64,000 bases of DNA from NCBI RefSeq assembly GCF_037940415.1, contig NZ_CP149798.1:2786501-2850500 (forward strand), in the 5' to 3' direction. This document shows positions 1 to 64,000 of this stretch, piece by piece. The DNA comes from Streptomyces sp. f51. GTDB lineage: Bacteria > Actinomycetota > Actinomycetes > Streptomycetales > Streptomycetaceae. Position 1 is the stretch's first letter. Each line of letters starts with the position of its first letter. Under the pieces are notes generated by a model, which saw only the letters and a list, made by a program, of their open reading frames with translations, was not told the DNA's origin and did not search any database. The position numbers and the translations under genes were made by a program.

Positions 1-905
1 AATCCGAAGGACCACATCGCGTCGGCAAGCGGGATGTCGTTCAGGTCCCAGCCGTCGGGGCCCAGATGCCCCGAGGCCCACCACAGGCCGAAGGCCATCA
101 TCAGGGCCGAGCACGAGATGGCGAGGTAACGCGGGACCTTGGCGAGCATCCCCTCGTGATGGGCGAAGCCGAGGATCCAGCAGCCGCCGTAGACGGCGAA
201 GTCGGTGACCGCGTTGCCGGTCTCGCCGGGGATGGTGACCAGCCCGGTGCCGACCACCGCCGTCACGGCGAGGGGCGCCAGCACGGTCGCCCACGGAGCA
301 CGGCGGAACGCCCACAGCATGAACGGGGACGCGACCACGAACCACAGGTACGCGCGCAGGTACCAGAGCACGCCCGCCCCCTGGACGGCCCAGGTGTCCT
401 CCAGCAGGCCCGACGGGGAGCCGAGATGCCAGGGGAACGGAGGGGCGCCGACCGGGACGACGTAGTTGAGGAGGTCGACCAGGCCCCAGGTGCCGCCGAG
501 GTCGGGGTCCTTCACGGGGTTCCAGCCGGCGAGGAACATCATGGCGAGCGCCACCGCGCCGAACGCCCAGAACGGCGGCAGCAGACGCCGCAGGCGCCCC
601 CGGACCACGCTGAGCGACGGCCGGCTCAGTGAGCGCGCCATCAGGGAGCCCGCCAGCGCGAACATCACGCCCATGGAGGGGAAGACGACCGTCAGCCAGC
701 CCCAGCCGAACAGGTGGTACACGACCACACGGACCAGCGCCATGGAGCGGAGCAGGTCCAGATAGCGGTCACGGCCCGGGCGGCGCGGGGCCGGCTTCCC
801 TTCCTGGCCCGCCTCCGCCTCCGTCTCCGCCCGCGGGTACGGGACCGCAGGTCCGGGGGTCCCCAGGGGCGGAGTCGCCCCCGCCGGGTACTCGTGCGTG
901 GTCAT
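1..905 (-). CDS. Acyltransferase family 3 membrane protein (partial, 3' end outside window)
   Basis: The reading frame on the minus strand starts at ATG 905 and runs off the left edge, giving about 301 visible residues. A short polar N-terminus is followed by RDRYLDLLRSMALVRVVVYHLFGW, typical of acyltransferase-3 (OafA/IcaC-like) proteins, with the conserved Arg and His in and after the first membrane segment. Several further hydrophobic helices follow. This family transfers acetyl, succinyl or similar groups onto extracytoplasmic polysaccharides. The start codon overlaps the stop of the preceding deacetylase/glycosyltransferase gene in an ATGA arrangement (902–905), so the two are probably translationally coupled. 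I infer that it modifies the polymer made by that enzyme, as IcaC does in PNAG operons. The family is clear; the substrate is an inference. Confidence 0.85.
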   Translation of the reverse strand, partial: MTTHEYPAGATPPLGTPGPAVPYPRAETEAEAGQEGKPAPRRPGRDRYLDLLRSMALVRVVVYHLFGWGWLTVVFPSMGVMFALAGSLMARSLSRPSLSVVRGRLRRLLPPFWAFGAVALAMMFLAGWNPVKDPDLGGTWGLVDLLNYVVPVGAPPFPWHLGSPSGLLEDTWAVQGAGVLWYLRAYLWFVVASPFMLWAFRRAPWATVLAPLAVTAVVGTGLVTIPGETGNAVTDFAVYGGCWILGFAHHEGMLAKVPRYLAISCSALMMAFGLWWASGHLGPDGWDLNDIPLADAMWSFG

Positions 906-3139
906 CCGACCGGCCTCCGTTCGTTCCCGGTGTGCGACACCCGCGGCTGCTGCGGGACCGATCCCGGCGCCGCCCCCACGACACCCGTGCGCCGCAGCTT
1001 CTGCCAGCGCAGCCGGCCGCCGGTCAGGGCGGTGATCCAGGACTGGAGCAGGACGACGTACATCAACTGCCGGTAGAGGACCTGCTGGAGGGGGAGCGAG
1101 ATCAGATGGGACATGCGTTCCTTGTCCAGGCGGAAGGCGTACGCCGCGCAGACCGCCTGGATGGTGAGGACGCCGGCCCAGGCGAGGATCGTCCTCCCGG
1201 TCGGGCCGAAGACGACTCCGTACACGAGGAAGATGTCGATCAGGGGCGCGAGGAGCGGGGCCAGGACCATGAACAGGGACACCAGGGGCAGGCCGACCCG
1301 GCCGAAGCGGCCCGACGGGCCCCGTTCGACCAGCGCGCGGCGGTGCTTCCAGATCGCCTGCATGGTGCCGTACGACCAGCGGTAGCGCTGGGACCAGAGC
1401 TGCTGGACGGACTCCGGGGCCTCGGTCCAGGCCCGCGCCCGCTCGGCGTAGACGACGCGCCAGCCGTCGCGGTGGAGGGCCATCGTGACGTCGGTGTCCT
1501 CGGCGAGCGTGTCGTCGCTCATGCCGCCGACGCGCTCCAGGGCCGAGCGGCGGAAGGCGCCGACCGCGCCCGGGATGGTCGGCATGCAGCGCAGGATGTC
1601 GTACATGCGGCGGTCCAGGTTGAAGCCCATCACGTACTCGATGTGCTGCCAGGCGCCGATCAGCGAGTCCCGGTTGCCGACCTTGGCGTTGCCCGCGACC
1701 GCGCCGACCTCGGGGTCGGCGAAGGGCTGGACGAGTTCGCGTACGGTCGCCGGTTCGAAGACGGTGTCGCCGTCCATCATCACGACGATGTCGCAACCGG
1801 CGTTCGCCAGGCCCCGGTTGAGGGCCGCGGGCTTTCCGGCGTTGGCCTGGCGCACGACGCGTACGTTCGGCAGGTCGAGGTCCTCGACGATGCGGGCGGT
1901 GCCGTCGCTCGACCCGTCGTCGATGACGATGATCTCCAGAGGGTGCTCGCTCGCCGCGAGGGAGTTCACGGTGTTCGCGATGCACTTGGCCTCGTTGTAG
2001 GCCGGGACCAGCACCGACACCGTTTCGGTGACCGGGGCCCGGCCCCAGCGGAAGTCCCTGCGGCGGACCCGACGGGCGTGCAGCGCGGAGAGCAGGAGCA
2101 TCATCCCGAAGCGGGCGAAGACCAGCACACCGATGACGGCGACCCCGACGACCAGGACGTCGGTGACCCGCTCCGACGCCTGGACGAGGAAGATCCAGGC
2201 CCGTCCCTTCCACAGGTCGAGGCCGGTCACCGGGGTGTTGGCGCTCGGCGCGTCGAGCGCCTCGGTGAGGTTCTCGAACGCGTAGCCTTGCCGCTGGAGT
2301 CGGGGAATGAACTCGGCCAGCGCCTGCACGGTCTGGTGGCGGTCGCCGCCCGAGTCGTGCATCAGGACGACTGCGCCCTTGCCGCCCTTGGGCGCGGCCC
2401 GGCGGATGATCTCCTCGACGCCCGGCTTCTGCCAGTCCTCGCTGTCGGTGTTGTTGACGACGGTGATGTAGCCGCGGGTTCCGACGTACTGCGTGACCGG
2501 CCAGGACTTGTCGTCCATGGCGTCGGCGAAGGAGGAGTACGGGGGACGGAAGAGGGAGCTGCGAATGCCCGCCGCCCCCTCCAACGCCAGCTGGCTCTGC
2601 GACAGTTCCCAGTCGATACGGCTCTTGGACTGGTACGACAGGTCGGGGTGGCTGAAGGTGTGCAGGCCGACCTCGTGGCCCTCCTTCACCATCCGTTCGA
2701 CGAGATCCGGGTAGCGCGAGGCCATGGCTCCGGTGACGAAGAAGACGGCGTGGGCGTGGTTCGCCTTCAGGACGTCCAGGACCTTGGGGGTCCAGGTCGG
2801 GTCCGGTCCGTCGTCGAAGGTGAGGACGAGACGGTGGTCCGGGACGCCGAGGCTGGTCGCGCGGCCGCTGCGGGTGTCGATGACCGGGCCGCCGTCGAGG
2901 ATCTTCTCCGGCACCTTGTCCGTGCCCGCCTCGGGCCGGACGCGGTGGTCGGCGAGGATCTCGGTGTGCACGTAGCCGCGCAGCATGAGCATCGCGACCA
3001 TCGCGACCAGGACGAGGAGGGGCAGCAGGAGGCGCATGGGCAGGCGGCGGCGCCGGGCGTCCCGGCCCCGCCGCGCGGTGGCTGCGGGGCGGGTTCCCGG
3101 CGTGACGGGCGACGGCCCGTGGCGGCTGGTGCGGGACAT
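902..3139 (-). CDS. matB: Bifunctional polysaccharide deacetylase / family 2 glycosyltransferase (MatB-like)
   Basis: This 745-residue fusion has a basic cytoplasmic N-terminus, a membrane helix at about 37–54, and a NodB/CE4 deacetylase domain. The domain shows TFDDGPDP (107–114), HTFSH (160–164) and RPPY (198–201), the usual catalytic and metal-ligand motifs. A membrane segment near 325–352 leads into a GT2 synthase domain. That domain has VLVPAYNEA (377–385), MDGDT (455–459), the ED pair at 547–548 and QRYRW (584–588), the hallmark of processive synthases. Hydrophobic helices close the protein. The architecture equals a PgaB/IcaB deacetylase fused to PgaC/IcaA. In Streptomyces, matB encodes such a protein and is linked to an adhesive PNAG-like polymer and pellet formation. 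The position between a MatA-like gene and, further away, ssrA/smpB fits that locus. The polymer identity is inferred. Confidence 0.88.
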   Translation of the reverse strand: MSRTSRHGPSPVTPGTRPAATARRGRDARRRRLPMRLLLPLLVLVAMVAMLMLRGYVHTEILADHRVRPEAGTDKVPEKILDGGPVIDTRSGRATSLGVPDHRLVLTFDDGPDPTWTPKVLDVLKANHAHAVFFVTGAMASRYPDLVERMVKEGHEVGLHTFSHPDLSYQSKSRIDWELSQSQLALEGAAGIRSSLFRPPYSSFADAMDDKSWPVTQYVGTRGYITVVNNTDSEDWQKPGVEEIIRRAAPKGGKGAVVLMHDSGGDRHQTVQALAEFIPRLQRQGYAFENLTEALDAPSANTPVTGLDLWKGRAWIFLVQASERVTDVLVVGVAVIGVLVFARFGMMLLLSALHARRVRRRDFRWGRAPVTETVSVLVPAYNEAKCIANTVNSLAASEHPLEIIVIDDGSSDGTARIVEDLDLPNVRVVRQANAGKPAALNRGLANAGCDIVVMMDGDTVFEPATVRELVQPFADPEVGAVAGNAKVGNRDSLIGAWQHIEYVMGFNLDRRMYDILRCMPTIPGAVGAFRRSALERVGGMSDDTLAEDTDVTMALHRDGWRVVYAERARAWTEAPESVQQLWSQRYRWSYGTMQAIWKHRRALVERGPSGRFGRVGLPLVSLFMVLAPLLAPLIDIFLVYGVVFGPTGRTILAWAGVLTIQAVCAAYAFRLDKERMSHLISLPLQQVLYRQLMYVVLLQSWITALTGGRLRWQKLRRTGVVGAAPGSVPQQPRVSHTGNERRPVG

Positions 3140-3292
3140 CAGAAACGGTTCTCCGGGAGCGAGAGGGAGCGTGCGTACGGGGAACCGAGGGATCCGGGCC
3201 CCGTCGTGAACGGGCCGCGCACGAACTGCGCCGCCGCTCCGGGCGCGGTGGCGGAGTCCTGGTCCTGCCAGGCGTCCGCGCGCCGGCGGAGG

Positions 3293-4375
3293 TCACCCAT
3301 TCGGTGCGGCCCCCGCCCCGGGGGCGCCCGTGGCGCCCGTGCTCTCCGTGGGGGCGGGCGAGCCGGGAGAGGTCGTCGTGGCGGAGGCCGAGGGCTGGCC
3401 GTCCGGGGAGGTGGACGGCTTGGGCCCGGGGCCCGGGGCCTTGGTGCTGACACCGGGTTTCGGCTTCTTCGTCGCCGGCGTGCTGGGCTCGGGGGTGCCG
3501 GACGCGCCCGCGGCCGAGGCGCTCGCCGAGGCGCCCGCCTTCGCGGACCTGGTGGGCGAGGGTGTCGTTCCGTCGGCGGCCCTGGCCGTGCTGCCGGGTG
3601 CGGGTACCGCGCCCTTGCCGGCCGGGTTCACCGACTGCGTGGGCAGGGTCGAGGTCTCGACCTGCCCGGCGGGCGTGTCCTCCTCCTGGCCCGGTACCGG
3701 CAGCCAGGGCGCGTTCGAGTTGCCCGACAGGAGCGTGGCGACGATCACGACGGCGTAGACCGCGCAGGCCGCGGCGACGAGCATGCCGAGGCGGCGGAAG
3801 CGGCGGCTGCGGCGGCCGGACGCGTCGACGAAGACCGGGCGGTCCGCGATCTCGGCGGCCGTGGAGAGGTCGTGGCCCGGCGGATCGGGCCGGTCCTCGG
3901 GCCCGGAGTCCACGCCGTCGAGCCGGATGACGACCTCGTGCGGGTCGCCGTCGTCCGCCGTCTCGCCCCGGTTCCTCCGGGAGGAGGACAGCCGAAGGGT
4001 GCGGTCCGGCGCCTCGCCTTCGAGCAGATCGGTCGCCGACCCGCCGCCGCCCAGGGGCGATCCGCCCCCGAGGGGCGGTCCGTCGCCGGAGGCCGACCCG
4101 CGCCCGGAGGCCGGTGCGCCGCGGAGGAAGGGCCGTGTCGAGGACGTACGGGTGAAGGGCCACGGACTGGCCGTCGCCCTGCCTCCGGAGGACGGCCGCG
4201 CCCCCGGCTCACCCCCGGACGCCGGACCCCTCTCGGGCCGACGGCCGCTGGACACTCCCGTCTCCGCCACGCGACCGACGAGCAGCTCGGTCTCCGGCTC
4301 CGGGATTCGCTCGGGACGTCCGCCGTTTGCTCGCTCGGCGCGTTCCCCACGCTCAGGACTGATGCCAACTCCCAT
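3293..4375 (-). CDS. matA: Single-pass membrane protein with Pro/Ser/Thr-rich outer region, MatA-like
   Basis: The 360-residue product starts at ATG 4375; an in-frame extension to 4633 looks non-coding. About 190 disordered Gly/Ser/Pro/Arg-rich residues precede a basic stretch (RRSRRFRR) and one membrane helix at about 196–216. An extracytoplasmic region of about 140 residues rich in Pro, Ser, Thr and Ala follows. No catalytic domain is recognisable. The gene lies 153 bases upstream of the deacetylase/synthase gene on the same strand, matching the matA–matB order of Streptomyces, where MatA is also a membrane protein of unclear role. It might be an accessory or wall-spanning factor for polymer export. 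The symbol rests on position rather than on sequence I can recall, so it is tentative. Confidence 0.6.
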   Translation of the reverse strand: MGVGISPERGERAERANGGRPERIPEPETELLVGRVAETGVSSGRRPERGPASGGEPGARPSSGGRATASPWPFTRTSSTRPFLRGAPASGRGSASGDGPPLGGGSPLGGGGSATDLLEGEAPDRTLRLSSSRRNRGETADDGDPHEVVIRLDGVDSGPEDRPDPPGHDLSTAAEIADRPVFVDASGRRSRRFRRLGMLVAAACAVYAVVIVATLLSGNSNAPWLPVPGQEEDTPAGQVETSTLPTQSVNPAGKGAVPAPGSTARAADGTTPSPTRSAKAGASASASAAGASGTPEPSTPATKKPKPGVSTKAPGPGPKPSTSPDGQPSASATTTSPGSPAPTESTGATGAPGAGAAPNG

Positions 4376-4684
4376 TTCCGGCCATGAAAATCGCTCTGCC
4401 GGGCGTCCGCCGGGCGCACGACGCCCCGACTTGTCGCCCCGGTGACGGGTCGGCCCGAAAGCTGTCCGACTGATCGTTTTTCCACTCAGCCGGTTGGGCG
4501 TCTTTCCGCCAGTTACCTGCGCGCACGTGCATCCCCTCACGGGACGGTTCACGACGGCGCGACGACTCCGGGCAAATGCTGCCGATACCGCCTGGACCGG
4601 GCCCCCGCCCGTCCCAAACGCCCCCAATATCACATCGCGCCCGGACGCAGAATGTAGCGCACATGGGGACGCGTGCGTTACGAC
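4376..4684. other. Intergenic region upstream of matA-like gene
   Basis: About 309 bases separate the end of the LysR gene from the matA-like start, both on the minus strand. The sequence should carry the promoter of the mat module. Its 4600–4690 part is noticeably less GC-rich. I see only a weak inverted repeat (CGTGC…GCACG near 4670–4690) overlapping the LysR stop. No convincing gene, -35/-10 pair or strong terminator was found. Confidence 0.4.
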
Positions 4685-5677
4685 TTATGCACGGGGAGTG
4701 AAGACGAGGGCGTCCGTGGCTGGAATCCACCCTTCCCGGGGACTCAGTAGCCACTCTTCTTCGCTCGCGAGTTCGGCCGCGGCCCGTATGAGCGCATCCA
4801 CCCCGGGATGGACAAGTCCCTTGCGCCACACCAGTGACACCGGCGACAGGGGAACGGGGTCGATCAGCGGCCTCGACACCGAACCGGGCATGGCCGGAAA
4901 CTCCACCACCGCGAGCACCGGATTCCGCCGCTTCGCCATGATCCGCCGGAACTCCTCGGCTCCGACCGCCACCGGCGCGGGTGACGCGAGTCTGATGCCC
5001 CGTCCCTCGAACAGGTGACGTGCCAGGTCGGTCCACTCCAGGGTCCGCGGGTTCCCCGCCCCCGCGTACACGGTCTCGCCGGCGAGCGCGGCCAGCGGAA
5101 CCGCGTCCAGGGCGGCGAGGTGATGGTCCTCCGGCAGGACGACGGCCATCGGTTCGTAGCGCACGAGCCGCTGCTCAAGACGGGCCCGGACGGCGGGGTC
5201 GAGTCCCGCGAACCGGCCGAACGACACGTCGAGCCGGCCGGCCAGGATGTCCGCCGCCGCACCCGTGAGCCCGCTCTCGTAACGGGCCATCAGTTCGCTG
5301 CCGGGGGCGAGGGAGCGGGCCCGGTCGAGGACGCGGCTGGAGACCAGACCGGCGGTGTTGACGTCGACGAGCAGCGGCCTCTCCTCGCCGCCGGGCCGGT
5401 CGAAGGCGTCGAGGAGCGCGTCGTGGGCCTCCAGCACCCGGCGCGCGTACGGCAGCAGCCGCTCGGCGTCCACCGTCGGCGTCACCTGCCGGGTCGTCCG
5501 TACGAACAGCTCCGCCCCGAGTTCGCGCTCGAGCCGCCGGATGTCACGGCTCAGGGACTGCTGGGCGACATACAGGCGGGCGGCGGCCCGGGTGAAGTGC
5601 AGTTCCTCGGCGACCGCGAGGAATGCGCGCAGCAGACGGAGGTCCAGGTGACCGGGAAAGGGGCGTTGACCAGGCAT
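4685..5677 (-). CDS. LysR-family transcriptional regulator
   Basis: The 330-residue protein begins with a classic LysR winged helix-turn-helix at about residues 8–68, containing LRAFLAVAEELHFTRAAARL and the recognition-helix segment SLSRDIRRLERELG. A LysR substrate-binding domain follows (about 95–300). The length is normal. It is divergent from an MFS transporter gene 83 bases away, the usual arrangement in which a LysR protein controls the neighbouring transporter in response to a small-molecule co-inducer. The ligand cannot be predicted. An inverted repeat in the shared intergenic region is a candidate binding site. Confidence 0.92.
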   Translation of the reverse strand: MPGQRPFPGHLDLRLLRAFLAVAEELHFTRAAARLYVAQQSLSRDIRRLERELGAELFVRTTRQVTPTVDAERLLPYARRVLEAHDALLDAFDRPGGEERPLLVDVNTAGLVSSRVLDRARSLAPGSELMARYESGLTGAAADILAGRLDVSFGRFAGLDPAVRARLEQRLVRYEPMAVVLPEDHHLAALDAVPLAALAGETVYAGAGNPRTLEWTDLARHLFEGRGIRLASPAPVAVGAEEFRRIMAKRRNPVLAVVEFPAMPGSVSRPLIDPVPLSPVSLVWRKGLVHPGVDALIRAAAELASEEEWLLSPREGWIPATDALVFTPRA

Positions 5678-5684
5678 CGGGTGA

Positions 5685-5722
5685 ACCTACAACGCGGATG
5701 CGTGAATCGCGACGGAGTAGGT
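5685..5722. promoter_or_regulatory. Candidate LysR binding site (inverted repeat)
   Basis: ACCTAC (5685–5690) and GTAGGT (5717–5722) form a perfect 6-base inverted repeat in the short gap between the divergent lysR and MFS genes. LysR proteins often bind interrupted dyads in such positions, but this spacing (26 bases) is longer than the usual T-N11-A box, so the call is weak. Confidence 0.3.
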
Positions 5723-5760
5723 GTTGGACCGCTCGCGGGACGGCGGGCGACGGTTCACCC

Positions 5761-7584
5761 ATGTCACCGTTCACCCCGTACCGCCGTCTGTTCGCGCTGC
5801 CCGGCACGCGTGCCTTCACCCTCGGCAACCTCGTCGCCCGGCTGCCCATGGGCATGTTCAGCGTGAGCGCGGTCATCATGATCGCCGGCGCCCGGGGCTC
5901 GTACGCGCTCGCCGGCGCCGTCACCGCGACGGGTCTGGCCGCGACGGCCGTGGTCGCCCCCTGGACCGCGCGGCTCGTCGACCGGTACGGGCAGGCCCGG
6001 GTGGCCGTGCCCGCCACGGCCTTCGCGCTGCTCGGCGGGACCGGGCTGGTGGCGTGCGTGCGCTTCGGCGCGCCCGACTGGGCCCTGTTCGCCGCGTACG
6101 CCGCCACCGCCACGACCCCCAACACCGGCGGGATGTCCCGTGCGCGCTGGGCCCATCTCCTGCGGGGGGACGCGGCGGCGCTGCACACCGCGAACTCCTT
6201 CGAGCAGGCCGTGGACGAGCTGTGCTTCATGCTGGGCCCGGTCCTGGCGGCCTTCCTCTGCGGGGCGCTCTCCCCGGAGGCGGGGATGCTCGTGGGGTGC
6301 GCGCTGCTGATGACGGGGGTGCTGCTCTTCACCGCCCAGCGTTCGACGCAGCCGCCGCCCCGGCCGGCCACGGTCTCCGGGTCGCCCGTGCTCGCGCCCG
6401 GAATGCCTCCGCTGCTCCTCTCCTTCCTCGCCACCGGCGCGGTGTTCGGGGCGATGGAGGTGGCGACGATCGCGTTCGCGGACGAGCGGGGGCACAAGTC
6501 CGCCGCGGGCGTGGTGCTCGCCCTCCAGGCGGCCGGGTCGTGCGTGGCGGGTCTGGTGTTCGGCGCGATGCGGCGGGGTGCGCCGTTCGACGCCGACACC
6601 GACGCGCGCGCCGCGCGGCGGTACGCGGTGTGCGTCGGCGCCATGGCGGTTCTGCTGACGCTGCCCCTGCTCGCCGTCCGGCTCACCGGATCGCTCACGG
6701 TTCTCGCGGGGGCGCTGCTCGTGGCCGGCATGGCGACCGCTCCGACGATGGTCACCGGTATGACGCTGGTCCAGCGGCGGACGCCCGAGGGCCGGCTGAA
6801 CGAGGGCATGACGCTCGCGGTGACCGGCCTGCTGGGCGGGATAGCCGGGGGCTCGGCGGCGGGCGGATGGATGGTGGAGCACCTGTCGCCGGCCGCCGGT
6901 TACGCGGTCCCGGTCGCGGCGGCGACGACCGCACTGGCCGTCGCCACCCTGGGCGCGAGGCAGGCGACGAGCACCGGGAGGGGCGCAGCCGCGAGCACAG
7001 GCGCAGAGATGGGGACGGGGACTGGCACGGGCGCAGCCGCAGGCACAGACGCAGGGATGGGGACGGGGACTGGCACGGGTGCAGCCGCAGGCACAGGCGC
7101 AGGGATGGGGACGGGGACTGGCACAGTCACAGGCATAGGCCCAGCCACGGGCGCAGCCGCAAGCGCAGGCACGGGCACGGTCGTGGCCTCAGGCACGGTC
7201 GAAGCCGCAGGCGCGGGCGCAGCCGCGAGCACAGGCACGGCCGCAGGCACGAGCACGAGCACGGCCGCAGGCACGAGCACGAGCACGGCCGCAGGCACGA
7301 GCACGAGCACGGGCACGGCCGCAGGCACGAGCACGAGCACGGGCACGGCCGCAGGCACGAGCACGAGCACGGGCACGGCCGCAGGCACGAGCACGAGCAC
7401 GGGCACGGCCGCAGGCACGAGCACGAGCACGGCCGCAGGCACGGGCACGGGCGCAGGCACGGGCACGAGCACGGGCGCAGCCTCAAGCGCAGGCACGAGC
7501 ACGGCCGCAGGCGCAGCCGCAAGCACCAGCACGGACGCGGGGACTTCCGGGCTTCGGGAACGGCAGGTCGAACCCGTCCGGTGA
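5761..7584 (+). CDS. MFS transporter with long low-complexity Ala/Gly/Thr/Ser tail
   Basis: Start ATG 5761 is preferred because the product opens directly into a hydrophobic transporter core (MSPFTPYRRLFALPGTRAFTLGN). An in-frame start at 5623 would overlap the lysR coding region. Residues 1 to about 400 form an MFS core with about 12 hydrophobic helices. Motif-A-like DRYGQARVAV follows the second helix, and GGIAGGSAAGGWMVEHLSPAAGY sits near the end of the core. From about residue 400 to 607 the protein is an unusual tail of Ala, Gly, Thr and Ser with few other residues, encoded by tandem DNA repeats. Such a tail is foreign to the family and faces the cytoplasm if the topology is standard. 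Export of a drug or metabolite is likely given the divergent LysR gene. The substrate is unknown. Confidence 0.85.
   Translation: MSPFTPYRRLFALPGTRAFTLGNLVARLPMGMFSVSAVIMIAGARGSYALAGAVTATGLAATAVVAPWTARLVDRYGQARVAVPATAFALLGGTGLVACVRFGAPDWALFAAYAATATTPNTGGMSRARWAHLLRGDAAALHTANSFEQAVDELCFMLGPVLAAFLCGALSPEAGMLVGCALLMTGVLLFTAQRSTQPPPRPATVSGSPVLAPGMPPLLLSFLATGAVFGAMEVATIAFADERGHKSAAGVVLALQAAGSCVAGLVFGAMRRGAPFDADTDARAARRYAVCVGAMAVLLTLPLLAVRLTGSLTVLAGALLVAGMATAPTMVTGMTLVQRRTPEGRLNEGMTLAVTGLLGGIAGGSAAGGWMVEHLSPAAGYAVPVAAATTALAVATLGARQATSTGRGAAASTGAEMGTGTGTGAAAGTDAGMGTGTGTGAAAGTGAGMGTGTGTVTGIGPATGAAASAGTGTVVASGTVEAAGAGAAASTGTAAGTSTSTAAGTSTSTAAGTSTSTGTAAGTSTSTGTAAGTSTSTGTAAGTSTSTGTAAGTSTSTAAGTGTGAGTGTSTGAASSAGTSTAAGAAASTSTDAGTSGLRERQVEPVR
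6985..7545 (+). repeat. Degenerate-to-perfect tandem repeats inside the MFS gene
   Basis: The DNA is built from variants of GGCACG, GCAGGCACG and GAGCACGAGCACG. Between about 7240 and 7440 the array becomes nearly perfect, with 24-base units (core ACGGCCGCAGGCACGAGC) passing into 30-base units that add GGGCAC, at least four in a row. Because the unit lengths are multiples of six, expansion or contraction stays in frame and changes only the length of the tail. The repeats also keep neighbouring frames open, which creates several spurious reading frames here. Confidence 0.85.
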
Positions 7585-7678
7585 GCTCCCCTTGGGTCCC
7601 TTGGTCCCCTTGGTCCGCCCGTGCACACGCTCCGCCGTCCGGCCTGTCGAACCCCGTCCACCATTCCGGTCCAACCCA

Positions 7679-7763
7679 TTGACCTGTCCGCGGCGCCCGC
7701 CTACCTTCCCCCGTCGAAGCGCTTCGACGTCCCGCATCGAATCGATTCGACGAGCGATGCGGG
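7679..7763 (+). promoter_or_regulatory. Promoter with overlapping LacI-type operators for the sugar operon
   Basis: TTGACC (7679–7684) and TACCTT (7702–7707) are separated by 17 bases, a good vegetative-type promoter. The expected transcription start, near 7714, falls inside a perfect 18-base palindrome, CGTCGAAGCGCTTCGACG (7712–7729), with a CG centre typical of LacI-family operators. Just downstream, TCGAATCGATTCGA (7737–7750) is a second palindrome nested in a longer dyad, CCCGCATCG (7731–7739) with CGATGCGGG (7755–7763). The LacI-family gene at the end of the operon is the obvious candidate repressor. Confidence 0.7.
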
Positions 7764-7801
7764 ACGGCCCGATTCCCATCCAACTCCTCTGGAGGCAGTG
7801 G

Positions 7802-9097
7802 ATGTCGACGACACGAAGGCGCCGGGCGGCGCTGGTGGCGGTGACCTTGACAGGTGCCCTGCTGGCGACGGCCTGCGGCGCCTCGGACAGTGGCTCCTCC
7901 GACGGCAAGACCCTGAAACTGTGGCACTACGAAGGGCCGGACAGCGCGATGGGGGTGGCCTGGAACGAGGCCATCAAGGAATTCGAAGCGCAACACCCGG
8001 GCGTGAAGGTGAAGTTCGAGGAGAAGGGCTTCGAGCAGATCCAGAAGACCGCGCCCATGGTCCTCAACTCGAACGACGCCCCCGACCTCATGGAGTACAA
8101 CAAGGGCAACGCGACCGCGGGTCTGCTGTCCAAGCAGGGCCTGTTGACCGACCTCACGGCCGAGGCCACCAAGCGCGGCTGGGACAAGAAGCTCAGCGCC
8201 GGCGTGAGGACCACCAGCCAGTACGACGCCAACGGGGTCATGGGCTCCGGCAAGTGGTACGGCGTGCCCAACTACGCCGAGTACACGATGGTCTTCTACA
8301 ACAAGGACCTGTTCAAGAAGTACGGGATCGCGCAGCCGACCACGTACGGCGAACTGACCGCCGCGATGGACGAGTTCGTCGCGAAGGGCATCACCCCGCT
8401 CGCCAACTCCGGCGCGGAGTACATGGCCCAGCAGTACCTCTACCAGCTCGCCCTCTCCAAGGCCGACCGCACCTGGGTGGACACGTACGAGCTGTACAAG
8501 GGCAGGACGGACTTCCACGACGCGGCCTGGACCTACGCGGCGAACACCTTCGCCGACTGGGTGAGGAAGGGCTACATCGCCAAGACGTCCAGCGGCACCA
8601 AGGCCGAGGACGCGGGCGTCTCCTGGATCCGGGGCAAGTCGCCGATCCTCTTCTCCGGCAGCTGGTGGTACGGCCGCTTCGAGTCCGAGGCGAAGTTCGA
8701 CTGGGACTCCGGCCTGTTCCCGGGCTCGAACCTCACCCTGGGCTCCGGCGGCAACCTGTGGGTGGTCCCCAAGGGCGCCAAGAACAAGGAACTGGCCTAC
8801 GACTTCATCGACATCACCATGTCGAAGAAGATCCAGAACCTGCTGGGCAACAAGGGCGGTGTCCCGGTGGCCGCGGACACCTCCGCGATCACCGACGCCA
8901 GGACCAAGACCCTGATAGCCGACTACAACACCCTCTCGGGGCGTGACGGGCTCGCCTTCTACCCGGACTGGCCGGTGGCGGGCTTCTACGACACCCTCGT
9001 CTCCGAGACGCAGAAGCTGATCACCGGCAGCGAGAAGCCCGGCGCCTACCTGGACGACCTCCAGAAGGCGTACGACAAGGGCGTACCGCAGCGATGA
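7802..9097 (+). CDS. Extracellular sugar-binding lipoprotein of an ABC importer
   Basis: Start ATG 7802 follows a GGAGG ribosome site and gives a 431-residue protein. A twin-basic N-terminus (MSTTRRRR), a hydrophobic stretch and the lipobox LATAC mark a lipoprotein signal peptide; Cys would become the acylated N-terminus. The mature part has the family 1 solute-binding pattern: KLWHYEGPDSAMGVAWNEAIKEFEAQHPGVKVKFEEKGFEQIQ near the start, APDLMEYNKGN, and a late LGSGGNLWVVPKGAKNKELAYDFIDITMS. It is the first gene of an operon with two permeases and a GH31 glycosidase. A xylose-containing oligosaccharide is therefore the likely ligand, by context only. Confidence 0.9.
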   Translation: MSTTRRRRAALVAVTLTGALLATACGASDSGSSDGKTLKLWHYEGPDSAMGVAWNEAIKEFEAQHPGVKVKFEEKGFEQIQKTAPMVLNSNDAPDLMEYNKGNATAGLLSKQGLLTDLTAEATKRGWDKKLSAGVRTTSQYDANGVMGSGKWYGVPNYAEYTMVFYNKDLFKKYGIAQPTTYGELTAAMDEFVAKGITPLANSGAEYMAQQYLYQLALSKADRTWVDTYELYKGRTDFHDAAWTYAANTFADWVRKGYIAKTSSGTKAEDAGVSWIRGKSPILFSGSWWYGRFESEAKFDWDSGLFPGSNLTLGSGGNLWVVPKGAKNKELAYDFIDITMSKKIQNLLGNKGGVPVAADTSAITDARTKTLIADYNTLSGRDGLAFYPDWPVAGFYDTLVSETQKLITGSEKPGAYLDDLQKAYDKGVPQR

Positions 9098-10059
9098 CGG
9101 TGACCGCCGAACGCGGCGGGCGGGTGACCGGCCTGAAGGCCCGGGCCGGTCACCCGAGGCGCCCGCACAGCTCCTACGCGCTGTTCCTGCTGCCCGGCGT
9201 GATCGCCTTCACGGCCGTCGTCGTCGTGCCGTTCCTGATGAACACCGGGATCAGCCTCACCGACTGGCAGGGGGTCGGGTCCCCTTCGTGGGCCGGGCTC
9301 GCCAACTACCGCGCGCTGATCGACGACAGCGAGTTCTGGGCGTCGTTCCGGCACAGCCTGTCCATGGTGCTGGCGATGGCGGTCGTCCCGACGGCCGTCG
9401 GACTCGTCCTGGCCGCCGCCCTGTTCGACTTCGTCGCCAAGCACTTCGGGACGAGGACGGCGGCCGTGCTCCGGGCCTGCTACTACCTCCCCCAGGTGCT
9501 GCCGATCGCCGTCGCCGGGATCGTGTGGAGCTGGATCCTCGCCCCCGAGAACGGTTCGCTCAACACCCTGCTGAAGTCCGTCGGCCTCGGCTCCTGGCAG
9601 CAGGACTGGCTGGGCGACCCCGATCTCGCGCTCTACAGCGTCATGGGCGTGATGGTGTGGGTGCAGCTCGGCTTCCCGCTCGTCGTCTTCATGGCGGGAC
9701 TGCAACGCGTGGACCCGCAGCTGTACGAGGCCGCCGAACTGGACGGCGCGGGCTGGTGGCGGCGGTTCTGGCACATCACGCTGCCGCAGATCCGCCCGGA
9801 GATCTCGGTCGTCCTCCTGTGGTGCACGATCGCCGCGCTGAAGGTCTTCGGGGCGGTCTACGTCCTGACGAAGGGCGGCCCGGGCGGCGCCACCGACGTG
9901 CCGTCGTACTTCTCCTTCACGACCTTCTTCGAGAAGACCCAGGTCGGCTACGGCGCCGCGATCTCCACCGTCCTGACCGTGATCGTCCTGGCGCTGGCGC
10001 TGGTCGGGCTGAGGTTCCAGACCCGCGCCGAGGACGCCGAGGAAGGGGTCCGTACATGA
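9094..10059 (+). CDS. ABC sugar importer permease (MalF type)
   Basis: This 321-residue integral membrane protein overlaps the binding-protein gene by four bases (ATGA). It has about six hydrophobic helices starting with YALFLLPGVIAFTAVVVVPFLMNTG. The cytoplasmic EAA loop that contacts the ATPase reads YEAAELDGAGWWRRFWHITLPQIRPE. It pairs with the next permease to form the transport channel. No ATPase gene is present in the operon; Streptomyces importers of this class usually share the multi-use ATPase MsiK, encoded elsewhere. Confidence 0.92.
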   Translation: MTVTAERGGRVTGLKARAGHPRRPHSSYALFLLPGVIAFTAVVVVPFLMNTGISLTDWQGVGSPSWAGLANYRALIDDSEFWASFRHSLSMVLAMAVVPTAVGLVLAAALFDFVAKHFGTRTAAVLRACYYLPQVLPIAVAGIVWSWILAPENGSLNTLLKSVGLGSWQQDWLGDPDLALYSVMGVMVWVQLGFPLVVFMAGLQRVDPQLYEAAELDGAGWWRRFWHITLPQIRPEISVVLLWCTIAALKVFGAVYVLTKGGPGGATDVPSYFSFTTFFEKTQVGYGAAISTVLTVIVLALALVGLRFQTRAEDAEEGVRT

Positions 10060-10877
10060 CCGCCCTCCGCCGTTACCCGGTGCTGGCGGCCCTCGTCGTC
10101 GGCGCCCTGTTCATGGTGCTGCCGTTCGGCGTCGTCGCCCTCAACGCGGTGAAGTCGCCGGCCGAGTACGCGGCGCACGGCCCCCTCAGCCTTCCCCACG
10201 GCCTCTATCTCCACGGCATCGCGGACTTCTGGCGGCGCGTCGACTTCGGGCGGAAGCTCCTCAACTCGGTGCTGATCTCCGGCTCGGTGGCGGTCGGGGC
10301 CGCGGTGCTGTCCGTCCTGAACGCCTACGCGATCGGCATCGGCCGGATCAGGGGCCGCACCTGGGTGCTCGCGTTCTTCGTCCTCGCCAACACCCTGCCG
10401 CAGGAGGCGCTGGTCTACCCGCTCTACTACCTGAGCAAGGAGGCAGGCCTCTACGACACCAGGCTCAGCGTGATCATCGTGTTCACGGTGATCCAGGCGG
10501 CGTTCGGCACCTATCTCCTCTCCTCCGTCCTGGCCCGGTTCCCGCGCGAGATCATCGAGGCCGCGCGGATCGACGGGGCGAACCGGTGGCAGGTGCTGTG
10601 GCGGATCGTGGTCCCGGTCAGCCGTCCCACCATCGGTGTGCTGCTCGTCTTCTTCTTCATCTGGACGTGGAACGAGTTCCTGCTGCCGCTGGTCATGCTG
10701 ATCTCCAACGACAACCAGACGGTGTCGGTGGCCCTCGGCGTCCTCCAGGGGCAGCGCCTGATGGACGCCACGATGACGAACGCGGCCGCCCTCCTCGGCG
10801 TGCTGCCCGCCGTCGTCTTCTTCCTGCTCTTCCAGCGGACCCTGACCCGCGGCATCGCCGCCGGCGCAGTCAAGTAG
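10056..10877 (+). CDS. ABC sugar importer permease (MalG type)
   Basis: The gene starts at ATG 10056, overlapping the previous stop by four bases, and encodes 273 residues. The frame extends upstream, but only this start gives the expected short N-terminus followed by a first helix (PVLAALVVGALFMVLPFGVVALNAVKSP). The EAA loop is IIEAARIDGANRWQVLWRIVVPVSRP, and the C-terminus QRTLTRGIAAGAVK is typical of MalG-type subunits. It forms a heterodimer with the upstream permease. Confidence 0.92.
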   Translation: MTALRRYPVLAALVVGALFMVLPFGVVALNAVKSPAEYAAHGPLSLPHGLYLHGIADFWRRVDFGRKLLNSVLISGSVAVGAAVLSVLNAYAIGIGRIRGRTWVLAFFVLANTLPQEALVYPLYYLSKEAGLYDTRLSVIIVFTVIQAAFGTYLLSSVLARFPREIIEAARIDGANRWQVLWRIVVPVSRPTIGVLLVFFFIWTWNEFLLPLVMLISNDNQTVSVALGVLQGQRLMDATMTNAAALLGVLPAVVFFLLFQRTLTRGIAAGAVK

Positions 10878-10888
10878 GGGGTACGAGA

Positions 10889-13141
10889 GTGAAGTTCACG
10901 GACGGCTACTGGCTGCTGCGCGAGGGTGTCAGCGCGGCCCATCCGGTCGAGGTGCTCGACGTGACCTCGGGGCCCGGCGGTCTGGAGATCCACGCGCCGA
11001 CCCAGCCCATCAGGCACCGCGGCGATCTGCTGAAGGGTCCGGTCGTGACGATCGGCGCCCACGCGCCGATGCCGGGCGTCATCGGCGTCACGTTCACCCA
11101 TTTCCAGGGCGAGGAGCAGCGCGGGCCCCGGTTCGGGCTGCGCGGGGGCGAGTTCACCCCGGACACGGAGTACGACGAGCATCACGCGACCCTGACCTCG
11201 GGCGCCCTGTCCGTCCGGATCTCCCGCACCGCCCCGTGGCACGTCGACTTCCTCGCGCACGGCCGCGTCCTCACCAGCAGCGGCCCCAAGGGCATGGGCA
11301 TCATGCGGGACGCGAGCGGCGCCCACTATCTGCGCGAGCAGCTGGACCTCGGGGTGGGCACCCGGGTCTTCGGCCTCGGCGAGCGGTTCGGGCCGCTCGT
11401 CAAGAACGGCCAGGTGGTGGACATGTGGAACGCGGACGGCGGTACCGCAACCGAACAGGCCTACAAGAACGTGCCGTTCTATCTGACGGACGCGGGCTAC
11501 GGCGTGTTCGTCGACCACCCCGGCCGGGTCTCCTTCGAGGTCGGCTCGGAGGCGGTGTCCCGGGTCCAGTTCAGCGCCGAGACACAGGAGCTGACGTACT
11601 ACGTCATCCACGGGCCGACCCCGAAGGACATCCTGCGCAAGTACACCGCGCTCACCGGGCGTCCGGCCCTGCCGCCCGCCTGGTCCTTCGGCCTGTGGCT
11701 GTCGACGTCCTTCACCACCTCCTACGACGAGGACACCGTCACCTCCTTCATCGACGGCATGCGGGAGCGTGAACTGCCGCTGTCCGTCTTCCACTTCGAC
11801 TGCTTCTGGATGCGCGAGTTCAACTGGTGCGACTTCCGGTGGGACCCCCGGGTGTTCCCCGATCCGGAGGGGATGCTGAGCCGGCTGAAGGACAAGGGGC
11901 TGCGGATCAGCGTCTGGATCAACCCGTACATCGCGCAGCGCTCACCGCTGTTCGCCGAGGGCCGGGCGCTCGGGCATCTGCTGCGGCGGCCCGACGGCGG
12001 CGTGTGGCAGTGGGACCTGTGGCAGCCGGGGATGGCCCTGGTCGACTTCACCAGCCCCGCCGCCCGGGACTGGTACGCCTCCAAGCTGGAGGCCCTGCTC
12101 GATCAGGGCGTCGACTGCTTCAAGACCGACTTCGGCGAGCGGGTCCCGGTGGACGTGGCCTACGCCGACGGCGCCGACCCGGAGCGGATGCACAACTACT
12201 ACACGTACCTCTACAACCGGACCGTGTTCGACGTGCTGCGCAAACACCGGGGAGAGGACGAGGCCGTCGTCTTCGCCCGTTCCGCGACCGTGGGCAGCCA
12301 GCGGTTCCCGGTGCACTGGGGCGGCGACTGCGAGGCGACGTACGCGTCGATGGCGGAGTCGCTGCGCGGCGGGCTCAGCCTCGGCATGTCGGGGTTCGGG
12401 TTCTGGAGCCACGACATCGGCGGCTTCGAGGGGACGCCGACGCCCGCGCTGTTCAAGCGGTGGATCGCGTTCGGGCTGCTGTCCTCGCACAGCCGGCTGC
12501 ACGGCTCGTCCTCGTACCGCGTGCCCTGGCTGTTCGACGAGGAGGCCGTGGACGTCCTGCGGCTGTTCACCCGGCTCAAGCTCGGCCTGATGCCGTATCT
12601 GTACGAGGCCGCCCGCACCGCCCACGCGGAGGGGGTGCCGATGATGCGGGCGATGGTCCTTGAGTTCCCTGACGATCCGGGGTGCGCGCATCTGGAACGG
12701 CAGTACATGCTCGGCCCCGACCTGCTGGTCGCGCCCGTCTTCAGCGACGAGGGGGACGTCTCGTACTACGTGCCCGAGGGCGTCTGGACCCCCTATCTCG
12801 GCGGGGAGCCGGTCACCGGACCGCGCTGGGTGCGCGAGCGCCACGGCTTTCTGAGCGTGCCCCTGCTGGTGCGGCCCGGCGCGGTGATCCCGGTCGGCGC
12901 GGTGGACGACCGCCCCGACTACGACCACGCGGACGGGGTCACCCTGCGCGCGTACGGCCTGGAGCGGGGCGCCCGGGTGACGGTGCCGGTCGGACCGGTG
13001 ACCTTCACCGTCGTGCGCGAGGGGAACACCCTGCGCGCGTCCTGCTCCGATCCGTCGGCGCCCTGGGGGCTGGCCGCGGGCGGGCGCGAGGTGCGGGCCG
13101 GCGCCGGGACGGGTTTCCTCTCCCTCGATCTGGAGTCGTGA
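10889..13141 (+). CDS. yicI: GH31 alpha-xylosidase (YicI-like)
   Basis: Start GTG 10889 gives a 750-residue enzyme, 11 bases after the permease stop. The catalytic barrel contains FHFDCFWMREFNWCDFRWDP and RISVWINPYIAQRSPLF. The nucleophile segment FKTDFGE has its Asp at residue 414, and HWGGDCEA carries the acid/base Asp at residue 480. Both positions and the surrounding sequence closely resemble E. coli YicI, whose pair is near 416 and 482. There is no signal peptide, so it acts in the cytoplasm on imported sugar. YicI enzymes release alpha-linked xylose from isoprimeverose and xyloglucan oligosaccharides. The importer and LacI genes around it support that role. An alpha-glucosidase activity is the main alternative. 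Confidence 0.85.
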   Translation: MKFTDGYWLLREGVSAAHPVEVLDVTSGPGGLEIHAPTQPIRHRGDLLKGPVVTIGAHAPMPGVIGVTFTHFQGEEQRGPRFGLRGGEFTPDTEYDEHHATLTSGALSVRISRTAPWHVDFLAHGRVLTSSGPKGMGIMRDASGAHYLREQLDLGVGTRVFGLGERFGPLVKNGQVVDMWNADGGTATEQAYKNVPFYLTDAGYGVFVDHPGRVSFEVGSEAVSRVQFSAETQELTYYVIHGPTPKDILRKYTALTGRPALPPAWSFGLWLSTSFTTSYDEDTVTSFIDGMRERELPLSVFHFDCFWMREFNWCDFRWDPRVFPDPEGMLSRLKDKGLRISVWINPYIAQRSPLFAEGRALGHLLRRPDGGVWQWDLWQPGMALVDFTSPAARDWYASKLEALLDQGVDCFKTDFGERVPVDVAYADGADPERMHNYYTYLYNRTVFDVLRKHRGEDEAVVFARSATVGSQRFPVHWGGDCEATYASMAESLRGGLSLGMSGFGFWSHDIGGFEGTPTPALFKRWIAFGLLSSHSRLHGSSSYRVPWLFDEEAVDVLRLFTRLKLGLMPYLYEAARTAHAEGVPMMRAMVLEFPDDPGCAHLERQYMLGPDLLVAPVFSDEGDVSYYVPEGVWTPYLGGEPVTGPRWVRERHGFLSVPLLVRPGAVIPVGAVDDRPDYDHADGVTLRAYGLERGARVTVPVGPVTFTVVREGNTLRASCSDPSAPWGLAAGGREVRAGAGTGFLSLDLES

Positions 13142-13143
13142 CG

Positions 13144-14157
13144 ATGGTCAAGATCACCGATGTGGCGCGGCACGCCGGGGTGTCCCCGAGCACGGTCTCC
13201 TACGCCCTCAGTGGCAAGCGGCCGATCTCCGAGGAGACCCGGCAGCGCGTCGAGGAGAGCATCCGCCGGCTCGGGTACCGCCCGCACGCGGGGGCCAGGG
13301 CTCTGGCGAGCAGCCGGTCGAACGTCCTGGCGCTGGTCGTCCCGCTGCGGGCGGGCATCCATGTGCCGGTGGTGATGCAGTTCGCGGTGTCGGTGGTGAC
13401 GGCGGCCCGGCTGCACGACCACGACGTCCTGCTGCTCACCCAGGAGGAGGGCGAGGAGGGGCTGCGCCGGGTCGCGGACACCGCGCTGGTGGACGCGCTG
13501 ATCGTGATGGACGTCCAGCTCCACGATCCCCGGCTGCCGCTGCTGCGCGCGCTGGAGCGGCCTTCGGTCCTCATCGGCTTCCCGGCCGCGCCCGACGGCC
13601 TGACCTGCATCGATCTGGACTTCAAGGCGGCTGGCGAGCTGTGTGTGGACCGGCTCGCGGGGCTCGGGCACCGGGTGGTCGCCCTGGTCGGCTCGCCGCC
13701 GGAGGTGTACGTGCGGGGGACGGCGTTCGCGCAGCGGGTGGTGCAGGGCTTCACGGCCGCCGCCGACCGCAACGGCCTGGCCTCCTCCGTCCACCCCTGC
13801 GAGGCCACGCCGGCCGCGGCTCGCCGGATCGCCGAACAACTCCTGCGCGAACAGCCCGCGTTGACCGGCGTCGTCGTCCACAACGAGCCGGTCCTGGAGC
13901 CGTTGATCGACGCGTTCGAGCAGCTCGGTCTGCGCGTCCCGGCGGATCTGTCCGTCACCGCGATCTGTCCCGACGAGCTCGCCGGGAGTCTGCGTGTCCC
14001 GGTCACCTCGATCGCCCTTCCGTCCGCCGAAGTCGGCGCGCGGGCGGTGGACTTGCTGATGAGGAAGCTGAACGGCACGCCCTGTCCCGAGGCGACGCTG
14101 CTCACGCCCACGATGACGGAGCGTGGCAGTACGGCTCCCCGGGCGCCGCATCCCTGA
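13144..14157 (+). CDS. LacI-family transcriptional regulator
   Basis: Start ATG 13144 lies two bases after the glycosidase stop and gives 337 residues. The LacI headpiece is at residues 1–60: ITDVARHAGVSPSTVSYALSG followed by ISEETRQRVEESIRRLGYRPHAGARAL, including the hinge helix. A periplasmic-binding-protein-like effector domain fills the rest, with the usual late segment on family-typical promoter control (ADLSVTAICPDELAGSLRVPVTSIALP). As the last gene of the operon it probably represses it by binding the CG-centred palindromes at 7712–7763, releasing them when the imported sugar or its product is bound. Confidence 0.93.
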   Translation: MVKITDVARHAGVSPSTVSYALSGKRPISEETRQRVEESIRRLGYRPHAGARALASSRSNVLALVVPLRAGIHVPVVMQFAVSVVTAARLHDHDVLLLTQEEGEEGLRRVADTALVDALIVMDVQLHDPRLPLLRALERPSVLIGFPAAPDGLTCIDLDFKAAGELCVDRLAGLGHRVVALVGSPPEVYVRGTAFAQRVVQGFTAAADRNGLASSVHPCEATPAAARRIAEQLLREQPALTGVVVHNEPVLEPLIDAFEQLGLRVPADLSVTAICPDELAGSLRVPVTSIALPSAEVGARAVDLLMRKLNGTPCPEATLLTPTMTERGSTAPRAPHP

Positions 14158-14190
14158 GGGGGCCGGCCGAATTCCGGGGAGAACAACACG

Positions 14191-14220
14191 AAGGCCCCGC
14201 TGCCTGAGCAGCGGGGCCTT
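14191..14220. terminator. Bidirectional terminator between lacI and ssrA
   Basis: A perfect 12-base stem, AAGGCCCCGCTG (14191–14202) with CAGCGGGGCCTT (14209–14220), encloses a 6-base loop. It lies 33 bases after the lacI stop and 32 bases past the 3' end of ssrA on the other strand, so it can serve both convergent transcripts. The minus-strand side is followed by a moderately T-rich stretch. Confidence 0.8.
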
Positions 14221-14252
14221 CGTCACGCTATTGAATTGAAACATGGGATGAG

Positions 14253-14638
14253 TGGAGATGGCGGGAATCGAACCCGCGTCCAACGGTGCAAAATCAGGGC
14301 TTCTCCGTGTGCAGTTCGCTGCGATTTTCTCAGCCCCGGCGATCACGCGAACAAGTCGCCGACGGGCTCAGTCACTGTTTGATTTCCCAGCGAACCCCGT
14401 GACCGGGCTCGATGGTTTAGTCCCCTAGATTATGCCAGGGTCCGGGTCGGGAACACTCCCGGGCTGACACCCATTAAGGGTCCTTCACTCACTGCTTATT
14501 AGGCAGCGAGGGCGAAGGACTGGGAATCGCTCTTGGAATTGGCGATTATTTTTTGCGACATATGGTTTACGAGATCATTGCCGCTTCCTCGACACGCTTC
14601 CCCTGCTTCAACAGCCGCTGTCGAAACCGATCATCCCC
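14253..14638 (-). ncRNA. ssrA: Transfer-messenger RNA (tmRNA)
   Basis: The minus strand begins GGGGATGATCGGTTTCGACA at 14638. It ends with a T-arm and acceptor strand, GGTTCGATTCCCGCC followed by ATCTCCA, at 14253, giving 386 nucleotides. The 5' GGGGATG pairs with 3' CATCTCC including the conserved G3–U wobble needed for alanylation. CCA is not encoded. The internal tag frame (14543–14499) follows AAATAATC and reads ANSKSDSQSFALAA, then two stop codons; the ALAA end is the protease degron. smpB, encoding its protein partner, lies just upstream on the same strand. Confidence 0.95.
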
Positions 14639-14761
14639 ATGTTGATTTTTCAAAGCTCGATCCCTCCGGGGAGGAACCCGCGCCCTCTGTGGGGTGCGTT
14701 GCCATCGTACGTGACCAACGCACGACGGTGCCAGCCTATTCCGGCGGGGCCGTCCGCGGCG

Positions 14762-15319
14762 TCACTCGCCGCGCTGTTTCCGCTTGGCCGCGGCGATGGC
14801 GCGGTCCGACTCGCGCCGGTCCTGCTTCTCGCGCAGGGTCTGCCGCTTGTCGTACTCCTTCTTGCCCCGGGCGAGCGCGATCTCCGCCTTCGCGCGGCCG
14901 TCCTTGAAGTACAGGGCGAGCGGCACGATCGTGTGACCGGTCTCCTGGGTCTTCGCCTCCAGCTTGTCGATCTCCTCGCGGTGCAGGAGGAGCTTGCGCT
15001 TGCGGCGCACGGTGTGGTTCGTCCACGTGCCCTGGCTGTACTCCGGGATGTGGGCGTTGTGCAGCCACGCCTCGTTCCCGTCGATCTGGACGAAGCCGTC
15101 CGTCAGCGAGGCGCGCCCCTGGCGCAGCGACTTGACCTCGGTGCCGGTCAGGACGAGCCCGGCCTCGTAGGTGTCGACGATCGCGTAGTCGTGCCGCGCC
15201 TTCTTGTTCTGGGCGACGATCTTGCGCTTGCCGTCCTTGGCCTTGCCGGAGCCCTGGCCGCCCTGCTTGGGCTGGGACTCCTTCGGTACGTACATTCCCT
15301 TGCTCATAGTGCTGGCCAT
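14762..15319 (-). CDS. smpB: SsrA-binding protein SmpB
   Basis: SmpB binds tmRNA and carries it to stalled ribosomes for tagging and release. The core matches the family: [46 protein letters not shown], then [19 protein letters not shown] and [12 protein letters not shown], with a basic C-terminal tail ([12 protein letters not shown]) that enters the mRNA channel. The 185-residue form from 15319 has an N-terminal extension of about 30 residues compared with short SmpBs. ATG 15307 and ATG 15295 are alternative starts and none has a strong ribosome site. ssrA follows on the same strand 123 bases downstream. Confidence 0.96.
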
Positions 15320-15376
15320 TTTCGCACTACAGGGGGGCTCGGGGGAAAGTCGATTACCGGGTCCGCGTCCGGCGCG

Positions 15377-16543
15377 TCAGGAGAGGTCCCCGAGACCGCT
15401 CAGCACGGTCTCGGCCCGCCGGAGCGACTCCTTGTCCGCCTCCAGGTCGGGGGTGATGCCCCGGCCGTCGACGGAGCGGCCCGAGGGGGTGCGGTAGTGG
15501 CCGACGGTCAGCTCGGCGACGGAGCCGTCGGGCAGCCGGCTCGGCATCTGGACGGAGCCCTTGCCGAAGGTCCTGGAGCCCACGACCACCGCGCGCCCCC
15601 GGTCCTGGAGTGCCCCGGTGAGGAGCTCGGCCGCGCTCATCGTGCCGCCGTCGACGAGCGCGACCAGGGGTCTGGTGGTGTCGCCCCCGGCGTCCGCGTG
15701 CAGGGCCCGCTGGGCGCCGTTCACGTCGTACGTGGCCACGAGACCGCCGTCGAGGAAGACGGAGGCGGTGGCGACGGCCTCGGTGACCAGGCCGCCTGAG
15801 TTGCCGCGCAGGTCGAGGACGATCCCGGCCCTGCCCGGCGCCCGCCCGACGGCGGTCCTCACGGCCTCGCCCACGCCCTTGGTGAAGGCGTCGACCTTGA
15901 TCAGGGCGGCTCCGCCGGGAAGCCTGCTGACGGTGACCGAGTCCGTGGAGAGCCTGGCGCGGCGCAGGGTCCGGCTCCACGACTGCGTGCCGCGCTCCAG
16001 GCCCAGGGAGACCTTGGTGCCGGCGGTCGCGTCGTCCGCGTCGCCGCGCAGTAACGAGACGACCTCGGTGACCGGCCGGCCGTCCACCTTCGCGCCGTCG
16101 ACGGTGCGCAGCCGGTCGCCCTTGCGGATGCCCGCCGCGGCGGCGGGCGAGCCGGCGCTGACGCGGGTGACCTCGATGCGTCCGTCCCGCTCGCGGCGGG
16201 CCCACAGGCCGACGCCGGTGTACTGGCCGTCGAGGGCCTCCTCGAACTCCTCGTACTCGCCCTGGGAGTAGACGGCGCCCCAGCGGTCCCCGCTGCGGCT
16301 GACGGCCCGTTCGGCGGCCTCCATGGGCGACTTGCCGTCGGCCATCGCCTCGGCGGCGGCCCGGGTGACCTCGTCGTGGTGGCGCGCCGCCGCCGAACCG
16401 GGCGTCGCGGCCGGGGTCTTGCGGGCGGGGTCGGAGAACGATCCGGTCGCCGCTCCGGCGACGAGGACACTCGCGAACACCAATGTCAGGGCCGCCCCGC
16501 GGCGGATGCGGCGGGGCTCGCAGAACAGGTCACGGCCTGACAT
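15377..16543 (-). CDS. S41-family carboxy-terminal processing protease
   Basis: The 388-residue protein has an N-terminal membrane or signal segment (RRGAALTLVFASVLVAGAATG, about 15–34) and a PDZ domain (about 105–190, with GSPAAAAGIRKGDRL). The S41 catalytic domain follows: IVLDLRGNSGG, then TMSAAE with the likely nucleophile Ser303, and FGKGSVQ with the general-base Lys328. It is therefore an exported or membrane-anchored protease that clips C-termini of extracytoplasmic proteins. It sits between ftsX and smpB, with a terminator separating it from ftsX, and is probably transcribed on its own. Nearby ftsEX hints at an envelope role, but the substrate is unknown. Confidence 0.92.
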   Translation of the reverse strand: MSGRDLFCEPRRIRRGAALTLVFASVLVAGAATGSFSDPARKTPAATPGSAAARHHDEVTRAAAEAMADGKSPMEAAERAVSRSGDRWGAVYSQGEYEEFEEALDGQYTGVGLWARRERDGRIEVTRVSAGSPAAAAGIRKGDRLRTVDGAKVDGRPVTEVVSLLRGDADDATAGTKVSLGLERGTQSWSRTLRRARLSTDSVTVSRLPGGAALIKVDAFTKGVGEAVRTAVGRAPGRAGIVLDLRGNSGGLVTEAVATASVFLDGGLVATYDVNGAQRALHADAGGDTTRPLVALVDGGTMSAAELLTGALQDRGRAVVVGSRTFGKGSVQMPSRLPDGSVAELTVGHYRTPSGRSVDGRGITPDLEADKESLRRAETVLSGLGDLS

Positions 16544-16566
16544 GCCGGTGAGTCTAGGACAACGCG

Positions 16567-16602
16567 AAGGGCCGCACCGCCGGTTGACGGTACGGCCCTT
16601 TT
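16567..16602. terminator. Terminator between ftsX and the S41 protease gene
   Basis: AAGGGCCG (16567–16574) pairs with CGGCCCTT (16593–16600), extended by an inner ACCG/CGGT stem across one unpaired base on each side. A TTTT run follows on the plus strand. It lies 9 bases beyond the ftsX stop and would end the ftsEX transcript. Confidence 0.7.
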
Positions 16603-16610
16603 GGGATGCG

Positions 16611-17531
16611 TCACACCTTCAGGTACTTGCGCAAGGCGAAGAACGCGGCCACCGCGGGCATCAGCAGGCTCGTGGCGAGGATGAGCGGGAGCTTGGTCAA
16701 CACGGCGTCCCAGCCGATGAAGTTGATCAGGTTCAGCTTGTGGGACAGATCCAGACCGTGGTCGATGATGAAGTACCGGGCGATCAGCAGGAATCCGCAG
16801 GCGACACCGCCGCCGATCAGTCCGGCCACCGAGGCCTCGGCGATGAACGGCGCCTGGATGTAGAAGCCGGAGGCGCCGACGAGCCGCATGATCCCCGTCT
16901 CACGCCGTCGGCTGAACGCCGAGACGCGGACGGTGTTGACGATCAGCATGAGCGCGACGACGAGCATCATCGCCATCACCGCGCGCGCGGCCCAGTTCAT
17001 GCCGTTCAGGAGCCCGAACAGGTTGTCCAGGATGCCCTTCTGGTCCTGAACGGACTGCACGCCGTCACGGCCGTCGAAGGCGGTCGCGATGACCTGGTAC
17101 TTCTCCGGGTCCTTCAGCTTGATCCGGTACGACTCCTGCATCTGGTCCGGCGTGAGGGAGCTGGCCAGCGGGGAGTCGCCGAACTGCTCCTTGTAGTGCT
17201 TGTACGCCTGGTCCGCGGACTCGTAGGTGACCTTCTGCACGACCGTGGACATCTTGTCCAGGTCGGAGACGATCTGCTTCTTCTGGTCGCTGGTGACCGC
17301 GCCCCTGGCGCAGTGCGGGTCGGACTCGGCGTCGCTCTTGTTGCAGAGGAAGATCGAGACGTTGACCTTGTCGTACCAGTAGCCCTTCATGGTGTTCACC
17401 TGGTCGCTCATCAGGAGCGATCCGCCGAACAGGGCGAGCGAGAGGGCGACCGAGACGACGACCGCGAAGGTCATGGTCAGGTTGCGGCGGAGACCGACAC
17501 CGATCTCCGACAGAACGAACTGCGCGCGCAT
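16611..17531 (-). CDS. ftsX: Cell division ABC-type membrane protein FtsX
   Basis: The 306-residue protein has the FtsX topology: a short cytoplasmic N-terminus (MRAQFVLSEIGVGLRRNLTM), a first helix at about 20–41, an extracytoplasmic domain of about 140 residues, then three helices near 182–202, 228–255 and 275–300. The cytoplasmic segment RRRETGIMRLVGAS after helix two is the FtsX-type coupling region. With FtsE it forms an ABC-like complex that does not transport solute. It relays ATP hydrolysis to wall hydrolases at the division site. The loop contains two Cys residues (near 63 and 74) that could form a disulfide, as in actinobacterial FtsX. ftsE lies 33 bases upstream. Confidence 0.96.
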   Translation of the reverse strand: MRAQFVLSEIGVGLRRNLTMTFAVVVSVALSLALFGGSLLMSDQVNTMKGYWYDKVNVSIFLCNKSDAESDPHCARGAVTSDQKKQIVSDLDKMSTVVQKVTYESADQAYKHYKEQFGDSPLASSLTPDQMQESYRIKLKDPEKYQVIATAFDGRDGVQSVQDQKGILDNLFGLLNGMNWAARAVMAMMLVVALMLIVNTVRVSAFSRRRETGIMRLVGASGFYIQAPFIAEASVAGLIGGGVACGFLLIARYFIIDHGLDLSHKLNLINFIGWDAVLTKLPLILATSLLMPAVAAFFALRKYLKV

Positions 17532-17564
17532 GGCGTCTTCCTCAGACCTTTCCGTGGACGATGA

Positions 17565-18254
17565 TCAGTGCTGGTAGCCGTAGACGCCGCGCGCCTGGTC
17601 GCGGACGAGACGGCCCTTCTCCAGCTCGATGACGCGCTTGCGCATCTGGTCCACGATGTTCTGGTCGTGCGTCGCCATCAGGACCGTGGTGCCCGTCCGG
17701 TTGATCCGGTCGAGCAGTTTCATGATGCCCACGGAGGTCTGTGGGTCGAGGTTTCCGGTCGGCTCGTCGGCGATGAGGAGCTTGGGCCGGTTCACGAAGG
17801 CTCTCGCGATGGCCACACGCTGCTGCTCACCACCGGACAGCTCGCCGGGCATCCGGTCCTCCTTGCCGCCCAGGCCGACGAGGTCGAGCACCTGGGGCAC
17901 GGACTTGCGGATCTCGCCGCGGGACTTGCCGATGACCTCCTGGGCGAAGGCCACGTTCTCGGCGACCGTCTTGTTGGGCAGGAGGCGGAAGTCCTGGAAC
18001 ACGGTCCCCAGCTGGCGGCGCATCTGCGGCACCTTCCAGTTGGAGAGGCGCGCGAGGTCCTTGCCCAGGACGTGCACCTGGCCTTGGCTGGTCCGCTCCT
18101 CGCGGAGGATCAGCCGCAGGAAGGTGGACTTTCCGGAGCCGGAGGACCCCACGAGGAACACGAATTCTCCGCGCTCGACCTCCAGGGAGACATCCCTGAG
18201 AGCGGGGCGGGTCTGCTTGGGGTAGACCTTGGAGACATTGTCGAATCGGATCAC
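17565..18254 (-). CDS. ftsE: Cell division ATP-binding protein FtsE
   Basis: GTG 18254 is chosen because it yields [12 protein letters not shown], the standard FtsE N-terminus, and the family-typical 229 residues; the frame extends 32 codons upstream without similarity. Walker A is GSSGSGKS (36–43), the signature is LSGGEQQR and Walker B is LLIADEP, followed by a TGNLD D-loop and the switch His in MATHDQ. It binds FtsX and energises control of septal wall hydrolysis. It is the first gene of the ftsE–ftsX pair. Confidence 0.97.
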
Positions 18255-18553
18255 GGGTGCACCACGGGTCGCCGGGGGTAGGTGTGCGTGACCATACGCG
18301 AACCGGGTGTGCGAGCGCAGTCGGCGTACGGGGTTGCGCGCGGCTTGCACGATTTGTCATGGATCTGAGGCGCGATTCACACCCTCTCCGAGGGGCTGAC
18401 GGCGCTCCGGGCCGGGCAAGAGAAGGGGAGCCGCGCCGAAATCCGCGGAACCTGGCACAGTGGTAGGGGAACGGTTGCGTTCGCCGCAGCGTTAAGAGAG
18501 CGACGTGTACGTGAGAGCTGCGTACGCGGAGACGTCGCAAGGAGGGCCGGCGC

Positions 18554-18745
18554 ATGACGTACGACCGACTGGTATGCGCTAACTGCGCGGCACCCGTGAG
18601 CGAGGGCCGCTGCCCCGTATGCCGAGCGAACCGGGAGCGGCTCCAGCACGAGAGCCCCTTCGCCGGGCTCAACCCCATGGCGTTGATCGCGCTGCTCGCG
18701 GTACTGATCGCGGCGCTGGCACTGGTGGCCCACCAGACGGTGTGA
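18554..18745 (+). CDS. Small zinc-ribbon membrane protein
   Basis: This 63-residue protein is preceded by a strong AAGGAGG site (18539–18545), supporting translation from ATG 18554. Four cysteines in two CxxC pairs (8/11 and 20/23: VCANC and CPVC) suggest a zinc ribbon. One membrane helix follows at about 43–60 (MALIALLAVLIAALALVAH). It is divergent from ftsE, 299 bases away. Function is unknown; the size and layout suggest a membrane-tethered regulatory or assembly factor. Confidence 0.8.
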   Translation: MTYDRLVCANCAAPVSEGRCPVCRANRERLQHESPFAGLNPMALIALLAVLIAALALVAHQTV

Positions 18746-18802
18746 GAGCCGCGGTGACGGCCCGGCGCGGCCCGCCGTCACGTCCGGCCGCAAAGACGCA
18801 CT

Positions 18803-18833
18803 AAGGGCCCGGAGCGAGCTGCTCCGGGCCCTT
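18803..18833. terminator. Terminator between zinc-ribbon gene and LAETG gene
   Basis: A perfect 13-base stem, AAGGGCCCGGAGC (18803–18815) with GCTCCGGGCCCTT (18821–18833), has a 5-base loop. It lies between two convergent genes and can terminate both. Confidence 0.8.
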
Positions 18834-18851
18834 CGCCGTACGGGTGGAGCG

Positions 18852-19448
18852 TCAGGCGGCGGCACCGCCGCGGCCGCCCGCGAGGCGCGGCAGCAGCCGG
18901 AAGCCGATGCCTCCGGCGATCATCGTGGCGGCGCCGACGAGGAGGAACACGGTCTGACCCGCACCCGTCTCGGCCAGCGCGCCGTCCTTGCCCTGGGCCT
19001 GGGTGTCCGAGCCGGTGTCGGTGAGGGCCGAGGAGCCCTCCTCCTGGGTGGTGGACCCACCGTTGGGGTCGGCGTCGTTGCCGCCCGTGCCGTTGCCCGC
19101 GGGAGCGGTGCTGCTGCCGGAGCTCGGGTCCTCGGTCGGCTCGGTCGGGTTGCCGGTGGGCGTCGTCGCCGTCGGCGCCGGCGAGGTGGGCGTCGTCTCG
19201 GTGGGCGCCGGAGAGGTCGGCGTCGTCTCGGTCGGGGCCGGCGAGCTCGGCTCCGTCGTCGTGGGCGCCGGCGACTCCGGGATACCCGTGGCGGTCGCGG
19301 TCGGAGTCGGGTCGTCCGCGGTGGTCGCCGTGAGACCGACATTGAGGTCGAGCGCCGATGCGGCACCCGCCGCGGTCAGTGAGGCGCCGGCCGCGATCAC
19401 CGCGCCGGCGGCTATCCGGGCCGCGAGGATCCGCGTCTTCTTGGTCAT
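18852..19448 (-). CDS. Secreted wall-anchored protein with LAETG sorting signal
   Basis: The 198-residue protein has a signal peptide (MTKKTRILAARIAAGAVIAAGASLTAAGAASA). A low-complexity Pro/Thr/Ser stalk follows, with a repeated TSPAPTETTP pattern, then a Gly/Asp/Asn-rich stretch. The C-terminus carries LAETG at 158–162, a hydrophobic helix (VFLLVGAATMIAGGIGF) and a short basic tail. This is a sorting signal of the LAxTG type used by class E sortases of Streptomyces, which join the Thr to the peptidoglycan bridge. No folded domain is visible, so it may act as a spacer or surface coat. No sortase gene lies in this window. Confidence 0.85.
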   Translation of the reverse strand: MTKKTRILAARIAAGAVIAAGASLTAAGAASALDLNVGLTATTADDPTPTATATGIPESPAPTTTEPSSPAPTETTPTSPAPTETTPTSPAPTATTPTGNPTEPTEDPSSGSSTAPAGNGTGGNDADPNGGSTTQEEGSSALTDTGSDTQAQGKDGALAETGAGQTVFLLVGAATMIAGGIGFRLLPRLAGGRGGAAA

Positions 19449-19786
19449 CTGCCTGCTACCCCCAGTAGCTGATCGTCAATGGAGCAGCGCCCGGAGCCAC
19501 GGCGTCACAGGGGGAGTTGGCTCAACCCCCCGGTTCACATGCGCCCCGGAGATACGCATGCCACACGTCACCCTTCCCAGTTTTCAAAGCAGCGTCAAGG
19601 TCGTTGCGTACGCGATGTCCGGAACGCCATCGTTTGACCGACGTGAGGACATCTGACTGTGACGGAAAACCCAAACGGCCCGCACAAACAAAGGCAACTG
19701 CCGCCCGGTGGGCGGCAGTTGCCTTGTCGACAAAGGGGGTTCGGCGGGGGCGGGGAACGTCCGCCCGTGCCGTCCGTTTCGTGTGT
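19449..19786. other. Intergenic region between prfB and the LAETG gene
   Basis: About 338 bases hold the prfB terminator (19691–19725) and the upstream region of the wall-protein gene. The 19560–19690 part is less GC-rich. No conserved reading frame on either strand and no clear -35/-10 pair was found. Confidence 0.5.
19691..19725 (-). terminator. prfB terminator
   Basis: AAGGCAACTGCCGCC (19691–19705) and GGCGGCAGTTGCCTT (19711–19725) form a perfect 15-base stem, extendable by one pair to a 3-base loop. It lies 61 bases past the prfB stop. On the minus strand it is followed by TTGTTTGTG, a T-rich release region. Confidence 0.85.
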
Positions 19787-20893
19787 CTACTTCTCCTGCT
19801 GCTTGCGCCAGCGAATTCCGGCCTCCAGGAAGCCGTCGATCTCGCCGCCGAACACGGCCTCGGGGTTGCCGACTTCGTGCTCCGTGCGCAGGTCCTTGAC
19901 CATCTGGTACGGATGCAGGACGTACGAACGCATCTGGTTTCCCCAGGAGTTGCCGCCGTCGCCCTTGAGGGCGTCCATCGCGGCCTGCTCCTCCTGCCGG
20001 CGCCGCTCCAGCAGCTTGGCCTGGAGGACGTTCATGGCCGAGGCCTTGTTCTGGATCTGCGAGCGTTCGTTCTGGCAGGAGACGACGATGCCGGTGGGGA
20101 GGTGGGTCAGACGCACCGCGGAGTCGGTGGTGTTGACGCCCTGGCCGCCGGGACCCGAGGAGCGGTACACGTCGACGCGCAGCTCGGACTCGTCGATCTC
20201 GATGTGGTCGGTCTGCTCGACGACCGGCAGGATCTCGACACCGGCGAAGGACGTCTGGCGGCGCCCCTGGTTGTCGAAGGGGGAGATGCGCACCAGCCGG
20301 TGCGTGCCCTGCTCCACGGAGAGCGTGCCGTACGCGTACGGGGAGTGGACGGCGAAGGTGGTGGACTTGATGCCCGCCTCCTCCGCGTACGAGGTCTCGT
20401 AGAGCTCCGTCTTGTAGCCGTGGCGCTCGGCCCAGCGCAGGTACATGCGCTGGAGCTTCTCGGCGAAGTCGGAGGCGTCCACGCCGCCGGCCTCGGCACG
20501 GATGGTGACGACGGCCTCACGGGAGTCGTACTCGCCGGACAGGAGGGTGCGGACCTCCATCTCGTCCAGCGCCTTCCGGACGGCGACGAGCTCGGCGTCG
20601 GCCTCGGCGCGGGTGTCCGGGTCGTCCTCCTCCTCGGCCATCTCGAAGAGCACGCTCAGATCGTCGATACGCCCGCGGAGCGCCTCGGCCTTCCTGACCT
20701 CCGCCTGGAGGTGGCTCAGCTTGCTGGTGATCTTCTGCGCCTCGTCCGGGTCGTCCCACAGGGACGGCGCGGCCGCCTGCTCCTCGAGCACGGCGACATC
20801 TGCCCTCAGCTTGTCGAGGTCCAGGACGGCCTCGATCGACTCCATGGTCGAGGAGAGGGACTTGAGCTCTTCGGATACATCGACGACTGCCAC
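19787..20893 (-). CDS. prfB: Peptide chain release factor 2
   Basis: RF2 recognises UGA and UAA stop codons and triggers peptidyl-tRNA hydrolysis. The 368-residue protein has the RF2 tripeptide SPF (204–206, in [17 protein letters not shown]) and the catalytic GGQ (249–251, in [20 protein letters not shown]). The N-terminal coiled region ([21 protein letters not shown]) is intact and in one frame. The programmed +1 frameshift found in E. coli prfB is therefore absent here. The gene has its own downstream terminator. Confidence 0.97.
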
Positions 20894-21004
20894 GCCTCCA
20901 GCGTAACGGCTACGGCAACCGGGCCTCGCCTCGTCCCCGCAGGAGCCCCGGCCAGGGGGCGGGAGACCGCGGAAACGTATCTCGCCCCTCCGGCGCCCGA
21001 AGGT

Positions 21005-21095
21005 TTCAGCCCGTCCGGCGATTGAGGACGAGGCCGTCCAGGCCGAAGCGGGGGTCCGGGGGCGGCAGCCCCCAGGTACGGGACGGGCAGGGGCG
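21005..21095. repeat. Extragenic repeat element of the Streptomyces type
   Basis: The segment starts TTCAGCCCGTCCGGCGATTG and contains a GGGGGC/GCCCCC hairpin near 21058–21073. From memory this wording recurs in intergenic regions of many Streptomyces genomes, where it behaves as a dispersed extragenic repeat and possible terminator. It lies between the pkaB stop and the start of prfB. Recognition is by recall, without a search, so copy number in this genome is unknown. Confidence 0.5.
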
Positions 21096-21135
21096 GAGCG
21101 GGCGAGAAGAGGTTTTTCCCGGGCGCCGGCCGGGT

Positions 21136-22377
21136 TCAGGGGGACGCCGGGGCCGAGTTCTTCGTGTCCTGGGGGGCCGCGCCGCCGTCGTCCGAGGTGG
21201 CGAGCCAGGTGCCGACACCCGCCGCGGCCACCAGCACGACGGCCGCCACCCCCAGCGTGATGCGCCGCCTGCGCGCGGAGGCCCGGTGCCGGGCGGACCC
21301 GGGACGCGGGGCGCCCGCGGCCCGGGGCGCGCGGGCCGTGCCCCGTGCCCCGCCGGCCAGCTCGTCGGGGGCCGGTACCCGCATGGAGGTGTGCGTGTCA
21401 CGGTTCGAGTCGGGCGCGGCCCCGGGCACCAGGGGCACCGCACCGCGCCGCTCGCGGGCCGCGGCGGGCGCGGACGGCTCCGCGCTCTCCTCGTACTCCT
21501 CGTCCCCTTCGGCGGACTCCGCGTCCGGGGAGTCCACGTCCAGCGGCGGCATCCCGGTCAGCAGCGGCAGCTGCTCGCGCAGGCGCGCGCCCAGCTCGGA
21601 GGCGCGCAGCCGGGACGCGGGCGCCTTGGCCAGACACTGCACGATCAGCTGCCACAGCTCGTCCGGGATGCCCGGGAGCGGGACCACGGTCTCGGTGACA
21701 TGGCGGCGCAGGACCGCCCCGGGGTGTCCGCCGCCGAAGGGCGTGAACCCGGCGAGCAGCTCGTAGAGCACGGTCGCCAGCGCGTAGATGTCCACGGCGG
21801 CGCGCGGCGGCAGACCCTCGATGATCTCGGGCGCGAGGTAGTCGGGCGTACCGATGATCTTCGTGACCCGGGTCCTGCGCGGCGAGTCGATGAGCTTGGC
21901 CACGCCGAAGTCGGTCAGGAGGGCCGGGTGGGAGCCGCCGGGGCCGAGCGGGCCCTGCATGTCGAGCAGGACGTTCTCGGGCTTCACATCGCGGTGGACG
22001 ACCCCGGCCGCGTGCGCGGCGGCGAGCCCGTCCGCCACGTCGGCGACGATCGCGACGGCGGCCTCGGGCGCGAGCCTGCGTTCCCGGTCGAGCCGGGTGC
22101 GCAGGTCGGTGCCCCGGACGAGGTCCATGACGAGGGCGAGGTCGTTGCCGTCCACCACCAGGTCGCGCACCGCCACCACATGGGGGTGGTCGAGGCCGAG
22201 CAGGGCGGTGCGCTCCTGCACGAAGCGCCCGACCAGCTCCTGGTCGGACGCGAGGTCCTCGCGCAGCAGCTTGATGGCGACGGGCCCCTCGGGCCCCTCG
22301 CCCAGCCACACCGTGCCGGCGCTCCCCCGCCCCAGGATCTGGTGCGCGGTGTACCTGCTGCCGATCTTGCGTGCCAA
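21136..22377 (-). CDS. pkaB: Membrane serine/threonine protein kinase PkaB
   Basis: TTG 22377 is chosen as start: AGGAG lies six bases before it and the product begins [24 protein letters not shown]. The longer frame to 22455 lacks a ribosome site. The 413-residue protein has a Hanks kinase domain at about 1–270: glycine loop GRGSAG, Lys36 (VAIK), HRDVKPEN with Asp130, DFG at 156–158 and APE. An acidic, disordered linker leads to a membrane helix near 380 ([19 protein letters not shown]) and a short outer tail. There are no PASTA repeats. It matches S. coelicolor PkaB in order and layout, next to pkaA. Confidence 0.92.
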
Positions 22378-22502
22378 GACTGCTCCTACAGACGCGTGTT
22401 GCCGCTTAAAGTACGCGCCCGAGGAGGCAACCTTCACGCCCGAGACCGAAATCACCCGTCAGATGTCGACAAGTCCCCAGAGTCGGCGCCCGGGGGCCGG
22501 GG

Positions 22503-24155
22503 TCAGTTGCCCGACGGACTCTTCGAGCCGAGATCCCCGACCCAGTTCTTGACGTTGTCGTACCAGTGGGTCAGCTCGCCCCAGTAGCTCCGGCCGGAGC
22601 CGATCCAGTGCTGGAGGGGGCTGAACTCCCAGATCAGCCAGCCGGCCACGAACAGGATGACGATCGTGAACAGGCACCCCTTGAGGCAGCCGAGGCCCGG
22701 GATCTTCATCGGGTTGGCGCCGCGCTGCCTGGGCTCGCGCTGCTGGCGGGGGGCGGGCTGCTGGGGCCGCTGCGGCTCGGGCGCGTACCGCTGCGGCTGG
22801 GGCTGCTGCTGGGGCGCGGGGGCGTAGCGCTGCTGCTGTTGCTGGTGCTGCGGCGCGTGCTGCTGCTGCTGCGGATAGCCGTATCCGGGCGGCGGCTGCT
22901 GGCCGCGCTGCTGCTGGGGCTGCTGCCGCTGCGGGCGCGCGACCTGGCGCTGCGGGCGGTGGCGCAGCGGGTCCTCGTTCGGGTCGAGGTACTGGACCTG
23001 CGTCTGTTCGTTGCGGTCACGGGCCGCGCGCAGCTGGTTCTGCCAGGGGTGCGGGTCCTCGCCCTGGCCGCCCGGTCCGCCCGGCTGGTTCTGCGGCACG
23101 GGCGGCAGCACGGCGGTCGGGTCGGCCGCGCCCGCGGTGTGCGGCAGCACGCTGGTGGCGCCGTACGGGTCGTAGGAGGCCGCGCCCTGCGGGAGCACCT
23201 GGGTGGCGTCGGCCGCGCCGGGGACGTCCGGGACGTAGGCGGGGGCCGGGTCGGGCCCGAGCAGGGCGCCCACACCCTCGGCGGCGGCGATCTGCGCCGG
23301 GGACGCGTGCACCCCGACGCCCGCGGCGACGGCACGCAGTGCGCGCGCGAGGTTCTCGGCGCTGGGCCGTTGGTCGGGGTTCTTGCGCAGGCAGCGCTCT
23401 ATGACGGTCCAGAGCGGGTCGGGGACCGTCGAGGGGCGGCGCGGTTCGGCGCTCAGGTGCTGGTGCAGCACTTCGAGGGCGGACTCGCCCGCGAACGGCG
23501 GGCGCCCGGTGACGAGCTCGTAGATCAGGATGCCGGCGCCGTAGATGTCGACGGCGGACGTCTGCGGGCGTCCCTCGGCGGACTCGGGGGCGACGTACGC
23601 GGGCGTGCCGACGAATTCGTGGGTCCGGGTGAGTCCGGGCGAGTCGGCGAGCCGCGCGATGCCGAAGTCGGTCAGCATCGGGTGCATCTGGCCCGCTTCC
23701 TGCTTGAGCAGGACGTTCGCGGGCTTCAGGTCGCGGTGCACGACGCCGTCGGCGTGGCTGGCCGCGAGCGCGTCGGCGATCTGGGCGGTGAGCAGGGCGG
23801 CCGCGACGGGCGAGAACGGGCCGTTCTCGCGCAGGTAGCGGTGCAGGTCGGGGCCGTCGACCAGGTCCATGACGAGGGCGAGGAGATCGCCTTCGACGAC
23901 GAGGTCGCGCACGCGCACGATGTTCGGGTGGGTCAGGCGCAGCAGCACCGACCGCTCCCGCAGGAAGCGCATCACGATGTCGGCGTCGCTCGCGAGCTCT
24001 TCCTTCAGGACCTTGATCGCCACGGTCTCGCCGGGCTGTCCCGCGACGGCCGCCTCGGCGCCCGCGGTCTCCCGCTGGCGGGCTCGCCAGACCGTGCCTG
24101 TGGCGCCGCGCCCCAGCGGCTCCTCAAGGAGGTACTTGCTCCCTACCGGCCGCAC
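22503..24155 (-). CDS. pkaA: Serine/threonine protein kinase PkaA with Gln-rich linker and C-terminal helix
   Basis: The 550-residue protein starts MRPVGSKYLLEEPLGRGATGTVW. The kinase domain has Lys48 (VAIK), HRDLKPAN with Asp142, DFG (163–165) and an intact APE. It is followed by a disordered region that becomes extremely rich in Gln and Pro between about 390 and 480. A C-terminal membrane helix (GCLFTIVILFVAGWLIW) and an outward Trp/Tyr-rich tail complete it. It precedes pkaB on the same strand with a 125-base gap. On the other side it is divergent from a very large FHA-domain protein. FHA domains bind phosphothreonine, so that neighbour is a plausible substrate or reader. Confidence 0.93.
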   Translation of the reverse strand: MRPVGSKYLLEEPLGRGATGTVWRARQRETAGAEAAVAGQPGETVAIKVLKEELASDADIVMRFLRERSVLLRLTHPNIVRVRDLVVEGDLLALVMDLVDGPDLHRYLRENGPFSPVAAALLTAQIADALAASHADGVVHRDLKPANVLLKQEAGQMHPMLTDFGIARLADSPGLTRTHEFVGTPAYVAPESAEGRPQTSAVDIYGAGILIYELVTGRPPFAGESALEVLHQHLSAEPRRPSTVPDPLWTVIERCLRKNPDQRPSAENLARALRAVAAGVGVHASPAQIAAAEGVGALLGPDPAPAYVPDVPGAADATQVLPQGAASYDPYGATSVLPHTAGAADPTAVLPPVPQNQPGGPGGQGEDPHPWQNQLRAARDRNEQTQVQYLDPNEDPLRHRPQRQVARPQRQQPQQQRGQQPPPGYGYPQQQQHAPQHQQQQQRYAPAPQQQPQPQRYAPEPQRPQQPAPRQQREPRQRGANPMKIPGLGCLKGCLFTIVILFVAGWLIWEFSPLQHWIGSGRSYWGELTHWYDNVKNWVGDLGSKSPSGN

Positions 24156-24646
24156 GTCATGCGCTCCCTGTTGCTTGCTTGCCTGGTCCGTCCACCGTGA
24201 TCACCGTGGTACAGGAGTTTCCGACCCACTGTAGTGCCGCCCTGCCCTGCACAGGGCTGTCCTCCTGGTGTGCTTTCCCATAGGTCCCGTGCGCACCTGT
24301 GGTCCGCATAAGCGCATACGCGGGCGCTCCCGTCCATGTTCGACGTGAAGCCGCTCCCTTGCGTTCGACGGAAAGACGCTCACTTCGGTCGGTTGGTTGC
24401 CGGGACCGGGCGTGAGTGATCTCAAGCCGACATCGGGAGGGCACTGGTCAGGAACTTTTACGGGCAGAGCCGACCAATCAAGATCACTTACAGGTGGGGG
24501 GCGGGCGTGTTGTCGGTGGCAGGTGCGAGGATGCCTCCAGTTACTGGCCGACGTGCCCGTGTGCGGTGGGGGGATCTGCGGTGGGGGACCGCAGCGCAGC
24601 CTCGTCCTCGTCGCGGACACCTGCGCGGAAGGGACCCCTGACGGCG
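24156..24646. other. Divergent promoter region between pkaA and the FHA gene
   Basis: About 490 bases separate the two divergent starts. It must hold promoters for both directions. A 24440–24500 stretch is relatively A/T-rich. I could not define a -35/-10 pair, an operator or a small gene with confidence. A continuous frame upstream of ATG 24647 shows no conserved features. Confidence 0.5.
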
Positions 24647-27600
24647 ATGCAGATCCGGCTGACCGTCGTAGACCCGCTGGGCCCGTCATCGGAGCCGCGG
24701 GGGCGAGCCGCGGCCTGCGATGTGCTGGTCACCGCGCCCGCCGGGACGGCGCTGGCCGCGGTCGCGTCGGGACTGGCCGCGGCGGTCGGGGGAAGCGGGG
24801 GTGCCTCCCAGGGCGAGCGGGGCCGTGAGCCCGCCGGGAGCCAGATCGTGCTCTACGCGGGCACGGAGCGGCTCGACGCCCACCGCTGCACGCTGGGCGA
24901 GCCGCCACTGACCGACGGCGCCGTGCTGTCCCTGGGCGCTCCCGCCGAGCCCGGTCCCGACCTGGACGACGTCTCGGCCCAGCTCCACGTGGTCGCGGGG
25001 CCCGACGCGGGCGGGGTGCATCTGCTGCACGGCGGCCAGATCCGCGTCGGCCGCTCGGCGGACGCCGACGTGCCCCTGGACGACCCGGACGTGTCCCGCC
25101 TGCACTGCGCGGTCACCGTCACCCCCGAGGGCCGTGTCTCGGTCGCCGACATCGGGTCCACGAACGGCACGACACTCGACGGCGCCCGCGTCGGCAGCCG
25201 CCCCGTCGTCCTGACGGCGGGCGCCCTGCTGCGCGTCGGCGAGTCCGCCCTGCGGCTCGCCCCGCCCGGAGGTCCCGGCGTCGTGGAGACGGCCCCGGAC
25301 GGCGAGGGCCATGTGCGGGTACGGGCCGGGGCGGACGCACGGGCGCAGGGGCGCCGCGGTCCGGCCACCGCCGGCACCCCGCCCCGGTGGGACACCGCCT
25401 CCGCGACCCCGGGCGGCTTCTCCTCGCAGGGCTCACCGGCAGGTCCAGGCGGCCAGGACACCGGCACGCCCGCGTCACGGGGCGCCTCGCAGCCGCGCGG
25501 CGCCGTGCCCCACGCGCGCGGGGAGAGCGCCTCCCTCGCCCAGGGCGGCGCCCTGCCGCCCACGGGCGAGACGCATCACGCCTACGGGACCGCCGAGTGG
25601 GGAGCCTCCGCGGGGGGCGTCCCCGGCGGACCGGAACACGGACGGGCGGTGCCCCTCGCCGTCCCGGAGCAGGGCGGAGCACCCCGGATCGAGAGCGGAC
25701 CTCGGGGCTCGACGGCGCAGGGCCGTGGCCCGGGCGCTGCGCGGGGCTCGGCCGCGGAAAGCCGGGACCCGGGAGTTCCACGGGGATCGGCGTCGTGGGA
25801 CCGGGACTCCGGCGCGCCGGAGTCGGAAACCGGCTCTCCGGGCGGGTCCGCGCGCGAAGCGGGACGTCCGTCCGGGTCCGCGGACCCGGACCGGTGGGAC
25901 GGGACAGGACCCGCGGACACGGGGAACCACGGCCCCGGCACGGGCGACACCCCCGGAGCCGCCGTTCCCGGTGCGCGCGCGGGCACGCCGACGCGGGGCA
26001 CGGACCTGCCCGCGGGAGCGCGCAGGCGGGGCGGTATCGGCGCATGGGCCCGGCGTCTGACCGGCGGCCGCGGCGGACCGGACCGGCCCGCACGGGAGAC
26101 GTACGAAGAGGGTGCCGTCGCCGTCGAGGAGCTCCTCCCCGCCGTGCCGCGCTCGCCCGAGAGCTGGCCCGACCCGGCGACCCTGCTGCTCACCGCGCTG
26201 GGCCCGGGTCCGCGGCTGTGGGAGCGGGGTCCCGGTCACCCCGAGGCGCTGACGGTCCGGCTGGGCACGGCCGACCGGGCGGCACCGGACGGCTCGGGCC
26301 TGCTGCCCGCGGTGCCGGTGACCGCCGGGCTGCGGGAGGCGGGATCGCTGGGCCTCGCCGGACCGCGGGCACGCCTGTCGGGACTGGCCCGCTCGGTGGT
26401 CGCGCAGCTCGCCGCGCTGCACTCCCCCGACACCCTGGAGATCGTCCTCATCAGCACCGACCGGGCCCGGCCGGTGGAGGAGCGCACCGCCGAGTGGTCC
26501 TGGCTCGGCTGGCTCCCCCATCTGCGTCCCGCCCACGGCCAGGACTGCCGGCTGCTTCTGGCCTACGACCGTGAGCAGGCGGCGGCCCGCACGGACGAGC
26601 TCCTGCGCCGCCTGGAGGACCACCTGGCGGAGGCAACGGGCGCGCCACGCGTTCCCGGCGCCGGGCCCGGGGGCTCCGGTGCCACGGTTCCGGCCGCCCG
26701 GTCCGGGACGCACGACAGCGGCGGCGGCCCCGGCGACCACCCCGCCCCGTCCGGCGGTTCGCGGGGCACGGCACGCAGGCCCTCCTGGGCACGCGCCGAC
26801 GACACGGACGACGGCCACGACGGCCCGTACACGGTGGTGATCGTGGACGGGGACCCCGGGGGCGCCGATGTGCGCGAGGCCCTGACGCGTCTCGCGCACG
26901 AGGGCTCGGGGGCCGGGATCCATCTGGTGTGCCTCGCCGAGACCGCGGCCGCCTCCCCCTCGTCACCGGTGACGGAGACCTACGAAGCGGCGTGCCAGGC
27001 GTCGCCCGCGTTCCGCGCGTGCGGGGCCGTCGCCCTGCTGAGCGGGGACGTGGCCACCGCGCTGCGGCTGATGCGGGTGGCGCCGGGCGGTGACGGCGGG
27101 CACACTCCCGCCTCCGCGCACACCGGCTCCCGGCAGGACGGACCCGACGGCTCCCCGCGCACCCCCTCGCGCTCCGGGCCCCTGCCCGACGGAACCACCC
27201 ACACCGGCATCCCGCACCCCGCGGCGGAACGCCGGGGCGCTCCCGGGGGCGGCGGTCGCGCCGACGTCCCCGCGCCCCGCACGAACCGCGCCGCCCCCGG
27301 GCCGTTCGCCCGGGGTCCCGTGGGCCACGGCACGGTCGCCGCCGTGGACGCCGTGTCCCTCGCCTGGGCCGAGCGGTTCGCCCGGTCGCTCGCGCCATTG
27401 CGCACGGACGGTGCGCTCGGCGACCGGCACCCGCGCGTGTCCGCTCCCCTGCCGCAGACGGCGCGGCTGCTCGACGAACTGGGGCTGGCACGGGCCACCC
27501 CCGCCTCCCTGATGGCGCGCTGGGCGGACGCGGCGGACGACAGCGAGGCGTTCGGCGGACGGGCGCGGGCGGTGCTCGGCGCCGGCCCGCGCGGACCCGT

Positions 27601-28606
27601 CGCCGTCGACCTGCCCGTCGAGGGCCCCCATCTGATGATCGAGGGCCCGCCCGGCAGCGGCCGTACGGAACTGCTGCGCTCGGTCGCCGCGTCACTCGCC
27701 GCCGCAGAACGGCCCGACCGGCTCGGCATGGTCCTCATGGACGGACGCGACGGAACATCGGCCCACGGCGCCGCGGGCGGAGAGGGCCTCCAGGTCTGCA
27801 CCGACCTGCCGCACGTCACCACCCACCTGACGGCCAACGACCCGGTCCGGATGCGGGAGTTCGCCCAGTCGCTGAGTGCCGAGCTGAAGCGGCGCTCCGA
27901 GCTCCTCGGCCGCCTCGGCTTCGCGGAGTGGCACGCCGGGCGGACGGTCCCCGGACGGATCGTGACCCAGCGCTCGGGCGGCAGCTCGTCGGCCGGGACC
28001 TCGTCCCCGGGCGCCTCGGACCTGGACACGCCGTCCAGCTCGACCCTGCGGCTGCGCCCAGCCGCCGCGCGGCAGCAGGCCGAGGCGGGACCCCCGCTGG
28101 CCCGGCTGGTCGTGGTCGTCGACGACCTGGACGCCCTGCTGGCACCGCCGTTGGGCTCCCCCGGACGTCCGGCGGCCGGTTCGGTCGTACGGGCTCTGGA
28201 GGCCGTCGTCCGGGAAGGCGACCGGCTCGGGGTGCACCTCGTGGCCGCGTGCGGCGCCGACGGCCGTACGGCCGCGTCGGAGCTGGCGCGTTCCGCCGCG
28301 CTGCGCGTCACCCTCGACGCTCCGTCCGCCGGACCCGAGGAACCCGCCCCCGGGCGGGGCCGGCTGCGGCGTCCCGACGGCCGGGAGACCGCGTTCCAGG
28401 GCGGACGGGTCACGGGCCGCATTCCCAGGACGGCGACCCTGCGCCCCACGGTCGTCCCCCTGGAGTGGCACCGCATGGGCGACCCGCCGGCCCGCCGCCC
28501 GGTCCGCGAGCTGGGCAACGGACCGACCGACCTGGCCCTGCTCGCCAGCGCCCTGGAGCGGGCCGCGCGTTCCGTCTCCGCGGCCGAGATGCCCTCGCTG
28601 CTGTAG
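24647..28606 (+). CDS. Giant FHA-domain protein with degenerate FtsK/EssC-like ATPase module
   Basis: Start ATG 24647 gives 1319 residues beginning MQIRLTVVDPLG. Residues about 110–205 form an FHA phosphothreonine-binding domain: IRVGRSADADVPL, SRLHC and the STNGT motif near 171. About 270 residues of Gly/Pro/Arg/Ser-rich disorder follow. The C-terminal half contains an FtsK/SpoIIIE-type module like those of EccC/EssC: GPHLMIEGPPGSGRTELL near 1000, LPHVTTHLTANDPVRMREFAQSLSAELKRRSELL, and Walker B LVVVVDDLD near 1155. The Walker A lysine is replaced by Arg1006, so ATP hydrolysis may be impaired. No WXG100 genes are nearby. Being divergent from pkaA, it may be a kinase-regulated scaffold. Function unknown. 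Confidence 0.8.
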   Translation: MQIRLTVVDPLGPSSEPRGRAAACDVLVTAPAGTALAAVASGLAAAVGGSGGASQGERGREPAGSQIVLYAGTERLDAHRCTLGEPPLTDGAVLSLGAPAEPGPDLDDVSAQLHVVAGPDAGGVHLLHGGQIRVGRSADADVPLDDPDVSRLHCAVTVTPEGRVSVADIGSTNGTTLDGARVGSRPVVLTAGALLRVGESALRLAPPGGPGVVETAPDGEGHVRVRAGADARAQGRRGPATAGTPPRWDTASATPGGFSSQGSPAGPGGQDTGTPASRGASQPRGAVPHARGESASLAQGGALPPTGETHHAYGTAEWGASAGGVPGGPEHGRAVPLAVPEQGGAPRIESGPRGSTAQGRGPGAARGSAAESRDPGVPRGSASWDRDSGAPESETGSPGGSAREAGRPSGSADPDRWDGTGPADTGNHGPGTGDTPGAAVPGARAGTPTRGTDLPAGARRRGGIGAWARRLTGGRGGPDRPARETYEEGAVAVEELLPAVPRSPESWPDPATLLLTALGPGPRLWERGPGHPEALTVRLGTADRAAPDGSGLLPAVPVTAGLREAGSLGLAGPRARLSGLARSVVAQLAALHSPDTLEIVLISTDRARPVEERTAEWSWLGWLPHLRPAHGQDCRLLLAYDREQAAARTDELLRRLEDHLAEATGAPRVPGAGPGGSGATVPAARSGTHDSGGGPGDHPAPSGGSRGTARRPSWARADDTDDGHDGPYTVVIVDGDPGGADVREALTRLAHEGSGAGIHLVCLAETAAASPSSPVTETYEAACQASPAFRACGAVALLSGDVATALRLMRVAPGGDGGHTPASAHTGSRQDGPDGSPRTPSRSGPLPDGTTHTGIPHPAAERRGAPGGGGRADVPAPRTNRAAPGPFARGPVGHGTVAAVDAVSLAWAERFARSLAPLRTDGALGDRHPRVSAPLPQTARLLDELGLARATPASLMARWADAADDSEAFGGRARAVLGAGPRGPVAVDLPVEGPHLMIEGPPGSGRTELLRSVAASLAAAERPDRLGMVLMDGRDGTSAHGAAGGEGLQVCTDLPHVTTHLTANDPVRMREFAQSLSAELKRRSELLGRLGFAEWHAGRTVPGRIVTQRSGGSSSAGTSSPGASDLDTPSSSTLRLRPAAARQQAEAGPPLARLVVVVDDLDALLAPPLGSPGRPAAGSVVRALEAVVREGDRLGVHLVAACGADGRTAASELARSAALRVTLDAPSAGPEEPAPGRGRLRRPDGRETAFQGGRVTGRIPRTATLRPTVVPLEWHRMGDPPARRPVRELGNGPTDLALLASALERAARSVSAAEMPSLL

Positions 28607-28707
28607 TCCCACGCCCCGGAACATCGCCGCCGCGCCCTGCCGTGCCCGCGCCACGGGGGCCGGCGGCGCGCGCCCCCGCCGAGGCGCTCCACCGGCATGA
28701 CCCGACG

Positions 28708-28803
28708 TCACGACCCCATCACGATCGCGTACTTGACGGCCCCGGCGGTCTTGCCGCCCTCGAACGAGCAGGCGTAGACCGGAGTGATCCGGGCAGCAGC
28801 CGC
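28708..28803 (-). pseudogene. Possible C-terminal remnant of a lost gene
   Basis: On the minus strand a stretch ending at a TGA at 28708 reads ARITPVYACSFEGGKTAGAV followed by KYAIVMGS. From the Val codon onward every third base is G or C, as in real genes here, and the residues look like a folded protein C-terminus. No start codon or upstream coding signal continues the frame, which soon runs into the start of the next gene. I read it as the leftover end of a truncated gene, with low confidence. Confidence 0.3.
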
Positions 28804-28836
28804 TTTGACGTTCGACGATGAACGAAGAACGGGGCA

Positions 28837-30243
28837 GTGATGCGCAGCATTCCTCAGATACGCAGGTCGCCCGATCACTCCACCCGCCGCTCGCGCGGAG
28901 CCGCGCGGGCCGCGGCGGCCGCCTTCGTCGCGGGTGCCCTCACGCTCACGGCGTGCGGTGGCGGCGGCAAGGACAAGGGAAGCGACGAGGGCAAGGGCAC
29001 GCCGAGCGGCGGCAGCGGCTCCGTGACCCTGCCCAAGCTCGACGGCGCCACCCTGGAGGTCGCCGCCGTGTGGACCGGGGCGGAACAGGCCAACTTCAAG
29101 AAGGTGCTGGCGGAGTTCGAGAAGCGCACGGGCGCGAAGGTCACCTTCGTACCGGCGCAGGACCCGATCATCAACTTCCTCGGCTCGAAGATCGCGGGCG
29201 GTGCGCCCCCGGACGTGGCGCTGCTCCCCCAGGTCGGCGCGGTGAAGCAGGCCGTCGACAAGGGCTGGGCCAAACCCGTCGGCCCGGACGCGCAGGCGCA
29301 GTTGACGAAGAACTACGCGCAGGGCTGGCAGGACCTGGGCAAGGTCGGCGGCAAGCAGTACGCCGTGTACTACAAGGCCGCCAACAAGTCCCTGGTCTGG
29401 TACAACGCCAAGGTCTTCGAGAACGCGGGGGCCAAGGAGCCGGGGACCTGGAAGGAGTTCCTGGCCACCGCACACACGATCTACGACTCCGGTGTCACCC
29501 CCGTCTCGGTCGGCGGTGCCGACGGATGGACGCTCACCGACTGGTTCGAGAACGTCTACCTCTCCCAGGCGGGCCCCGACAAATACGACCAGCTCGCCCA
29601 GCACAAGATCAAGTGGACGGATCCGTCCGTGAAGGACGCCCTGACCACGCTGGCCCAGCTGTGGGGCGACAAGAACCTGATCGCGGGCGGCCCCGACGGC
29701 GCGCTCCAGACGGAGTTCCCTGCCTCGGTCACGCAGACGTTCACCGGCGGCGACCAGCCGAAGGCGGGCATGGTCTTCGAGGGCGACTTCGTCGGCGTCA
29801 ACATCGCGGAGACGAAGGCGAGGATCGGGACGGACGCGAAGGTGTTCCCGTTCCCGGCGGTCGGCGACAAGGCTCCGGTGGTCAGCGGCGGTGACGCGGC
29901 CGTCGTGCTGAAGGACTCCAAGGCGGCCCAGGCGCTGCTGACCTTCCTCGCCTCACCCGACGCGGCGACCATCCAGGCCAAGCTCGGCGGCTATCTGTCC
30001 CCGAACAAGAGCGTGGCCGACTCCGCCTATCCGAACGCCGTCCAGCGGGCCATGGCCAAGGCGCTGATCGCGGCGGGCGACGACTTCCGCTTCGACATGT
30101 CCGACCAGGCTCCGCAGGCCTTCGGCGGAACGCCGGGCAAGGGCGAGTGGAAGGACCTCCAGGACTTCCTGAAGAACCCGAAGGACGTGGCGGGGGCGCA
30201 GGCGAAGCTCGAATCGGACGCCGCAGCGGCCTACAAGGGCTGA
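28837..30243 (+). CDS. Extracellular sugar-binding lipoprotein of a second ABC importer
   Basis: GTG 28837 and ATG 28840 are adjacent possible starts, giving 468 or 467 residues. The signal peptide ends in lipobox LTAC. The mature protein has a Gly/Lys/Ser-rich linker and then the family 1 solute-binding fold: LEVAAVWTGAEQANFKKVLAEFEKRTGAKVTF, APPDVALLPQVG and GWTLTDWFENVYL. A late segment SDQAPQAFGGTPGKGEWKDLQDFLKNP is typical of oligosaccharide binders. It is the first gene of a three-gene importer with two permeases. The ligand is unknown. Confidence 0.9.
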   Translation: MMRSIPQIRRSPDHSTRRSRGAARAAAAAFVAGALTLTACGGGGKDKGSDEGKGTPSGGSGSVTLPKLDGATLEVAAVWTGAEQANFKKVLAEFEKRTGAKVTFVPAQDPIINFLGSKIAGGAPPDVALLPQVGAVKQAVDKGWAKPVGPDAQAQLTKNYAQGWQDLGKVGGKQYAVYYKAANKSLVWYNAKVFENAGAKEPGTWKEFLATAHTIYDSGVTPVSVGGADGWTLTDWFENVYLSQAGPDKYDQLAQHKIKWTDPSVKDALTTLAQLWGDKNLIAGGPDGALQTEFPASVTQTFTGGDQPKAGMVFEGDFVGVNIAETKARIGTDAKVFPFPAVGDKAPVVSGGDAAVVLKDSKAAQALLTFLASPDAATIQAKLGGYLSPNKSVADSAYPNAVQRAMAKALIAAGDDFRFDMSDQAPQAFGGTPGKGEWKDLQDFLKNPKDVAGAQAKLESDAAAAYKG

Positions 30244-30250
30244 TCCGGCC

Positions 30251-31591
30251 ATGACGTCGGCGACGGCCGGGGGCACCGCACCGGTGCCCCCGGCCCGTAC
30301 ACGCAAGAGCGTGACCGGGACCCGCAGGACGGTGGTGGCGCTCTTCCTGCTCCCCACCCTGGTACTGCTCGGCGCGCTCGTGGTCTACCCGATCGGGTAC
30401 TCGCTCGTCCGCAGCTTCTACGACCAACAAGGCGACGGATTCGCCGGGTTCGACAACTACAAGGCCCTCTTCACCGACGACGGCATCCGCACCGCGCTCA
30501 AGAACAACATCATCTGGGTGGTGTTCGCCCCGACGGTCGCGACCGCGCTGGGGCTGATCTTCGCGGTGCTCACCGAACGGGTGCGCTGGGGAACGGCGTT
30601 CAAGCTCGTCGTCTTCATGCCGATGGCGATCTCGATGCTCGCCGCCGGCATCATCTTCCGGCTGGTGTACGACCAGGACCCGGCCAAGGGCGTCGCGAAC
30701 GCGGTGTGGGTGGGGGTGCACGACACCTTCGCCCCGTCGTCGGCGTTCCCCAACGCCCACCCGGGCGGGCGGTCGCCGCTGGAGGCCGAGCGGGGCGGTT
30801 TCATCACCCGCGACGCCGTGCACACCGGGCAGTCCGTCGCCCTGCCGCTGGTCGGCGTCGCGCCGGACCGGATGCCGCACGGCGCGAAGAAGGCGGTGCG
30901 CGCGGCCACGGATCCCGGCAGGGTCACCGGCACGGCCTGGCAGGACTTCACGCGCGGGAAGGGCGTCGGCAGGCTCGGCCGGGTCGACCCGAGCGAGCTG
31001 GGCTACTCCGGGATGAGGATCGAGGCGGTCAAGGGCGGCGAGGTCGTCGGCTCGGCGACGGTGGCCGCCGACGGCACGTTCTCGCTCCCGGCCACGGCCG
31101 ACGGAGCGCGGCTGCGGCTCCCGGCGAGCAACTTCAAGGAGCCGTACAACGGGGTCGACTGGCTGGGCCCGTCCCTGGTCACCCCGGCCATCATCGGCAG
31201 TTACGTCTGGATGTGGGCGGGCTTCGCGATGGTGCTGATCGCGGCGGGCCTCGCGGGCGTGCCGCGTGAACTCCTGGAGGCCGCCCGGGTCGACGGGGCC
31301 AACGAGTGGCAGGTGTTCCGCAGGGTCACCGTGCCGCTGCTGGCGCCGGTGCTCGCGGTGGTCGCCGTGACCTTGATGATCAATGTGCTGAAGGTCTTCG
31401 ACCTGGTGTTCATCATCGCGCCGGGCTCCTCCCAGGACGACGCGAACGTGCTCGCCCTGGAGCTGTACCGCAAGGGCTTCTCCGAGGGCCGGCCGGGCGT
31501 GGCGAGCGCCATCGCGGTGTTCCTGCTGCTGCTGGTGATCCCGGTGATGCTCTTCAATGTGCGCCGGCTCAGGCGGGAGGTGCGGCGATGA
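30251..31591 (+). CDS. ABC sugar importer permease with a large extracellular insertion
   Basis: At 446 residues this is about 140 longer than usual MalF-type permeases. Helices near 28–50, 87–107 and 117–138 look normal. Residues about 153–303 then form a hydrophilic segment with beta-rich wording such as MRIEAVKGGEVVGSATVAAD. The protein resumes the standard pattern with GPSLVTPAIIGSYVWMWAGF. The EAA loop is LLEAARVDGANEWQVFRRVTVPLLAP. The insertion lies outside the membrane, at a place comparable to the P2 loop of E. coli MalF, which touches the binding protein. A similar docking role is inferred. The gene lies 7 bases after the binding-protein stop. Confidence 0.88.
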   Translation: MTSATAGGTAPVPPARTRKSVTGTRRTVVALFLLPTLVLLGALVVYPIGYSLVRSFYDQQGDGFAGFDNYKALFTDDGIRTALKNNIIWVVFAPTVATALGLIFAVLTERVRWGTAFKLVVFMPMAISMLAAGIIFRLVYDQDPAKGVANAVWVGVHDTFAPSSAFPNAHPGGRSPLEAERGGFITRDAVHTGQSVALPLVGVAPDRMPHGAKKAVRAATDPGRVTGTAWQDFTRGKGVGRLGRVDPSELGYSGMRIEAVKGGEVVGSATVAADGTFSLPATADGARLRLPASNFKEPYNGVDWLGPSLVTPAIIGSYVWMWAGFAMVLIAAGLAGVPRELLEAARVDGANEWQVFRRVTVPLLAPVLAVVAVTLMINVLKVFDLVFIIAPGSSQDDANVLALELYRKGFSEGRPGVASAIAVFLLLLVIPVMLFNVRRLRREVRR

Positions 31592-32499
31592 CCACGCATG
31601 CCGGACAGCCGGCGAAGACCCCGCCCGCCACGGCCGTGAACAGGGCGCGGCCCTCACTCGGCGCACGGATCTCGGGCGCGCTCGGCGGCACCGCCGTACG
31701 CGTCTTCCTGGTGCTCGTCGGCCTGTTCTGGCTGGTGCCGACGATCGGGCTGCTGCTCTCCTCGCTGCGCAGCCCCGAGGACATGGGCGGCAGCGGCTGG
31801 TGGAAGGTGTTCACGGCGCCCTCGCAGCTCACCCTCGACAACTACCAGAGGCTCCTGGAGAACAGCGACATCACCAACTCGCTGCTCAACACGGTGCTGA
31901 TCACGGTCCCGGCGACGCTGCTGGTCGTGGTGATCGGCTCGCTCGCGGGCTACGCCTTCGCCTGGATGGAGTTCCCCGGCCGCGACTGGTGGTTCCTCGG
32001 CGTCGTGGGCCTGCTGGTCGTCCCCGTGCAGGTCGCCCTCATCCCGATCGCCGAACTCTTCGGGAAGATCGGCGTCTTCGGGTCGGTGACCGGTGTGGTC
32101 CTCTTCCACGTCGGATACGGCCTGCCGTTCGCGGTGTTCCTGCTGCGGAACTTCTTCGCCGAGATCCCGAGGGAGCTGCTGGAGGCGGCCCGGCTGGACG
32201 GCGCGGGTGAACTCCGCCTGTTCGCACGGGTGGTGATGCCGCTCGGCGGACCGGCGATCGCCTCACTGGGGATCTTCCAGTTCCTGTGGGTGTGGAACGA
32301 CATGCTGGTCGCGCTGGTGTTCTCCGACTCGGGAAGCCAGCCCATCACGGTCGCGCTCCAGACGCAGGTACGCCAGTTCGGCAACAACATCGACGTGCTG
32401 GCCCCGGGTGCCTTCATCTCGATGGTCGTCCCGCTGGCCGTGTTCTTCGCGTTCCAGCGGCAGTTCGTGTCCGGCGTGATGGCGGGCGCGGTCAAATAG
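31588..32499 (+). CDS. ABC sugar importer permease (MalG type)
   Basis: ATG 31588 overlaps the previous stop by four bases and gives 303 residues. Six helices are visible, the first being VRVFLVLVGLFWLVPTIGLLLSSL. The EAA loop is LLEAARLDGAGELRLFARVVMPLGGP and the C-terminus QRQFVSGVMAGAVK is typical of the subunit. Together with the upstream permease it forms the channel. Neither this operon nor its neighbours encode the ATPase, so a shared MsiK-like ATPase is expected. Confidence 0.92.
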   Translation: MTTHAGQPAKTPPATAVNRARPSLGARISGALGGTAVRVFLVLVGLFWLVPTIGLLLSSLRSPEDMGGSGWWKVFTAPSQLTLDNYQRLLENSDITNSLLNTVLITVPATLLVVVIGSLAGYAFAWMEFPGRDWWFLGVVGLLVVPVQVALIPIAELFGKIGVFGSVTGVVLFHVGYGLPFAVFLLRNFFAEIPRELLEAARLDGAGELRLFARVVMPLGGPAIASLGIFQFLWVWNDMLVALVFSDSGSQPITVALQTQVRQFGNNIDVLAPGAFISMVVPLAVFFAFQRQFVSGVMAGAVK

Positions 32500-32520
32500 G
32501 CGCGTGACGGGCACACATGA

Positions 32521-32547
32521 GGGGCGGGCCGGACACCGGCCCGCCCC
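32521..32547 (+). terminator. Terminator of the second sugar importer operon
   Basis: GGGGCGGGCCGG (32521–32532) and CCGGCCCGCCCC (32536–32547) form a perfect 12-base stem with a 3-base loop, 21 bases after the permease stop. No T-run follows, as is common in Streptomyces. Confidence 0.75.
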
Positions 32548-32650
32548 TGGCCGTTCACCCGGCATCCCCCGTACGCCACATCTGGCGTAACCAAGTCACC
32601 CCTTCGGCCGTTTTCGGGCAGGTATGCCCGCGCCGACCCATGGATGTCCC

Positions 32651-34930
32651 GTGCCCAGGTTCAGTGTCATCGTCCCCGCGTACAAGGTTCAGGCGTACCT
32701 GCACGAGTGCCTCGAATCCGTGCTCGGACAGTCCTTCTTGGACCTCGAACTCATCGCGGTCGACGACTGTTCACCGGACGCCTGCGGGACGATCATCGAC
32801 GAGTTCGCGGCCCGCGACGCCCGCGTCAGGGCCGTGCACCTGCCCGAGAACGTGGGGCTCGGACGGGCCCGCAACGCCGGTCTGGAGCGGGCCACCGGGG
32901 ACTACCTGGTCTTCCTGGACAGCGACGACACCCTGACCCCCGGCGCGCTCGGGGCCGTCGCCGACCGGATCAGGGAGACGGACGACCCGGACGTCCTGGT
33001 CTACGACTACGCGCGCACGTTCTGGTCCGGCGAGGTCGTGCGCAACAAGGTCTCGGCGCAGCTGGCCGAGGACGGTCCCGCGCCCTTCCGGCTGGAGGAG
33101 CGGCCCGGACTGCTGCGGCTGCTGATGGTGGTCTGGAACAAGGCCTACCGCCGGGAGTTCGTCGAGCGCGCGGGCCTGCGGTTCCCGCCCGGCTACTACG
33201 AGGACACGCCCTGGACGTATCCGGCGCTGATGTCCGCCGGGACGATCGCGACCCTCGACCGCGTCTGTGTGCACTACCGCCAGCGGCGCCACGGCAGCAT
33301 CCTCGGCACCAGCAGCCGCAAGCACTTCGACGTCTTCGAGCAGTACGACCGTGTCTTCGCGCATGTCGCCGCGCACCCCGAGCTGGACCGGTGGCGTCCG
33401 GTGCTGTTCCGGCGCATGGTCGACCACTTCGCCACGGTGTTCGTGAAGCGGGGCCGGCTCCCGCGCGCGTCCCGGGCCGAGTTCCTGCGCAAGGCCCGTA
33501 CGCACTGCCGCCGTTACCGCGTCCCGGGCGCCCCCGCCGCGCCGCGCACCCGGCTGCGGCACGCCCTGGTCGGCCTCGGCGCGCACCGCACGTACCGTCT
33601 GCTCTCCTTCCTGTCGCGGATCCGCAAGAGAGCCGTGCGGATCACCGCCGGGCTGCGGCGCGCGGTGCGCGGGGCGGCCCTCCAGTTCCACTACCGCGTC
33701 CAGCTGCGGCTCCCGCTGCGCGCCGACCGTGCCGTCTTCTCCAGCTACTGGGGCCGGGGTCACGGCTGCAACCCGGGGGCCCTGGAGTCCGCGTTCCGCA
33801 GCTTCGCGCCGCACATCCGCACGGCGTGGATCGCGCACCCCGAGCACCAGCACACGATCCCGGCCCCGGCCCGGCCGCTGTCTCCCGGCACGGCGGGGTA
33901 CTGGACGGCGCTCGCCCGCTCCAAGTACCTGGTGAACAACGTCAACTTCGACCGGCGGCTGGTCAAACGGCCCGGTCAGATCATGATCCAGACGCAGCAC
34001 GGGACACCGCTCAAGCGGATGGGGCTGGACCTCCAGGACCGCCCGGCGGCCGCGCGCGGCACCGACTTCGCCGAGCTGCTGCGCGGTGCCGACAAGTGGG
34101 ACTACTGCCTGTCGGGCAACCGCCACTCCACGCTGGTCTGGGAGCGGGTCTTCCCCTCCTCGTACACGACGCTGGAGTACGGCCTGCCCCGCAACGACGT
34201 GTTCCAGCACGCGACTTCGGCGGACGTGGACCGGCTGCGCGAATCGCTGGGCATCCCGGCGGGCACGGTCGCCGTGCTGTACGCGCCGACGTTCCGGGAC
34301 TACCGGGCCGGCCGGCCGGCCGGCCCGGACCTGGAGCGGGTGCTGCGCCGGCTGGGTCCGCGCTTCGTCGTACTGGCCCGCGCCCATCACGCCGAGGGGG
34401 CGTTCGCGGAGACGGCGGGCGGCCGGGTCATCGACGTGTCGGGGCATCCGAGCGTCGAGTCGCTGTGTCTGGCCTCGGACGCGCTGGTCACCGACTACTC
34501 GTCGCTGATGTTCGACTACGCGGTCCTCGACCGGCCGATCGTCGTCCTCGCGGAGGACTGGGAGGCGTACGAGGCGGCCCGCGGCACGTACTTCGACCTG
34601 CGCGCCTTCCCGCCGGGCGCCGTGGCGCGCGGCGAGGACGAGCTGGTCGACGTCTTCGCGACCGGGCTCTGGCGCGACGCCCGCGCCGAGCGGCTGCGGG
34701 CCGCGTTCCGTGAGCGGTTCTGCCCCTACGACGACGGGCGCGCCGCCGAACGGGTCGTACGGCACGTCGTGCTCGGCGAGAGCGCGGGACTGCCGCCGTT
34801 CGTGCCGTTCGCCGAGCGGCGCCCGGTCCCCTCGGCGGAGGCGGCCCTCGCGCGGGGGCCCGGCCCGGAGCGGCCGCTCGGGAGCGTTCCGGCCCCCGGC
34901 GCCGCCGTCCCCCTGTCCGAGACCCTCTGA
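32651..34930 (+). CDS. GT2 glycosyltransferase fused to CDP-glycerol:poly(glycerophosphate) transferase, copy 1
   Basis: GTG 32651 aligns with the starts of the two paralogues that follow (V/M-PRFSVIVP). ATG 32624 is an alternative nine codons upstream. The 759-residue protein has an N-terminal GT2 domain (FSVIVPAYKVQAYLHECLESVLGQS, DDCSPD, FLDSDDTL, about 1–220) and a basic, helical middle. The C-terminal TagF-type domain carries IQTQHGTPLKRMG with the expected catalytic His450, LARAHH with the second His, and LVTDYSSLMFDYAVLDRPIVVL. TagF-type enzymes add glycerol-phosphate units from CDP-glycerol. The fusion suggests it adds both sugar and polyol-phosphate to a wall polymer. It is cytoplasmic or membrane-peripheral. 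Confidence 0.88.
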   Translation: MPRFSVIVPAYKVQAYLHECLESVLGQSFLDLELIAVDDCSPDACGTIIDEFAARDARVRAVHLPENVGLGRARNAGLERATGDYLVFLDSDDTLTPGALGAVADRIRETDDPDVLVYDYARTFWSGEVVRNKVSAQLAEDGPAPFRLEERPGLLRLLMVVWNKAYRREFVERAGLRFPPGYYEDTPWTYPALMSAGTIATLDRVCVHYRQRRHGSILGTSSRKHFDVFEQYDRVFAHVAAHPELDRWRPVLFRRMVDHFATVFVKRGRLPRASRAEFLRKARTHCRRYRVPGAPAAPRTRLRHALVGLGAHRTYRLLSFLSRIRKRAVRITAGLRRAVRGAALQFHYRVQLRLPLRADRAVFSSYWGRGHGCNPGALESAFRSFAPHIRTAWIAHPEHQHTIPAPARPLSPGTAGYWTALARSKYLVNNVNFDRRLVKRPGQIMIQTQHGTPLKRMGLDLQDRPAAARGTDFAELLRGADKWDYCLSGNRHSTLVWERVFPSSYTTLEYGLPRNDVFQHATSADVDRLRESLGIPAGTVAVLYAPTFRDYRAGRPAGPDLERVLRRLGPRFVVLARAHHAEGAFAETAGGRVIDVSGHPSVESLCLASDALVTDYSSLMFDYAVLDRPIVVLAEDWEAYEAARGTYFDLRAFPPGAVARGEDELVDVFATGLWRDARAERLRAAFRERFCPYDDGRAAERVVRHVVLGESAGLPPFVPFAERRPVPSAEAALARGPGPERPLGSVPAPGAAVPLSETL

Positions 34931-35053
34931 ACCGGAGTCCGCGTGCCCTCCAGTCCCTCGCGGCCCACGCCCACCCGGCCCTCCACCTGGCGGCCGACCG
35001 GGCGCCCCGGGCGATGAATCCCCCGTACGGCGCTCCATGAGAGAAAGAGCAGA

Positions 35054-37213
35054 ATGCCCCGCTTCAGTGTCATCGTGCCCACCTTCGAAGTCGCCGGGCA
35101 CCTGGCCCGCGCGCTGGACTCGGTGCTCACCCAGTCCTTCGGCGACTTCGAACTGATCCCGGTCTGCGACGGGCCGGACTCCCCGGCCGCGCCGCTCACC
35201 GCCGCGTACGCGGACCGGGACCCCCGGGTGGTCCCGGTCCATTCGCCGCCGTCGGGCGGACTGAGCGCGGCGCGCAACGCCGGGATCGCGGCGGCGAGCG
35301 GCGCGTATCTGCTCTTCCTAGACGGCGACGACGATCTGGTGCCGGGCGCGCTGGCGGCCCTGGACGCGGGGCTCCCGGACGACGCGGACGTCCTCTACTT
35401 CGGGCATCAGCGGGTGCACTGGTGGGAGGGGGAGCCGAGCACGCCCCCGCTCGACAAGGCCCCCGAGGTGCTGGGCGTGCACGTGCCGGCGTGGACTGCC
35501 GTGTACCGCCGCGACTTCCTCGCCGAGCACGAACTCACCTTTCCCGACGGGCACTTCACGGACACGGGCTGGGGCGGCCTGGTGACGGTGACGGCCGAGC
35601 GGTCCGCGGTGCTGCGCACGGTGTGCGTACGGCACCGGCTGCGCCGCCAGGGCAGCAGGCTCAACGCGCCGGGCGAGCACCACTTCGAGCTCCTCGACCA
35701 GATCGAACGGGTCCTGGTGCGGGCCTCGGGGCGGACCCTGCCCGCGGCCCGGTCGAAGGCGCTGTTCGGCCAGCTCTTCTCCCAGGTCCTGAAGACGGCC
35801 GCGCACCCGGACCGGGTGCCCGCGGGCCGCCGCCGGGCCTTCTTCCGCCGGGCGGGCAAGCTCTACCGCCGGCACCGTCCGGCCGGATTCCGGGCTCCGG
35901 CGGGCAGCCTCGGGGTGCAGCACCGGCTGCTGGCGGCGGGCGCGTACAGCGCGTTCCGCGCGCTGCGCGGCACGAACCGGGCCGTCTCCGGTGTACTGCG
36001 GCGGGTGCCGCGCGGAAGGGCCCTGCGCCTCCGCGCGTTCTACGCCCTCCAGCTGCGCCGCCCCCTCGACGAGAACCTCGCCGTGTACTGCGCCTACTGG
36101 GGCCGGGGTTACGCCTGCAACCCGGCGGCGGTGCACGCCAAGGCCCGCGAACTCGCGCCGCACATCCGCTCGGTGTTCCTGGTCGAGCCGGAGGCCGTGG
36201 ACGCGCTGCCCAAGGAAGTCGAGCACGCCGTGATCGGCAGCCGGCGCGCCTGGGAGGTGCTGGCCCGCGCCAAGTACCTGGTCAACAACGCCAACTTCGC
36301 GGACGGGGTGGTCAAACGCCCCGGCAGCGTGCACCTCCAGACCCAGCACGGGACACCGCTGAAGAGGATGGGCGTCGACCAGTCGACGTTCCCGGTGGTG
36401 GCCGCGGCGACCGGCAGCTTCACCAAGCTGCTGGCCCGGGTGGACCGCTGGGACTACAACCTGTCCTCCAACCGGCACTCCACCCAGATGTGGGAGCGTG
36501 CCTTCCCCGGCGGCTACGAGGCCCTGGAGTACGGCTATCCGCGCAACGACGTCTACTGCACGGCGACCGCCGAGGACGTGGCCCGGATCCGCGAGCGGCT
36601 CGGGGTGCCCGAGGGCAGGACGGCGCTGCTGTACGCGCCCACGCACCGCGACTACAGCACCGGTTTCGAGTCCCGGCTCGATCTGGAGGCCTTCTGCGAG
36701 GAGATCGGCGAGCAGTTCGTCGTGCTGCTGCGCGCCCACTACTTCTACGACGAGGGCCGCGGGCACGGCAGCGGACGGATCATCGACGTGACCGGGCACC
36801 GCTCCTCCGAGGACGTGTGCCTGGCCGCCGACGCGCTGATCACGGACTACTCGTCGATCATGTTCGACTACGCCAACCTGGACCGCCCGGTCGTCGTGTA
36901 CGCCGACGACTGGGAGATCTACCGCGAGACCCGGGGCGTCTACTTCGACGTGACGCGGGAGCCGCCGGGCCGGGTGGCGCGCACCCCGCAGGAGCTGGCC
37001 GCGCTGTTCACCGACGGTTCCTACGCGGACCCGGCCGCCGCCGCGCTGCGGGCCCGGTTCCGTGAGCGGTTCTGCGAGTTCGACGACGGCAGAGCGGCCG
37101 AGCGGGTCGTGCGCAGAGTGCTGCTGGGCGAGTCCCCCGAGACGCTACCGCCCGTCCTGCCGCTCGCCGACCGCGTCCCGGCTCCCGCCGCGTCCACCCT
37201 CGTAAGGAGCTGA
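35054..37213 (+). CDS. GT2 glycosyltransferase fused to CDP-glycerol:poly(glycerophosphate) transferase, copy 2
   Basis: ATG 35054 follows a purine-rich GAGAAAGAG site; the product has 719 residues. The GT2 half starts MPRFSVIVPTFEVAGHLARALDSVLTQS and has FLDGDDDLV in place of the DSDD of its neighbours. It has diverged most around the nucleotide-binding region (VCDGPDSPAAPL). The C-terminal half is intact: LQTQHGTPLKRMG with His432, LLRAHYF and LITDYSSIMFDYANLDRPVVVYADDWEIY. It is the middle member of three tandem paralogues on the same strand. Different acceptors or sugar donors for each copy are likely but not readable from sequence. Confidence 0.88.
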   Translation: MPRFSVIVPTFEVAGHLARALDSVLTQSFGDFELIPVCDGPDSPAAPLTAAYADRDPRVVPVHSPPSGGLSAARNAGIAAASGAYLLFLDGDDDLVPGALAALDAGLPDDADVLYFGHQRVHWWEGEPSTPPLDKAPEVLGVHVPAWTAVYRRDFLAEHELTFPDGHFTDTGWGGLVTVTAERSAVLRTVCVRHRLRRQGSRLNAPGEHHFELLDQIERVLVRASGRTLPAARSKALFGQLFSQVLKTAAHPDRVPAGRRRAFFRRAGKLYRRHRPAGFRAPAGSLGVQHRLLAAGAYSAFRALRGTNRAVSGVLRRVPRGRALRLRAFYALQLRRPLDENLAVYCAYWGRGYACNPAAVHAKARELAPHIRSVFLVEPEAVDALPKEVEHAVIGSRRAWEVLARAKYLVNNANFADGVVKRPGSVHLQTQHGTPLKRMGVDQSTFPVVAAATGSFTKLLARVDRWDYNLSSNRHSTQMWERAFPGGYEALEYGYPRNDVYCTATAEDVARIRERLGVPEGRTALLYAPTHRDYSTGFESRLDLEAFCEEIGEQFVVLLRAHYFYDEGRGHGSGRIIDVTGHRSSEDVCLAADALITDYSSIMFDYANLDRPVVVYADDWEIYRETRGVYFDVTREPPGRVARTPQELAALFTDGSYADPAAAALRARFRERFCEFDDGRAAERVVRRVLLGESPETLPPVLPLADRVPAPAASTLVRS

Positions 37214-37214
37214 C

Positions 37215-39425
37215 GTGCCCCGCTTCAGCATCATCGTCCCCGTCTTCAAGGTGCAGGGCTTTCTGCGCGAGTGTCTCGACTCGGTCCTGGAGCAGTCGTT
37301 CACGGACATCGAGGTCATCGCCGTCGACGACTGCTCGCCGGACGGCTGCGGCGCGATCCTCGACGAGTACGCGGCCCTCGATCCCCGGGTGCGGGTGCTG
37401 CATCTGCCGGAGAACGTCGGGCTCGGCCGTGCCCGCAACGCCGGGATGCCGCTCGCCGGCGGGGACTACCTCTTCTTCCTCGACAGCGACGACACCCTCA
37501 CGCCCGGCGCGCTGCGCGCCATGGCCGACCGCCTGGAGGAGACCGCCGACCCGGACGTGCTGGTCTTCGACTACGCGCGCACCTACTGGTGGGGCGGCAC
37601 CCGCAGGAACGTGCTCGCGCGGGTCCTCGCCGAGGCCGGTGCCGGGACCTTCACGGCGGCCGAACAGCCGGAGATCCTCGACCTGTTGATGGTGGTGTGG
37701 AACAAGGTCTACCGTCGCGCGTTCGTCGAGGCGGAGGGCTTCGCCTTCCCGCCCGGGTACTACGAGGACACGCCCTGGACGTTCCCGGTGATGCTCAGCG
37801 CGGGGCGGATCGCGGCCCTGGACCGTATCTGTCTGGCCTACCGCCAGCGCCGCCAGGGCAACATCCTGTCCACCACCAGCCGCAAGCACTTCGACATCCA
37901 CGACCAGTACGAGCGGGTCTTCGCGTTCGTCGGCTCCCGGCCGGAACTCGCCGACTGGCGCCCGTATCTGCACCGCAAGATGGGCGAGCACTGCCTCGAC
38001 ATCCTCTCCAAGGAGGACCGGCTGCCGCAGGAGGACAAGGCCGAGTTCTTCCGGCTGACGGCCGCGCTCCTCCGCCGGCACAAGGCCGGTCCCGTGCCCC
38101 CCGAACTGCGGGTGCTGGAAGGCGGTTTCACCCGTTACCGGGTGCGGCGGCAGGCGGGCCGCGCGGCCCTGGAACTGGGCCGGCGCGGGCAGCAGGCCCG
38201 CCGGGTGCTCGGCGCGCGGGTCAAGCACGGCTGGTCGGCGGCGCACGGGCACCGTCCGCTCGACCCGCACCTCGCGATGTACTCGGCGTTCTCGCACCGG
38301 GGGGTCCTCGGAGATCCCGCCGCCGTGTACGCGGCAGCACGCGAACTCGCCCCGCAGCTGCGCGGGGTGTGGGTGGTGCGCGATCAGGAGCAGGCGGCGC
38401 TGCTGCCGCCCGGCACCGAGCACGTCCTGCTCGACTCGCTGCCCTACCGCCGGCTCACCGCGCGGGCCACGTACTTCGTGAACAACGTCAACTGGCCCGG
38501 CTCCCTGGCCAAGCGCCCCGGGACCGTCCACATCCACACCCACCAGGGCACCCCGCTGAAGTACATGGCCGCTGACCTGCTGCACAAGCCGGGCGCGCGG
38601 CACGGCCTGGACGTGCCGCAGCTGCTGCGCCGCGCCGACCGCTGGGACTACAGCCTGGTCGCCAACCGGCACTCGGAGCTGGTCTGGGACCGCGCCTATC
38701 CCTGCCACTTCACCTCGCTGCGCAGCGGCAGCCCGCGCAACGACGTGCTGGTGCGGGCCAGGCCCGAGGACGGGGCGGCGGCCCGCGCCCGTCTCGGGAT
38801 CCCGGCCGGGGACCGCGTGGTGCTGTACGCGCCGACGCGCCGCGAGTACGTGCGCGGCGGGCATGTGGACCGGCTCGACCTGGCCGCGTTCGCGGAGGGC
38901 CTCGGCGCGGGCCACACGCTCGTCGTACGGCTGCATCCCTCGCTCGCGGACGGTCCGGCGCGCGGGATGGGGCTGGCCGAGCTGCACCGGCGCGGGGTCG
39001 TGGTCGACGTGACCGACGAACCGTGCGTCGAGGACGTGATGCTGGCCTCCGACGCCCTGGTGACCGACTACTCGGCCCTCATGTTCGACTACGCCAACCT
39101 CGACCGGCCGATCGTGCTCCTCGCCGACGACTGGGGCGCGTACGCGGCGAGCCGTGGCGCCTATTTCGACATCACGGCCGAGGCGCCCGGTCATGTGGCC
39201 TCCTCCCAGCGGGAGTTGGCGTGGCTGTTCGCGTCGGGGGCCTGGCGGGACGGGGAGTCGGATCGGCTGCGGGCCGGATTCCGGGCGCGTTTCTGCGAGT
39301 TCGACGACGGGCGGGCGGCCGAGCGGGTGGTGCGGACGCTGATGCTCGGCGAGCGGGCCGACGCGCCGGCCTCCCTCGTCCCGGTGCCCGCGCAGGCGGG
39401 CCACGACGTGCTCACGTCCTCATGA
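37215..39425 (+). CDS. GT2 glycosyltransferase fused to TagF-like domain lacking one catalytic His, copy 3
   Basis: GTG 37215 is preceded by AAGGAG and begins one base after the previous stop, giving 736 residues. The GT2 domain is complete (FSIIVPVFKVQGFLRECLDSVLEQS, DDCSPDGC, FFLDSDDTL). In the TagF-like domain the segment QTQHGTPLK of the sister proteins reads HTHQGTPLK. The position of the first conserved catalytic His is therefore Gln444, while the second motif (VVRLHPSL, His574) and VTDYSALMFDYANLDRPIVLL remain. The glycerophosphate transfer activity may be lost, altered or rescued by the shifted His. The GT2 half should still work. The next gene overlaps its stop. Confidence 0.87.
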   Translation: MPRFSIIVPVFKVQGFLRECLDSVLEQSFTDIEVIAVDDCSPDGCGAILDEYAALDPRVRVLHLPENVGLGRARNAGMPLAGGDYLFFLDSDDTLTPGALRAMADRLEETADPDVLVFDYARTYWWGGTRRNVLARVLAEAGAGTFTAAEQPEILDLLMVVWNKVYRRAFVEAEGFAFPPGYYEDTPWTFPVMLSAGRIAALDRICLAYRQRRQGNILSTTSRKHFDIHDQYERVFAFVGSRPELADWRPYLHRKMGEHCLDILSKEDRLPQEDKAEFFRLTAALLRRHKAGPVPPELRVLEGGFTRYRVRRQAGRAALELGRRGQQARRVLGARVKHGWSAAHGHRPLDPHLAMYSAFSHRGVLGDPAAVYAAARELAPQLRGVWVVRDQEQAALLPPGTEHVLLDSLPYRRLTARATYFVNNVNWPGSLAKRPGTVHIHTHQGTPLKYMAADLLHKPGARHGLDVPQLLRRADRWDYSLVANRHSELVWDRAYPCHFTSLRSGSPRNDVLVRARPEDGAAARARLGIPAGDRVVLYAPTRREYVRGGHVDRLDLAAFAEGLGAGHTLVVRLHPSLADGPARGMGLAELHRRGVVVDVTDEPCVEDVMLASDALVTDYSALMFDYANLDRPIVLLADDWGAYAASRGAYFDITAEAPGHVASSQRELAWLFASGAWRDGESDRLRAGFRARFCEFDDGRAAERVVRTLMLGERADAPASLVPVPAQAGHDVLTSS

Positions 39426-40852
39426 GCGGCCCCGCGAACCGACCCACGAGGGGAGCCGTGGACGCATCCATGAGCGGCCAGGCGCACGACCCGGCGAACG
39501 GCGCCACGAACGGCTCCGGTGACGCCCCGCGCCCCGCGGGTTCCGGCCGGTTCCGGGGGTGGGTGCCGCGCGCACCGCGTTCGGCCCGCGCCCGGGTGAT
39601 CCTGATCGCCCTCGTGTTCGCCGTCCTCCAGCTGGCCAACGTCACCGGCCGGGACACCCCCGACACCAAGAACTACCTGTCGTACGAGCTGAATCTGAGC
39701 GGCGTCGGCAAACAGCGGGCCGCCGCCGAGACGATCGACTACGTCTGCGCGGGAAAGGCGTCCGTGGCCCGGCGCGACCAGGCCGTCGACCCGGTGCGCT
39801 TCCACCGCGCGAGCCCGACCCGGCGGGTCGTCGCCGAGTGCCGGCGCGACCAGTGGCGGGGGGTGTCGGCACGGCTGGCGTCCGGGCCGACGGCGGGACG
39901 CATCGTCCCGTTCATGCCGCCCCGGTTCATGCGGATCTTCGAGGTGCGGCCGGGATATCCGGTGTTCCTGCTGCCGTTCGTGACCGTGCTGGGGGTGACC
40001 TGGGGCCTGTGGGCCTCGGCCGTCCTCGTGACGGTGGCCGGGGGCGTCCTCGTCTTCCTCGTCCTGCGCACCCTGCGCGCCTCCACGGGCGCGGCCCTGA
40101 CCGGGCAGGCGCTCTACTACGTCCTGCCGTGCGGCACGACGGCTATGCGCCCGATGACCGAGGGCCTGATGATGGCCCTGACGCTCGCGGCCCTGTGGGG
40201 CTGCGCCCTGGTCCTTGAGGGCCGCGCGCGGGCCGGGACCTGGCTGGCCGGCGGCTCGCTGGCGGTCCTGTTCACGGTGAAGCACTCGCAGGCGCTGTTC
40301 CTCGGGCTGTGCCTGGCCGCCGCCTGCGCGGCGCTGCTGGCCCGCAGGCGCCGGTGGGACGGGCCGCTGCGGACCCTCGGCGTGGTGGCGGGCAGCGGGG
40401 TGCTGGCCACCGTGCTGCTCGCGAAGCTGCTGCACTACCCGTCCCAGTCGGAGAGCGTGCAGGATCTGCTCACCGCGCACTACGCGCGACCCGACCGCGT
40501 CCATCCGTGGCCGGAGTTCCTCCATCTGGAGGCCGCCTTCTGGATCGAGTGGACGCGCCGCCAGCTGTGGGAGCCGCTGTTCCTCGCGGCGGTGGTGGCG
40601 GCCGGCTGGGGGGCGCTGCGCAGGCACCGCGCCTTCGCCGTCTTCCTGATCGCGGCGGCGGGCACCGGGGTGCTCAACCAGGCCGCGCACCCCGACATCA
40701 ACGTCTGGGGCGGGCGGCTGATCGTGCTGCTGTGGCTGCTGCCCGCGGTGGGTCTTCCGCTGCTGCTCGACCTGGTCGTCCGGCGGGGCGCGCGGATGCC
40801 CGGCGGGCTGCTTCCGGGACCGGCGCGCAGGGAGGCCGAGGTCGCCCGATGA
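39422..40852 (+). CDS. Polytopic membrane protein, GT-C-type glycosyltransferase-like
   Basis: ATG 39422 overlaps the stop of the third TagF-like gene (ATGA), implying translational coupling; a second Met at 39470 is possible. The 476-residue protein has a polar N-terminus of about 55 residues, then ten or so hydrophobic helices. After the first helix, RDTPDTKNYLSYEL places acidic residues at the outer membrane face, as in GT-C enzymes that use lipid-linked sugars. A long outer loop carries Cys and Arg residues. Assignment to a specific GT family is not possible by eye. The context suggests glycosylation of the wall polymer outside the membrane. Confidence 0.75.
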   Translation: MSGPANRPTRGAVDASMSGQAHDPANGATNGSGDAPRPAGSGRFRGWVPRAPRSARARVILIALVFAVLQLANVTGRDTPDTKNYLSYELNLSGVGKQRAAAETIDYVCAGKASVARRDQAVDPVRFHRASPTRRVVAECRRDQWRGVSARLASGPTAGRIVPFMPPRFMRIFEVRPGYPVFLLPFVTVLGVTWGLWASAVLVTVAGGVLVFLVLRTLRASTGAALTGQALYYVLPCGTTAMRPMTEGLMMALTLAALWGCALVLEGRARAGTWLAGGSLAVLFTVKHSQALFLGLCLAAACAALLARRRRWDGPLRTLGVVAGSGVLATVLLAKLLHYPSQSESVQDLLTAHYARPDRVHPWPEFLHLEAAFWIEWTRRQLWEPLFLAAVVAAGWGALRRHRAFAVFLIAAAGTGVLNQAAHPDINVWGGRLIVLLWLLPAVGLPLLLDLVVRRGARMPGGLLPGPARREAEVAR

Positions 40853-40936
40853 GGTGATCACGGGCTAGGCGGCCGATCGGGGCGGGCATATACGGCAGAT
40901 GCCGGAAACCGCAGGCCCCTGCTCCCCCACCGCCCG

Positions 40937-42568
40937 ATGAGCGCCGATGTCGTCACCCGGCGGCAGGCGGTGCGCGGCGCGACCGCGCTGCGCGCCCGGG
41001 GCGTCCGGCGTCCGACGCCGTACCAGGTCTTCGGCGGGCTGTTCTGGCTGGTGATGACGCTCGCCTACTGGCGGATCCCGCTGTGCTGCGACGCGGGCCA
41101 GCACGCGGCGGTCGTCGAACGCCTGCGGGCGAGCCTGCTGCACCCCCGGCATCCGATGGCGGACCTGCCGGGCGCCGGCAGCCCGTACTACTCGCCCTAC
41201 GCGGTGGCCCAGGGCGCCTTCGCCCGGCTGACCGGCCTCGGCGGCTGGGCGGTGGTACGGCTGGCGGGTCCTGTCAACCTGCTGGTGCTGCTGACGGGCA
41301 TCGGCCGCTTCACGCGTGTGCTGACACCCCGCCGCTGGGCGCCGGTCCTGTGCCTGTCGGCGATGGTGCTGCTGTGGGGCACCGAGCGGGCCTGGTGGAG
41401 CGGCTACCTCGGGCTGATGTCGATGACGGGCGACCTGGGCTATCCGTCGACGTTCGCCATCGGGCTGGCCTTCTGGGCCTGGGCGTTCACGGGCAGGCGC
41501 GCGGCGGGCGGCGGCGGCCCCGTCCGGTTCGTGGGCCCGGGCGGTCTCGAAAGCCCCTGGGGGTACGCGGCCCTCGGCGCCCTGTACGGACTGATCCTGC
41601 TGGTGCACCCGATCACCTCGGTCGCGGCGGTGCTCGGCGGGGTCGCGTTCGTGGCGGGCGGGCAGCGCGGATGGCGTCCGGCGGTGGCGTTCCGGTGGCT
41701 GCTCACCGGCGCGGTGGCCCTGCTCGTCGGCTACGCGTGGCCGTACTTCGACGTGTTCGCGCTGACCGGGGACCGCAGCGTGGACGCGATGCACGAGCAG
41801 CTGTACGACGGGATGCCCGGGCACTTCTGGCTGGCGCTGACCGGGGTGCCCGCGCTGTGGCTGCGGGCCGGGCGTCCCGGGAAGGGCGAGGGGCGGGGCG
41901 CGGGGCCGGGGTGGCGCGATCCGCTGGTGCTGATGTTCGCGCTGGAGTGCGCGACGGTGGCCTACGGCTGGGTGAGCGGGCACTACACGTACGGCAGGAT
42001 CCTCGGACTCACGCTGGTGCCGCTCCAGTTCGCGCTCGGCGTGGAGCTGGCGCGGCCCGGGCCGTGGGGGCCGTGGCGGCGGCTGCTCGGAGGTGCCGCG
42101 GCGGCGGCCGCCCTGACCGGGTTCCTGACCGTGCAGGCCGGGGCCGTGGTGCCGCGTTCACTCGACCCGGTCGGCTTCGACCAGCCGCCGCGCTGGCCCA
42201 CGTACGACTGGGCGGCGCGGTACATCCGGCCGGGCGAGCCGGTCATCGCGGACGGGTACTACTCGGTCCATCTGCTCGCGGGCTACGGACCCGATCTCGC
42301 GGCGCCCGCCTGGCCCGACCCCGCCCTCGCCGAGAGCGAGCGGCTGCGCCGGCGCGCGGCGGTGCGGGCCTATCTCGCCCCGGACTCGACCCGGGCCGAA
42401 CGCACCGCCGTCGCCCGCCGGTACCACGCCCGCTGGCTGCTGCTGACCCGCTGGCGGCCGGTGCCCGAGGAGGCGACGGTGGTGGCGTGGAGCCGGGAGA
42501 CCGGGGAGGTGCTGGCCCGGATCGGTCCCGGGGCGAGGGCCGGTGCGGGGGTCCGTGCCGCTCGATGA
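40937..42568 (+). CDS. Polytopic membrane protein, GT-C-type glycosyltransferase-like
   Basis: This 543-residue protein has about ten to twelve hydrophobic helices. The first outer loop contains LCCDAGQHAAVVERLRASLLHPRHPMADLPGAGSPYYSPY, with an acidic residue directly after the first helix, the usual place of the GT-C catalytic site. A hydrophilic C-terminal domain of about 150 residues follows the last helix. It lies 84 bases after a related membrane gene, and its end faces ohr. It may glycosylate an exported polymer; this is inferred from neighbours. Confidence 0.72.
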   Translation: MSADVVTRRQAVRGATALRARGVRRPTPYQVFGGLFWLVMTLAYWRIPLCCDAGQHAAVVERLRASLLHPRHPMADLPGAGSPYYSPYAVAQGAFARLTGLGGWAVVRLAGPVNLLVLLTGIGRFTRVLTPRRWAPVLCLSAMVLLWGTERAWWSGYLGLMSMTGDLGYPSTFAIGLAFWAWAFTGRRAAGGGGPVRFVGPGGLESPWGYAALGALYGLILLVHPITSVAAVLGGVAFVAGGQRGWRPAVAFRWLLTGAVALLVGYAWPYFDVFALTGDRSVDAMHEQLYDGMPGHFWLALTGVPALWLRAGRPGKGEGRGAGPGWRDPLVLMFALECATVAYGWVSGHYTYGRILGLTLVPLQFALGVELARPGPWGPWRRLLGGAAAAAALTGFLTVQAGAVVPRSLDPVGFDQPPRWPTYDWAARYIRPGEPVIADGYYSVHLLAGYGPDLAAPAWPDPALAESERLRRRAAVRAYLAPDSTRAERTAVARRYHARWLLLTRWRPVPEEATVVAWSRETGEVLARIGPGARAGAGVRAAR

Positions 42569-42579
42569 CGGACCGTCCC

Positions 42580-42598
42580 GCACCGGCCGGCTCGGTGC
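42580..42598. terminator. Weak terminator between convergent GT-C gene and ohr
   Basis: GCACCG (42580–42585) and CGGTGC (42593–42598) form a short GC hairpin in the 33-base gap between two converging genes. It is short and lacks a T-run. Confidence 0.35.
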
Positions 42599-42601
42599 CG
42601 G

Positions 42602-43015
42602 TTACTCGATGACGAGCTCGACCGGGATGTTGCCGCGGGTGGCGTTGGAGTAGGGGCAGACCTGGTGGGCCTGCTCGACCAGCTTGCGGCCGGTCGCCTC
42701 GTCCACGGTGTCGGGCAGCTCGACGCGGAGGGTGACGGCCAGGCCGAAGCCCTCGCCCTGCTTGCCGATGCTGACCTCGCCGGTCACGGCGGCCTCGGTG
42801 ACGTCGACCTTCGCGGCGCGGCCGACCAGGCCGAGGGCGCTCGCGAAGCAGGCCGCGTACCCGGCGGCGAACAGCTGCTCGGGGTTGGTGCCCTGGCCGC
42901 TGCCGCCCATCTGCGCCGGAATGCCCAGCTGGAGGTCGAGCGCGCCGTCGGAGCTGACGGCACGGCCCTCGCGGCCGTGGGTGGCGGTGGCGACGGCGGT
43001 GTAGAGCGCGTCCAT
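42602..43015 (-). CDS. ohr: Organic hydroperoxide resistance protein Ohr
   Basis: ATG 43015 gives MDALYTAVATATHGREGRAVSSDGALDLQL and 137 residues, the normal Ohr length; a start at 43033 would add six residues. The two redox-active cysteines are present: Cys56 in AAGYAACFASAL and Cys120 in HQVCPYSNATRGN. Ohr reduces organic and lipid hydroperoxides in the cytoplasm using lipoylated protein as electron donor. It is divergent from the MarR-type ohrR, with an operator-like palindrome between them. Confidence 0.95.
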   Translation of the reverse strand: MDALYTAVATATHGREGRAVSSDGALDLQLGIPAQMGGSGQGTNPEQLFAAGYAACFASALGLVGRAAKVDVTEAAVTGEVSIGKQGEGFGLAVTLRVELPDTVDEATGRKLVEQAHQVCPYSNATRGNIPVELVIE

Positions 43016-43101
43016 GGGGACCATCCCTCTCAAGTCGAATCAAGCCGGAATCCTGGCGGGTCCGCCGTTCCCGGCGGCCCCACGGACAGAATTAGAGCAC
43101 G

Positions 43102-43127
43102 CAATTCAGTTGTGCACAACTAAATTG
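43102..43127. promoter_or_regulatory. OhrR operator in the ohr–ohrR intergenic region
   Basis: A 26-base near-perfect palindrome (one mismatch pair) is centred at 43114/43115, with the perfect core AGTTGTGCACAACT. It is A/T-rich in a GC-rich genome and sits midway between divergent ohr and ohrR, 25 bases before the ohrR start. OhrR-family repressors bind such dyads and release them when their reactive Cys is oxidised. Confidence 0.8.
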
Positions 43128-43151
43128 CTCACCAGGGCTATCCTGGAGGGC

Positions 43152-43664
43152 ATGACCGCGACACCCGCCCCGATCGCCGGGGCCCCCGCAGCAGGGGACT
43201 TCCTCCGCCTCGACGAGCAGATCTGCTTCTCGCTGAACGCCGCCTCGCGCGCCTTCGGCGGCGTCTACCGCGTCCTGCTGAAGGACCTCGGGCTCACCTA
43301 TCCGCAGTACCTGGTGATGCTGGTGCTGTGGGAGCACGGCGAGCTGCCCGTGAAGAAGGTCGGCGAGCATCTGCGGCTCGACTCGGGAACCCTGTCGCCG
43401 CTGCTGAAGCGGCTGGAGGCGGCGGGCCTCGTACGGCGCGAGCGCAGCGCGCGGGACGAGCGGTCCGTGCAGGTGGGCCTCACCGAGGAGGGGTCCGCGC
43501 TGCGGGAGCGCGCGCTGGACGTGCCGCGCCGGATCGCGGCCGCTACCGGGGCGGACCTGGAGGAGATCCGGGAGCTCCGGGCCCGGCTCGACCGGCTGAC
43601 GGCGGCCCTGGACGAGGCCGCGCTGTCGGAATCGGTCCTGTCCGAGGCACCGGGGTGTGCGTAG
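43152..43664 (+). CDS. ohrR: MarR-family peroxide sensor OhrR
   Basis: ATG 43152 follows GGAGG and gives 170 residues. The reactive Cys is at position 25 in DEQICFSLNAASRAF, the hallmark of OhrR. The winged helix contains LTYPQYLVMLVLWEHGELPVKKVGEHLRLDSGTLSPLLKRLEAAGLVRRERSARDERSVQVGLTEEG. It represses ohr until organic peroxide oxidises the Cys. The last 122 bases overlap, on the opposite strand, the 3' end of the following membrane glycosyltransferase gene. Confidence 0.94.
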   Translation: MTATPAPIAGAPAAGDFLRLDEQICFSLNAASRAFGGVYRVLLKDLGLTYPQYLVMLVLWEHGELPVKKVGEHLRLDSGTLSPLLKRLEAAGLVRRERSARDERSVQVGLTEEGSALRERALDVPRRIAAATGADLEEIRELRARLDRLTAALDEAALSESVLSEAPGCA

Positions 43665-45219
43665 GCCGACGCACGTAGAGGCGCAGCGTCACCCCCCGGG
43701 ACACGACCTGCTCCACGCGCTCGAACTGCGCGCCGACCACGGCGAGTTTGAGGCGCTCGCTCGCCTCGGCCGGACGCCAGGCCCGGTGGGCGGCGAAGGG
43801 CGCGGCGACCAGCCACACCCGGTCGAGCCGGTCGAGCCTGCGCAGCAGTTCGGCGGGGCCCGCCTCCCGGCCGTACAGGGTTCCGGAGGCGGGCGCCGGC
43901 ACGGTGAGCGCGATGTCACGGATGCCGCGGAAGCCCTGCGGATAGGCCAGGGCCGCGCGCCGCGCGAGCGAGGGCAGGAACAGCACCGGGTCGCCGGGGC
44001 GCAGTTCGCCGCGGGCGAGGGCGGAGACGGCGGCCAGGTTGTCGGGACGGCGGTCGGGACTGCGGTCCTCGCGCAGCAGCGGCAGCTGGACGGCGAGGAC
44101 GAGGGCCACGGCGAGGACGCCGGTGGTGACCGCGTGGGGCAGCAGCCGCGGCAGTCTCGTCGCGAGGTGGTCGGCTCCGGCGGCGGCGAGCAGCGGGGCC
44201 CCGGCGAGGGCGTACAGGACGTACCGCTCGTCGTAGAGCGGCCGCCAGTGCGAGACCGTCAGGAGCACCGCCGGGGGCACGGCGACCAGGGGCAGGGCGA
44301 CGGCCGGGAGCGAGAAGGTGCCGCGCGGGGTCCGCTCGGGTCTGAAGGCGAGGGCGATCAGGACCAGGTACGGCACGATCACCAGCCGGGCCGGGCCGGT
44401 GAACTGCCCGAGCAGGCGTTTCACGCTGGCCGGATCGGTGCGTGCGAGCCAGGCGACCTGCGCGGACTGGCCGTGGGAGACGTAGACCAGCGGTGCCAGC
44501 GCCAGGGAGACGGCCACGGCGGCGAGGGCCCAGGCCCGCCACACCCGGGCCGGCACCCGGGCGAGCGCGAGGGTGACGGCGTGGGCGAGGAGCAGGAGCA
44601 GGGCCATCTCGTGCAGCAGACAGGTGGCGGCGGCCGTGACCGCGTACGCGCACCAGGGTCCGGGCCGGGTGGACCGGGCGGCCCGCACCAGCAGCAGGGT
44701 CGCCCCGGCCGCACCGGCCGCGACGAGTGCGTAGGAGCGGCCCTCCTGGGCGAAGTGGCCGGTCATGGGGGTGACGGCGTACAGCAGACCCGCCCACAGG
44801 CCGACGCGCGGGCGGCTCAGGCGGACCCCGAGCGCGGCCACGAGCCCGGCGGTCGCGGCGGCGCCGCAGACGGAGGGCAGGCGCAGGGCGGTCTCGCCGG
44901 GGTGCGGGGCGAGGACGGGGTGCATGAGCAGGTAGTAGAGGCCGTGCACGGCGTCCACGCTGTGCAGCAGATGCCAGATCTGCGGCACCGAGCGCCGCGC
45001 GACCTGGAAGGTCACCGCCTCGTCGCGCCACATGCCGCCGCGGTCGAGCCCCCACAGGCCGATCGCGAGCATGACCAGGACGGGCACGAGGACGGACAGG
45101 GCGACGCCCACCGGCTCCGGGCACCGGACCGCCGGACGCCCGGCCTGCGTTCCCGGGGCCGAAGGGTGCCGGGCCGAGGGCATCCGGGCCGTCGACAGCC
45201 TCATCCACGCATACACCAT
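43543..45219 (-). CDS. Polytopic GT39/ArnT-like glycosyltransferase
   Basis: The 558-residue protein starts at ATG 45219, with ATG 45204 and 45183 as possible later starts. After a basic N-terminus, helix one leads to GLDRGGMWRDEAVTFQVARR. The Asp-Glu pair at the outer face is the catalytic signature of PMT/ArnT-type GT-C enzymes, which use polyprenyl-phosphate sugars. A GHFAQEGRSYAL loop and about eleven further helices follow, then a hydrophilic outer domain. The last 40 residues (Pro/Gly/Arg-rich) are antisense to ohrR and look unselected, as if the original stop was lost. It is divergent from the GT87-like gene. Confidence 0.85.
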   Translation of the reverse strand: MVYAWMRLSTARMPSARHPSAPGTQAGRPAVRCPEPVGVALSVLVPVLVMLAIGLWGLDRGGMWRDEAVTFQVARRSVPQIWHLLHSVDAVHGLYYLLMHPVLAPHPGETALRLPSVCGAAATAGLVAALGVRLSRPRVGLWAGLLYAVTPMTGHFAQEGRSYALVAAGAAGATLLLVRAARSTRPGPWCAYAVTAAATCLLHEMALLLLLAHAVTLALARVPARVWRAWALAAVAVSLALAPLVYVSHGQSAQVAWLARTDPASVKRLLGQFTGPARLVIVPYLVLIALAFRPERTPRGTFSLPAVALPLVAVPPAVLLTVSHWRPLYDERYVLYALAGAPLLAAAGADHLATRLPRLLPHAVTTGVLAVALVLAVQLPLLREDRSPDRRPDNLAAVSALARGELRPGDPVLFLPSLARRAALAYPQGFRGIRDIALTVPAPASGTLYGREAGPAELLRRLDRLDRVWLVAAPFAAHRAWRPAEASERLKLAVVGAQFERVEQVVSRGVTLRLYVRRPTHTPVPRTGPIPTARPRPGPPSAGRAGPGAPGSPPGPPR

Positions 45220-45296
45220 GGGGCCAATTTTTTGCTATTAAACAACCTTTGATCGGTATTGACGCGTATTGCACGCTATGACCCATCCATGCGGCT

Positions 45297-45302
45297 TACG
45301 AT
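45297..45302 (+). promoter_or_regulatory. Candidate -10 element for a leaderless transcript (TACGAT)
   Basis: TACGAT ends nine bases before ATG 45312 (six before TTG 45309), so transcription would begin at or near the start codon. The context CTTACGATCCGGC nearly repeats that found before the GT2 gene at 46627. No ribosome binding site precedes this gene. Confidence 0.5.
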
Positions 45303-45311
45303 CCGGCCTTG

Positions 45312-46580
45312 ATGAGCGTCTTCCGGAACCACCGCACGCCCGCCCTCGCCGCCGCCTGGCTCCTCACCCGCGCCCTGATGCTGTGGCTCCTCGCCCACGA
45401 CCGGCTCGCCCCGCTGGGCAGGGGCGGGGTGTCCCGCGAGGTGCGCCAGTTGTACTTCCACTGGTACGGCGTCCTGTCGCAGGGCGCGTTCCCGGCCGGT
45501 GACCGGCTGTGGCAGTACCCGCCGGGCGCGGGACCGGTGCTGCTGGCGCCCGGGCTGCTGCCGGGGCTGACCTACTTCACCGCCTTCGTGACCTGCACGC
45601 TCGCCGCGGACGCGGTGATCGCCGTCGCGCTCGCGCGCGCGGGACTGCGGCCCGGCCGCAGCGCGCGCGGCGCCTGGCTGTGGGTGCTGGGCCTGCCCCT
45701 GCTGCTGCACGTCCCGCTCGCCCGGTACGACGTGCAGGTCACCGCCTTCGCCGTCGTCTCCCTGCTCGCGCTCGCGCGCCGCCCGCGCGTGAGCGGGGCC
45801 TTCGCCTCGATGGGGGCCCTGGTGAAGGTCTGGCCGGCGCTCGCGCTGATCGGCACCCCGCGGGGACGCACCACCCGGGAGGTGTGGACCTCGGCGGCGC
45901 TCACCGCGGCCGCGCTGCTCGCCGTCCTCGTGGGCACCTTCAGCCACCCCTTCGACTTCCTGCGCCAGCAGAGCGGCCGGGGCGTCCAGATCGAGTCCCT
46001 CGGCGGCACGGTCCTGGGCCTCGCCCGCCACGCCGGCTGGCCGGGGACGGCCCGCTACCAGTACGGCGCGATGGAGTTCGTCGGGCCGTACACGGGCGCG
46101 GTCGCGGCCTGCTCGCTCGCCCTGACGGCCGCCGCGTTCGCGCTCGTGCTGCTGTGGCGGATCCGCGCACGCCGCTGGACGAGCGCCACCCCGTACGACG
46201 CGGCGCTCACGGCCGTCCTGCTGTTTACCGTGACCAGCCGGGTGATCAGCCCCCAGTACATGGTGTGGCTGCTGGGTCTCGCCGCCGTCTGCCTGACCTC
46301 GCGGCACACCACACAGCGCCCGGTCGCCCTGCTGATCCTGGCGGCGACGGCGGTCAGCTCCGTGGCGTACCCGGGGATGTACGGCGAAGTGGTGCGCAGC
46401 ACCTGGACGGGCTGCCTGCTGATGCTCGTGCGCAACGGCCTGCTGGCGACGGCGGCCGGAGTGTCCTTCGTACGGCTGTGGCGGTCGGGCCTGTCCACGG
46501 CCGCACCGCACCGCGCCGCGCCGACCGGCCCGGAGCACGGCACACACCGGATTCCCGCCGGGCTCCGAACAAGACAGTGA
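45312..46580 (+). CDS. Polytopic GT87-like mannosyltransferase
   Basis: ATG 45312 gives 422 residues; an adjacent TTG at 45309 is possible. About ten helices are visible, and the loop GDRLWQYPPGAGPVLLAP matches the YPP motif of GT87 polyprenol-phosphate-mannose-dependent transferases. LARYDVQVTAFAVVSLLALARR and VSRVISPQYMVWLL, with its PQY segment, are also typical. The enzyme would act on the outer face of the membrane. No Shine–Dalgarno is present, and the TACGAT box suggests a leaderless message. Neighbours are other glycosyltransferases. Confidence 0.8.
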   Translation: MSVFRNHRTPALAAAWLLTRALMLWLLAHDRLAPLGRGGVSREVRQLYFHWYGVLSQGAFPAGDRLWQYPPGAGPVLLAPGLLPGLTYFTAFVTCTLAADAVIAVALARAGLRPGRSARGAWLWVLGLPLLLHVPLARYDVQVTAFAVVSLLALARRPRVSGAFASMGALVKVWPALALIGTPRGRTTREVWTSAALTAAALLAVLVGTFSHPFDFLRQQSGRGVQIESLGGTVLGLARHAGWPGTARYQYGAMEFVGPYTGAVAACSLALTAAAFALVLLWRIRARRWTSATPYDAALTAVLLFTVTSRVISPQYMVWLLGLAAVCLTSRHTTQRPVALLILAATAVSSVAYPGMYGEVVRSTWTGCLLMLVRNGLLATAAGVSFVRLWRSGLSTAAPHRAAPTGPEHGTHRIPAGLRTRQ

Positions 46581-46612
46581 CTGGCTCTTAACGGAGAATT
46601 ACCCGCAATACT

Positions 46613-46618
46613 TACGAT
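46613..46618 (+). promoter_or_regulatory. Candidate -10 element for a leaderless transcript (TACGAT)
   Basis: TACGAT ends eight bases before GTG 46627. The surrounding CTTACGATTCCGGC matches the site before the GT87-like gene except for one extra T. It supports GTG 46627 as the true start over ATG 46636. Confidence 0.5.
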
Positions 46619-46626
46619 TCCGGCTC

Positions 46627-48231
46627 GTGGATCACATGAACCCTCACCAAGCGAAGGTCAGCGTCGTCGTCATCGGATACGACGACGCCGCTCATGTCGC
46701 GGACGCCGTGCGCTCGGCACTCGCGCAGGGTCCGGCCGTGCGCGAGGTCGTCGCCGTGGACGACTGCTCGACGGACGGCAGCGGCGCCCTTCTCGACGCC
46801 CTCGCCGAGGGGGAGCCTCGTCTGAAGGTGATCCACCGGACGGTCAACAGCGGCGGCTGCGGCAGCCCGCGCAACGACGGCATCGACGCGGCCTCGGCCC
46901 CGTACCTGATGTTCCTGGACAGCGACGACGTCCTGCCGCCCGGCGCGGTGGACGCGCTGCTCCGCTCCGCCGAGGAACACGACGTCCAGGTGGCGGCCGG
47001 CCTGTGCGTACGGCGCGAACTGCCCTCGGGCCGCGAGGTCCCCTGGGAACGCGCGCTCTACACGCGGCCCACCCTGATATCCCGCCCCTCGCGCCGCCCG
47101 CGGCTCACCCACGACACCCTCTGCGTCAACAAGCTGTACCGCACCGACTTCCTGCGCGAGCACGGCATCCGCTTCCCCGAGGGCCGCTACCCCTACGAGG
47201 ACTTCGTGTTCACCGCGCGGATGCTGGCCGCCTCGCCGCGCATCGTCCTGATCCCGGAGACGGTGTACATCTGGCACGTGCGGCGCAGCGCCGACCGCCT
47301 GTCCATCTCGCTCGACCGCGCCGACATCGGCAACTGGCGGGCGCGCACCGAGGCGAACCAGGCGGCGTACGAGATCCTGCTGAACGCCGGGGAGAAGCAG
47401 CTCGCCCGGGCCGTGCACGCCAAGTTCCTCGACCACGAGCTGCGGATGTACACGCGCGAGCTCGAACTGCGTACCCCGGAGTACCGGAGCGCCTGGTGGG
47501 ACCTCACCCGGGCGTATCTGTCGACCTTCGACGCGGCCGACTTCACCGTCAACCCGGCCGCACCCGGCCGTCTCGTCGCCCGGGTGATCATGGCCTGTCC
47601 CACCCCCACCGACCTGCCCCGCCTCAAGGAACTGGCGGCCCGCCCGGCCCGGCTGCTCCCGCCCTACACCCGTGACGGCGAAGGCACCCCCTTGTGGTCC
47701 GCCGAGCTCCCCCAGGTGACCCTGGAGCACTTCCTCGGCCGGGCCGCCCATCTGCTGCCCGCCGCCGTCGACGCGGAACTGCGTCCCCGCGCGCGCGGCA
47801 CCCGGCTGCGACTGCGCCTGCACGAGCTGTACGGGCGCATGGCCGAGGCGGGTCCCGCCTCGCTGGACGTCGAGTTCGTGCACCGGGAGGAGGGCCGGGT
47901 GGGCCTGAGCCGCACGGCGGCCCTGGTGGCCGACCGCTACGGCGACTCCTGGTCGGCGGAGACACCGGTGGACCTGTCGGCGCTGGGCGCGGGCGTCTGG
48001 GATCTGCGCCTGACCCTGCGCTTCCGCGACGGCACCAGCCGGGAGGTGTCGGCGCACGCGCTCGGCGGCCCCGGTCTGCTGCGCCGCAGCGCGATCCCGG
48101 ACGTTCGCCACGGGGTTCTCCTCGTCCAGCCCTACCGGACGCACGCGGGGGCCCTGGGGCTGCGGACGGCGTCCGGTTGGCGAGGAATGACCGAAGTGGT
48201 GTCCCGGCGGCTCAAGCGCCTGCTTCACTGA
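46627..48231 (+). CDS. GT2 glycosyltransferase, TagF-like without the transferase domain
   Basis: GTG 46627 is favoured by the upstream TACGAT element; no ribosome site is present. The 534-residue protein has a GT2 domain (VSVVVIGYDDAAHVADAVRSAL, VDDCSTDGSG, NSGGCGSPRNDGIDAA, FLDSDDVLPPG). A helical middle and a beta-rich C-terminal part (DVEFVHREEGRVGLSRTAALVADRY) follow. These parts resemble residues 1–620 of the large TagF homologue at 53231–56152, including the NSGGCG-PRN segment and the charged middle. The CDP-glycerol transferase domain is absent. It probably adds a sugar to the wall polymer. It is followed by galE, which could supply UDP-galactose. Confidence 0.83.
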   Translation: MDHMNPHQAKVSVVVIGYDDAAHVADAVRSALAQGPAVREVVAVDDCSTDGSGALLDALAEGEPRLKVIHRTVNSGGCGSPRNDGIDAASAPYLMFLDSDDVLPPGAVDALLRSAEEHDVQVAAGLCVRRELPSGREVPWERALYTRPTLISRPSRRPRLTHDTLCVNKLYRTDFLREHGIRFPEGRYPYEDFVFTARMLAASPRIVLIPETVYIWHVRRSADRLSISLDRADIGNWRARTEANQAAYEILLNAGEKQLARAVHAKFLDHELRMYTRELELRTPEYRSAWWDLTRAYLSTFDAADFTVNPAAPGRLVARVIMACPTPTDLPRLKELAARPARLLPPYTRDGEGTPLWSAELPQVTLEHFLGRAAHLLPAAVDAELRPRARGTRLRLRLHELYGRMAEAGPASLDVEFVHREEGRVGLSRTAALVADRYGDSWSAETPVDLSALGAGVWDLRLTLRFRDGTSREVSAHALGGPGLLRRSAIPDVRHGVLLVQPYRTHAGALGLRTASGWRGMTEVVSRRLKRLLH

Positions 48232-48346
48232 TACGCGGACGCGGAGACGCGAGGCGCGGACGCGGACACCGTCACGCGGGCCGCCTCCCCCGGCCACAGC
48301 CACCCAGTCCGGCAGCACGGACTCACCCACGAGGAGAACGGCCCAC

Positions 48347-49327
48347 ATGACCTGGCTGATCACCGGCGGCGCCGGCTACATCGGAGCGCACGTCGTCCGC
48401 GCGCTGCGCGAGGCGGGCGAACAGGCCGTGGTGTACGACGACCTGTCCACCGGGATGGCGGAGCGGGTGCCCGCGGACGTCCCGCTGGTGGTCGGCTCGA
48501 CCCTGGACGGCGACCTGGTGGCCCGGACGCTCGCGGAGCACTCCGTCACCGGTGTCGTCCACCTGGCGGCGAAGAAGCAGGTCGGCGAGTCCGTGGAGCT
48601 GCCCCTGCACTACTACCGGGAGAACGTCGAGGGCCTGCGCGTCCTGCTGGACGCGGTGACCGCGGCCTCCGTGACCGCGTTCGTCTTCTCGTCCTCGGCC
48701 GCCGTCTACGGAATGCCGGACGTGGACCTGGTGACGGAGGAGACGCCCTGCGCGCCGATGAGCCCGTACGGCGAGACGAAGCTGGCGGGCGAGTGGCTGG
48801 TGCGGGCGACGGGCCGTGCCGCGGGCCTGTCCACGGCGTGTCTGCGCTACTTCAACGTGGCGGGCGCGGCGACCCCCGAACTCGCCGACACGGGCGTCTT
48901 CAACCTCGTCCCGATGGTCTTCGAGAAACTGACCGAGAACGCCGCGCCGCGCGTCTTCGGCGACGACTACCCGACGCCGGACGGCACCTGCGTGCGCGAC
49001 TACATCCACGTGGTCGACCTGGCGGAGGCGCATGTGGCCGCGGCCCGCGCCCTCACCGCCTCGCCCGGGGCCGCCCTGACGCTCAACATCGGCCGCGGCG
49101 AAGGGGTTTCGGTGCGCGAGATGATCGACCGCGTCAACCTCCTGACCGGCCACGACCGGCCCCCGGTCACGACCGCGCGCCGCCCGGGCGACCCGGCCCG
49201 CGTCGTCGCCTCCGCCGACCGCGCCGCCGCCGAACTGGGCTGGAAGGCCCGCCACGACGTGGACGACATGATCACCTCAGCCTGGACCGGCTGGCTCCAC
49301 CACCACCACCCGACCCCCCAACCCTGA
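48347..49327 (+). CDS. galE: UDP-glucose 4-epimerase GalE
   Basis: GAGGAG lies before ATG 48347. The 326-residue protein is a short-chain dehydrogenase-type epimerase: NAD-binding GGAGYIG (7–13), the Ser triplet at 116–118 in FSSSAAVYG, and the catalytic YGETK with Tyr141 and Lys145. DGTCVRDYIHVVDLAEAH and LNIGRGEGVSVREMI are the family's substrate-binding segments. It interconverts UDP-glucose and UDP-galactose in the cytoplasm. Its place after a GT2 gene suggests that it feeds galactose units to the wall glycopolymer. Galactose catabolism genes are absent. Confidence 0.94.
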   Translation: MTWLITGGAGYIGAHVVRALREAGEQAVVYDDLSTGMAERVPADVPLVVGSTLDGDLVARTLAEHSVTGVVHLAAKKQVGESVELPLHYYRENVEGLRVLLDAVTAASVTAFVFSSSAAVYGMPDVDLVTEETPCAPMSPYGETKLAGEWLVRATGRAAGLSTACLRYFNVAGAATPELADTGVFNLVPMVFEKLTENAAPRVFGDDYPTPDGTCVRDYIHVVDLAEAHVAAARALTASPGAALTLNIGRGEGVSVREMIDRVNLLTGHDRPPVTTARRPGDPARVVASADRAAAELGWKARHDVDDMITSAWTGWLHHHHPTPQP

Positions 49328-49354
49328 CCGCCACCCTCCGAACCCGTTCCCCCA

Positions 49355-49380
49355 GCCGCCCTCTCGAGGGCGGCCTTTTT
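49355..49380 (+). terminator. galE terminator
   Basis: GCCGCCCT (49355–49362) and AGGGCGGC (49367–49374) form an 8-base stem around a CTCG loop, followed by CTTTTT. It lies 27 bases past galE and is one of the few T-tailed terminators in the window. Confidence 0.85.
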
Positions 49381-49435
49381 CTCGCGATCCCGCAACCGCA
49401 AGGTGTCTGGGAGTGTCCCGGCCGGAGCCGGTGGG

Positions 49436-50092
49436 TCAGAGGGCTTTCAGGGCCGCTGCCGTGGCGCGGGCCAGGCTGGGGAGGTAGCCCTTGGGGACCT
49501 TGGGGCCGCGGACGACCACCGCGCGCCAGTACAGCGGTCCCGACATCAGGTCCAGCGCGAGTTCGACGTCCACGCCCTCGCGGATCTCGCCCCGGGCGAC
49601 GGCCGACGCGACGATCCCGCTCGACACCGACTGCTGGCCCTCCCGCAGCGCGGCCTGCATGGCGTCCGCGATCTCGGGGTTGCGGGCGGCCTCGGCCTGG
49701 AGGTCGGGGATGATCTGCCCGGCCACCGGGTGCCGGAGCGCACGCGAGGTGACCTCGTACAGCAGACGCAGGTCGCCCTCCAGCGAACCGGTGTCCGGTG
49801 CGGGAAGCCCCTGGACCGCGATCGCCGAGACCAGGTCCAGCACGAGGTGCAGCTTGGAGCGCCAGCGCCGGTACACCGCGGTCTTGCCGACGCCCGCGCG
49901 GCGGGCGATCCCCTCGATGGACATCCTGGCGTAGCCGACGGACGCGAGCTCCTCGAAGACGGCGGCGCGGATCGCCTCGGTGACGTCCTCGCGCAGGACG
50001 GCCGCACCGGCGGGAGCCCGGCGGCGCCGGGGCTTTCCGGCGGCAGGCGCGGGCGTGGGGGCACTCGCGGCTGTATCGGCGTTCGTCGTCAT
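49436..50092 (-). CDS. TetR-family transcriptional regulator
   Basis: ATG 50092 gives 218 residues; ATG 50104 is an alternative. A basic, Ala/Pro-rich N-terminus precedes the TetR helix-turn-helix (EAIRAAVFEELASVGYARMSIEGIARRAGVGKTAVYRRWRSKLHLVLDLVS). A ligand-binding domain of the AcrR type follows, with the segment GDLRLLYEVTSRALRHPVAGQIIPDL. It is divergent from the tagG–tagH export genes. Two long direct repeats lie in the shared intergenic region and are its likely operators. It may sense an envelope-active compound or polymer precursor. Confidence 0.93.
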   Translation of the reverse strand: MTTNADTAASAPTPAPAAGKPRRRRAPAGAAVLREDVTEAIRAAVFEELASVGYARMSIEGIARRAGVGKTAVYRRWRSKLHLVLDLVSAIAVQGLPAPDTGSLEGDLRLLYEVTSRALRHPVAGQIIPDLQAEAARNPEIADAMQAALREGQQSVSSGIVASAVARGEIREGVDVELALDLMSGPLYWRAVVVRGPKVPKGYLPSLARATAAALKAL

Positions 50093-50108
50093 ACGGACCA
50101 GCATAGGG

Positions 50109-50185
50109 CGTTACGACGAGACGGTTGCGTTCCGACGTCGATTGGGCCTACTCTCGCGTTACGACGATACGGTCCCGTTCCGACG
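50109..50185. promoter_or_regulatory. Tandem direct repeats, likely TetR operators before tagG
   Basis: Two 29-base copies, at 50109–50137 and 50157–50185, begin CGTTACGACGA, end CGTTCCGACG and match at 26 of 29 positions. They are 48 bases apart, about four and a half helical turns. They fill the space between the divergent tetR and tagG genes, where a repressor would block both promoters. Confidence 0.65.
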
Positions 50186-50265
50186 CAAGAAAACGGCAAG
50201 AAACGCCGTCGGAAACGCCACGGGACCGACCGCGCGCCCCCACCCCCCGAGCGAAAGCAACGGAT

Positions 50266-51183
50266 GTGAGCCAGGTCCTCAACACACCGCCCCCGATGGC
50301 GTCGCCGGCCCCCGCCGAGGACGCCGCGGCCATCGCCGCCCGGTACGGCCTCAGCGTCAGCGGCGCGCGCCCGAGCCTGCCCGCGTACGTCCGCCAGCTG
50401 TGGGCACGGCGTCACTTCATCACCGCCTTCGCCACCGCCAAGCTCACCGCCCAGTACAGCCAGGCGAAGCTCGGCCAGGTCTGGCAGGTGGCGAACCCGC
50501 TGCTGAACGCGGCGGTCTACTACTTCATCTTCGGTGTGCTGCTCGGCACCAAGCACGGCGTGCCGGACTTCGTGCCGTTCCTGGTCACGGGCGTGTTCAT
50601 CTGGACCTTCACCCAGAGCTCGATCATGGCGGGCACCCGGGCGATCTCCGGCAGCCTCGGCCTGGTCCGCGCCCTGCACTTCCCGCGTGCCGCGCTGCCG
50701 GTGTCGTACGCCATCCAGCAGCTCCAGCAGCTTCTGTTCTCGATGGCCGCGCTGGTCGTCATCCTGCTCTGCTTCGGCGTTCCGGTGAGCGCGTCGTGGC
50801 TGCTCGTCGTGCCCATCCTGACGCTTCAGTTCGTCTTCAACGCGGGCGTGGCGATGGTCATGGCCCGCATGGGCGCCAAGACCCCGGACATCGCGCAGCT
50901 CATGCCGTTCGTGCTGCGCACCTGGATGTACGTCTCCGGTGTCATGTGGAGCATCGCCTCCACGCTCAAGCACAGCCACATGCCGCACTGGGCGATGATC
51001 GCCCTGGAGAGCAACCCGGCCGCCGTCTACATCGACCTGACGCGCTACGCGCTGATCGACAGCTTCCACGCCCACCAGCTGCCGCATCACGTGTGGGCGC
51101 TGGCGATCGGCTGGGCCCTGGTCGCCGGAGTGGGCGGCTTCATCTACTTCTGGAAGGCCGAGGAGACGTACGGACGTGGCTGA
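50266..51183 (+). CDS. tagG: ABC-2 type polysaccharide/teichoic acid exporter permease
   Basis: GTG 50266 is chosen because the upstream extension to 50125 would run through the operator repeats. The 305-residue protein has a cytoplasmic N-terminus ending in YVRQLWARRHFITAFATAKLTAQYSQAKLGQVWQVANPLLNAAVYY, the amphipathic entry of Wzm/TagG permeases. Six helices follow. With the next gene product it forms an ATP-driven exporter that moves lipid-linked polymer across the membrane. tagH overlaps its end. Confidence 0.88.
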   Translation: MSQVLNTPPPMASPAPAEDAAAIAARYGLSVSGARPSLPAYVRQLWARRHFITAFATAKLTAQYSQAKLGQVWQVANPLLNAAVYYFIFGVLLGTKHGVPDFVPFLVTGVFIWTFTQSSIMAGTRAISGSLGLVRALHFPRAALPVSYAIQQLQQLLFSMAALVVILLCFGVPVSASWLLVVPILTLQFVFNAGVAMVMARMGAKTPDIAQLMPFVLRTWMYVSGVMWSIASTLKHSHMPHWAMIALESNPAAVYIDLTRYALIDSFHAHQLPHHVWALAIGWALVAGVGGFIYFWKAEETYGRG

Positions 51184-52012
51184 CATGGCTGACACCCTCA
51201 CGCAGGACGAGCGGCCCCAGGTCGCGACCGGCGCCCCCGCCGAGGCGCTCGTCCCCACCGTCGTCGTCGACCACGTGGACATCGTCTACCGGGTCAACGG
51301 CACCGGCGCGGGCCGGGGCAGCGCCACCGCCGCGCTCAACCGCATGCTGCGGCGCCAGCAGACCGAGAAGGCCGCGGGCGTACGCAAGGTGCACGCCGTC
51401 AAGGACGTCTCCTTCACCGCCTACCGCGGCGAGGCCATCGGTCTGATCGGCACCAACGGCTCCGGCAAGTCCACGCTGCTCAAGGCGGTCGCGGGCCTGC
51501 TCCCGGTGGAGAACGGCAGGATCTACACCGACGGCCAGCCCTCGCTGCTCGGCGTGAACGCGGCCCTGATGAACGACCTGACGGGCGAGCGGAACGTCTA
51601 CCTCGGCGGCCTCGCCATGGGCATGTCCCGCGAGCAGATCAAGGAGCGGTACCAGGAGATCGTCGACTTCTCGGGCATCAACGAGAAGGGCGACTTCATC
51701 ACCCTGCCGATGCGGACCTACTCCTCCGGCATGGCGGCGCGGCTGCGGTTCTCCATCGCGGCGGCCAAGGACCACGACGTCCTGATGATCGACGAGGCCC
51801 TCGCCACCGGTGACCGCTCCTTCCAGAAGCGCTCCGAGGAGCGCATCCGCGAGCTGCGCAAGACAGCGGGCACGGTGTTCCTGGTCAGCCACAACAACAA
51901 GTCGATCCGCGACACCTGCGACCGCGTGCTGTGGCTGGAGCGCGGCGAACTGCGCATGGACGGCCCGACCGAGGACGTGCTCAAGGAGTACGAGAAGTTC
52001 ACGGGCAAGTAG
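51176..52012 (+). CDS. tagH: ABC-type polysaccharide/teichoic acid exporter ATPase
   Basis: GTG 51176 overlaps the tagG stop by eight bases; ATG 51185 is an alternative start. The 278-residue ATPase has Walker A IGTNGSGKST (91–100), the altered signature YSSGMAARLRFSIA typical of the TagH/Wzt branch, and Walker B VLMIDEALATGD, followed by VFLVSHN. LLGVNAALMNDLTGERNVYLGG is also characteristic. It lacks the C-terminal carbohydrate-binding domain of long Wzt proteins. It powers export through TagG. Confidence 0.92.
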   Translation: MADMADTLTQDERPQVATGAPAEALVPTVVVDHVDIVYRVNGTGAGRGSATAALNRMLRRQQTEKAAGVRKVHAVKDVSFTAYRGEAIGLIGTNGSGKSTLLKAVAGLLPVENGRIYTDGQPSLLGVNAALMNDLTGERNVYLGGLAMGMSREQIKERYQEIVDFSGINEKGDFITLPMRTYSSGMAARLRFSIAAAKDHDVLMIDEALATGDRSFQKRSEERIRELRKTAGTVFLVSHNNKSIRDTCDRVLWLERGELRMDGPTEDVLKEYEKFTGK

Positions 52013-52028
52013 AGACGTGGGCACATGA

Positions 52029-52060
52029 CAGAGGCGGAGCCGGTGACGGCTCCGCCTCTG
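52029..52060. terminator. Terminator between tagH and the GT4 gene
   Basis: CAGAGGCGGAGCC (52029–52041) and GGCTCCGCCTCTG (52048–52060) form a perfect 13-base stem with a 6-base loop in the gap between convergent genes. Confidence 0.85.
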
Positions 52061-52085
52061 GTCGTTTCCGGGCCCCGGCGCCCGC

Positions 52086-53234
52086 TCAGCGCTCCAGGAA
52101 CGCGAACAGCTCCTCCCACCTGCGGACGACCTCGTCCGTGGTGAAGCGCTGGACGTTCACGCGCGCGGCCTCGCCCATGGAGTCGCGCAGCGCCTTGTCG
52201 GACATCAGCGTGTCCAGCCGGCGGGCCAGTTCACCGGTGTTGCCGAGGGTGGCCAGCAGGCCGTCCTCGCCGTCCCGGACGATCTCGTGGACACCGGGCG
52301 CGCAGTCGAAGGCGGCACACGGAAGGCCGGTGGCCATCGCCTCCATGAGCGCGAGCGGGAAGCCCTCGCCGCGTGAGGAGAGCACGAAGACCGAGCCGCC
52401 GCGCAGCGCGCCCGGCACATCGCTCGTCCGCCCCATCCAGTCGACCGAGTCGTCGAGCCCGAGGGCGGTGCACTGCTTCCGCAGCATCTCCTCGTCCTCG
52501 CCCGAGCCGTAGATCCGCAGCCGCCAGTCGGGGTGGAGCGGGGCGACCTCGGACCAGGCGTCGAGCAGCATGTCGATGCCCTTCTGGTCCGTCAGCCGGC
52601 CCACGCTGACGACGGCGTTCTCCGTACGCGGGGAGGCCACCGCGGGCATGAACGGAATCGGGTTCGGCATGAAGGACGCGTTGTCGAGACCCTGCCCGAT
52701 CCACAGGTCGGCGTCCTCGCGGGTGAGCGCGAGCATCCGGTCGACGTCCTTGTAGTGCTTCAGGACCCGCCGGAAGCGGGAGGTCGCCCGGGAGTACTCG
52801 AAGGACTCGTGGCTCATCCCTATGACGGTCAGCCCGGTGGTGTCGGCGAGCTCCACCCATTCCATGGCCCACACCTGGGTGACGATCACGACGGCCCCGG
52901 GCCGCGCGGCCCGGAACAGCGCGGTCAGCTCGGCGGCCTTGTCCCGCATGCCGGCGGCCCGTTCGGCCCGCAGTCTGCGCTCGGCGATGTCGAGCCGCCC
53001 CCTGACTCCCCGCGCCGGTCCCACCCGCGGCGGGTGGACGTCGTACAACGTCGTGGTGGGGTACGGGAGTTCGCCCAGTTCCTGGGGAACGGCGGGCTCG
53101 GTGACGCCCACCACGTGCACGCGGTGGCCGCGCTCGGTGAAGAGCCGCGCCATCTGGTGCGACCAGGTGGTCACACCGCCCAGTTCGTCGACGCTGTTGG
53201 AGACGAAGAAGATGTCCCGCTGCCGGCCGGTCAT
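52086..53234 (-). CDS. GT4-family glycosyltransferase
   Basis: ATG 53234 overlaps the stop of the TagF homologue (ATGA), indicating coupling; 53246 is a less likely start. The 382-residue protein has the GT-B fold: an N-terminal DIFFVSNSVDELGGVTTWSHQMARLFTERGH and a C-terminal domain with VSVGRLTDQKGIDMLLDAW, LRIYGSGEDEEML and EGFPLALMEAMATGLPCAAFD, including the E-x7-E pair. It transfers a sugar from a nucleotide donor with retention of configuration. Coupling to TagF implies a joint role in polymer assembly. Confidence 0.92.
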   Translation of the reverse strand: MTGRQRDIFFVSNSVDELGGVTTWSHQMARLFTERGHRVHVVGVTEPAVPQELGELPYPTTTLYDVHPPRVGPARGVRGRLDIAERRLRAERAAGMRDKAAELTALFRAARPGAVVIVTQVWAMEWVELADTTGLTVIGMSHESFEYSRATSRFRRVLKHYKDVDRMLALTREDADLWIGQGLDNASFMPNPIPFMPAVASPRTENAVVSVGRLTDQKGIDMLLDAWSEVAPLHPDWRLRIYGSGEDEEMLRKQCTALGLDDSVDWMGRTSDVPGALRGGSVFVLSSRGEGFPLALMEAMATGLPCAAFDCAPGVHEIVRDGEDGLLATLGNTGELARRLDTLMSDKALRDSMGEAARVNVQRFTTDEVVRRWEELFAFLER

Positions 53235-56152
53235 CCGCGCCTCCACTGCCCGAAGAACTGGTCGACGACCCCGCGGGCCGCCGTCCCCTGGTCGTACTCG
53301 CCGAAGTCGGCGAGGAACTGCTCACGCCTGGGCGCGTACTTGACGGACTGCTCCTCCAGCGAGCCGAGCGCCGCGTGCAGTTCGTCCTCGGTCCGCATCA
53401 CGGGTCCCGGCGCCCTCTCCAGCAGGTCGAAGTAGGTCCCGCGGTCCTCGTGCACGTACGCCTCGTAGTCGTACGCGAAGAAGAACATCGGACGGTCGAG
53501 CAGGGCGTAGTCGAACATCACGGACGAGTAGTCGGTGATCAGCCCGTCGGCGAGGGCGAGCAGCGGCGTCATGTCGTGGTGGGCCGTGACGTCGACGACC
53601 CGGCCGCGCACGGACGGCGGCAGCACCACGTGGTTCAGATAGTGGGAGCGGACCAGGAGGACGTAGCGGTCGCCGAAGGTGTCGGCGAAGCGCTCGACGT
53701 CGAAGGGCAGCTCGAACCGCTTCTGTCCGTTGCCGCGGGTGCGGAAGGTCGGCGCGTACAGCAGGATCTGCCGGTCCTCGGGAATGCCCAGTTCGGCCGC
53801 CAGCGCGCCGCGTTCGCGCGCCGCTCCGGTCTCCTCGCGCTGCCGGGCCCGCACGAGGGCGTCGTTGCGCGGGTATCCCACCCGCAGCAGGGTCCGTTCC
53901 TGGAGCCGGAACGCCCGGGCGAGGGTGCGCACATCGTGCTCGGAGCGGATGAGGAAGCGGTCGAACCGGTCGAGTGTCCGCTGCTGTTCGGCCTGCTCCT
54001 CACGCGACTTGAGCTTCCACTCGGCCTCGTCGAAGCCCATCCGCTTGAGCGCGGAACCGTGCCACGTCTGGATGTACGTGGTGTCGGGCCGCTTGGCGAG
54101 CTTCAGCGGGTAGCTCTGGTTGTCGACCCAGAACTCGGCCTGCGCGAGCGCCCTGAGATAGGGCAGGGACCAGCGGCGTACGAGGGTGGCGTCGTCGGGG
54201 AAGCCGGCCGGGCTGTCGCTGTAGGCCCAGACCGGCTCGAACTCCAGCCCCTGGCGGCGCATCTCCTCGTAGATCGCCCGGGGGCTGTCGCTGTACTGGC
54301 GGCCCAGGTGGCTCTCGAAGACGACGAGTCCCTTGCGGACGGGCAGCCGGCTGAACACCTCGTGGTAGAGGCGGATCTTGGTCTCGCCCGAGGTCAGTTC
54401 CTTGCGCAGCGAACGGGCCTTGCGGTAGCCGGTCTTGGCGAGCGTTCCGGCGCGGCCGTGCACACCGCGCTGCACGAGGACGTTCGCCTTCTTGTCGGGG
54501 ACCAGCCGGAAGGAGAGGTGTCCGCGCGAGGAGACGACCGGCTCGATGCGGTCGGCGACCAGCCGCGTGAGCCGCGGCCGCACGGGCGACTGCCCCGCGG
54601 CCAGGCCGGGTTCGGCGGCGGTGAGCCGGGTGGTGGTGCGTACGCCGTCGACGTCCAGGTGGAGCCGTACGTCCCACACGGCGTCCACGATGCCCAGCGG
54701 CCGCACGGCCGCGAGGCCGACCGAGCCCTCCCAGTCGACCGTGTCCCCGGCGTGGCGGACGTCCGCCACGGGGAAGCGGAAGGTCTGGAAGCGCACTCCG
54801 GGGCGGCGGGCGTAGAACTCCAGTTCACCGGAGAGCCGCGCGCCGGCCGGGATCACTCCGAGCGGGTTGGTGATGCGCCCGGCGAGCCTGACGGTTCCGC
54901 CCGTGCTCTCGTACGAGGTCAGCGCGTTGCGCAGGAACATGCGGTCGACCGGCTTGACGTGGTGCCCGAGGTCGGTGACGTCCAGGACGTGCCGGCCGAA
55001 GGGGTCGTCGAGGTGCTCGGCGCACCAATAGACACGGCCGTCGCGTTCGACCAGCGGCGAGGAGATCTTGTCGCGGTTGGTGAGCGTGTCCACGGCGGGC
55101 AGCAGGTTGTCCCAGTCGCTCACCTGGAGGAGATAGGCGCAGATGGCGTGGATGGGTTCGGTCTCGTCGAAGGCGGCCCGGTCGATCGACTCCAGGTACT
55201 GCCGGGCGATCGCCGCGAACTCCTCGCGGAACGCGGCGTCGCGGAAGGGCAGTTCGCGCAGGTGCAGCACGAGGTCGTGCTTGAGGAACTTGACGTCCTT
55301 GGCGAACTTCAGGTCCAGGTGGCCCTTGTCCGCGAGGAGCCGGTCGACCCGGCGGTGGATCTCCATGCGGTGCGTGAAGTTGGCGATCTCGTCACGCCGG
55401 TTGCTGATGGACTTCGCCTCGGCCTTGTCGGCGACCCTCCAGTCGTACACCCGGTTGGGGATGAGGGTGATGCGGCGGGCGCCCGCGTACGCCTGGGCGG
55501 AGAAGAGCAGGTCCTCGTAGTGGATGCCGACCGGGAAGCGCAGGCCCTCGTCGAGCAGGAACTGCCTGCGGTAGCACTTGTTGGTCGACAGGGTGTCGTA
55601 GACCATCAGGTCGGGCAGTTCGGAGATCGACTCCAGGGTCCGGGTGCGCTCGTACAGCCACGGATACCACTTGACCTCCTTGCCGGTGCGCGAGTCGACG
55701 TGCACCCGCACGCACAGACCGGAGACCAGGTCGGCGCCGGTGGCCTCGGCGGCCTCCAGCATGTTGCGGCAGGCGTTGCGCTCCAGGACGTCGTCGCTGT
55801 CGAGGAAGAGCACGTAGGTGCCGCGGGCCTCGGCGATGCCGCGGTTGCGGGGAGCGCCGCAGCCTCCGCTGTTCTCGGGCAGCCGGAAGGCCCGGACCCG
55901 GCCGGGGTGGGCCGCCGCCAGTCCGCGCGCCACCTCGTACGAGCCGTCGGTGCTCCGGTCGTCGACGATGACGACCTCGACGTCGTGCAGCGTCTGGTCC
56001 AGCACGGAGCGCACGGCGGTGGGCAGCCGTGCGGCGTCGTTGTAGACGATGACGACCACGGAGACGGCGGGCCCGTCCGGCTCGGCCCCTGAGGGGGAGA
56101 CGGCGGGCTCTGTTCCCTGTTCGGCCATCGCGCGAGGTTGATCCACATTCAT
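53231..56152 (-). CDS. tagF: Large TagF-like protein: GT2 domain fused to CDP-glycerol glycerophosphotransferase
   Basis: ATG 56152 is chosen because TACGAT lies seven bases upstream and the frame before it lacks features. The 973-residue protein has an N-terminal GT2 domain (VSVVVIVYNDAARLPTAVRSVL, DDRSTDGS, NSGGCGAPRNRG, FLDSDDVLERN). A middle of about 300 residues and a beta-rich section follow. The C-terminal TagF domain begins LVVFESHLGRQYSDSPRAIYEEM. It carries IQTWHGSALKRMG with catalytic His698, LLVRSHYLNHV with the second His, and LITDYSSVMFDYALLDRPMFFF. The S. coelicolor homologue next to gtrA and NAD-GDH (SCO2997) has been linked to wall teichoic acid and sporulation. The gene is coupled to the GT4 gene downstream. 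Confidence 0.9.
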   Translation of the reverse strand: MNVDQPRAMAEQGTEPAVSPSGAEPDGPAVSVVVIVYNDAARLPTAVRSVLDQTLHDVEVVIVDDRSTDGSYEVARGLAAAHPGRVRAFRLPENSGGCGAPRNRGIAEARGTYVLFLDSDDVLERNACRNMLEAAEATGADLVSGLCVRVHVDSRTGKEVKWYPWLYERTRTLESISELPDLMVYDTLSTNKCYRRQFLLDEGLRFPVGIHYEDLLFSAQAYAGARRITLIPNRVYDWRVADKAEAKSISNRRDEIANFTHRMEIHRRVDRLLADKGHLDLKFAKDVKFLKHDLVLHLRELPFRDAAFREEFAAIARQYLESIDRAAFDETEPIHAICAYLLQVSDWDNLLPAVDTLTNRDKISSPLVERDGRVYWCAEHLDDPFGRHVLDVTDLGHHVKPVDRMFLRNALTSYESTGGTVRLAGRITNPLGVIPAGARLSGELEFYARRPGVRFQTFRFPVADVRHAGDTVDWEGSVGLAAVRPLGIVDAVWDVRLHLDVDGVRTTTRLTAAEPGLAAGQSPVRPRLTRLVADRIEPVVSSRGHLSFRLVPDKKANVLVQRGVHGRAGTLAKTGYRKARSLRKELTSGETKIRLYHEVFSRLPVRKGLVVFESHLGRQYSDSPRAIYEEMRRQGLEFEPVWAYSDSPAGFPDDATLVRRWSLPYLRALAQAEFWVDNQSYPLKLAKRPDTTYIQTWHGSALKRMGFDEAEWKLKSREEQAEQQRTLDRFDRFLIRSEHDVRTLARAFRLQERTLLRVGYPRNDALVRARQREETGAARERGALAAELGIPEDRQILLYAPTFRTRGNGQKRFELPFDVERFADTFGDRYVLLVRSHYLNHVVLPPSVRGRVVDVTAHHDMTPLLALADGLITDYSSVMFDYALLDRPMFFFAYDYEAYVHEDRGTYFDLLERAPGPVMRTEDELHAALGSLEEQSVKYAPRREQFLADFGEYDQGTAARGVVDQFFGQWRRG

Positions 56153-56159
56153 CCTATTA

Positions 56160-56165
56160 ATCGTA
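56160..56165 (-). promoter_or_regulatory. Candidate -10 element for leaderless tagF transcript (TACGAT)
   Basis: On the minus strand TACGAT ends seven bases before ATG 56152. The hexamer is identical to those before the GT87-like and GT2 genes. A small dyad (ACCCC…GGGGT) lies just upstream, next to the gtrA stop. Confidence 0.5.
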
Positions 56166-56189
56166 GACAGTGCACCCCGGTGTGGGGTG

Positions 56190-56693
56190 TTATCGGCTGT
56201 TCTTCGCGTGTTGGAAAACCCACGTCCGGTACACCACGAAGCGGAACGCCGAGGCCAGGACGATCGACAGCACCTTGGCGATGTTCGAGCCGAGGGGGCT
56301 GTCCATCCCGAGACCGTGGTAGCCGATGTAGAAGAGCAGGCTCTCCATGGCGACGCCGAGCCCGCTGAAGGCGAAGAAGAGGGCGATCTGGCGCGGGGTG
56401 CGCGAGGCCCGGTCCCGGTAGGCGAAGTAGCGGAAGCCGAGGTAGTTCGTCCCCATGGCGACACAGCTTGCGGCCACCGTGGCGGCCATCGGGGCCCACT
56501 TCAGGCCGTGCAGCGCCAGGTTGAAGAAGAGGATGTTGACGGCGACACCGCTGCCGCCGACGACGGAGAACCGGGCCACCTCCATGACGAGCCGGCCGAC
56601 CTTGCGGTCCTTCGGCGCCTTCGGGGCTCTCTGGGGACCGATGACGGGTGGCGTCGCCACGGGGGCCCGCCTTTCGGTGAGGTGTACTGCCAC
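56190..56693 (-). CDS. GtrA-like four-helix membrane protein
   Basis: GTG 56693 follows GGAGG and gives 167 residues. After a basic tail, four helices follow the GtrA pattern: ARFSVVGGSGVAVNILFFNLALHG, AATVAASCVAMGTNYLGFRYFAYRD, ALFFAFSGLGVAMESLLFYIG and IAKVLSIVLASAFRFVVYRTWVF. GtrA-type proteins are thought to flip polyprenyl-phosphate-linked sugars to the outer face. That would supply the GT-C glycosyltransferases in this region. It precedes the tagF homologue by 37 bases. Confidence 0.88.
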   Translation of the reverse strand: MAVHLTERRAPVATPPVIGPQRAPKAPKDRKVGRLVMEVARFSVVGGSGVAVNILFFNLALHGLKWAPMAATVAASCVAMGTNYLGFRYFAYRDRASRTPRQIALFFAFSGLGVAMESLLFYIGYHGLGMDSPLGSNIAKVLSIVLASAFRFVVYRTWVFQHAKNSR

Positions 56694-56776
56694 GAGTCCG
56701 GAACCTCCGCAGGTGTACCTGTCGACAAAGCCGCCGGTCGGGCCGTCGGTCGAACCAACCTTAAGCTAAATGTCCT

Positions 56777-56797
56777 ATTTACCAGGTATAGGTAAAT
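56777..56797. promoter_or_regulatory. A/T-rich inverted repeat upstream of gtrA
   Basis: ATTTACC (56777–56783) and GGTAAAT (56791–56797) form a perfect 7-base dyad around a 7-base spacer, 84 bases upstream of the gtrA start. The local base composition is strikingly A/T-rich for this genome. It could be an operator for the gtrA–tagF–GT4 transcript. No regulator is assigned. Confidence 0.45.
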
Positions 56798-56855
56798 TAC
56801 GAGCCGGAGTTTCGCGAGAGACGGGCAAGAAAGACCCATCCGCCCCACGGGAAAC

Positions 56856-56892
56856 GGGGGCGCCCCGGGTCGTGATGACCCGGGGCGCCCCC
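56856..56892 (-). terminator. Terminator of the NAD-glutamate dehydrogenase gene
   Basis: GGGGGCGCCCCGGGTC (56856–56871) and GACCCGGGGCGCCCCC (56877–56892) form a perfect 16-base stem with a 5-base loop, 55 bases past the dehydrogenase stop. Confidence 0.85.
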
Positions 56893-56946
56893 GTCCGCCT
56901 GCTTCCTGGGCCCTCACGCCCGGGATTCACCTGTGGATGACGCTTC

Positions 56947-59900
56947 CTAGGAATGCGTGCGCAGCAGTGTCCTCATCGTCCGCATCGCCACCGAGAGGTT
57001 GGCGAGGTCGAACGAGTCCGAGCCCTGGATCTCGTCCAGGGTGGTGCGGGCCCGTCCGAGGATCGCCGTGTTCTTCTCCCGCCAGGCGTCGAAGCGCTGC
57101 TCGGGAGTGGACGATCCGTCGCCCACCGCCAGGACGTCGGCGGTGAGCGCCGCGTGGGCCGCGTACAGGTCCTCGCGGATCGACGCGCGGGCCATGGACT
57201 GCCAGCGGTCCGCACGCGGCAGCTCGATGATGCGGTCCATGAGCTGGGTGATGCCGAGACGGTCGGCGAGGTCGTAGTAGACCTCGGCGACGGCCATCGG
57301 GTCCCGGCCCATGCGGTCGGCCACCGAGACGATGTCCAGCGCCGGGAAGGCGGACGAGAACCCGGCCACGCGGGTGGCGAGCTCGTCCGGCACACCGGCG
57401 TCCGACAGCTCGTCGTAGATCTGCTGGTACCACTCCAGGTCCGCGCCGCGGACCAGCTTGGGCAGCTCCGACCAGACCTGCTCGACACCGTCGGTGAAGA
57501 AGCCGATCGTCTCGGCGAGCTGGAGCGGCTGCGGCCGGTTGTTGAGCAGCCAGCGCGTACCGCGCTCGACGAGCCGGCGCGAGTGCAGCCGGATCCGGGT
57601 CTGCACATCGGCGGCGACGACATTGTCGAGCGCCTCCACCGCGTCCCACACCGCGCTGGAGTTGAAGATCGCGCGGGCCGCGGTCTGCGCCCTGACGATC
57701 TCCTCGAGCGAGGCACCCGTCTCCTCGCGCAGACGGTGCAGGAAGCTCGTACCGCCCGTGTTGACCGTGTCGTTGACCAGGACGGTCGTCACGATCTCAC
57801 GGCTCAGCGCGTGCCCCTCGATCTGCTCGCGGAACTGGTCGCGCAGCGCCGTCGGGAAGTACGCGAGCAGCAGGCTGTGCAGATACGGGTCGTCGGGCAG
57901 CGAGGTGGCGAGCAGCTCGACGGAGACCGTGATCTTCGTGTACGCGAGCAGGACGGCCGTCTCCGGACCGGTCAGACCCTGGCCGGCGTTGAGCCGCTCG
58001 CGGATCTGCCGCTCGGTGGGCAGGAACTCCAGGGCCCGGTCGAGGTGCCCCTCGCGGACCAGGTGGCGCAGGAAGCGCTGCTGGGCGTGGAGCATGCTCG
58101 GGGACTGGGCCAGCGCGTTGGAGATCGCCACGTTCTGCGCGTAGTTGTTGCGCAGCACCAGGGCGCCGACCTCGTCGGTCATCTCGGCGAGCAGCTTGTT
58201 GCGCTGCTTGACGGTCAGGTCGCCGTTGGCCACCACCGCGTTGAGCAGGATCTTGATGTTCACCTCGTGGTCGGAGGTGTCCACACCGGCGCTGTTGTCG
58301 ATGGCGTCCGTGTTGATCCTGCCGCCGTGCTGGGCGAACTCGATCCGGCCGAGCTGGGTCAGACCCAGGTTGCCGCCCTCGCCGACGACCTTGACCCGCA
58401 GGTCGGCGCCGTCGACACGGATCGCGTCGTTGGCCTTGTCGCCGACCTCGGCGTTCGACTCGGCGGACGACTTCACGTACGTGCCGATGCCGCCGTTCCA
58501 CAGCAGGTCGACGGGCGCCTGGAGGATCGCGCGCATCAGGTCGGCCGGCGTCATCTTCGCGACGTTCGACTCGATGCCGAGCACCTCGCGGATGTGCGCG
58601 TTGACCGGGATGGCCTTGGCGCTGCGCGGGAAGACGCCGCCACCGGCCGAGATCAGCTCGGTGTCGTAGTCGGCCCACGAGGAGCGCGGCAGCTCGAAGA
58701 GACGGCGGCGCTCGGCGTACGAGGTGGCCGCGTCCGGGGTCGGGTCGATGAAGATGTGCCGGTGGTCGAACGCGGCGACCAGCCGGATGTGCTCGGAGAG
58801 CAGCATGCCGTTGCCGAACACGTCGCCGGACATGTCGCCGACGCCGACCACGGTGAAGTCCTGCGTCTGGGTGTTGACGCCGAGCTCCCGGAAGTGCCGC
58901 TTCACGGACTCCCAGGCACCGCGGGCGGTGATGCCCATCTTCTTGTGGTCGTATCCGGCGGAGCCGCCGGAGGCGAACGCGTCGCCGAGCCAGAAGTCGT
59001 ACGACTGGGCGACCTCGTTGGCGATGTCCGAGAACGTCGCCGTGCCCTTGTCCGCGGCGACCACGAGGTACGTGTCGTCCTCGTCGTGCCGGACGACGTC
59101 GGCGGGCGGGACGATCTCGCCGGCCACCATGTTGTCGGTGATGTCGAGCAGCGCGGAGATGAAGGTCCGGTAGCTGCGGATGCCCTCGGCCAGCCACGCG
59201 TCGCGGTCCGCGGACGGGTCGGGCAGCTGCTTGGCGACGAAGCCGCCCTTGGCGCCGACCGGCACGATGACGGTGTTCTTGACCATCTGCGCCTTGACCA
59301 GGCCGAGGATCTCCGTGCGGAAGTCCTCACGGCGGTCGGACCAGCGCAGACCACCGCGGGCGACCTTGCCGAAGCGCAGGTGCACGCCCTCGACGCGGGG
59401 CGAGTACACCCAGATCTCGAACGCCGGGCGCGGCGCCGGGAGGTCCGGGATGGCCGTCGGGTCGAACTTCATGGAGACGTACTCGTGCGGCGTGCCGTCG
59501 GCCGCCTGCTGGAAGAAGTTCGTCCGCAGGGTCGCCTTGATCAGGTGGAGGAAGGACCGCAGGATCCGGTCCTCGTCCAGCGAGGCGACCTGGTCCAGGG
59601 CCGCGTCCAGCTCCTCGAGCAGCGCGTCGGTCAGCTCGACGCCGGCGCGCTGGCGCTCCGGCGACATCCGCGCCTCGAACAGCGAGACGAGCAGCCGGGT
59701 GGTGTGGACGTTGTTGCGGAGGGTGTCCTCCATGTAGTCCTGGCTGAACGTGGAGCCGGCCTGGCGCAGGTACTTCGCGTAGGCGCGCAGCACCATCGAC
59801 TGCCGCCAGTTGAGGCCGGCGCTCAGCACGAGGGCGTTGAAGCCGTCGTTCTCGGCCTGGCCGGTCCAGGTGGCGGCGAAGGCCTCCTGGAACCGCTCGC

Positions 59901-61884
59901 GGCCGTCGTCGCCGAGGTAGTCGCCGTTGCCGTTGAGGGACTTGGGCAGACGCAGCCCGAAGTCGTAGATCCACGCCGTCGTACGGTCCGAGCAGCGCAG
60001 TTCGTACGGCCGCTCGTCGGTGACCTCGACGCCCATGCGGTTCAGGGCGGGCAGGACCGCGGAGAGCGAGACCTGCTCGCCGGTGCGGTAGATCTTGAAA
60101 CGGCGCTCGCCGGGCGCCGCGCCCACCGGCTCGTACAGGCTGAGCGCGAAGTCCTTGCTGGGCTCCTTGCCGAGTGCCTGGAGGTGGACCAGGTCGGCGA
60201 CGGCGGAGCGCGGGGAGTGGTCGGCCTTGTAGCCCTCGGGGAAGGCGTTGCCGTAGCGGCGCAGCAGCTCGGCGGCGCGCTCCTCGCCGCACTCGGCGGT
60301 CAGCGCCTCCGCGAAGCCGTCGGCCCAGGAGCGGGCGGCCTCGACGAGACGCGCCTCGATGCGCTCCTTGTCGGAGTCGGACAGCTGCGGCAGCTCGGTG
60401 CCCGGCTCGACCCGGACCACGAAGTGCAGCCGGGACAGGATCGACTCGGTGTTCCAGGCCGTGAAGTCGACGCTGGTGCCGTTGAGCTCTTCCTTGAGGA
60501 TGTCGATGATCCGCAGACGCACACCGGTGGTGTAGCGGTCGCGCGGGAGGTAGACGAGGGCCGAGTAGTAGCGGCCGTACTCGTCCTGGCGCAGGTAGAG
60601 CCGCAGCCGGCGGCGCTCCTGGAGGTACAGGACGGACGTGACGATCGCCCGGAGCTCGTCGGCGGGGGTCTGGAACAGCTCGTCGCGCGGGTACGTCTCC
60701 AGGATCTGGAGCAGGTCGCGGCCGTCGTGGCTGTTGGGCGAGAACCCGGCGCCGCGCAGGACCTCGTCGACCTTGCGGCGGACGACGGGCACCCGGCGCA
60801 CGGACTCGGTGTACGCGGCGGAGGAGAACAGGCCCAGGAAGCGGCGCTCCCCGACGACCTCGCCGTTCTCGTCGAACTTCTTGACGCCGACGTAGTCCAG
60901 GTACGAGGGCCGGTGCACGGTGGCGCGGCTGTTCGCCTTGGTGAGGACCAGCAGCTTGTGCTCGCGGGCCTTGGCGCGGGCGTCCGCGGGCAGCCGCTCG
61001 AAGGACGGGCTGACCGGGTGGCTGTCCTCGCCGTGCTGCGGGTCGGAGCGCAGGATGCCGAGCCCGGTGCCGGGGACGGCGGCCAGCGAGTCGTCCTCGC
61101 GCAGCTGGTACTCGCGGTAGCCGAGGAAGGTGAAGTGGTCGCCGGAGAGCCAGCGCAGCAGCTCGCGGGCCTCCTCGACCTCCTGGTCGCGCAGATCGTC
61201 GGCGGTCGGCTCCTTGGGGAGCTCCTCGGCGATCCGCAGCGCCGCGTCGCGCATCTTCTCCCAGTCCTCGACGGCCTCACGGACGTCGGACAGGACGCGC
61301 AGCAGGTCCGCGGTGATCTGCTTCAGGTCGGCACGGTCGGTCTCACGGTCGATCTCGACGTGGATCCACGACTCGACGTGCGCGTCGTGCGGCAGGTCCT
61401 CGGCGGAGGGCCGCGTGGGCAGCACCTCGATGAGCTTGCCGGTGAGGTCGCGCCGGACGACGAACTGCGGATGGATGACGACGTGGATGCCCCGGCCCTG
61501 GCGGGACAGCTCGTTGGTCACCGAGTCGACGAGGAAGGGCATGTCGTCCGTGACGACCTCGACGACGGAGTGGCTGCATGTCCAGCCGTTCTCCTCGACG
61601 GTCGGCGTGTGCACACGCACGTTCGCCGTGCCCTGCGGCCGCATCTCGGCCAGTCTGTAGTGGGAGAAGGCCGCTCCGAAGACGTCGACCGGGTCGCGGT
61701 CGGTGAGGTCCTCCGGGGCCGTGTGCAGGTAGTAGCGCTGGAGGAACGCGAGCACGGTGTCCCGGTCGGGGGTGCCCTCGCCCGTCGTCCCAGTCGGTAG
61801 GTGCCCCCCGACCGGGCTGTTCTCAGCTACCCGGGCAGCCCTCTCGAGCAGCTCGGCCTTGGCTTCGTCCAGCTTGGTCTGCAT
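56947..61884 (-). CDS. gdhB: Large NAD-specific glutamate dehydrogenase (180-kDa class)
   Basis: The 1645-residue protein matches the large bacterial NAD-GDH family in length and motifs. It has regulatory N-terminal regions ([25 protein letters not shown] and a [10 protein letters not shown] segment) and the catalytic core with [60 protein letters not shown] and [14 protein letters not shown] also belong to the family. It converts glutamate and NAD to 2-oxoglutarate, ammonium and NADH. It feeds carbon from amino acids into the TCA cycle, in the cytoplasm. It is probably monocistronic, with its own terminator and a long upstream spacer. Confidence 0.96.
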   Translation of the reverse strand: [1645 protein letters not shown]

Positions 61885-62506
61885 TGTCCTCTGGCTCCTG
61901 TCGCGCGCCGTTGCGTGACGTTGAAGGAAATACGGTCTCGTGACTTCCGACGTGACGCCGCGACGCGGGGTGTCCGGTCCGGTTCGACGCTATGCCGGAG
62001 GGTGAGATGGGCGGAGGGGTATCGGTCAATCCGGAGGCCCCCGGAGTCAGTGGCGCCGCTCTGGGCGACGTCCGTTCCCCGGGTGATGTCGCCGTACGGA
62101 CCGCGTCGCCGCGTGCGCTCGCCGTGTTTCCGCTCGCGCGTACGGCCGTCGCCATGATCCCGTTCCGCCCGTGAAGATCAGCGATTGACGCCCGGTCACG
62201 GATGTCGTCCGTGCGCTCCGGGCGCGGGGCAGGGGCGACGATGCCCCCGCGAGATATCGCGCTGATCACGCCACCAGGCTATCGCCCCCGACCGGGGGGT
62301 CGTCATGAGCCGTATGTGTACAAAACCGGGGGTGGAACTTTGACACTATGCACAGGGACGAATGGGGCGACGGCATGCAGTGCGGGCCGACGCCGCGTTA
62401 CCTTCGTCGTACGGGCGGTGTTCTGCCCCCTGGCAGACGCCTCGCCCGGAGGCAGGTTGACCGGGACGGCGAAACGCGCAAGGACGGCCGACGGGAGCGC
62501 AGCACC
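61885..62506. other. Long divergent intergenic region between gdhB and the PfpI-like gene
   Basis: About 620 bases separate two divergent starts. It should hold both promoters. The 62305–62350 part is the least GC-rich and includes TTGACA (62340–62345), but no matching -10 at 16–18 bases was found. TTGACG also occurs near 62185. No reading frame here shows protein-like features, and no RNA gene was recognised. Confidence 0.45.
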
Positions 62507-63073
62507 ATGGCAGCGAAGATCCTCATTGTCACCGGCGACGCGGCGGAGTCGCTGGAAGTCCTCTATCCCTACCAACGCCTGCGCGAGGAGGGCTACGAGG
62601 TCCACATCGCGGCGCCCTCCCGCAAGAAGCTCCAGTTCGTGGTCCACGACTTCGAGCCCGGCTTCGACACGTACACGGAGAAGCCCGGCTACACCTGGCC
62701 CGCGGACCTCGCGTTCTCGGAGGTCGACCCCGGCGCGTACGTCGCCCTGGTCATCCCCGGCGGACGTGCCCCGGAGTACCTCCGCAACGACCTCGAACTC
62801 CGCAAGATCCTGAAGTCCTTCTTCGACGCGGACAAGCCGGTGGCCCAGATCTGCCACGGCCCCCTGCTGACGGCCGCCGTCGACAGCCTGAGCGGCCGCC
62901 GCGTCACGGCCTACCCGGCGCTTGAACTCGACATGCAGGCGGCGGGCGCGACCTTCCAGGACGCGGAGGCCGTCGTCGACGGCACCCTGGTCTCCTCCCG
63001 CGCCTGGCCGGACGACTCCGCCTGGATGCGCGAGTTCCTCAAGGTGCTGCGCTCGAAGGCCCCGGTGGGCTGA
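62507..63073 (+). CDS. DJ-1/PfpI-family protein
   Basis: ATG 62507 follows GGGAG and gives 188 residues. The fold motifs are clear: AAKILIVTGDAAESLEVLYPYQRLREEGYEV, VALVIPGGRAPEYLRND and the nucleophile elbow VAQICHGPLLTAA with Cys116 followed by His117. This set is seen in PfpI/YhbO/DJ-1 proteins with glyoxalase, deglycase or stress-protective roles. Which activity applies cannot be told from sequence. It stands alone, divergent from gdhB. Confidence 0.88.
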   Translation: MAAKILIVTGDAAESLEVLYPYQRLREEGYEVHIAAPSRKKLQFVVHDFEPGFDTYTEKPGYTWPADLAFSEVDPGAYVALVIPGGRAPEYLRNDLELRKILKSFFDADKPVAQICHGPLLTAAVDSLSGRRVTAYPALELDMQAAGATFQDAEAVVDGTLVSSRAWPDDSAWMREFLKVLRSKAPVG

Positions 63074-63290
63074 CGGGCGCGGGCGTCACGGGGGTGCTGG
63101 CGCTGGCGTCCCGGGGGTGCGGGCGCGGGCGTCACTGGGTGCTGGCGCGGGCGTCCCGGGGGGTGCGGGCGTGGGCGTCCCGGGGATTGCTGGCACCGGT
63201 GTCCCGGGGGTGCGGGCACCGGCGTCCCGAGGTCGGGGGCGTCCCGGGGGTCGGGGTGCCGCCGCGCCGCCAGGACTTCGCCGGGCAGCC
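63074..63290. repeat. Degenerate tandem repeats in the gap after the PfpI gene
   Basis: Roughly nine imperfect units of about 20–24 bases follow the stop codon. They are built on GGGCGTCCCGGG with GGTGCGGGC or GGTGCTGGC spacers. The array lies between two convergent genes. The half-palindromic CCCGGG cores could form alternative hairpins and act as a composite terminator. No conserved frame is evident, although the repeats keep several frames open. Confidence 0.7.
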
Positions 63291-63300
63291 GGCGGAGTCC

Positions 63301-63966
63301 TCAGGCGGCCAGTCTTCCGGCTTCCTCGACGGCTTCCTCCAGGCTGTCCACCACGGGAACACCGGCCTCCTCCAGGCTGGCGCGGCTGTGGGAACCCCCG
63401 GTGTAGAGGACGGCACCGGCGCCGACGTGGCGGGCGGCCGTCGCGTCGTCCACCGCGTCCCCGATCACCACCACCCGGGCCGGTTCGACGGCCCCGAGTG
63501 CACCGAGGTGGCGCACCATGTGCTCGGCCTTGCTGCCGCCGGAGGGCCCGGTGCGCCCGTCGACCCGCAGGAAGTGCGGCTCGATCCCGAAGTCCCGCAC
63601 CAGCGGGACCAGGTCCTCGTGGCCGTACATGCTCAGCAGGGACTGGCTGCGGCCCGCCGCCACCCACCCGGCCAGCAGCGCGGGCACCCCGGCGGTGAGG
63701 CCGCACGCCCTGCGGTGCTCGGCGTAGTACCGGTGGAAGGTGTCGTCCATGACCTGCCACTCGGCCTGCGTGGGCAGCCGGCCCATCAGCCGCTCGTAGA
63801 ACCTGGGCACGGGCACGCAGTACATCGCCCGATAGCGCTCCAGGGTGATCGGCTCAAGACCCAGCTCCGCGAAGGCCGCGTTCGTCGCCCCGATGATCGC
63901 GTCATTGTCGTGGAACAGCGTGCCGTTCCAGTCCCACACAATGTGCGCGTTTCCTTGCTTCCCCAT
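63301..63966 (-). CDS. HAD-superfamily hydrolase
   Basis: ATG 63966 gives 221 residues starting MGKQGNAHIVWDWNGTLFHDNDAI; an upstream start at 63999 is less likely. Motif I is DWNGT with nucleophile Asp12, motif III is the Lys in GGSKAEHMVRHL, and motif IV is VVVIGDAVDD. A helical cap lies between about 25 and 95. The arrangement fits phosphoglycolate-phosphatase-like enzymes acting on a small phosphorylated metabolite. TACGTT lies seven bases before the start, so the message may be leaderless. Confidence 0.85.
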   Translation of the reverse strand: MGKQGNAHIVWDWNGTLFHDNDAIIGATNAAFAELGLEPITLERYRAMYCVPVPRFYERLMGRLPTQAEWQVMDDTFHRYYAEHRRACGLTAGVPALLAGWVAAGRSQSLLSMYGHEDLVPLVRDFGIEPHFLRVDGRTGPSGGSKAEHMVRHLGALGAVEPARVVVIGDAVDDATAARHVGAGAVLYTGGSHSRASLEEAGVPVVDSLEEAVEEAGRLAA

Positions 63967-64000
63967 ACAAGAAAACGTACCCGCCGCCACTGACAACACG

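Follow-up and report, generated by a model that had tools for sequence, protein, structure and literature searches.

Introduction

The described systems closest to the locus analysed here include the EccC coupling ATPase of type VII secretion and, in S. coelicolor, SCO2975, encoded beside pkaA. The motifs of an active D1 ATPase domain are given as GxxGxGK[S/T] and hhhhDE (PMC11154593), and the phosphothreonine consensus of the FHA domain of TsdC, from the T7SSd system, is described as well conserved (PMC11217815). S. coelicolor PkaB was reported to be membrane-integral (PMC3087755). In the same organism pkaA and sco2975 are listed as sigma-E targets, with both sco2974 and sco2975 in the sigma-E table (PMC6767563).

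Beyond the sigma-E table, we found no description of a sco2975-type protein in the open-licence literature. Here we describe the orthologue of this gene in a window of 64,000 nucleotides from Streptomyces sp. f51 (Table 1).

Table 1. Coordinates of features at the pkaA locus, as positions in the window
Feature	Position	Strand	Basis or remark
ftsX, syntenic marker	16614..17531	-	52% identity to ftsX of L245
ftsE, syntenic marker	17568..18254	-	80% identity to ftsE of L245
prfB (release factor 2), syntenic marker	19787..20893	-	Pfam PCRF and RF-1
PkaB Ser/Thr kinase, C-terminal anchor	21136..22455	-	Pfam Pkinase 1.9e-46
PkaA Ser/Thr kinase, C-terminal hydrophobic helix aa 494-509	22503..24155	-	Pfam Pkinase 1.2e-54
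Three T-x-V-L-P repeats (Thr318, 334, 347), PkaA juxtamembrane linker	23103..23204	-	Candidate FHA docking sites
Sigma-E-like promoter toward pkaA, GGCAACC...CGTCTT	24373..24401	-	Resembles S. coelicolor pkaA promoter (PMC6767563)
Half-EccC FHA protein, sco2975 orthologue	24647..28606	+	1319 aa from probable ATG
Probable ubiquitin-like (YukD-like) N-terminal domain	24647..24946, approximate bounds	+	Alignment with EccC paralogue N-terminus
FHA domain, aa 132-198 (Arg136, Ser150, Asn173)	25040..25240	+	Pfam PF00498 and conservation
EccC D0/DUF-like degenerate ATPase domain, ~aa 505-811	26159..27079	+	phmmer to EccC5 DUF chain 8rin; BLAST to P0004
EccC D1-like FtsK pseudo-ATPase domain with D1-D2 linker	27347..28603	+	Pfam FtsK_SpoIIIE 2.5e-13; VIA-align fold matches
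Walker A GPPGSGRT	27644..27667	+	Arg1006 codon CGT = 27662-27664
Walker B Asp1159-Asp1160	28121..28126	+	Asp in catalytic Glu position

Gene and locus conservation

A preliminary description reported pkaA divergent from a gene for an FHA protein, and we confirm both reading frames (pkaA, and 24416-28606 on the plus strand) and their arrangement. Its residue number 1006 matches counting from the ATG at 24647, not from the GTG at 24416 used for its coordinates. We infer that ATG 24647 is the likelier start, because alignment columns upstream of it mostly lack a majority residue and those downstream are largely invariant (12 sequences), because the open frame of a distant relative, L189, starts just 10 residues ahead of MQIR, and because GTG 24416 overlaps a stretch similar to the published sco2975 promoter. 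As counter-evidence, close relatives align upstream of the ATG as well. The published promoter string has an exact copy upstream of the orthologue in L041. The protein is present in every Streptomycetaceae genome sampled (31/31 and 26/26 in two samples).

The proposed neighbourhood link to the kinase also holds: pkaA is divergently adjacent in 120/120 testable loci, a count from which 6 of 133 loci without the N-terminus of the protein were excluded. The pkaB gene was counted in 111/112, including L139, where the match is pkaA itself. Since prfB is retained in 106/109 testable loci, the kinase adjacency is in part general synteny. A downstream solute-binding gene is retained in 11/25 other-genus loci and in 1/11 sister-family loci. 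At L141, pkaA is still in place, and pkaB and prfB have moved away.

Domain organization and descent from EccC

By sequence comparison, the protein is a soluble half-EccC, with a ubiquitin-like domain (probable), an FHA domain, D0, one FtsK-type D1 and the D1-D2 linker. The earlier suggestion of descent from a secretion motor is supported by EccC homology, profile matches and the D1 fold. Three blocks are collinear with P0004, the full EccC of the same genome (BLAST), and the N-terminus aligns to that of P0004 with 33% identity across the ubiquitin-like and FHA parts. The best NCBIfam matches are EccCa and EssC, both far below cut-off (TIGR03924, 129.2 against 509.15 bits; TIGR03928, 68.4 against 778.4 bits). 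Full-length P0004 likewise scores below both cut-offs.

The FtsK/HerA P-loop fold is indicated by the Pfam FtsK_SpoIIIE match and by structure matches of the D1 model to EssC, EccC, TcpA and FtsK (VIA-align Z 20-24). Among the top 15 matches, the 13 restricted to D1 have Z of 20-24 and rmsd of 2.6-4.8 Å, and the two covering D0 and D1 have rmsd of 19-22 Å. The D0-D1 model has a mean pLDDT of 55, with D1 blocks mostly at 58-87, and only its D1 part is tested well by structure comparison. D0-D1 is strongly conserved, with a mean column identity of 60% vs 74% in the N-terminal part (inserts included).

D2 and D3 are absent, as the protein terminates past the D1-D2 linker. Across 75 rows, a simple hydropathy scan (19-residue window, no dedicated predictor) showed no strongly hydrophobic stretch from the FHA domain to D0; the top mean was 1.07, vs 2.11 in P0004. 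The preliminary description saw no type VII substrates nearby, and indeed no WXG100 gene was found near the locus; the two matches in the genome (C1:4220866 and C1:4238601) lie 1.4 Mb away. Among this genome's FtsK_SpoIIIE matches, P0004 is the one further EccC-like gene; a WXG100 gene adjoins it and a kinase ORF is close by.

The N-terminal ubiquitin-like domain is probable. Pfam YukD matches are weak (4/33 members at E <=1, best E 0.027), the window protein scores 14 bits, below the cut-off of 27, and the AlphaFold (AF2) model of the ubiquitin-like and FHA part has a pLDDT of 47. The FHA domain is intact, as first described, with GRS, SRLH and STNGT present (Pfam 5.5e-16). Its binding-site residues are retained almost throughout (Arg in 75/75, Ser and Asn each in 74/75 rows); the odd row is L140, where the open frame used excludes the FHA part.

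Loss of ATPase residues

The P-loop reads GPPGSGRT with Arg1006, as noted before. This residue is present in 81/81 close sequences, so its conservation is more than chance. The 81 comprise the window plus the 80 best loci out of 372 relatives, which were found with six peptides, one of them next to the P-loop. Walker B, previously thought to be kept, reads VVVVDD, with Asp where the catalytic Glu belongs; the same Asp occurs in 80/81 close sequences. GPPGSGRT and VVVVDD do not match the active D1 pattern (GxxGxGK[S/T], hhhhDE).

We extended the comparison to 75 rows spanning the host family and its two sisters (families f39 and f40, which may include Catenulisporaceae; 13 sister-family genomes had a match and 11 were fetched). 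With P0004 these form a 76-row set, which includes 15 of the 81 close sequences (the window and 14 of the 80 loci) and omits 11 partial or duplicate-locus rows (L129, L130, L131, L132, L152, L179 and L184-L188). The catalytic Walker B Glu is present in 0/75, and the ATQR Gln of EccC in 0/75. The Walker A residue is Arg in 40 rows, Lys in 24, Val/Ile in 10 and deleted in 1, the last two classes being the 11 sister-family rows. Gly1005 and Thr/Ser1007 are each retained in 74/75, and the GSG of the P-loop is altered in L031 and L065.

In the alignment proposed earlier as a check on Arg1006, the residue is invariant among close sequences; orthologues with Lys, named in advance as evidence against the first proposal, make up 24 of the wider rows. 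We reject Arg1006 as the key innovation that it had been taken for, as Lys-type orthologues, which occur in other genera, have lost the catalytic Glu as well. Because that Glu is missing there too, normal ATPase activity is not expected in the Lys-type proteins. Overall, the family looks like a pseudo-ATPase in which the FHA site has been retained.

A single origin of Arg was also rejected, as a quick tree gives five changes between Arg and not-Arg. Two of these depend on the long-branch rows L141 and L200, and a safer count is three groups (the main Streptomyces clade, L135/L136 and L145/L146). For a Walker A of the EccC type, Arg is not in itself unusual: D2 and D3 of the EccC of this genome read SGRS.

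Candidate docking sites and sigma-E promoters

FHA domains commonly select the residue at +3 from the phosphothreonine. The juxtamembrane linker of PkaA carries repeated T-x-x-[LM]-P motifs, which are candidate phosphothreonine docking sites. This pattern was broadened after exceptions to T-x-V-[LM]-P appeared, and its shuffle control takes no account of common descent. Linkers were located with BLAST and were long enough to count in 125/126 cases for PkaA and 117/118 for PkaB. The motif is missing from 3/28 other-genus PkaA linkers. Control patterns are enriched in PkaA too: T-x-[LM]-P in other genera (0.61 vs 0.13) and sister families (0.55 vs 0.07), and S-x-x-[LM]-P in sister families (0.55 vs 0.18). 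Once Val is permitted at +3, the motif occurs in PkaB linkers of the genus too (0.48 vs 0.15). In a rough control with other kinases of the same genomes, 3/26 loci carry one T-x-[VIL]-[LIVM]-P each, counting L217, where the frame is probably that of a neighbour; of the 30 loci drawn, L209, L222 and L237 gave no linker and L218 gave PkaA's own.

A sigma-E-like site directed toward pkaA is present in 86/86 loci of the genus, 19/25 other-genus loci and 0/3 sister-family loci, where mononucleotide shuffles give a chance expectation of ~6-7%; 19 of the 133 loci scanned yielded no intergenic region. The sco2975 promoter, as printed in the available part of PMC6767563, is poorly kept in the window.

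FHA-EccC genes outside the order

We examined 11 FHA-EccC neighbourhoods outside the order, from 37 matching genomes outside the host family; four were on a short contig or had the gene at a contig end. Two contain prfB (G037 and G057) and one, G037, a PkaA/PkaB-related kinase. This distant actinomycete contig carries an FHA-EccC with a Lys-type Walker A, a WXG100 gene and the kinase at the same prfB-ftsEX locus. It is a single contig from an assembly with 6% contamination. Its EccC runs off the end of the contig, which leaves Walker A as the one visible part of D1; the FHA site of this EccC lacks the Asn, and no T-x-x-[LMV]-P motif was found in the kinase. A midpoint-rooted tree of 18 of the 75 family rows, 22 EccC rows and the cut G037 row places the G037 EccC beside the half-EccC family with 86% support. 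Given this layout, the module may be what is left of a type VII system that was linked to a kinase.

Proposed function and alternatives

We lean towards a soluble pseudo-ATPase scaffold, derived from a type VII coupling ATPase, docked through its FHA domain on PkaA and acting as a platform in the sigma-E stress response. The apparent loss of motor and anchor, the retention of FHA and the kinase adjacency at all testable loci suggest that a machine for secretion became a scaffold for signalling. By sequence, the protein retains the FHA-bearing head of EccC together with D0 and D1, and has lost the transmembrane helices, D2 and D3. PkaA or PkaB would phosphorylate the T-x-x-[LM]-P repeats of the PkaA linker, and the FHA domain would bind the phosphothreonines and so recruit the protein to the membrane kinase. 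D0-D1 could then provide a multivalent platform in the cell-envelope stress response, perhaps by forming a ring in which nucleotide is bound but not turned over. Nucleotide binding fits the window lineage, which mostly keeps the glycines of the P-loop together with a basic residue and Thr/Ser; in the sister families the basic residue is missing, and a scaffold role cannot rely on ATP everywhere.

Some of this evidence can be read differently. The protein could, though improbably, be a GarA/OdhI-like effector, switched by phosphorylation and acting on a metabolic or cell-wall enzyme, with the PkaA repeats meant for another partner. Its FHA domain does match OdhI and GarA (phmmer), and the genome has 11 FHA domain matches, counting that of the window, which implies other PkaA readers; the matched OdhI and GarA chains are, however, short (100-163 aa) and here D0-D1 is strongly conserved too. 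It is similarly unlikely that the kinase adjacency is leftover synteny without a functional link: prfB is conserved nearly as well, but the pair outlasts the upstream rearrangement in L141 and wide downstream change, and the sigma-E table lists the two genes.

We give slightly less weight to a subunit that regulates the P0004 and WXG100 system or acts on it as a dominant negative, co-assembling via D0/D1 under kinase control. D0-D1 is common to both proteins and P0004, with its WXG100 gene and nearby kinase, is the sole other EccC-like candidate among the FtsK_SpoIIIE matches, yet the loci are 1.4 Mb apart and the membrane and D2/D3 parts are absent here. Least probable, in our judgement, is an ATPase that is still slow or conditional, such as a translocase part with Arg for Lys and Asp for Glu. 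The conserved Gly1005 and Thr/Ser1007 and the Lys rows would suit it; the complete loss of the catalytic Glu and ATQR Gln, the Val/Ile or deleted P-loops of the sister families, the altered GSG in two loci and the missing membrane helix, D2 and D3 all argue against it.

If the pseudo-ATPase scaffold is the correct reading, its ancestor was probably a type VII system linked to a kinase. One may tentatively go further, to a conversion at the original prfB-ftsEX locus in which a kinase-linked type VII system became a non-secreting phospho-signalling platform: a dead, soluble and perhaps ring-forming scaffold, with FHA heads on a T-x-x-[LM]-P array in the kinase tail of the former system, giving multivalent assembly at the membrane and a role in envelope stress, in this actinomycete order. 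We hold this fuller account possible and no firmer, because the ancestral layout was seen in one contig from the contaminated G037 assembly.

Significance and comparison with known systems

If true, this would clearly exemplify a secretion motor that became a pseudo-enzyme reader, in each Streptomycetaceae genome sampled, and the little-studied pkaA and pkaB kinases of Streptomyces would gain a specific, testable partner and docking site. Lys, Arg, Val/Ile and a deleted P-loop form a natural series on the death of an ATPase with its fold retained.

The order of D0 and D1, the D1 fold and the D1-D2 linker are common to the half-EccC and to EccC of T7SSa (T. curvata 4nh0 and M. tuberculosis EccC5). 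Unlike EccC, the half-EccC lacks the transmembrane helices, D2/D3, the catalytic Glu and the ATQR Gln, and its Walker Lys is often replaced, whereas the FHA site is intact. T7SSd likewise has an FHA-bearing ATPase and a Ser/Thr kinase in one locus (TsdC/TsdD); however, TsdC is a membrane ATPase with a WXG100 component, as described in the available part of PMC11217815, and the half-EccC locus has neither. The actinobacterial GarA/OdhI and FhaB-type proteins have a similar FHA domain but not the EccC-derived domains. The available part of PMC6767563 has no domain analysis of SCO2975 of S. coelicolor and calls it simply a hypothetical protein belonging to the sigma-E regulon; it is the same gene, judging from the printed promoter string in L041 and its position next to pkaA.

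Descent of the half-EccC FHA protein

The preliminary description of an FHA protein with Arg in its Walker A motif, divergent from PkaA, holds. Its likely start was placed from alignment and the open frame of a distant relative; close relatives align upstream of this ATG too, and the residue number 1006 for the Arg holds only with this start. We identified an FHA domain and a single FtsK_SpoIIIE domain (Pfam). The top NCBIfam matches are EccCa and EssC, with scores far under the cut-off, and the top solved sequence relatives are T. curvata EccC, EccC5 and the EccC5 DUF. The nearest relatives, among the matches listed, are from Streptomyces.

The 8.15 Mb genome also encodes a full EccC paralogue, P0004 (locus L094), that is collinear with the half-EccC protein over three blocks (33% identity for the N-terminus and FHA, 32% for D0, 29% for D1 and the D1-D2 linker). 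P0004 has D2, D3 and a strongly hydrophobic stretch, read from its sequence as two putative helices, and its FHA site is decayed. The half-EccC protein is the reverse, with an intact FHA site and without the hydrophobic stretch, D2 and D3. Between FHA and D0, no segment mean hydropathy exceeds 1.07 in 75 aligned rows (the half-EccC family and two sister families), compared to 2.11 in P0004. AlphaFold gave a D0-D1 model that is weak as a whole (pLDDT 55), but in which D1 matches EssC, FtsK, TcpA and EccC chains with Z of 20-24. The collinear blocks, EccC-type sequence and D1 fold matches bear out the proposed derivation from a secretion motor; at the level of sequence, descent from EccC is shown. 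A WXG100 gene (contig C1:4220866) adjoins the P0004 gene, a Ser/Thr kinase ORF is near (C1:4213503), and the Walker A motifs of P0004 D2 and D3 also read SGRS.

Features in the window and in comparison loci
Feature	Position	Strand	Description
Half-EccC FHA protein	likely start ATG 24647	divergent from pkaA	FHA and FtsK_SpoIIIE domains
PkaA	22503-24155	-	Ser/Thr kinase (Pfam)
PkaB	21136-22455	-	Ser/Thr kinase (Pfam)
P0004	L094:8004-12617 = G000 (this genome) C1:4216003-4220616	-	full EccC-like gene, 1537 aa
G037 (distant actinomycete) cluster	L245:1-12456		FHA-EccC, WXG100, Ser/Thr kinase, Tad-type genes, prfB-ftsE-ftsX
Glycosyltransferase + CDP-glycerol glycerophosphotransferase protein	32624-34930		teichoic-acid type; 3' of ABC transporter genes
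tmRNA gene	14252-14638		tag ANSKSDSQSFALAA

Loss of catalytic residues

Half-EccC matches were found in 31/31 sampled Streptomycetaceae genomes (17 genera; loci were fetched and read for the 30 besides our own) and, at E <= 1e-30, in 39/41 genomes of the order; the two others are 90% and 81% complete. The forms read in the two sister families (11 of the 13 genomes with a match were fetched) are mostly frames of 900-1100 aa.

Arg was proposed as the key change. It is present at position 1006 in 81/81 close sequences (ours and the best 80 of 372 relatives), but conservation does not extend across the family and sister families, where the 75 rows have Arg (40), Lys (24), Val (8), Ile (2) or a gap (1). 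Nor is Walker B kept, as had been thought: the Glu position is Asp in 65 rows, Asn in 6 and Gly in 4, and the Gln of ATQR occurs in 0/75. The FHA site is indeed intact (Arg 75/75, Ser 74/75, Asn 74/75). Judged from these alignments, catalytic residues have been lost in the half-EccC family. A quick tree has seven Walker A state changes, five of them between Arg and the rest. The simplest reading would be that the common ancestor had already lost catalysis before Lys was replaced, with the FHA site kept; our verdict is that Arg1006 is probably a late detail of this older loss. The P-loop GSG is also changed in two Streptomyces orthologues (SSG in L031, AAG in L065). In L140, the FHA part and D0-D1 are in different open frames; a split gene or a frame error may account for this.

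Genomic context and regulation

The synteny set comprised 133 loci (the window, the best 80 of 372 relatives, 32 other family and 20 order-level), with the N-terminus present in 127. The gene-neighbourhood link to the kinase is confirmed: pkaA is the divergent neighbour in all 120 loci with enough upstream DNA (74/74, 11/11, 27/27 and 8/8 by group), although retention of prfB in 106/109 shows that gene order on the upstream side is well conserved anyway. The same is not true downstream (solute-binding gene retained in 72/73, 10/11, 11/25 and 1/11). In L141 pkaA is still in place and pkaB and prfB have moved elsewhere; no pkaB was found close to the pkaA and half-EccC pair of L139. In S. coelicolor, PkaB is tail-anchored (PMC3087755), and PkaI, from the spore-wall complex, was seen to interact with PkaA (PMC4416010).

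A class-wide search of 118 genomes gave matches at E <= 1e-20 in 45 (37 outside the family), and most of their open frames, going by the lengths listed, would be about the size of EccC. On a single contig of G037 the order is FHA-EccC, WXG100 gene, Ser/Thr kinase, Tad/VirB11-type ATPase gene, two T2SSF genes, an ORF without Pfam match, prfB, ftsE and ftsX. The window shares this layout, running from half-EccC through pkaA, pkaB and prfB to ftsE and ftsX. The G037 FHA-EccC is cut by the contig end, has Walker A GTTGAGKSELLR and lacks the FHA Asn. The G037 cluster has the look of a type VII one, either T7SSd-like or undescribed, in an assembly with 6% contamination. In G057 a full FHA-EccC lies close to prfB, with no related kinase there. 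Placed in a tree together with 22 EccC rows, the half-EccC family forms one group (99% support), and the G037 protein is nearest to it, an unsure placement (86% support).

A table of 91 putative S. coelicolor sigma-E targets includes sco2974 (pkaA) and sco2975, named as a hypothetical protein; a list of 21 promoters with predicted conservation in 9 or more of 19 genomes includes that of pkaA and not that of sco2975 (PMC6767563). The printed sco2975 promoter string matches L041 exactly, 5' of the half-EccC orthologue, which ties the two names together. A pkaA-ward sigma-E-like site is present in 86/86 genus loci and 19/25 of other genera (about 6-7% expected), and in 0/3 sister-family loci.

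PkaA linker repeats and function

Between its kinase domain and membrane helix, PkaA has three T-x-V-L-P copies. The strict pattern (T-x-V-[LM]-P) occurs in 86/86 genus PkaA linkers (3.23 per linker vs 0.035 shuffled), 25/28 of other genera and 5/11 of sister families, and in 1/117 PkaB linkers. For T-x-x-[LM]-P, a looser form picked after exceptions had been seen, the counts are 86/86, 25/28, 11/11 and 4/117. Genus PkaA linkers are flat for control patterns that have Ser or a different spacing. Other-genus and sister-family PkaA are enriched for T-x-[LM]-P, sister-family PkaA for S-x-x-[LM]-P, and genus PkaB linkers for T-x-x-[LMV]-P. Elsewhere in the genome, three of up to 26 kinases have one strict-type copy each.

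It has been proposed that juxtamembrane domains, once phosphorylated, serve as docking sites that are typically read by FHA domains (PMC12077195). The PkaA repeats are a candidate docking array for FHA, and the most likely function of the half-EccC protein is that of a kinase-docked scaffold. We infer phospho-binding to PkaA, assembly and a role in stress.

T7SS loci that combine a kinase with an FHA ATPase of phospho-Thr type are known; the passages on them show no soluble half-EccC, and the words "soluble" and "truncated" are absent from that text (PMC11217815). In M. tuberculosis, the Thr sites that are reduced when PknA is depleted show a preference for acidic residues (-1 and -3 to -6), Pro (-1 and +2), Leu/Val (+3) and basic residues (+4) (PMC7164672). 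The PkaA repeats resemble these sites in their Pro (-1) and Leu (+3), and differ from them in Asp at -2 and Pro at +4.
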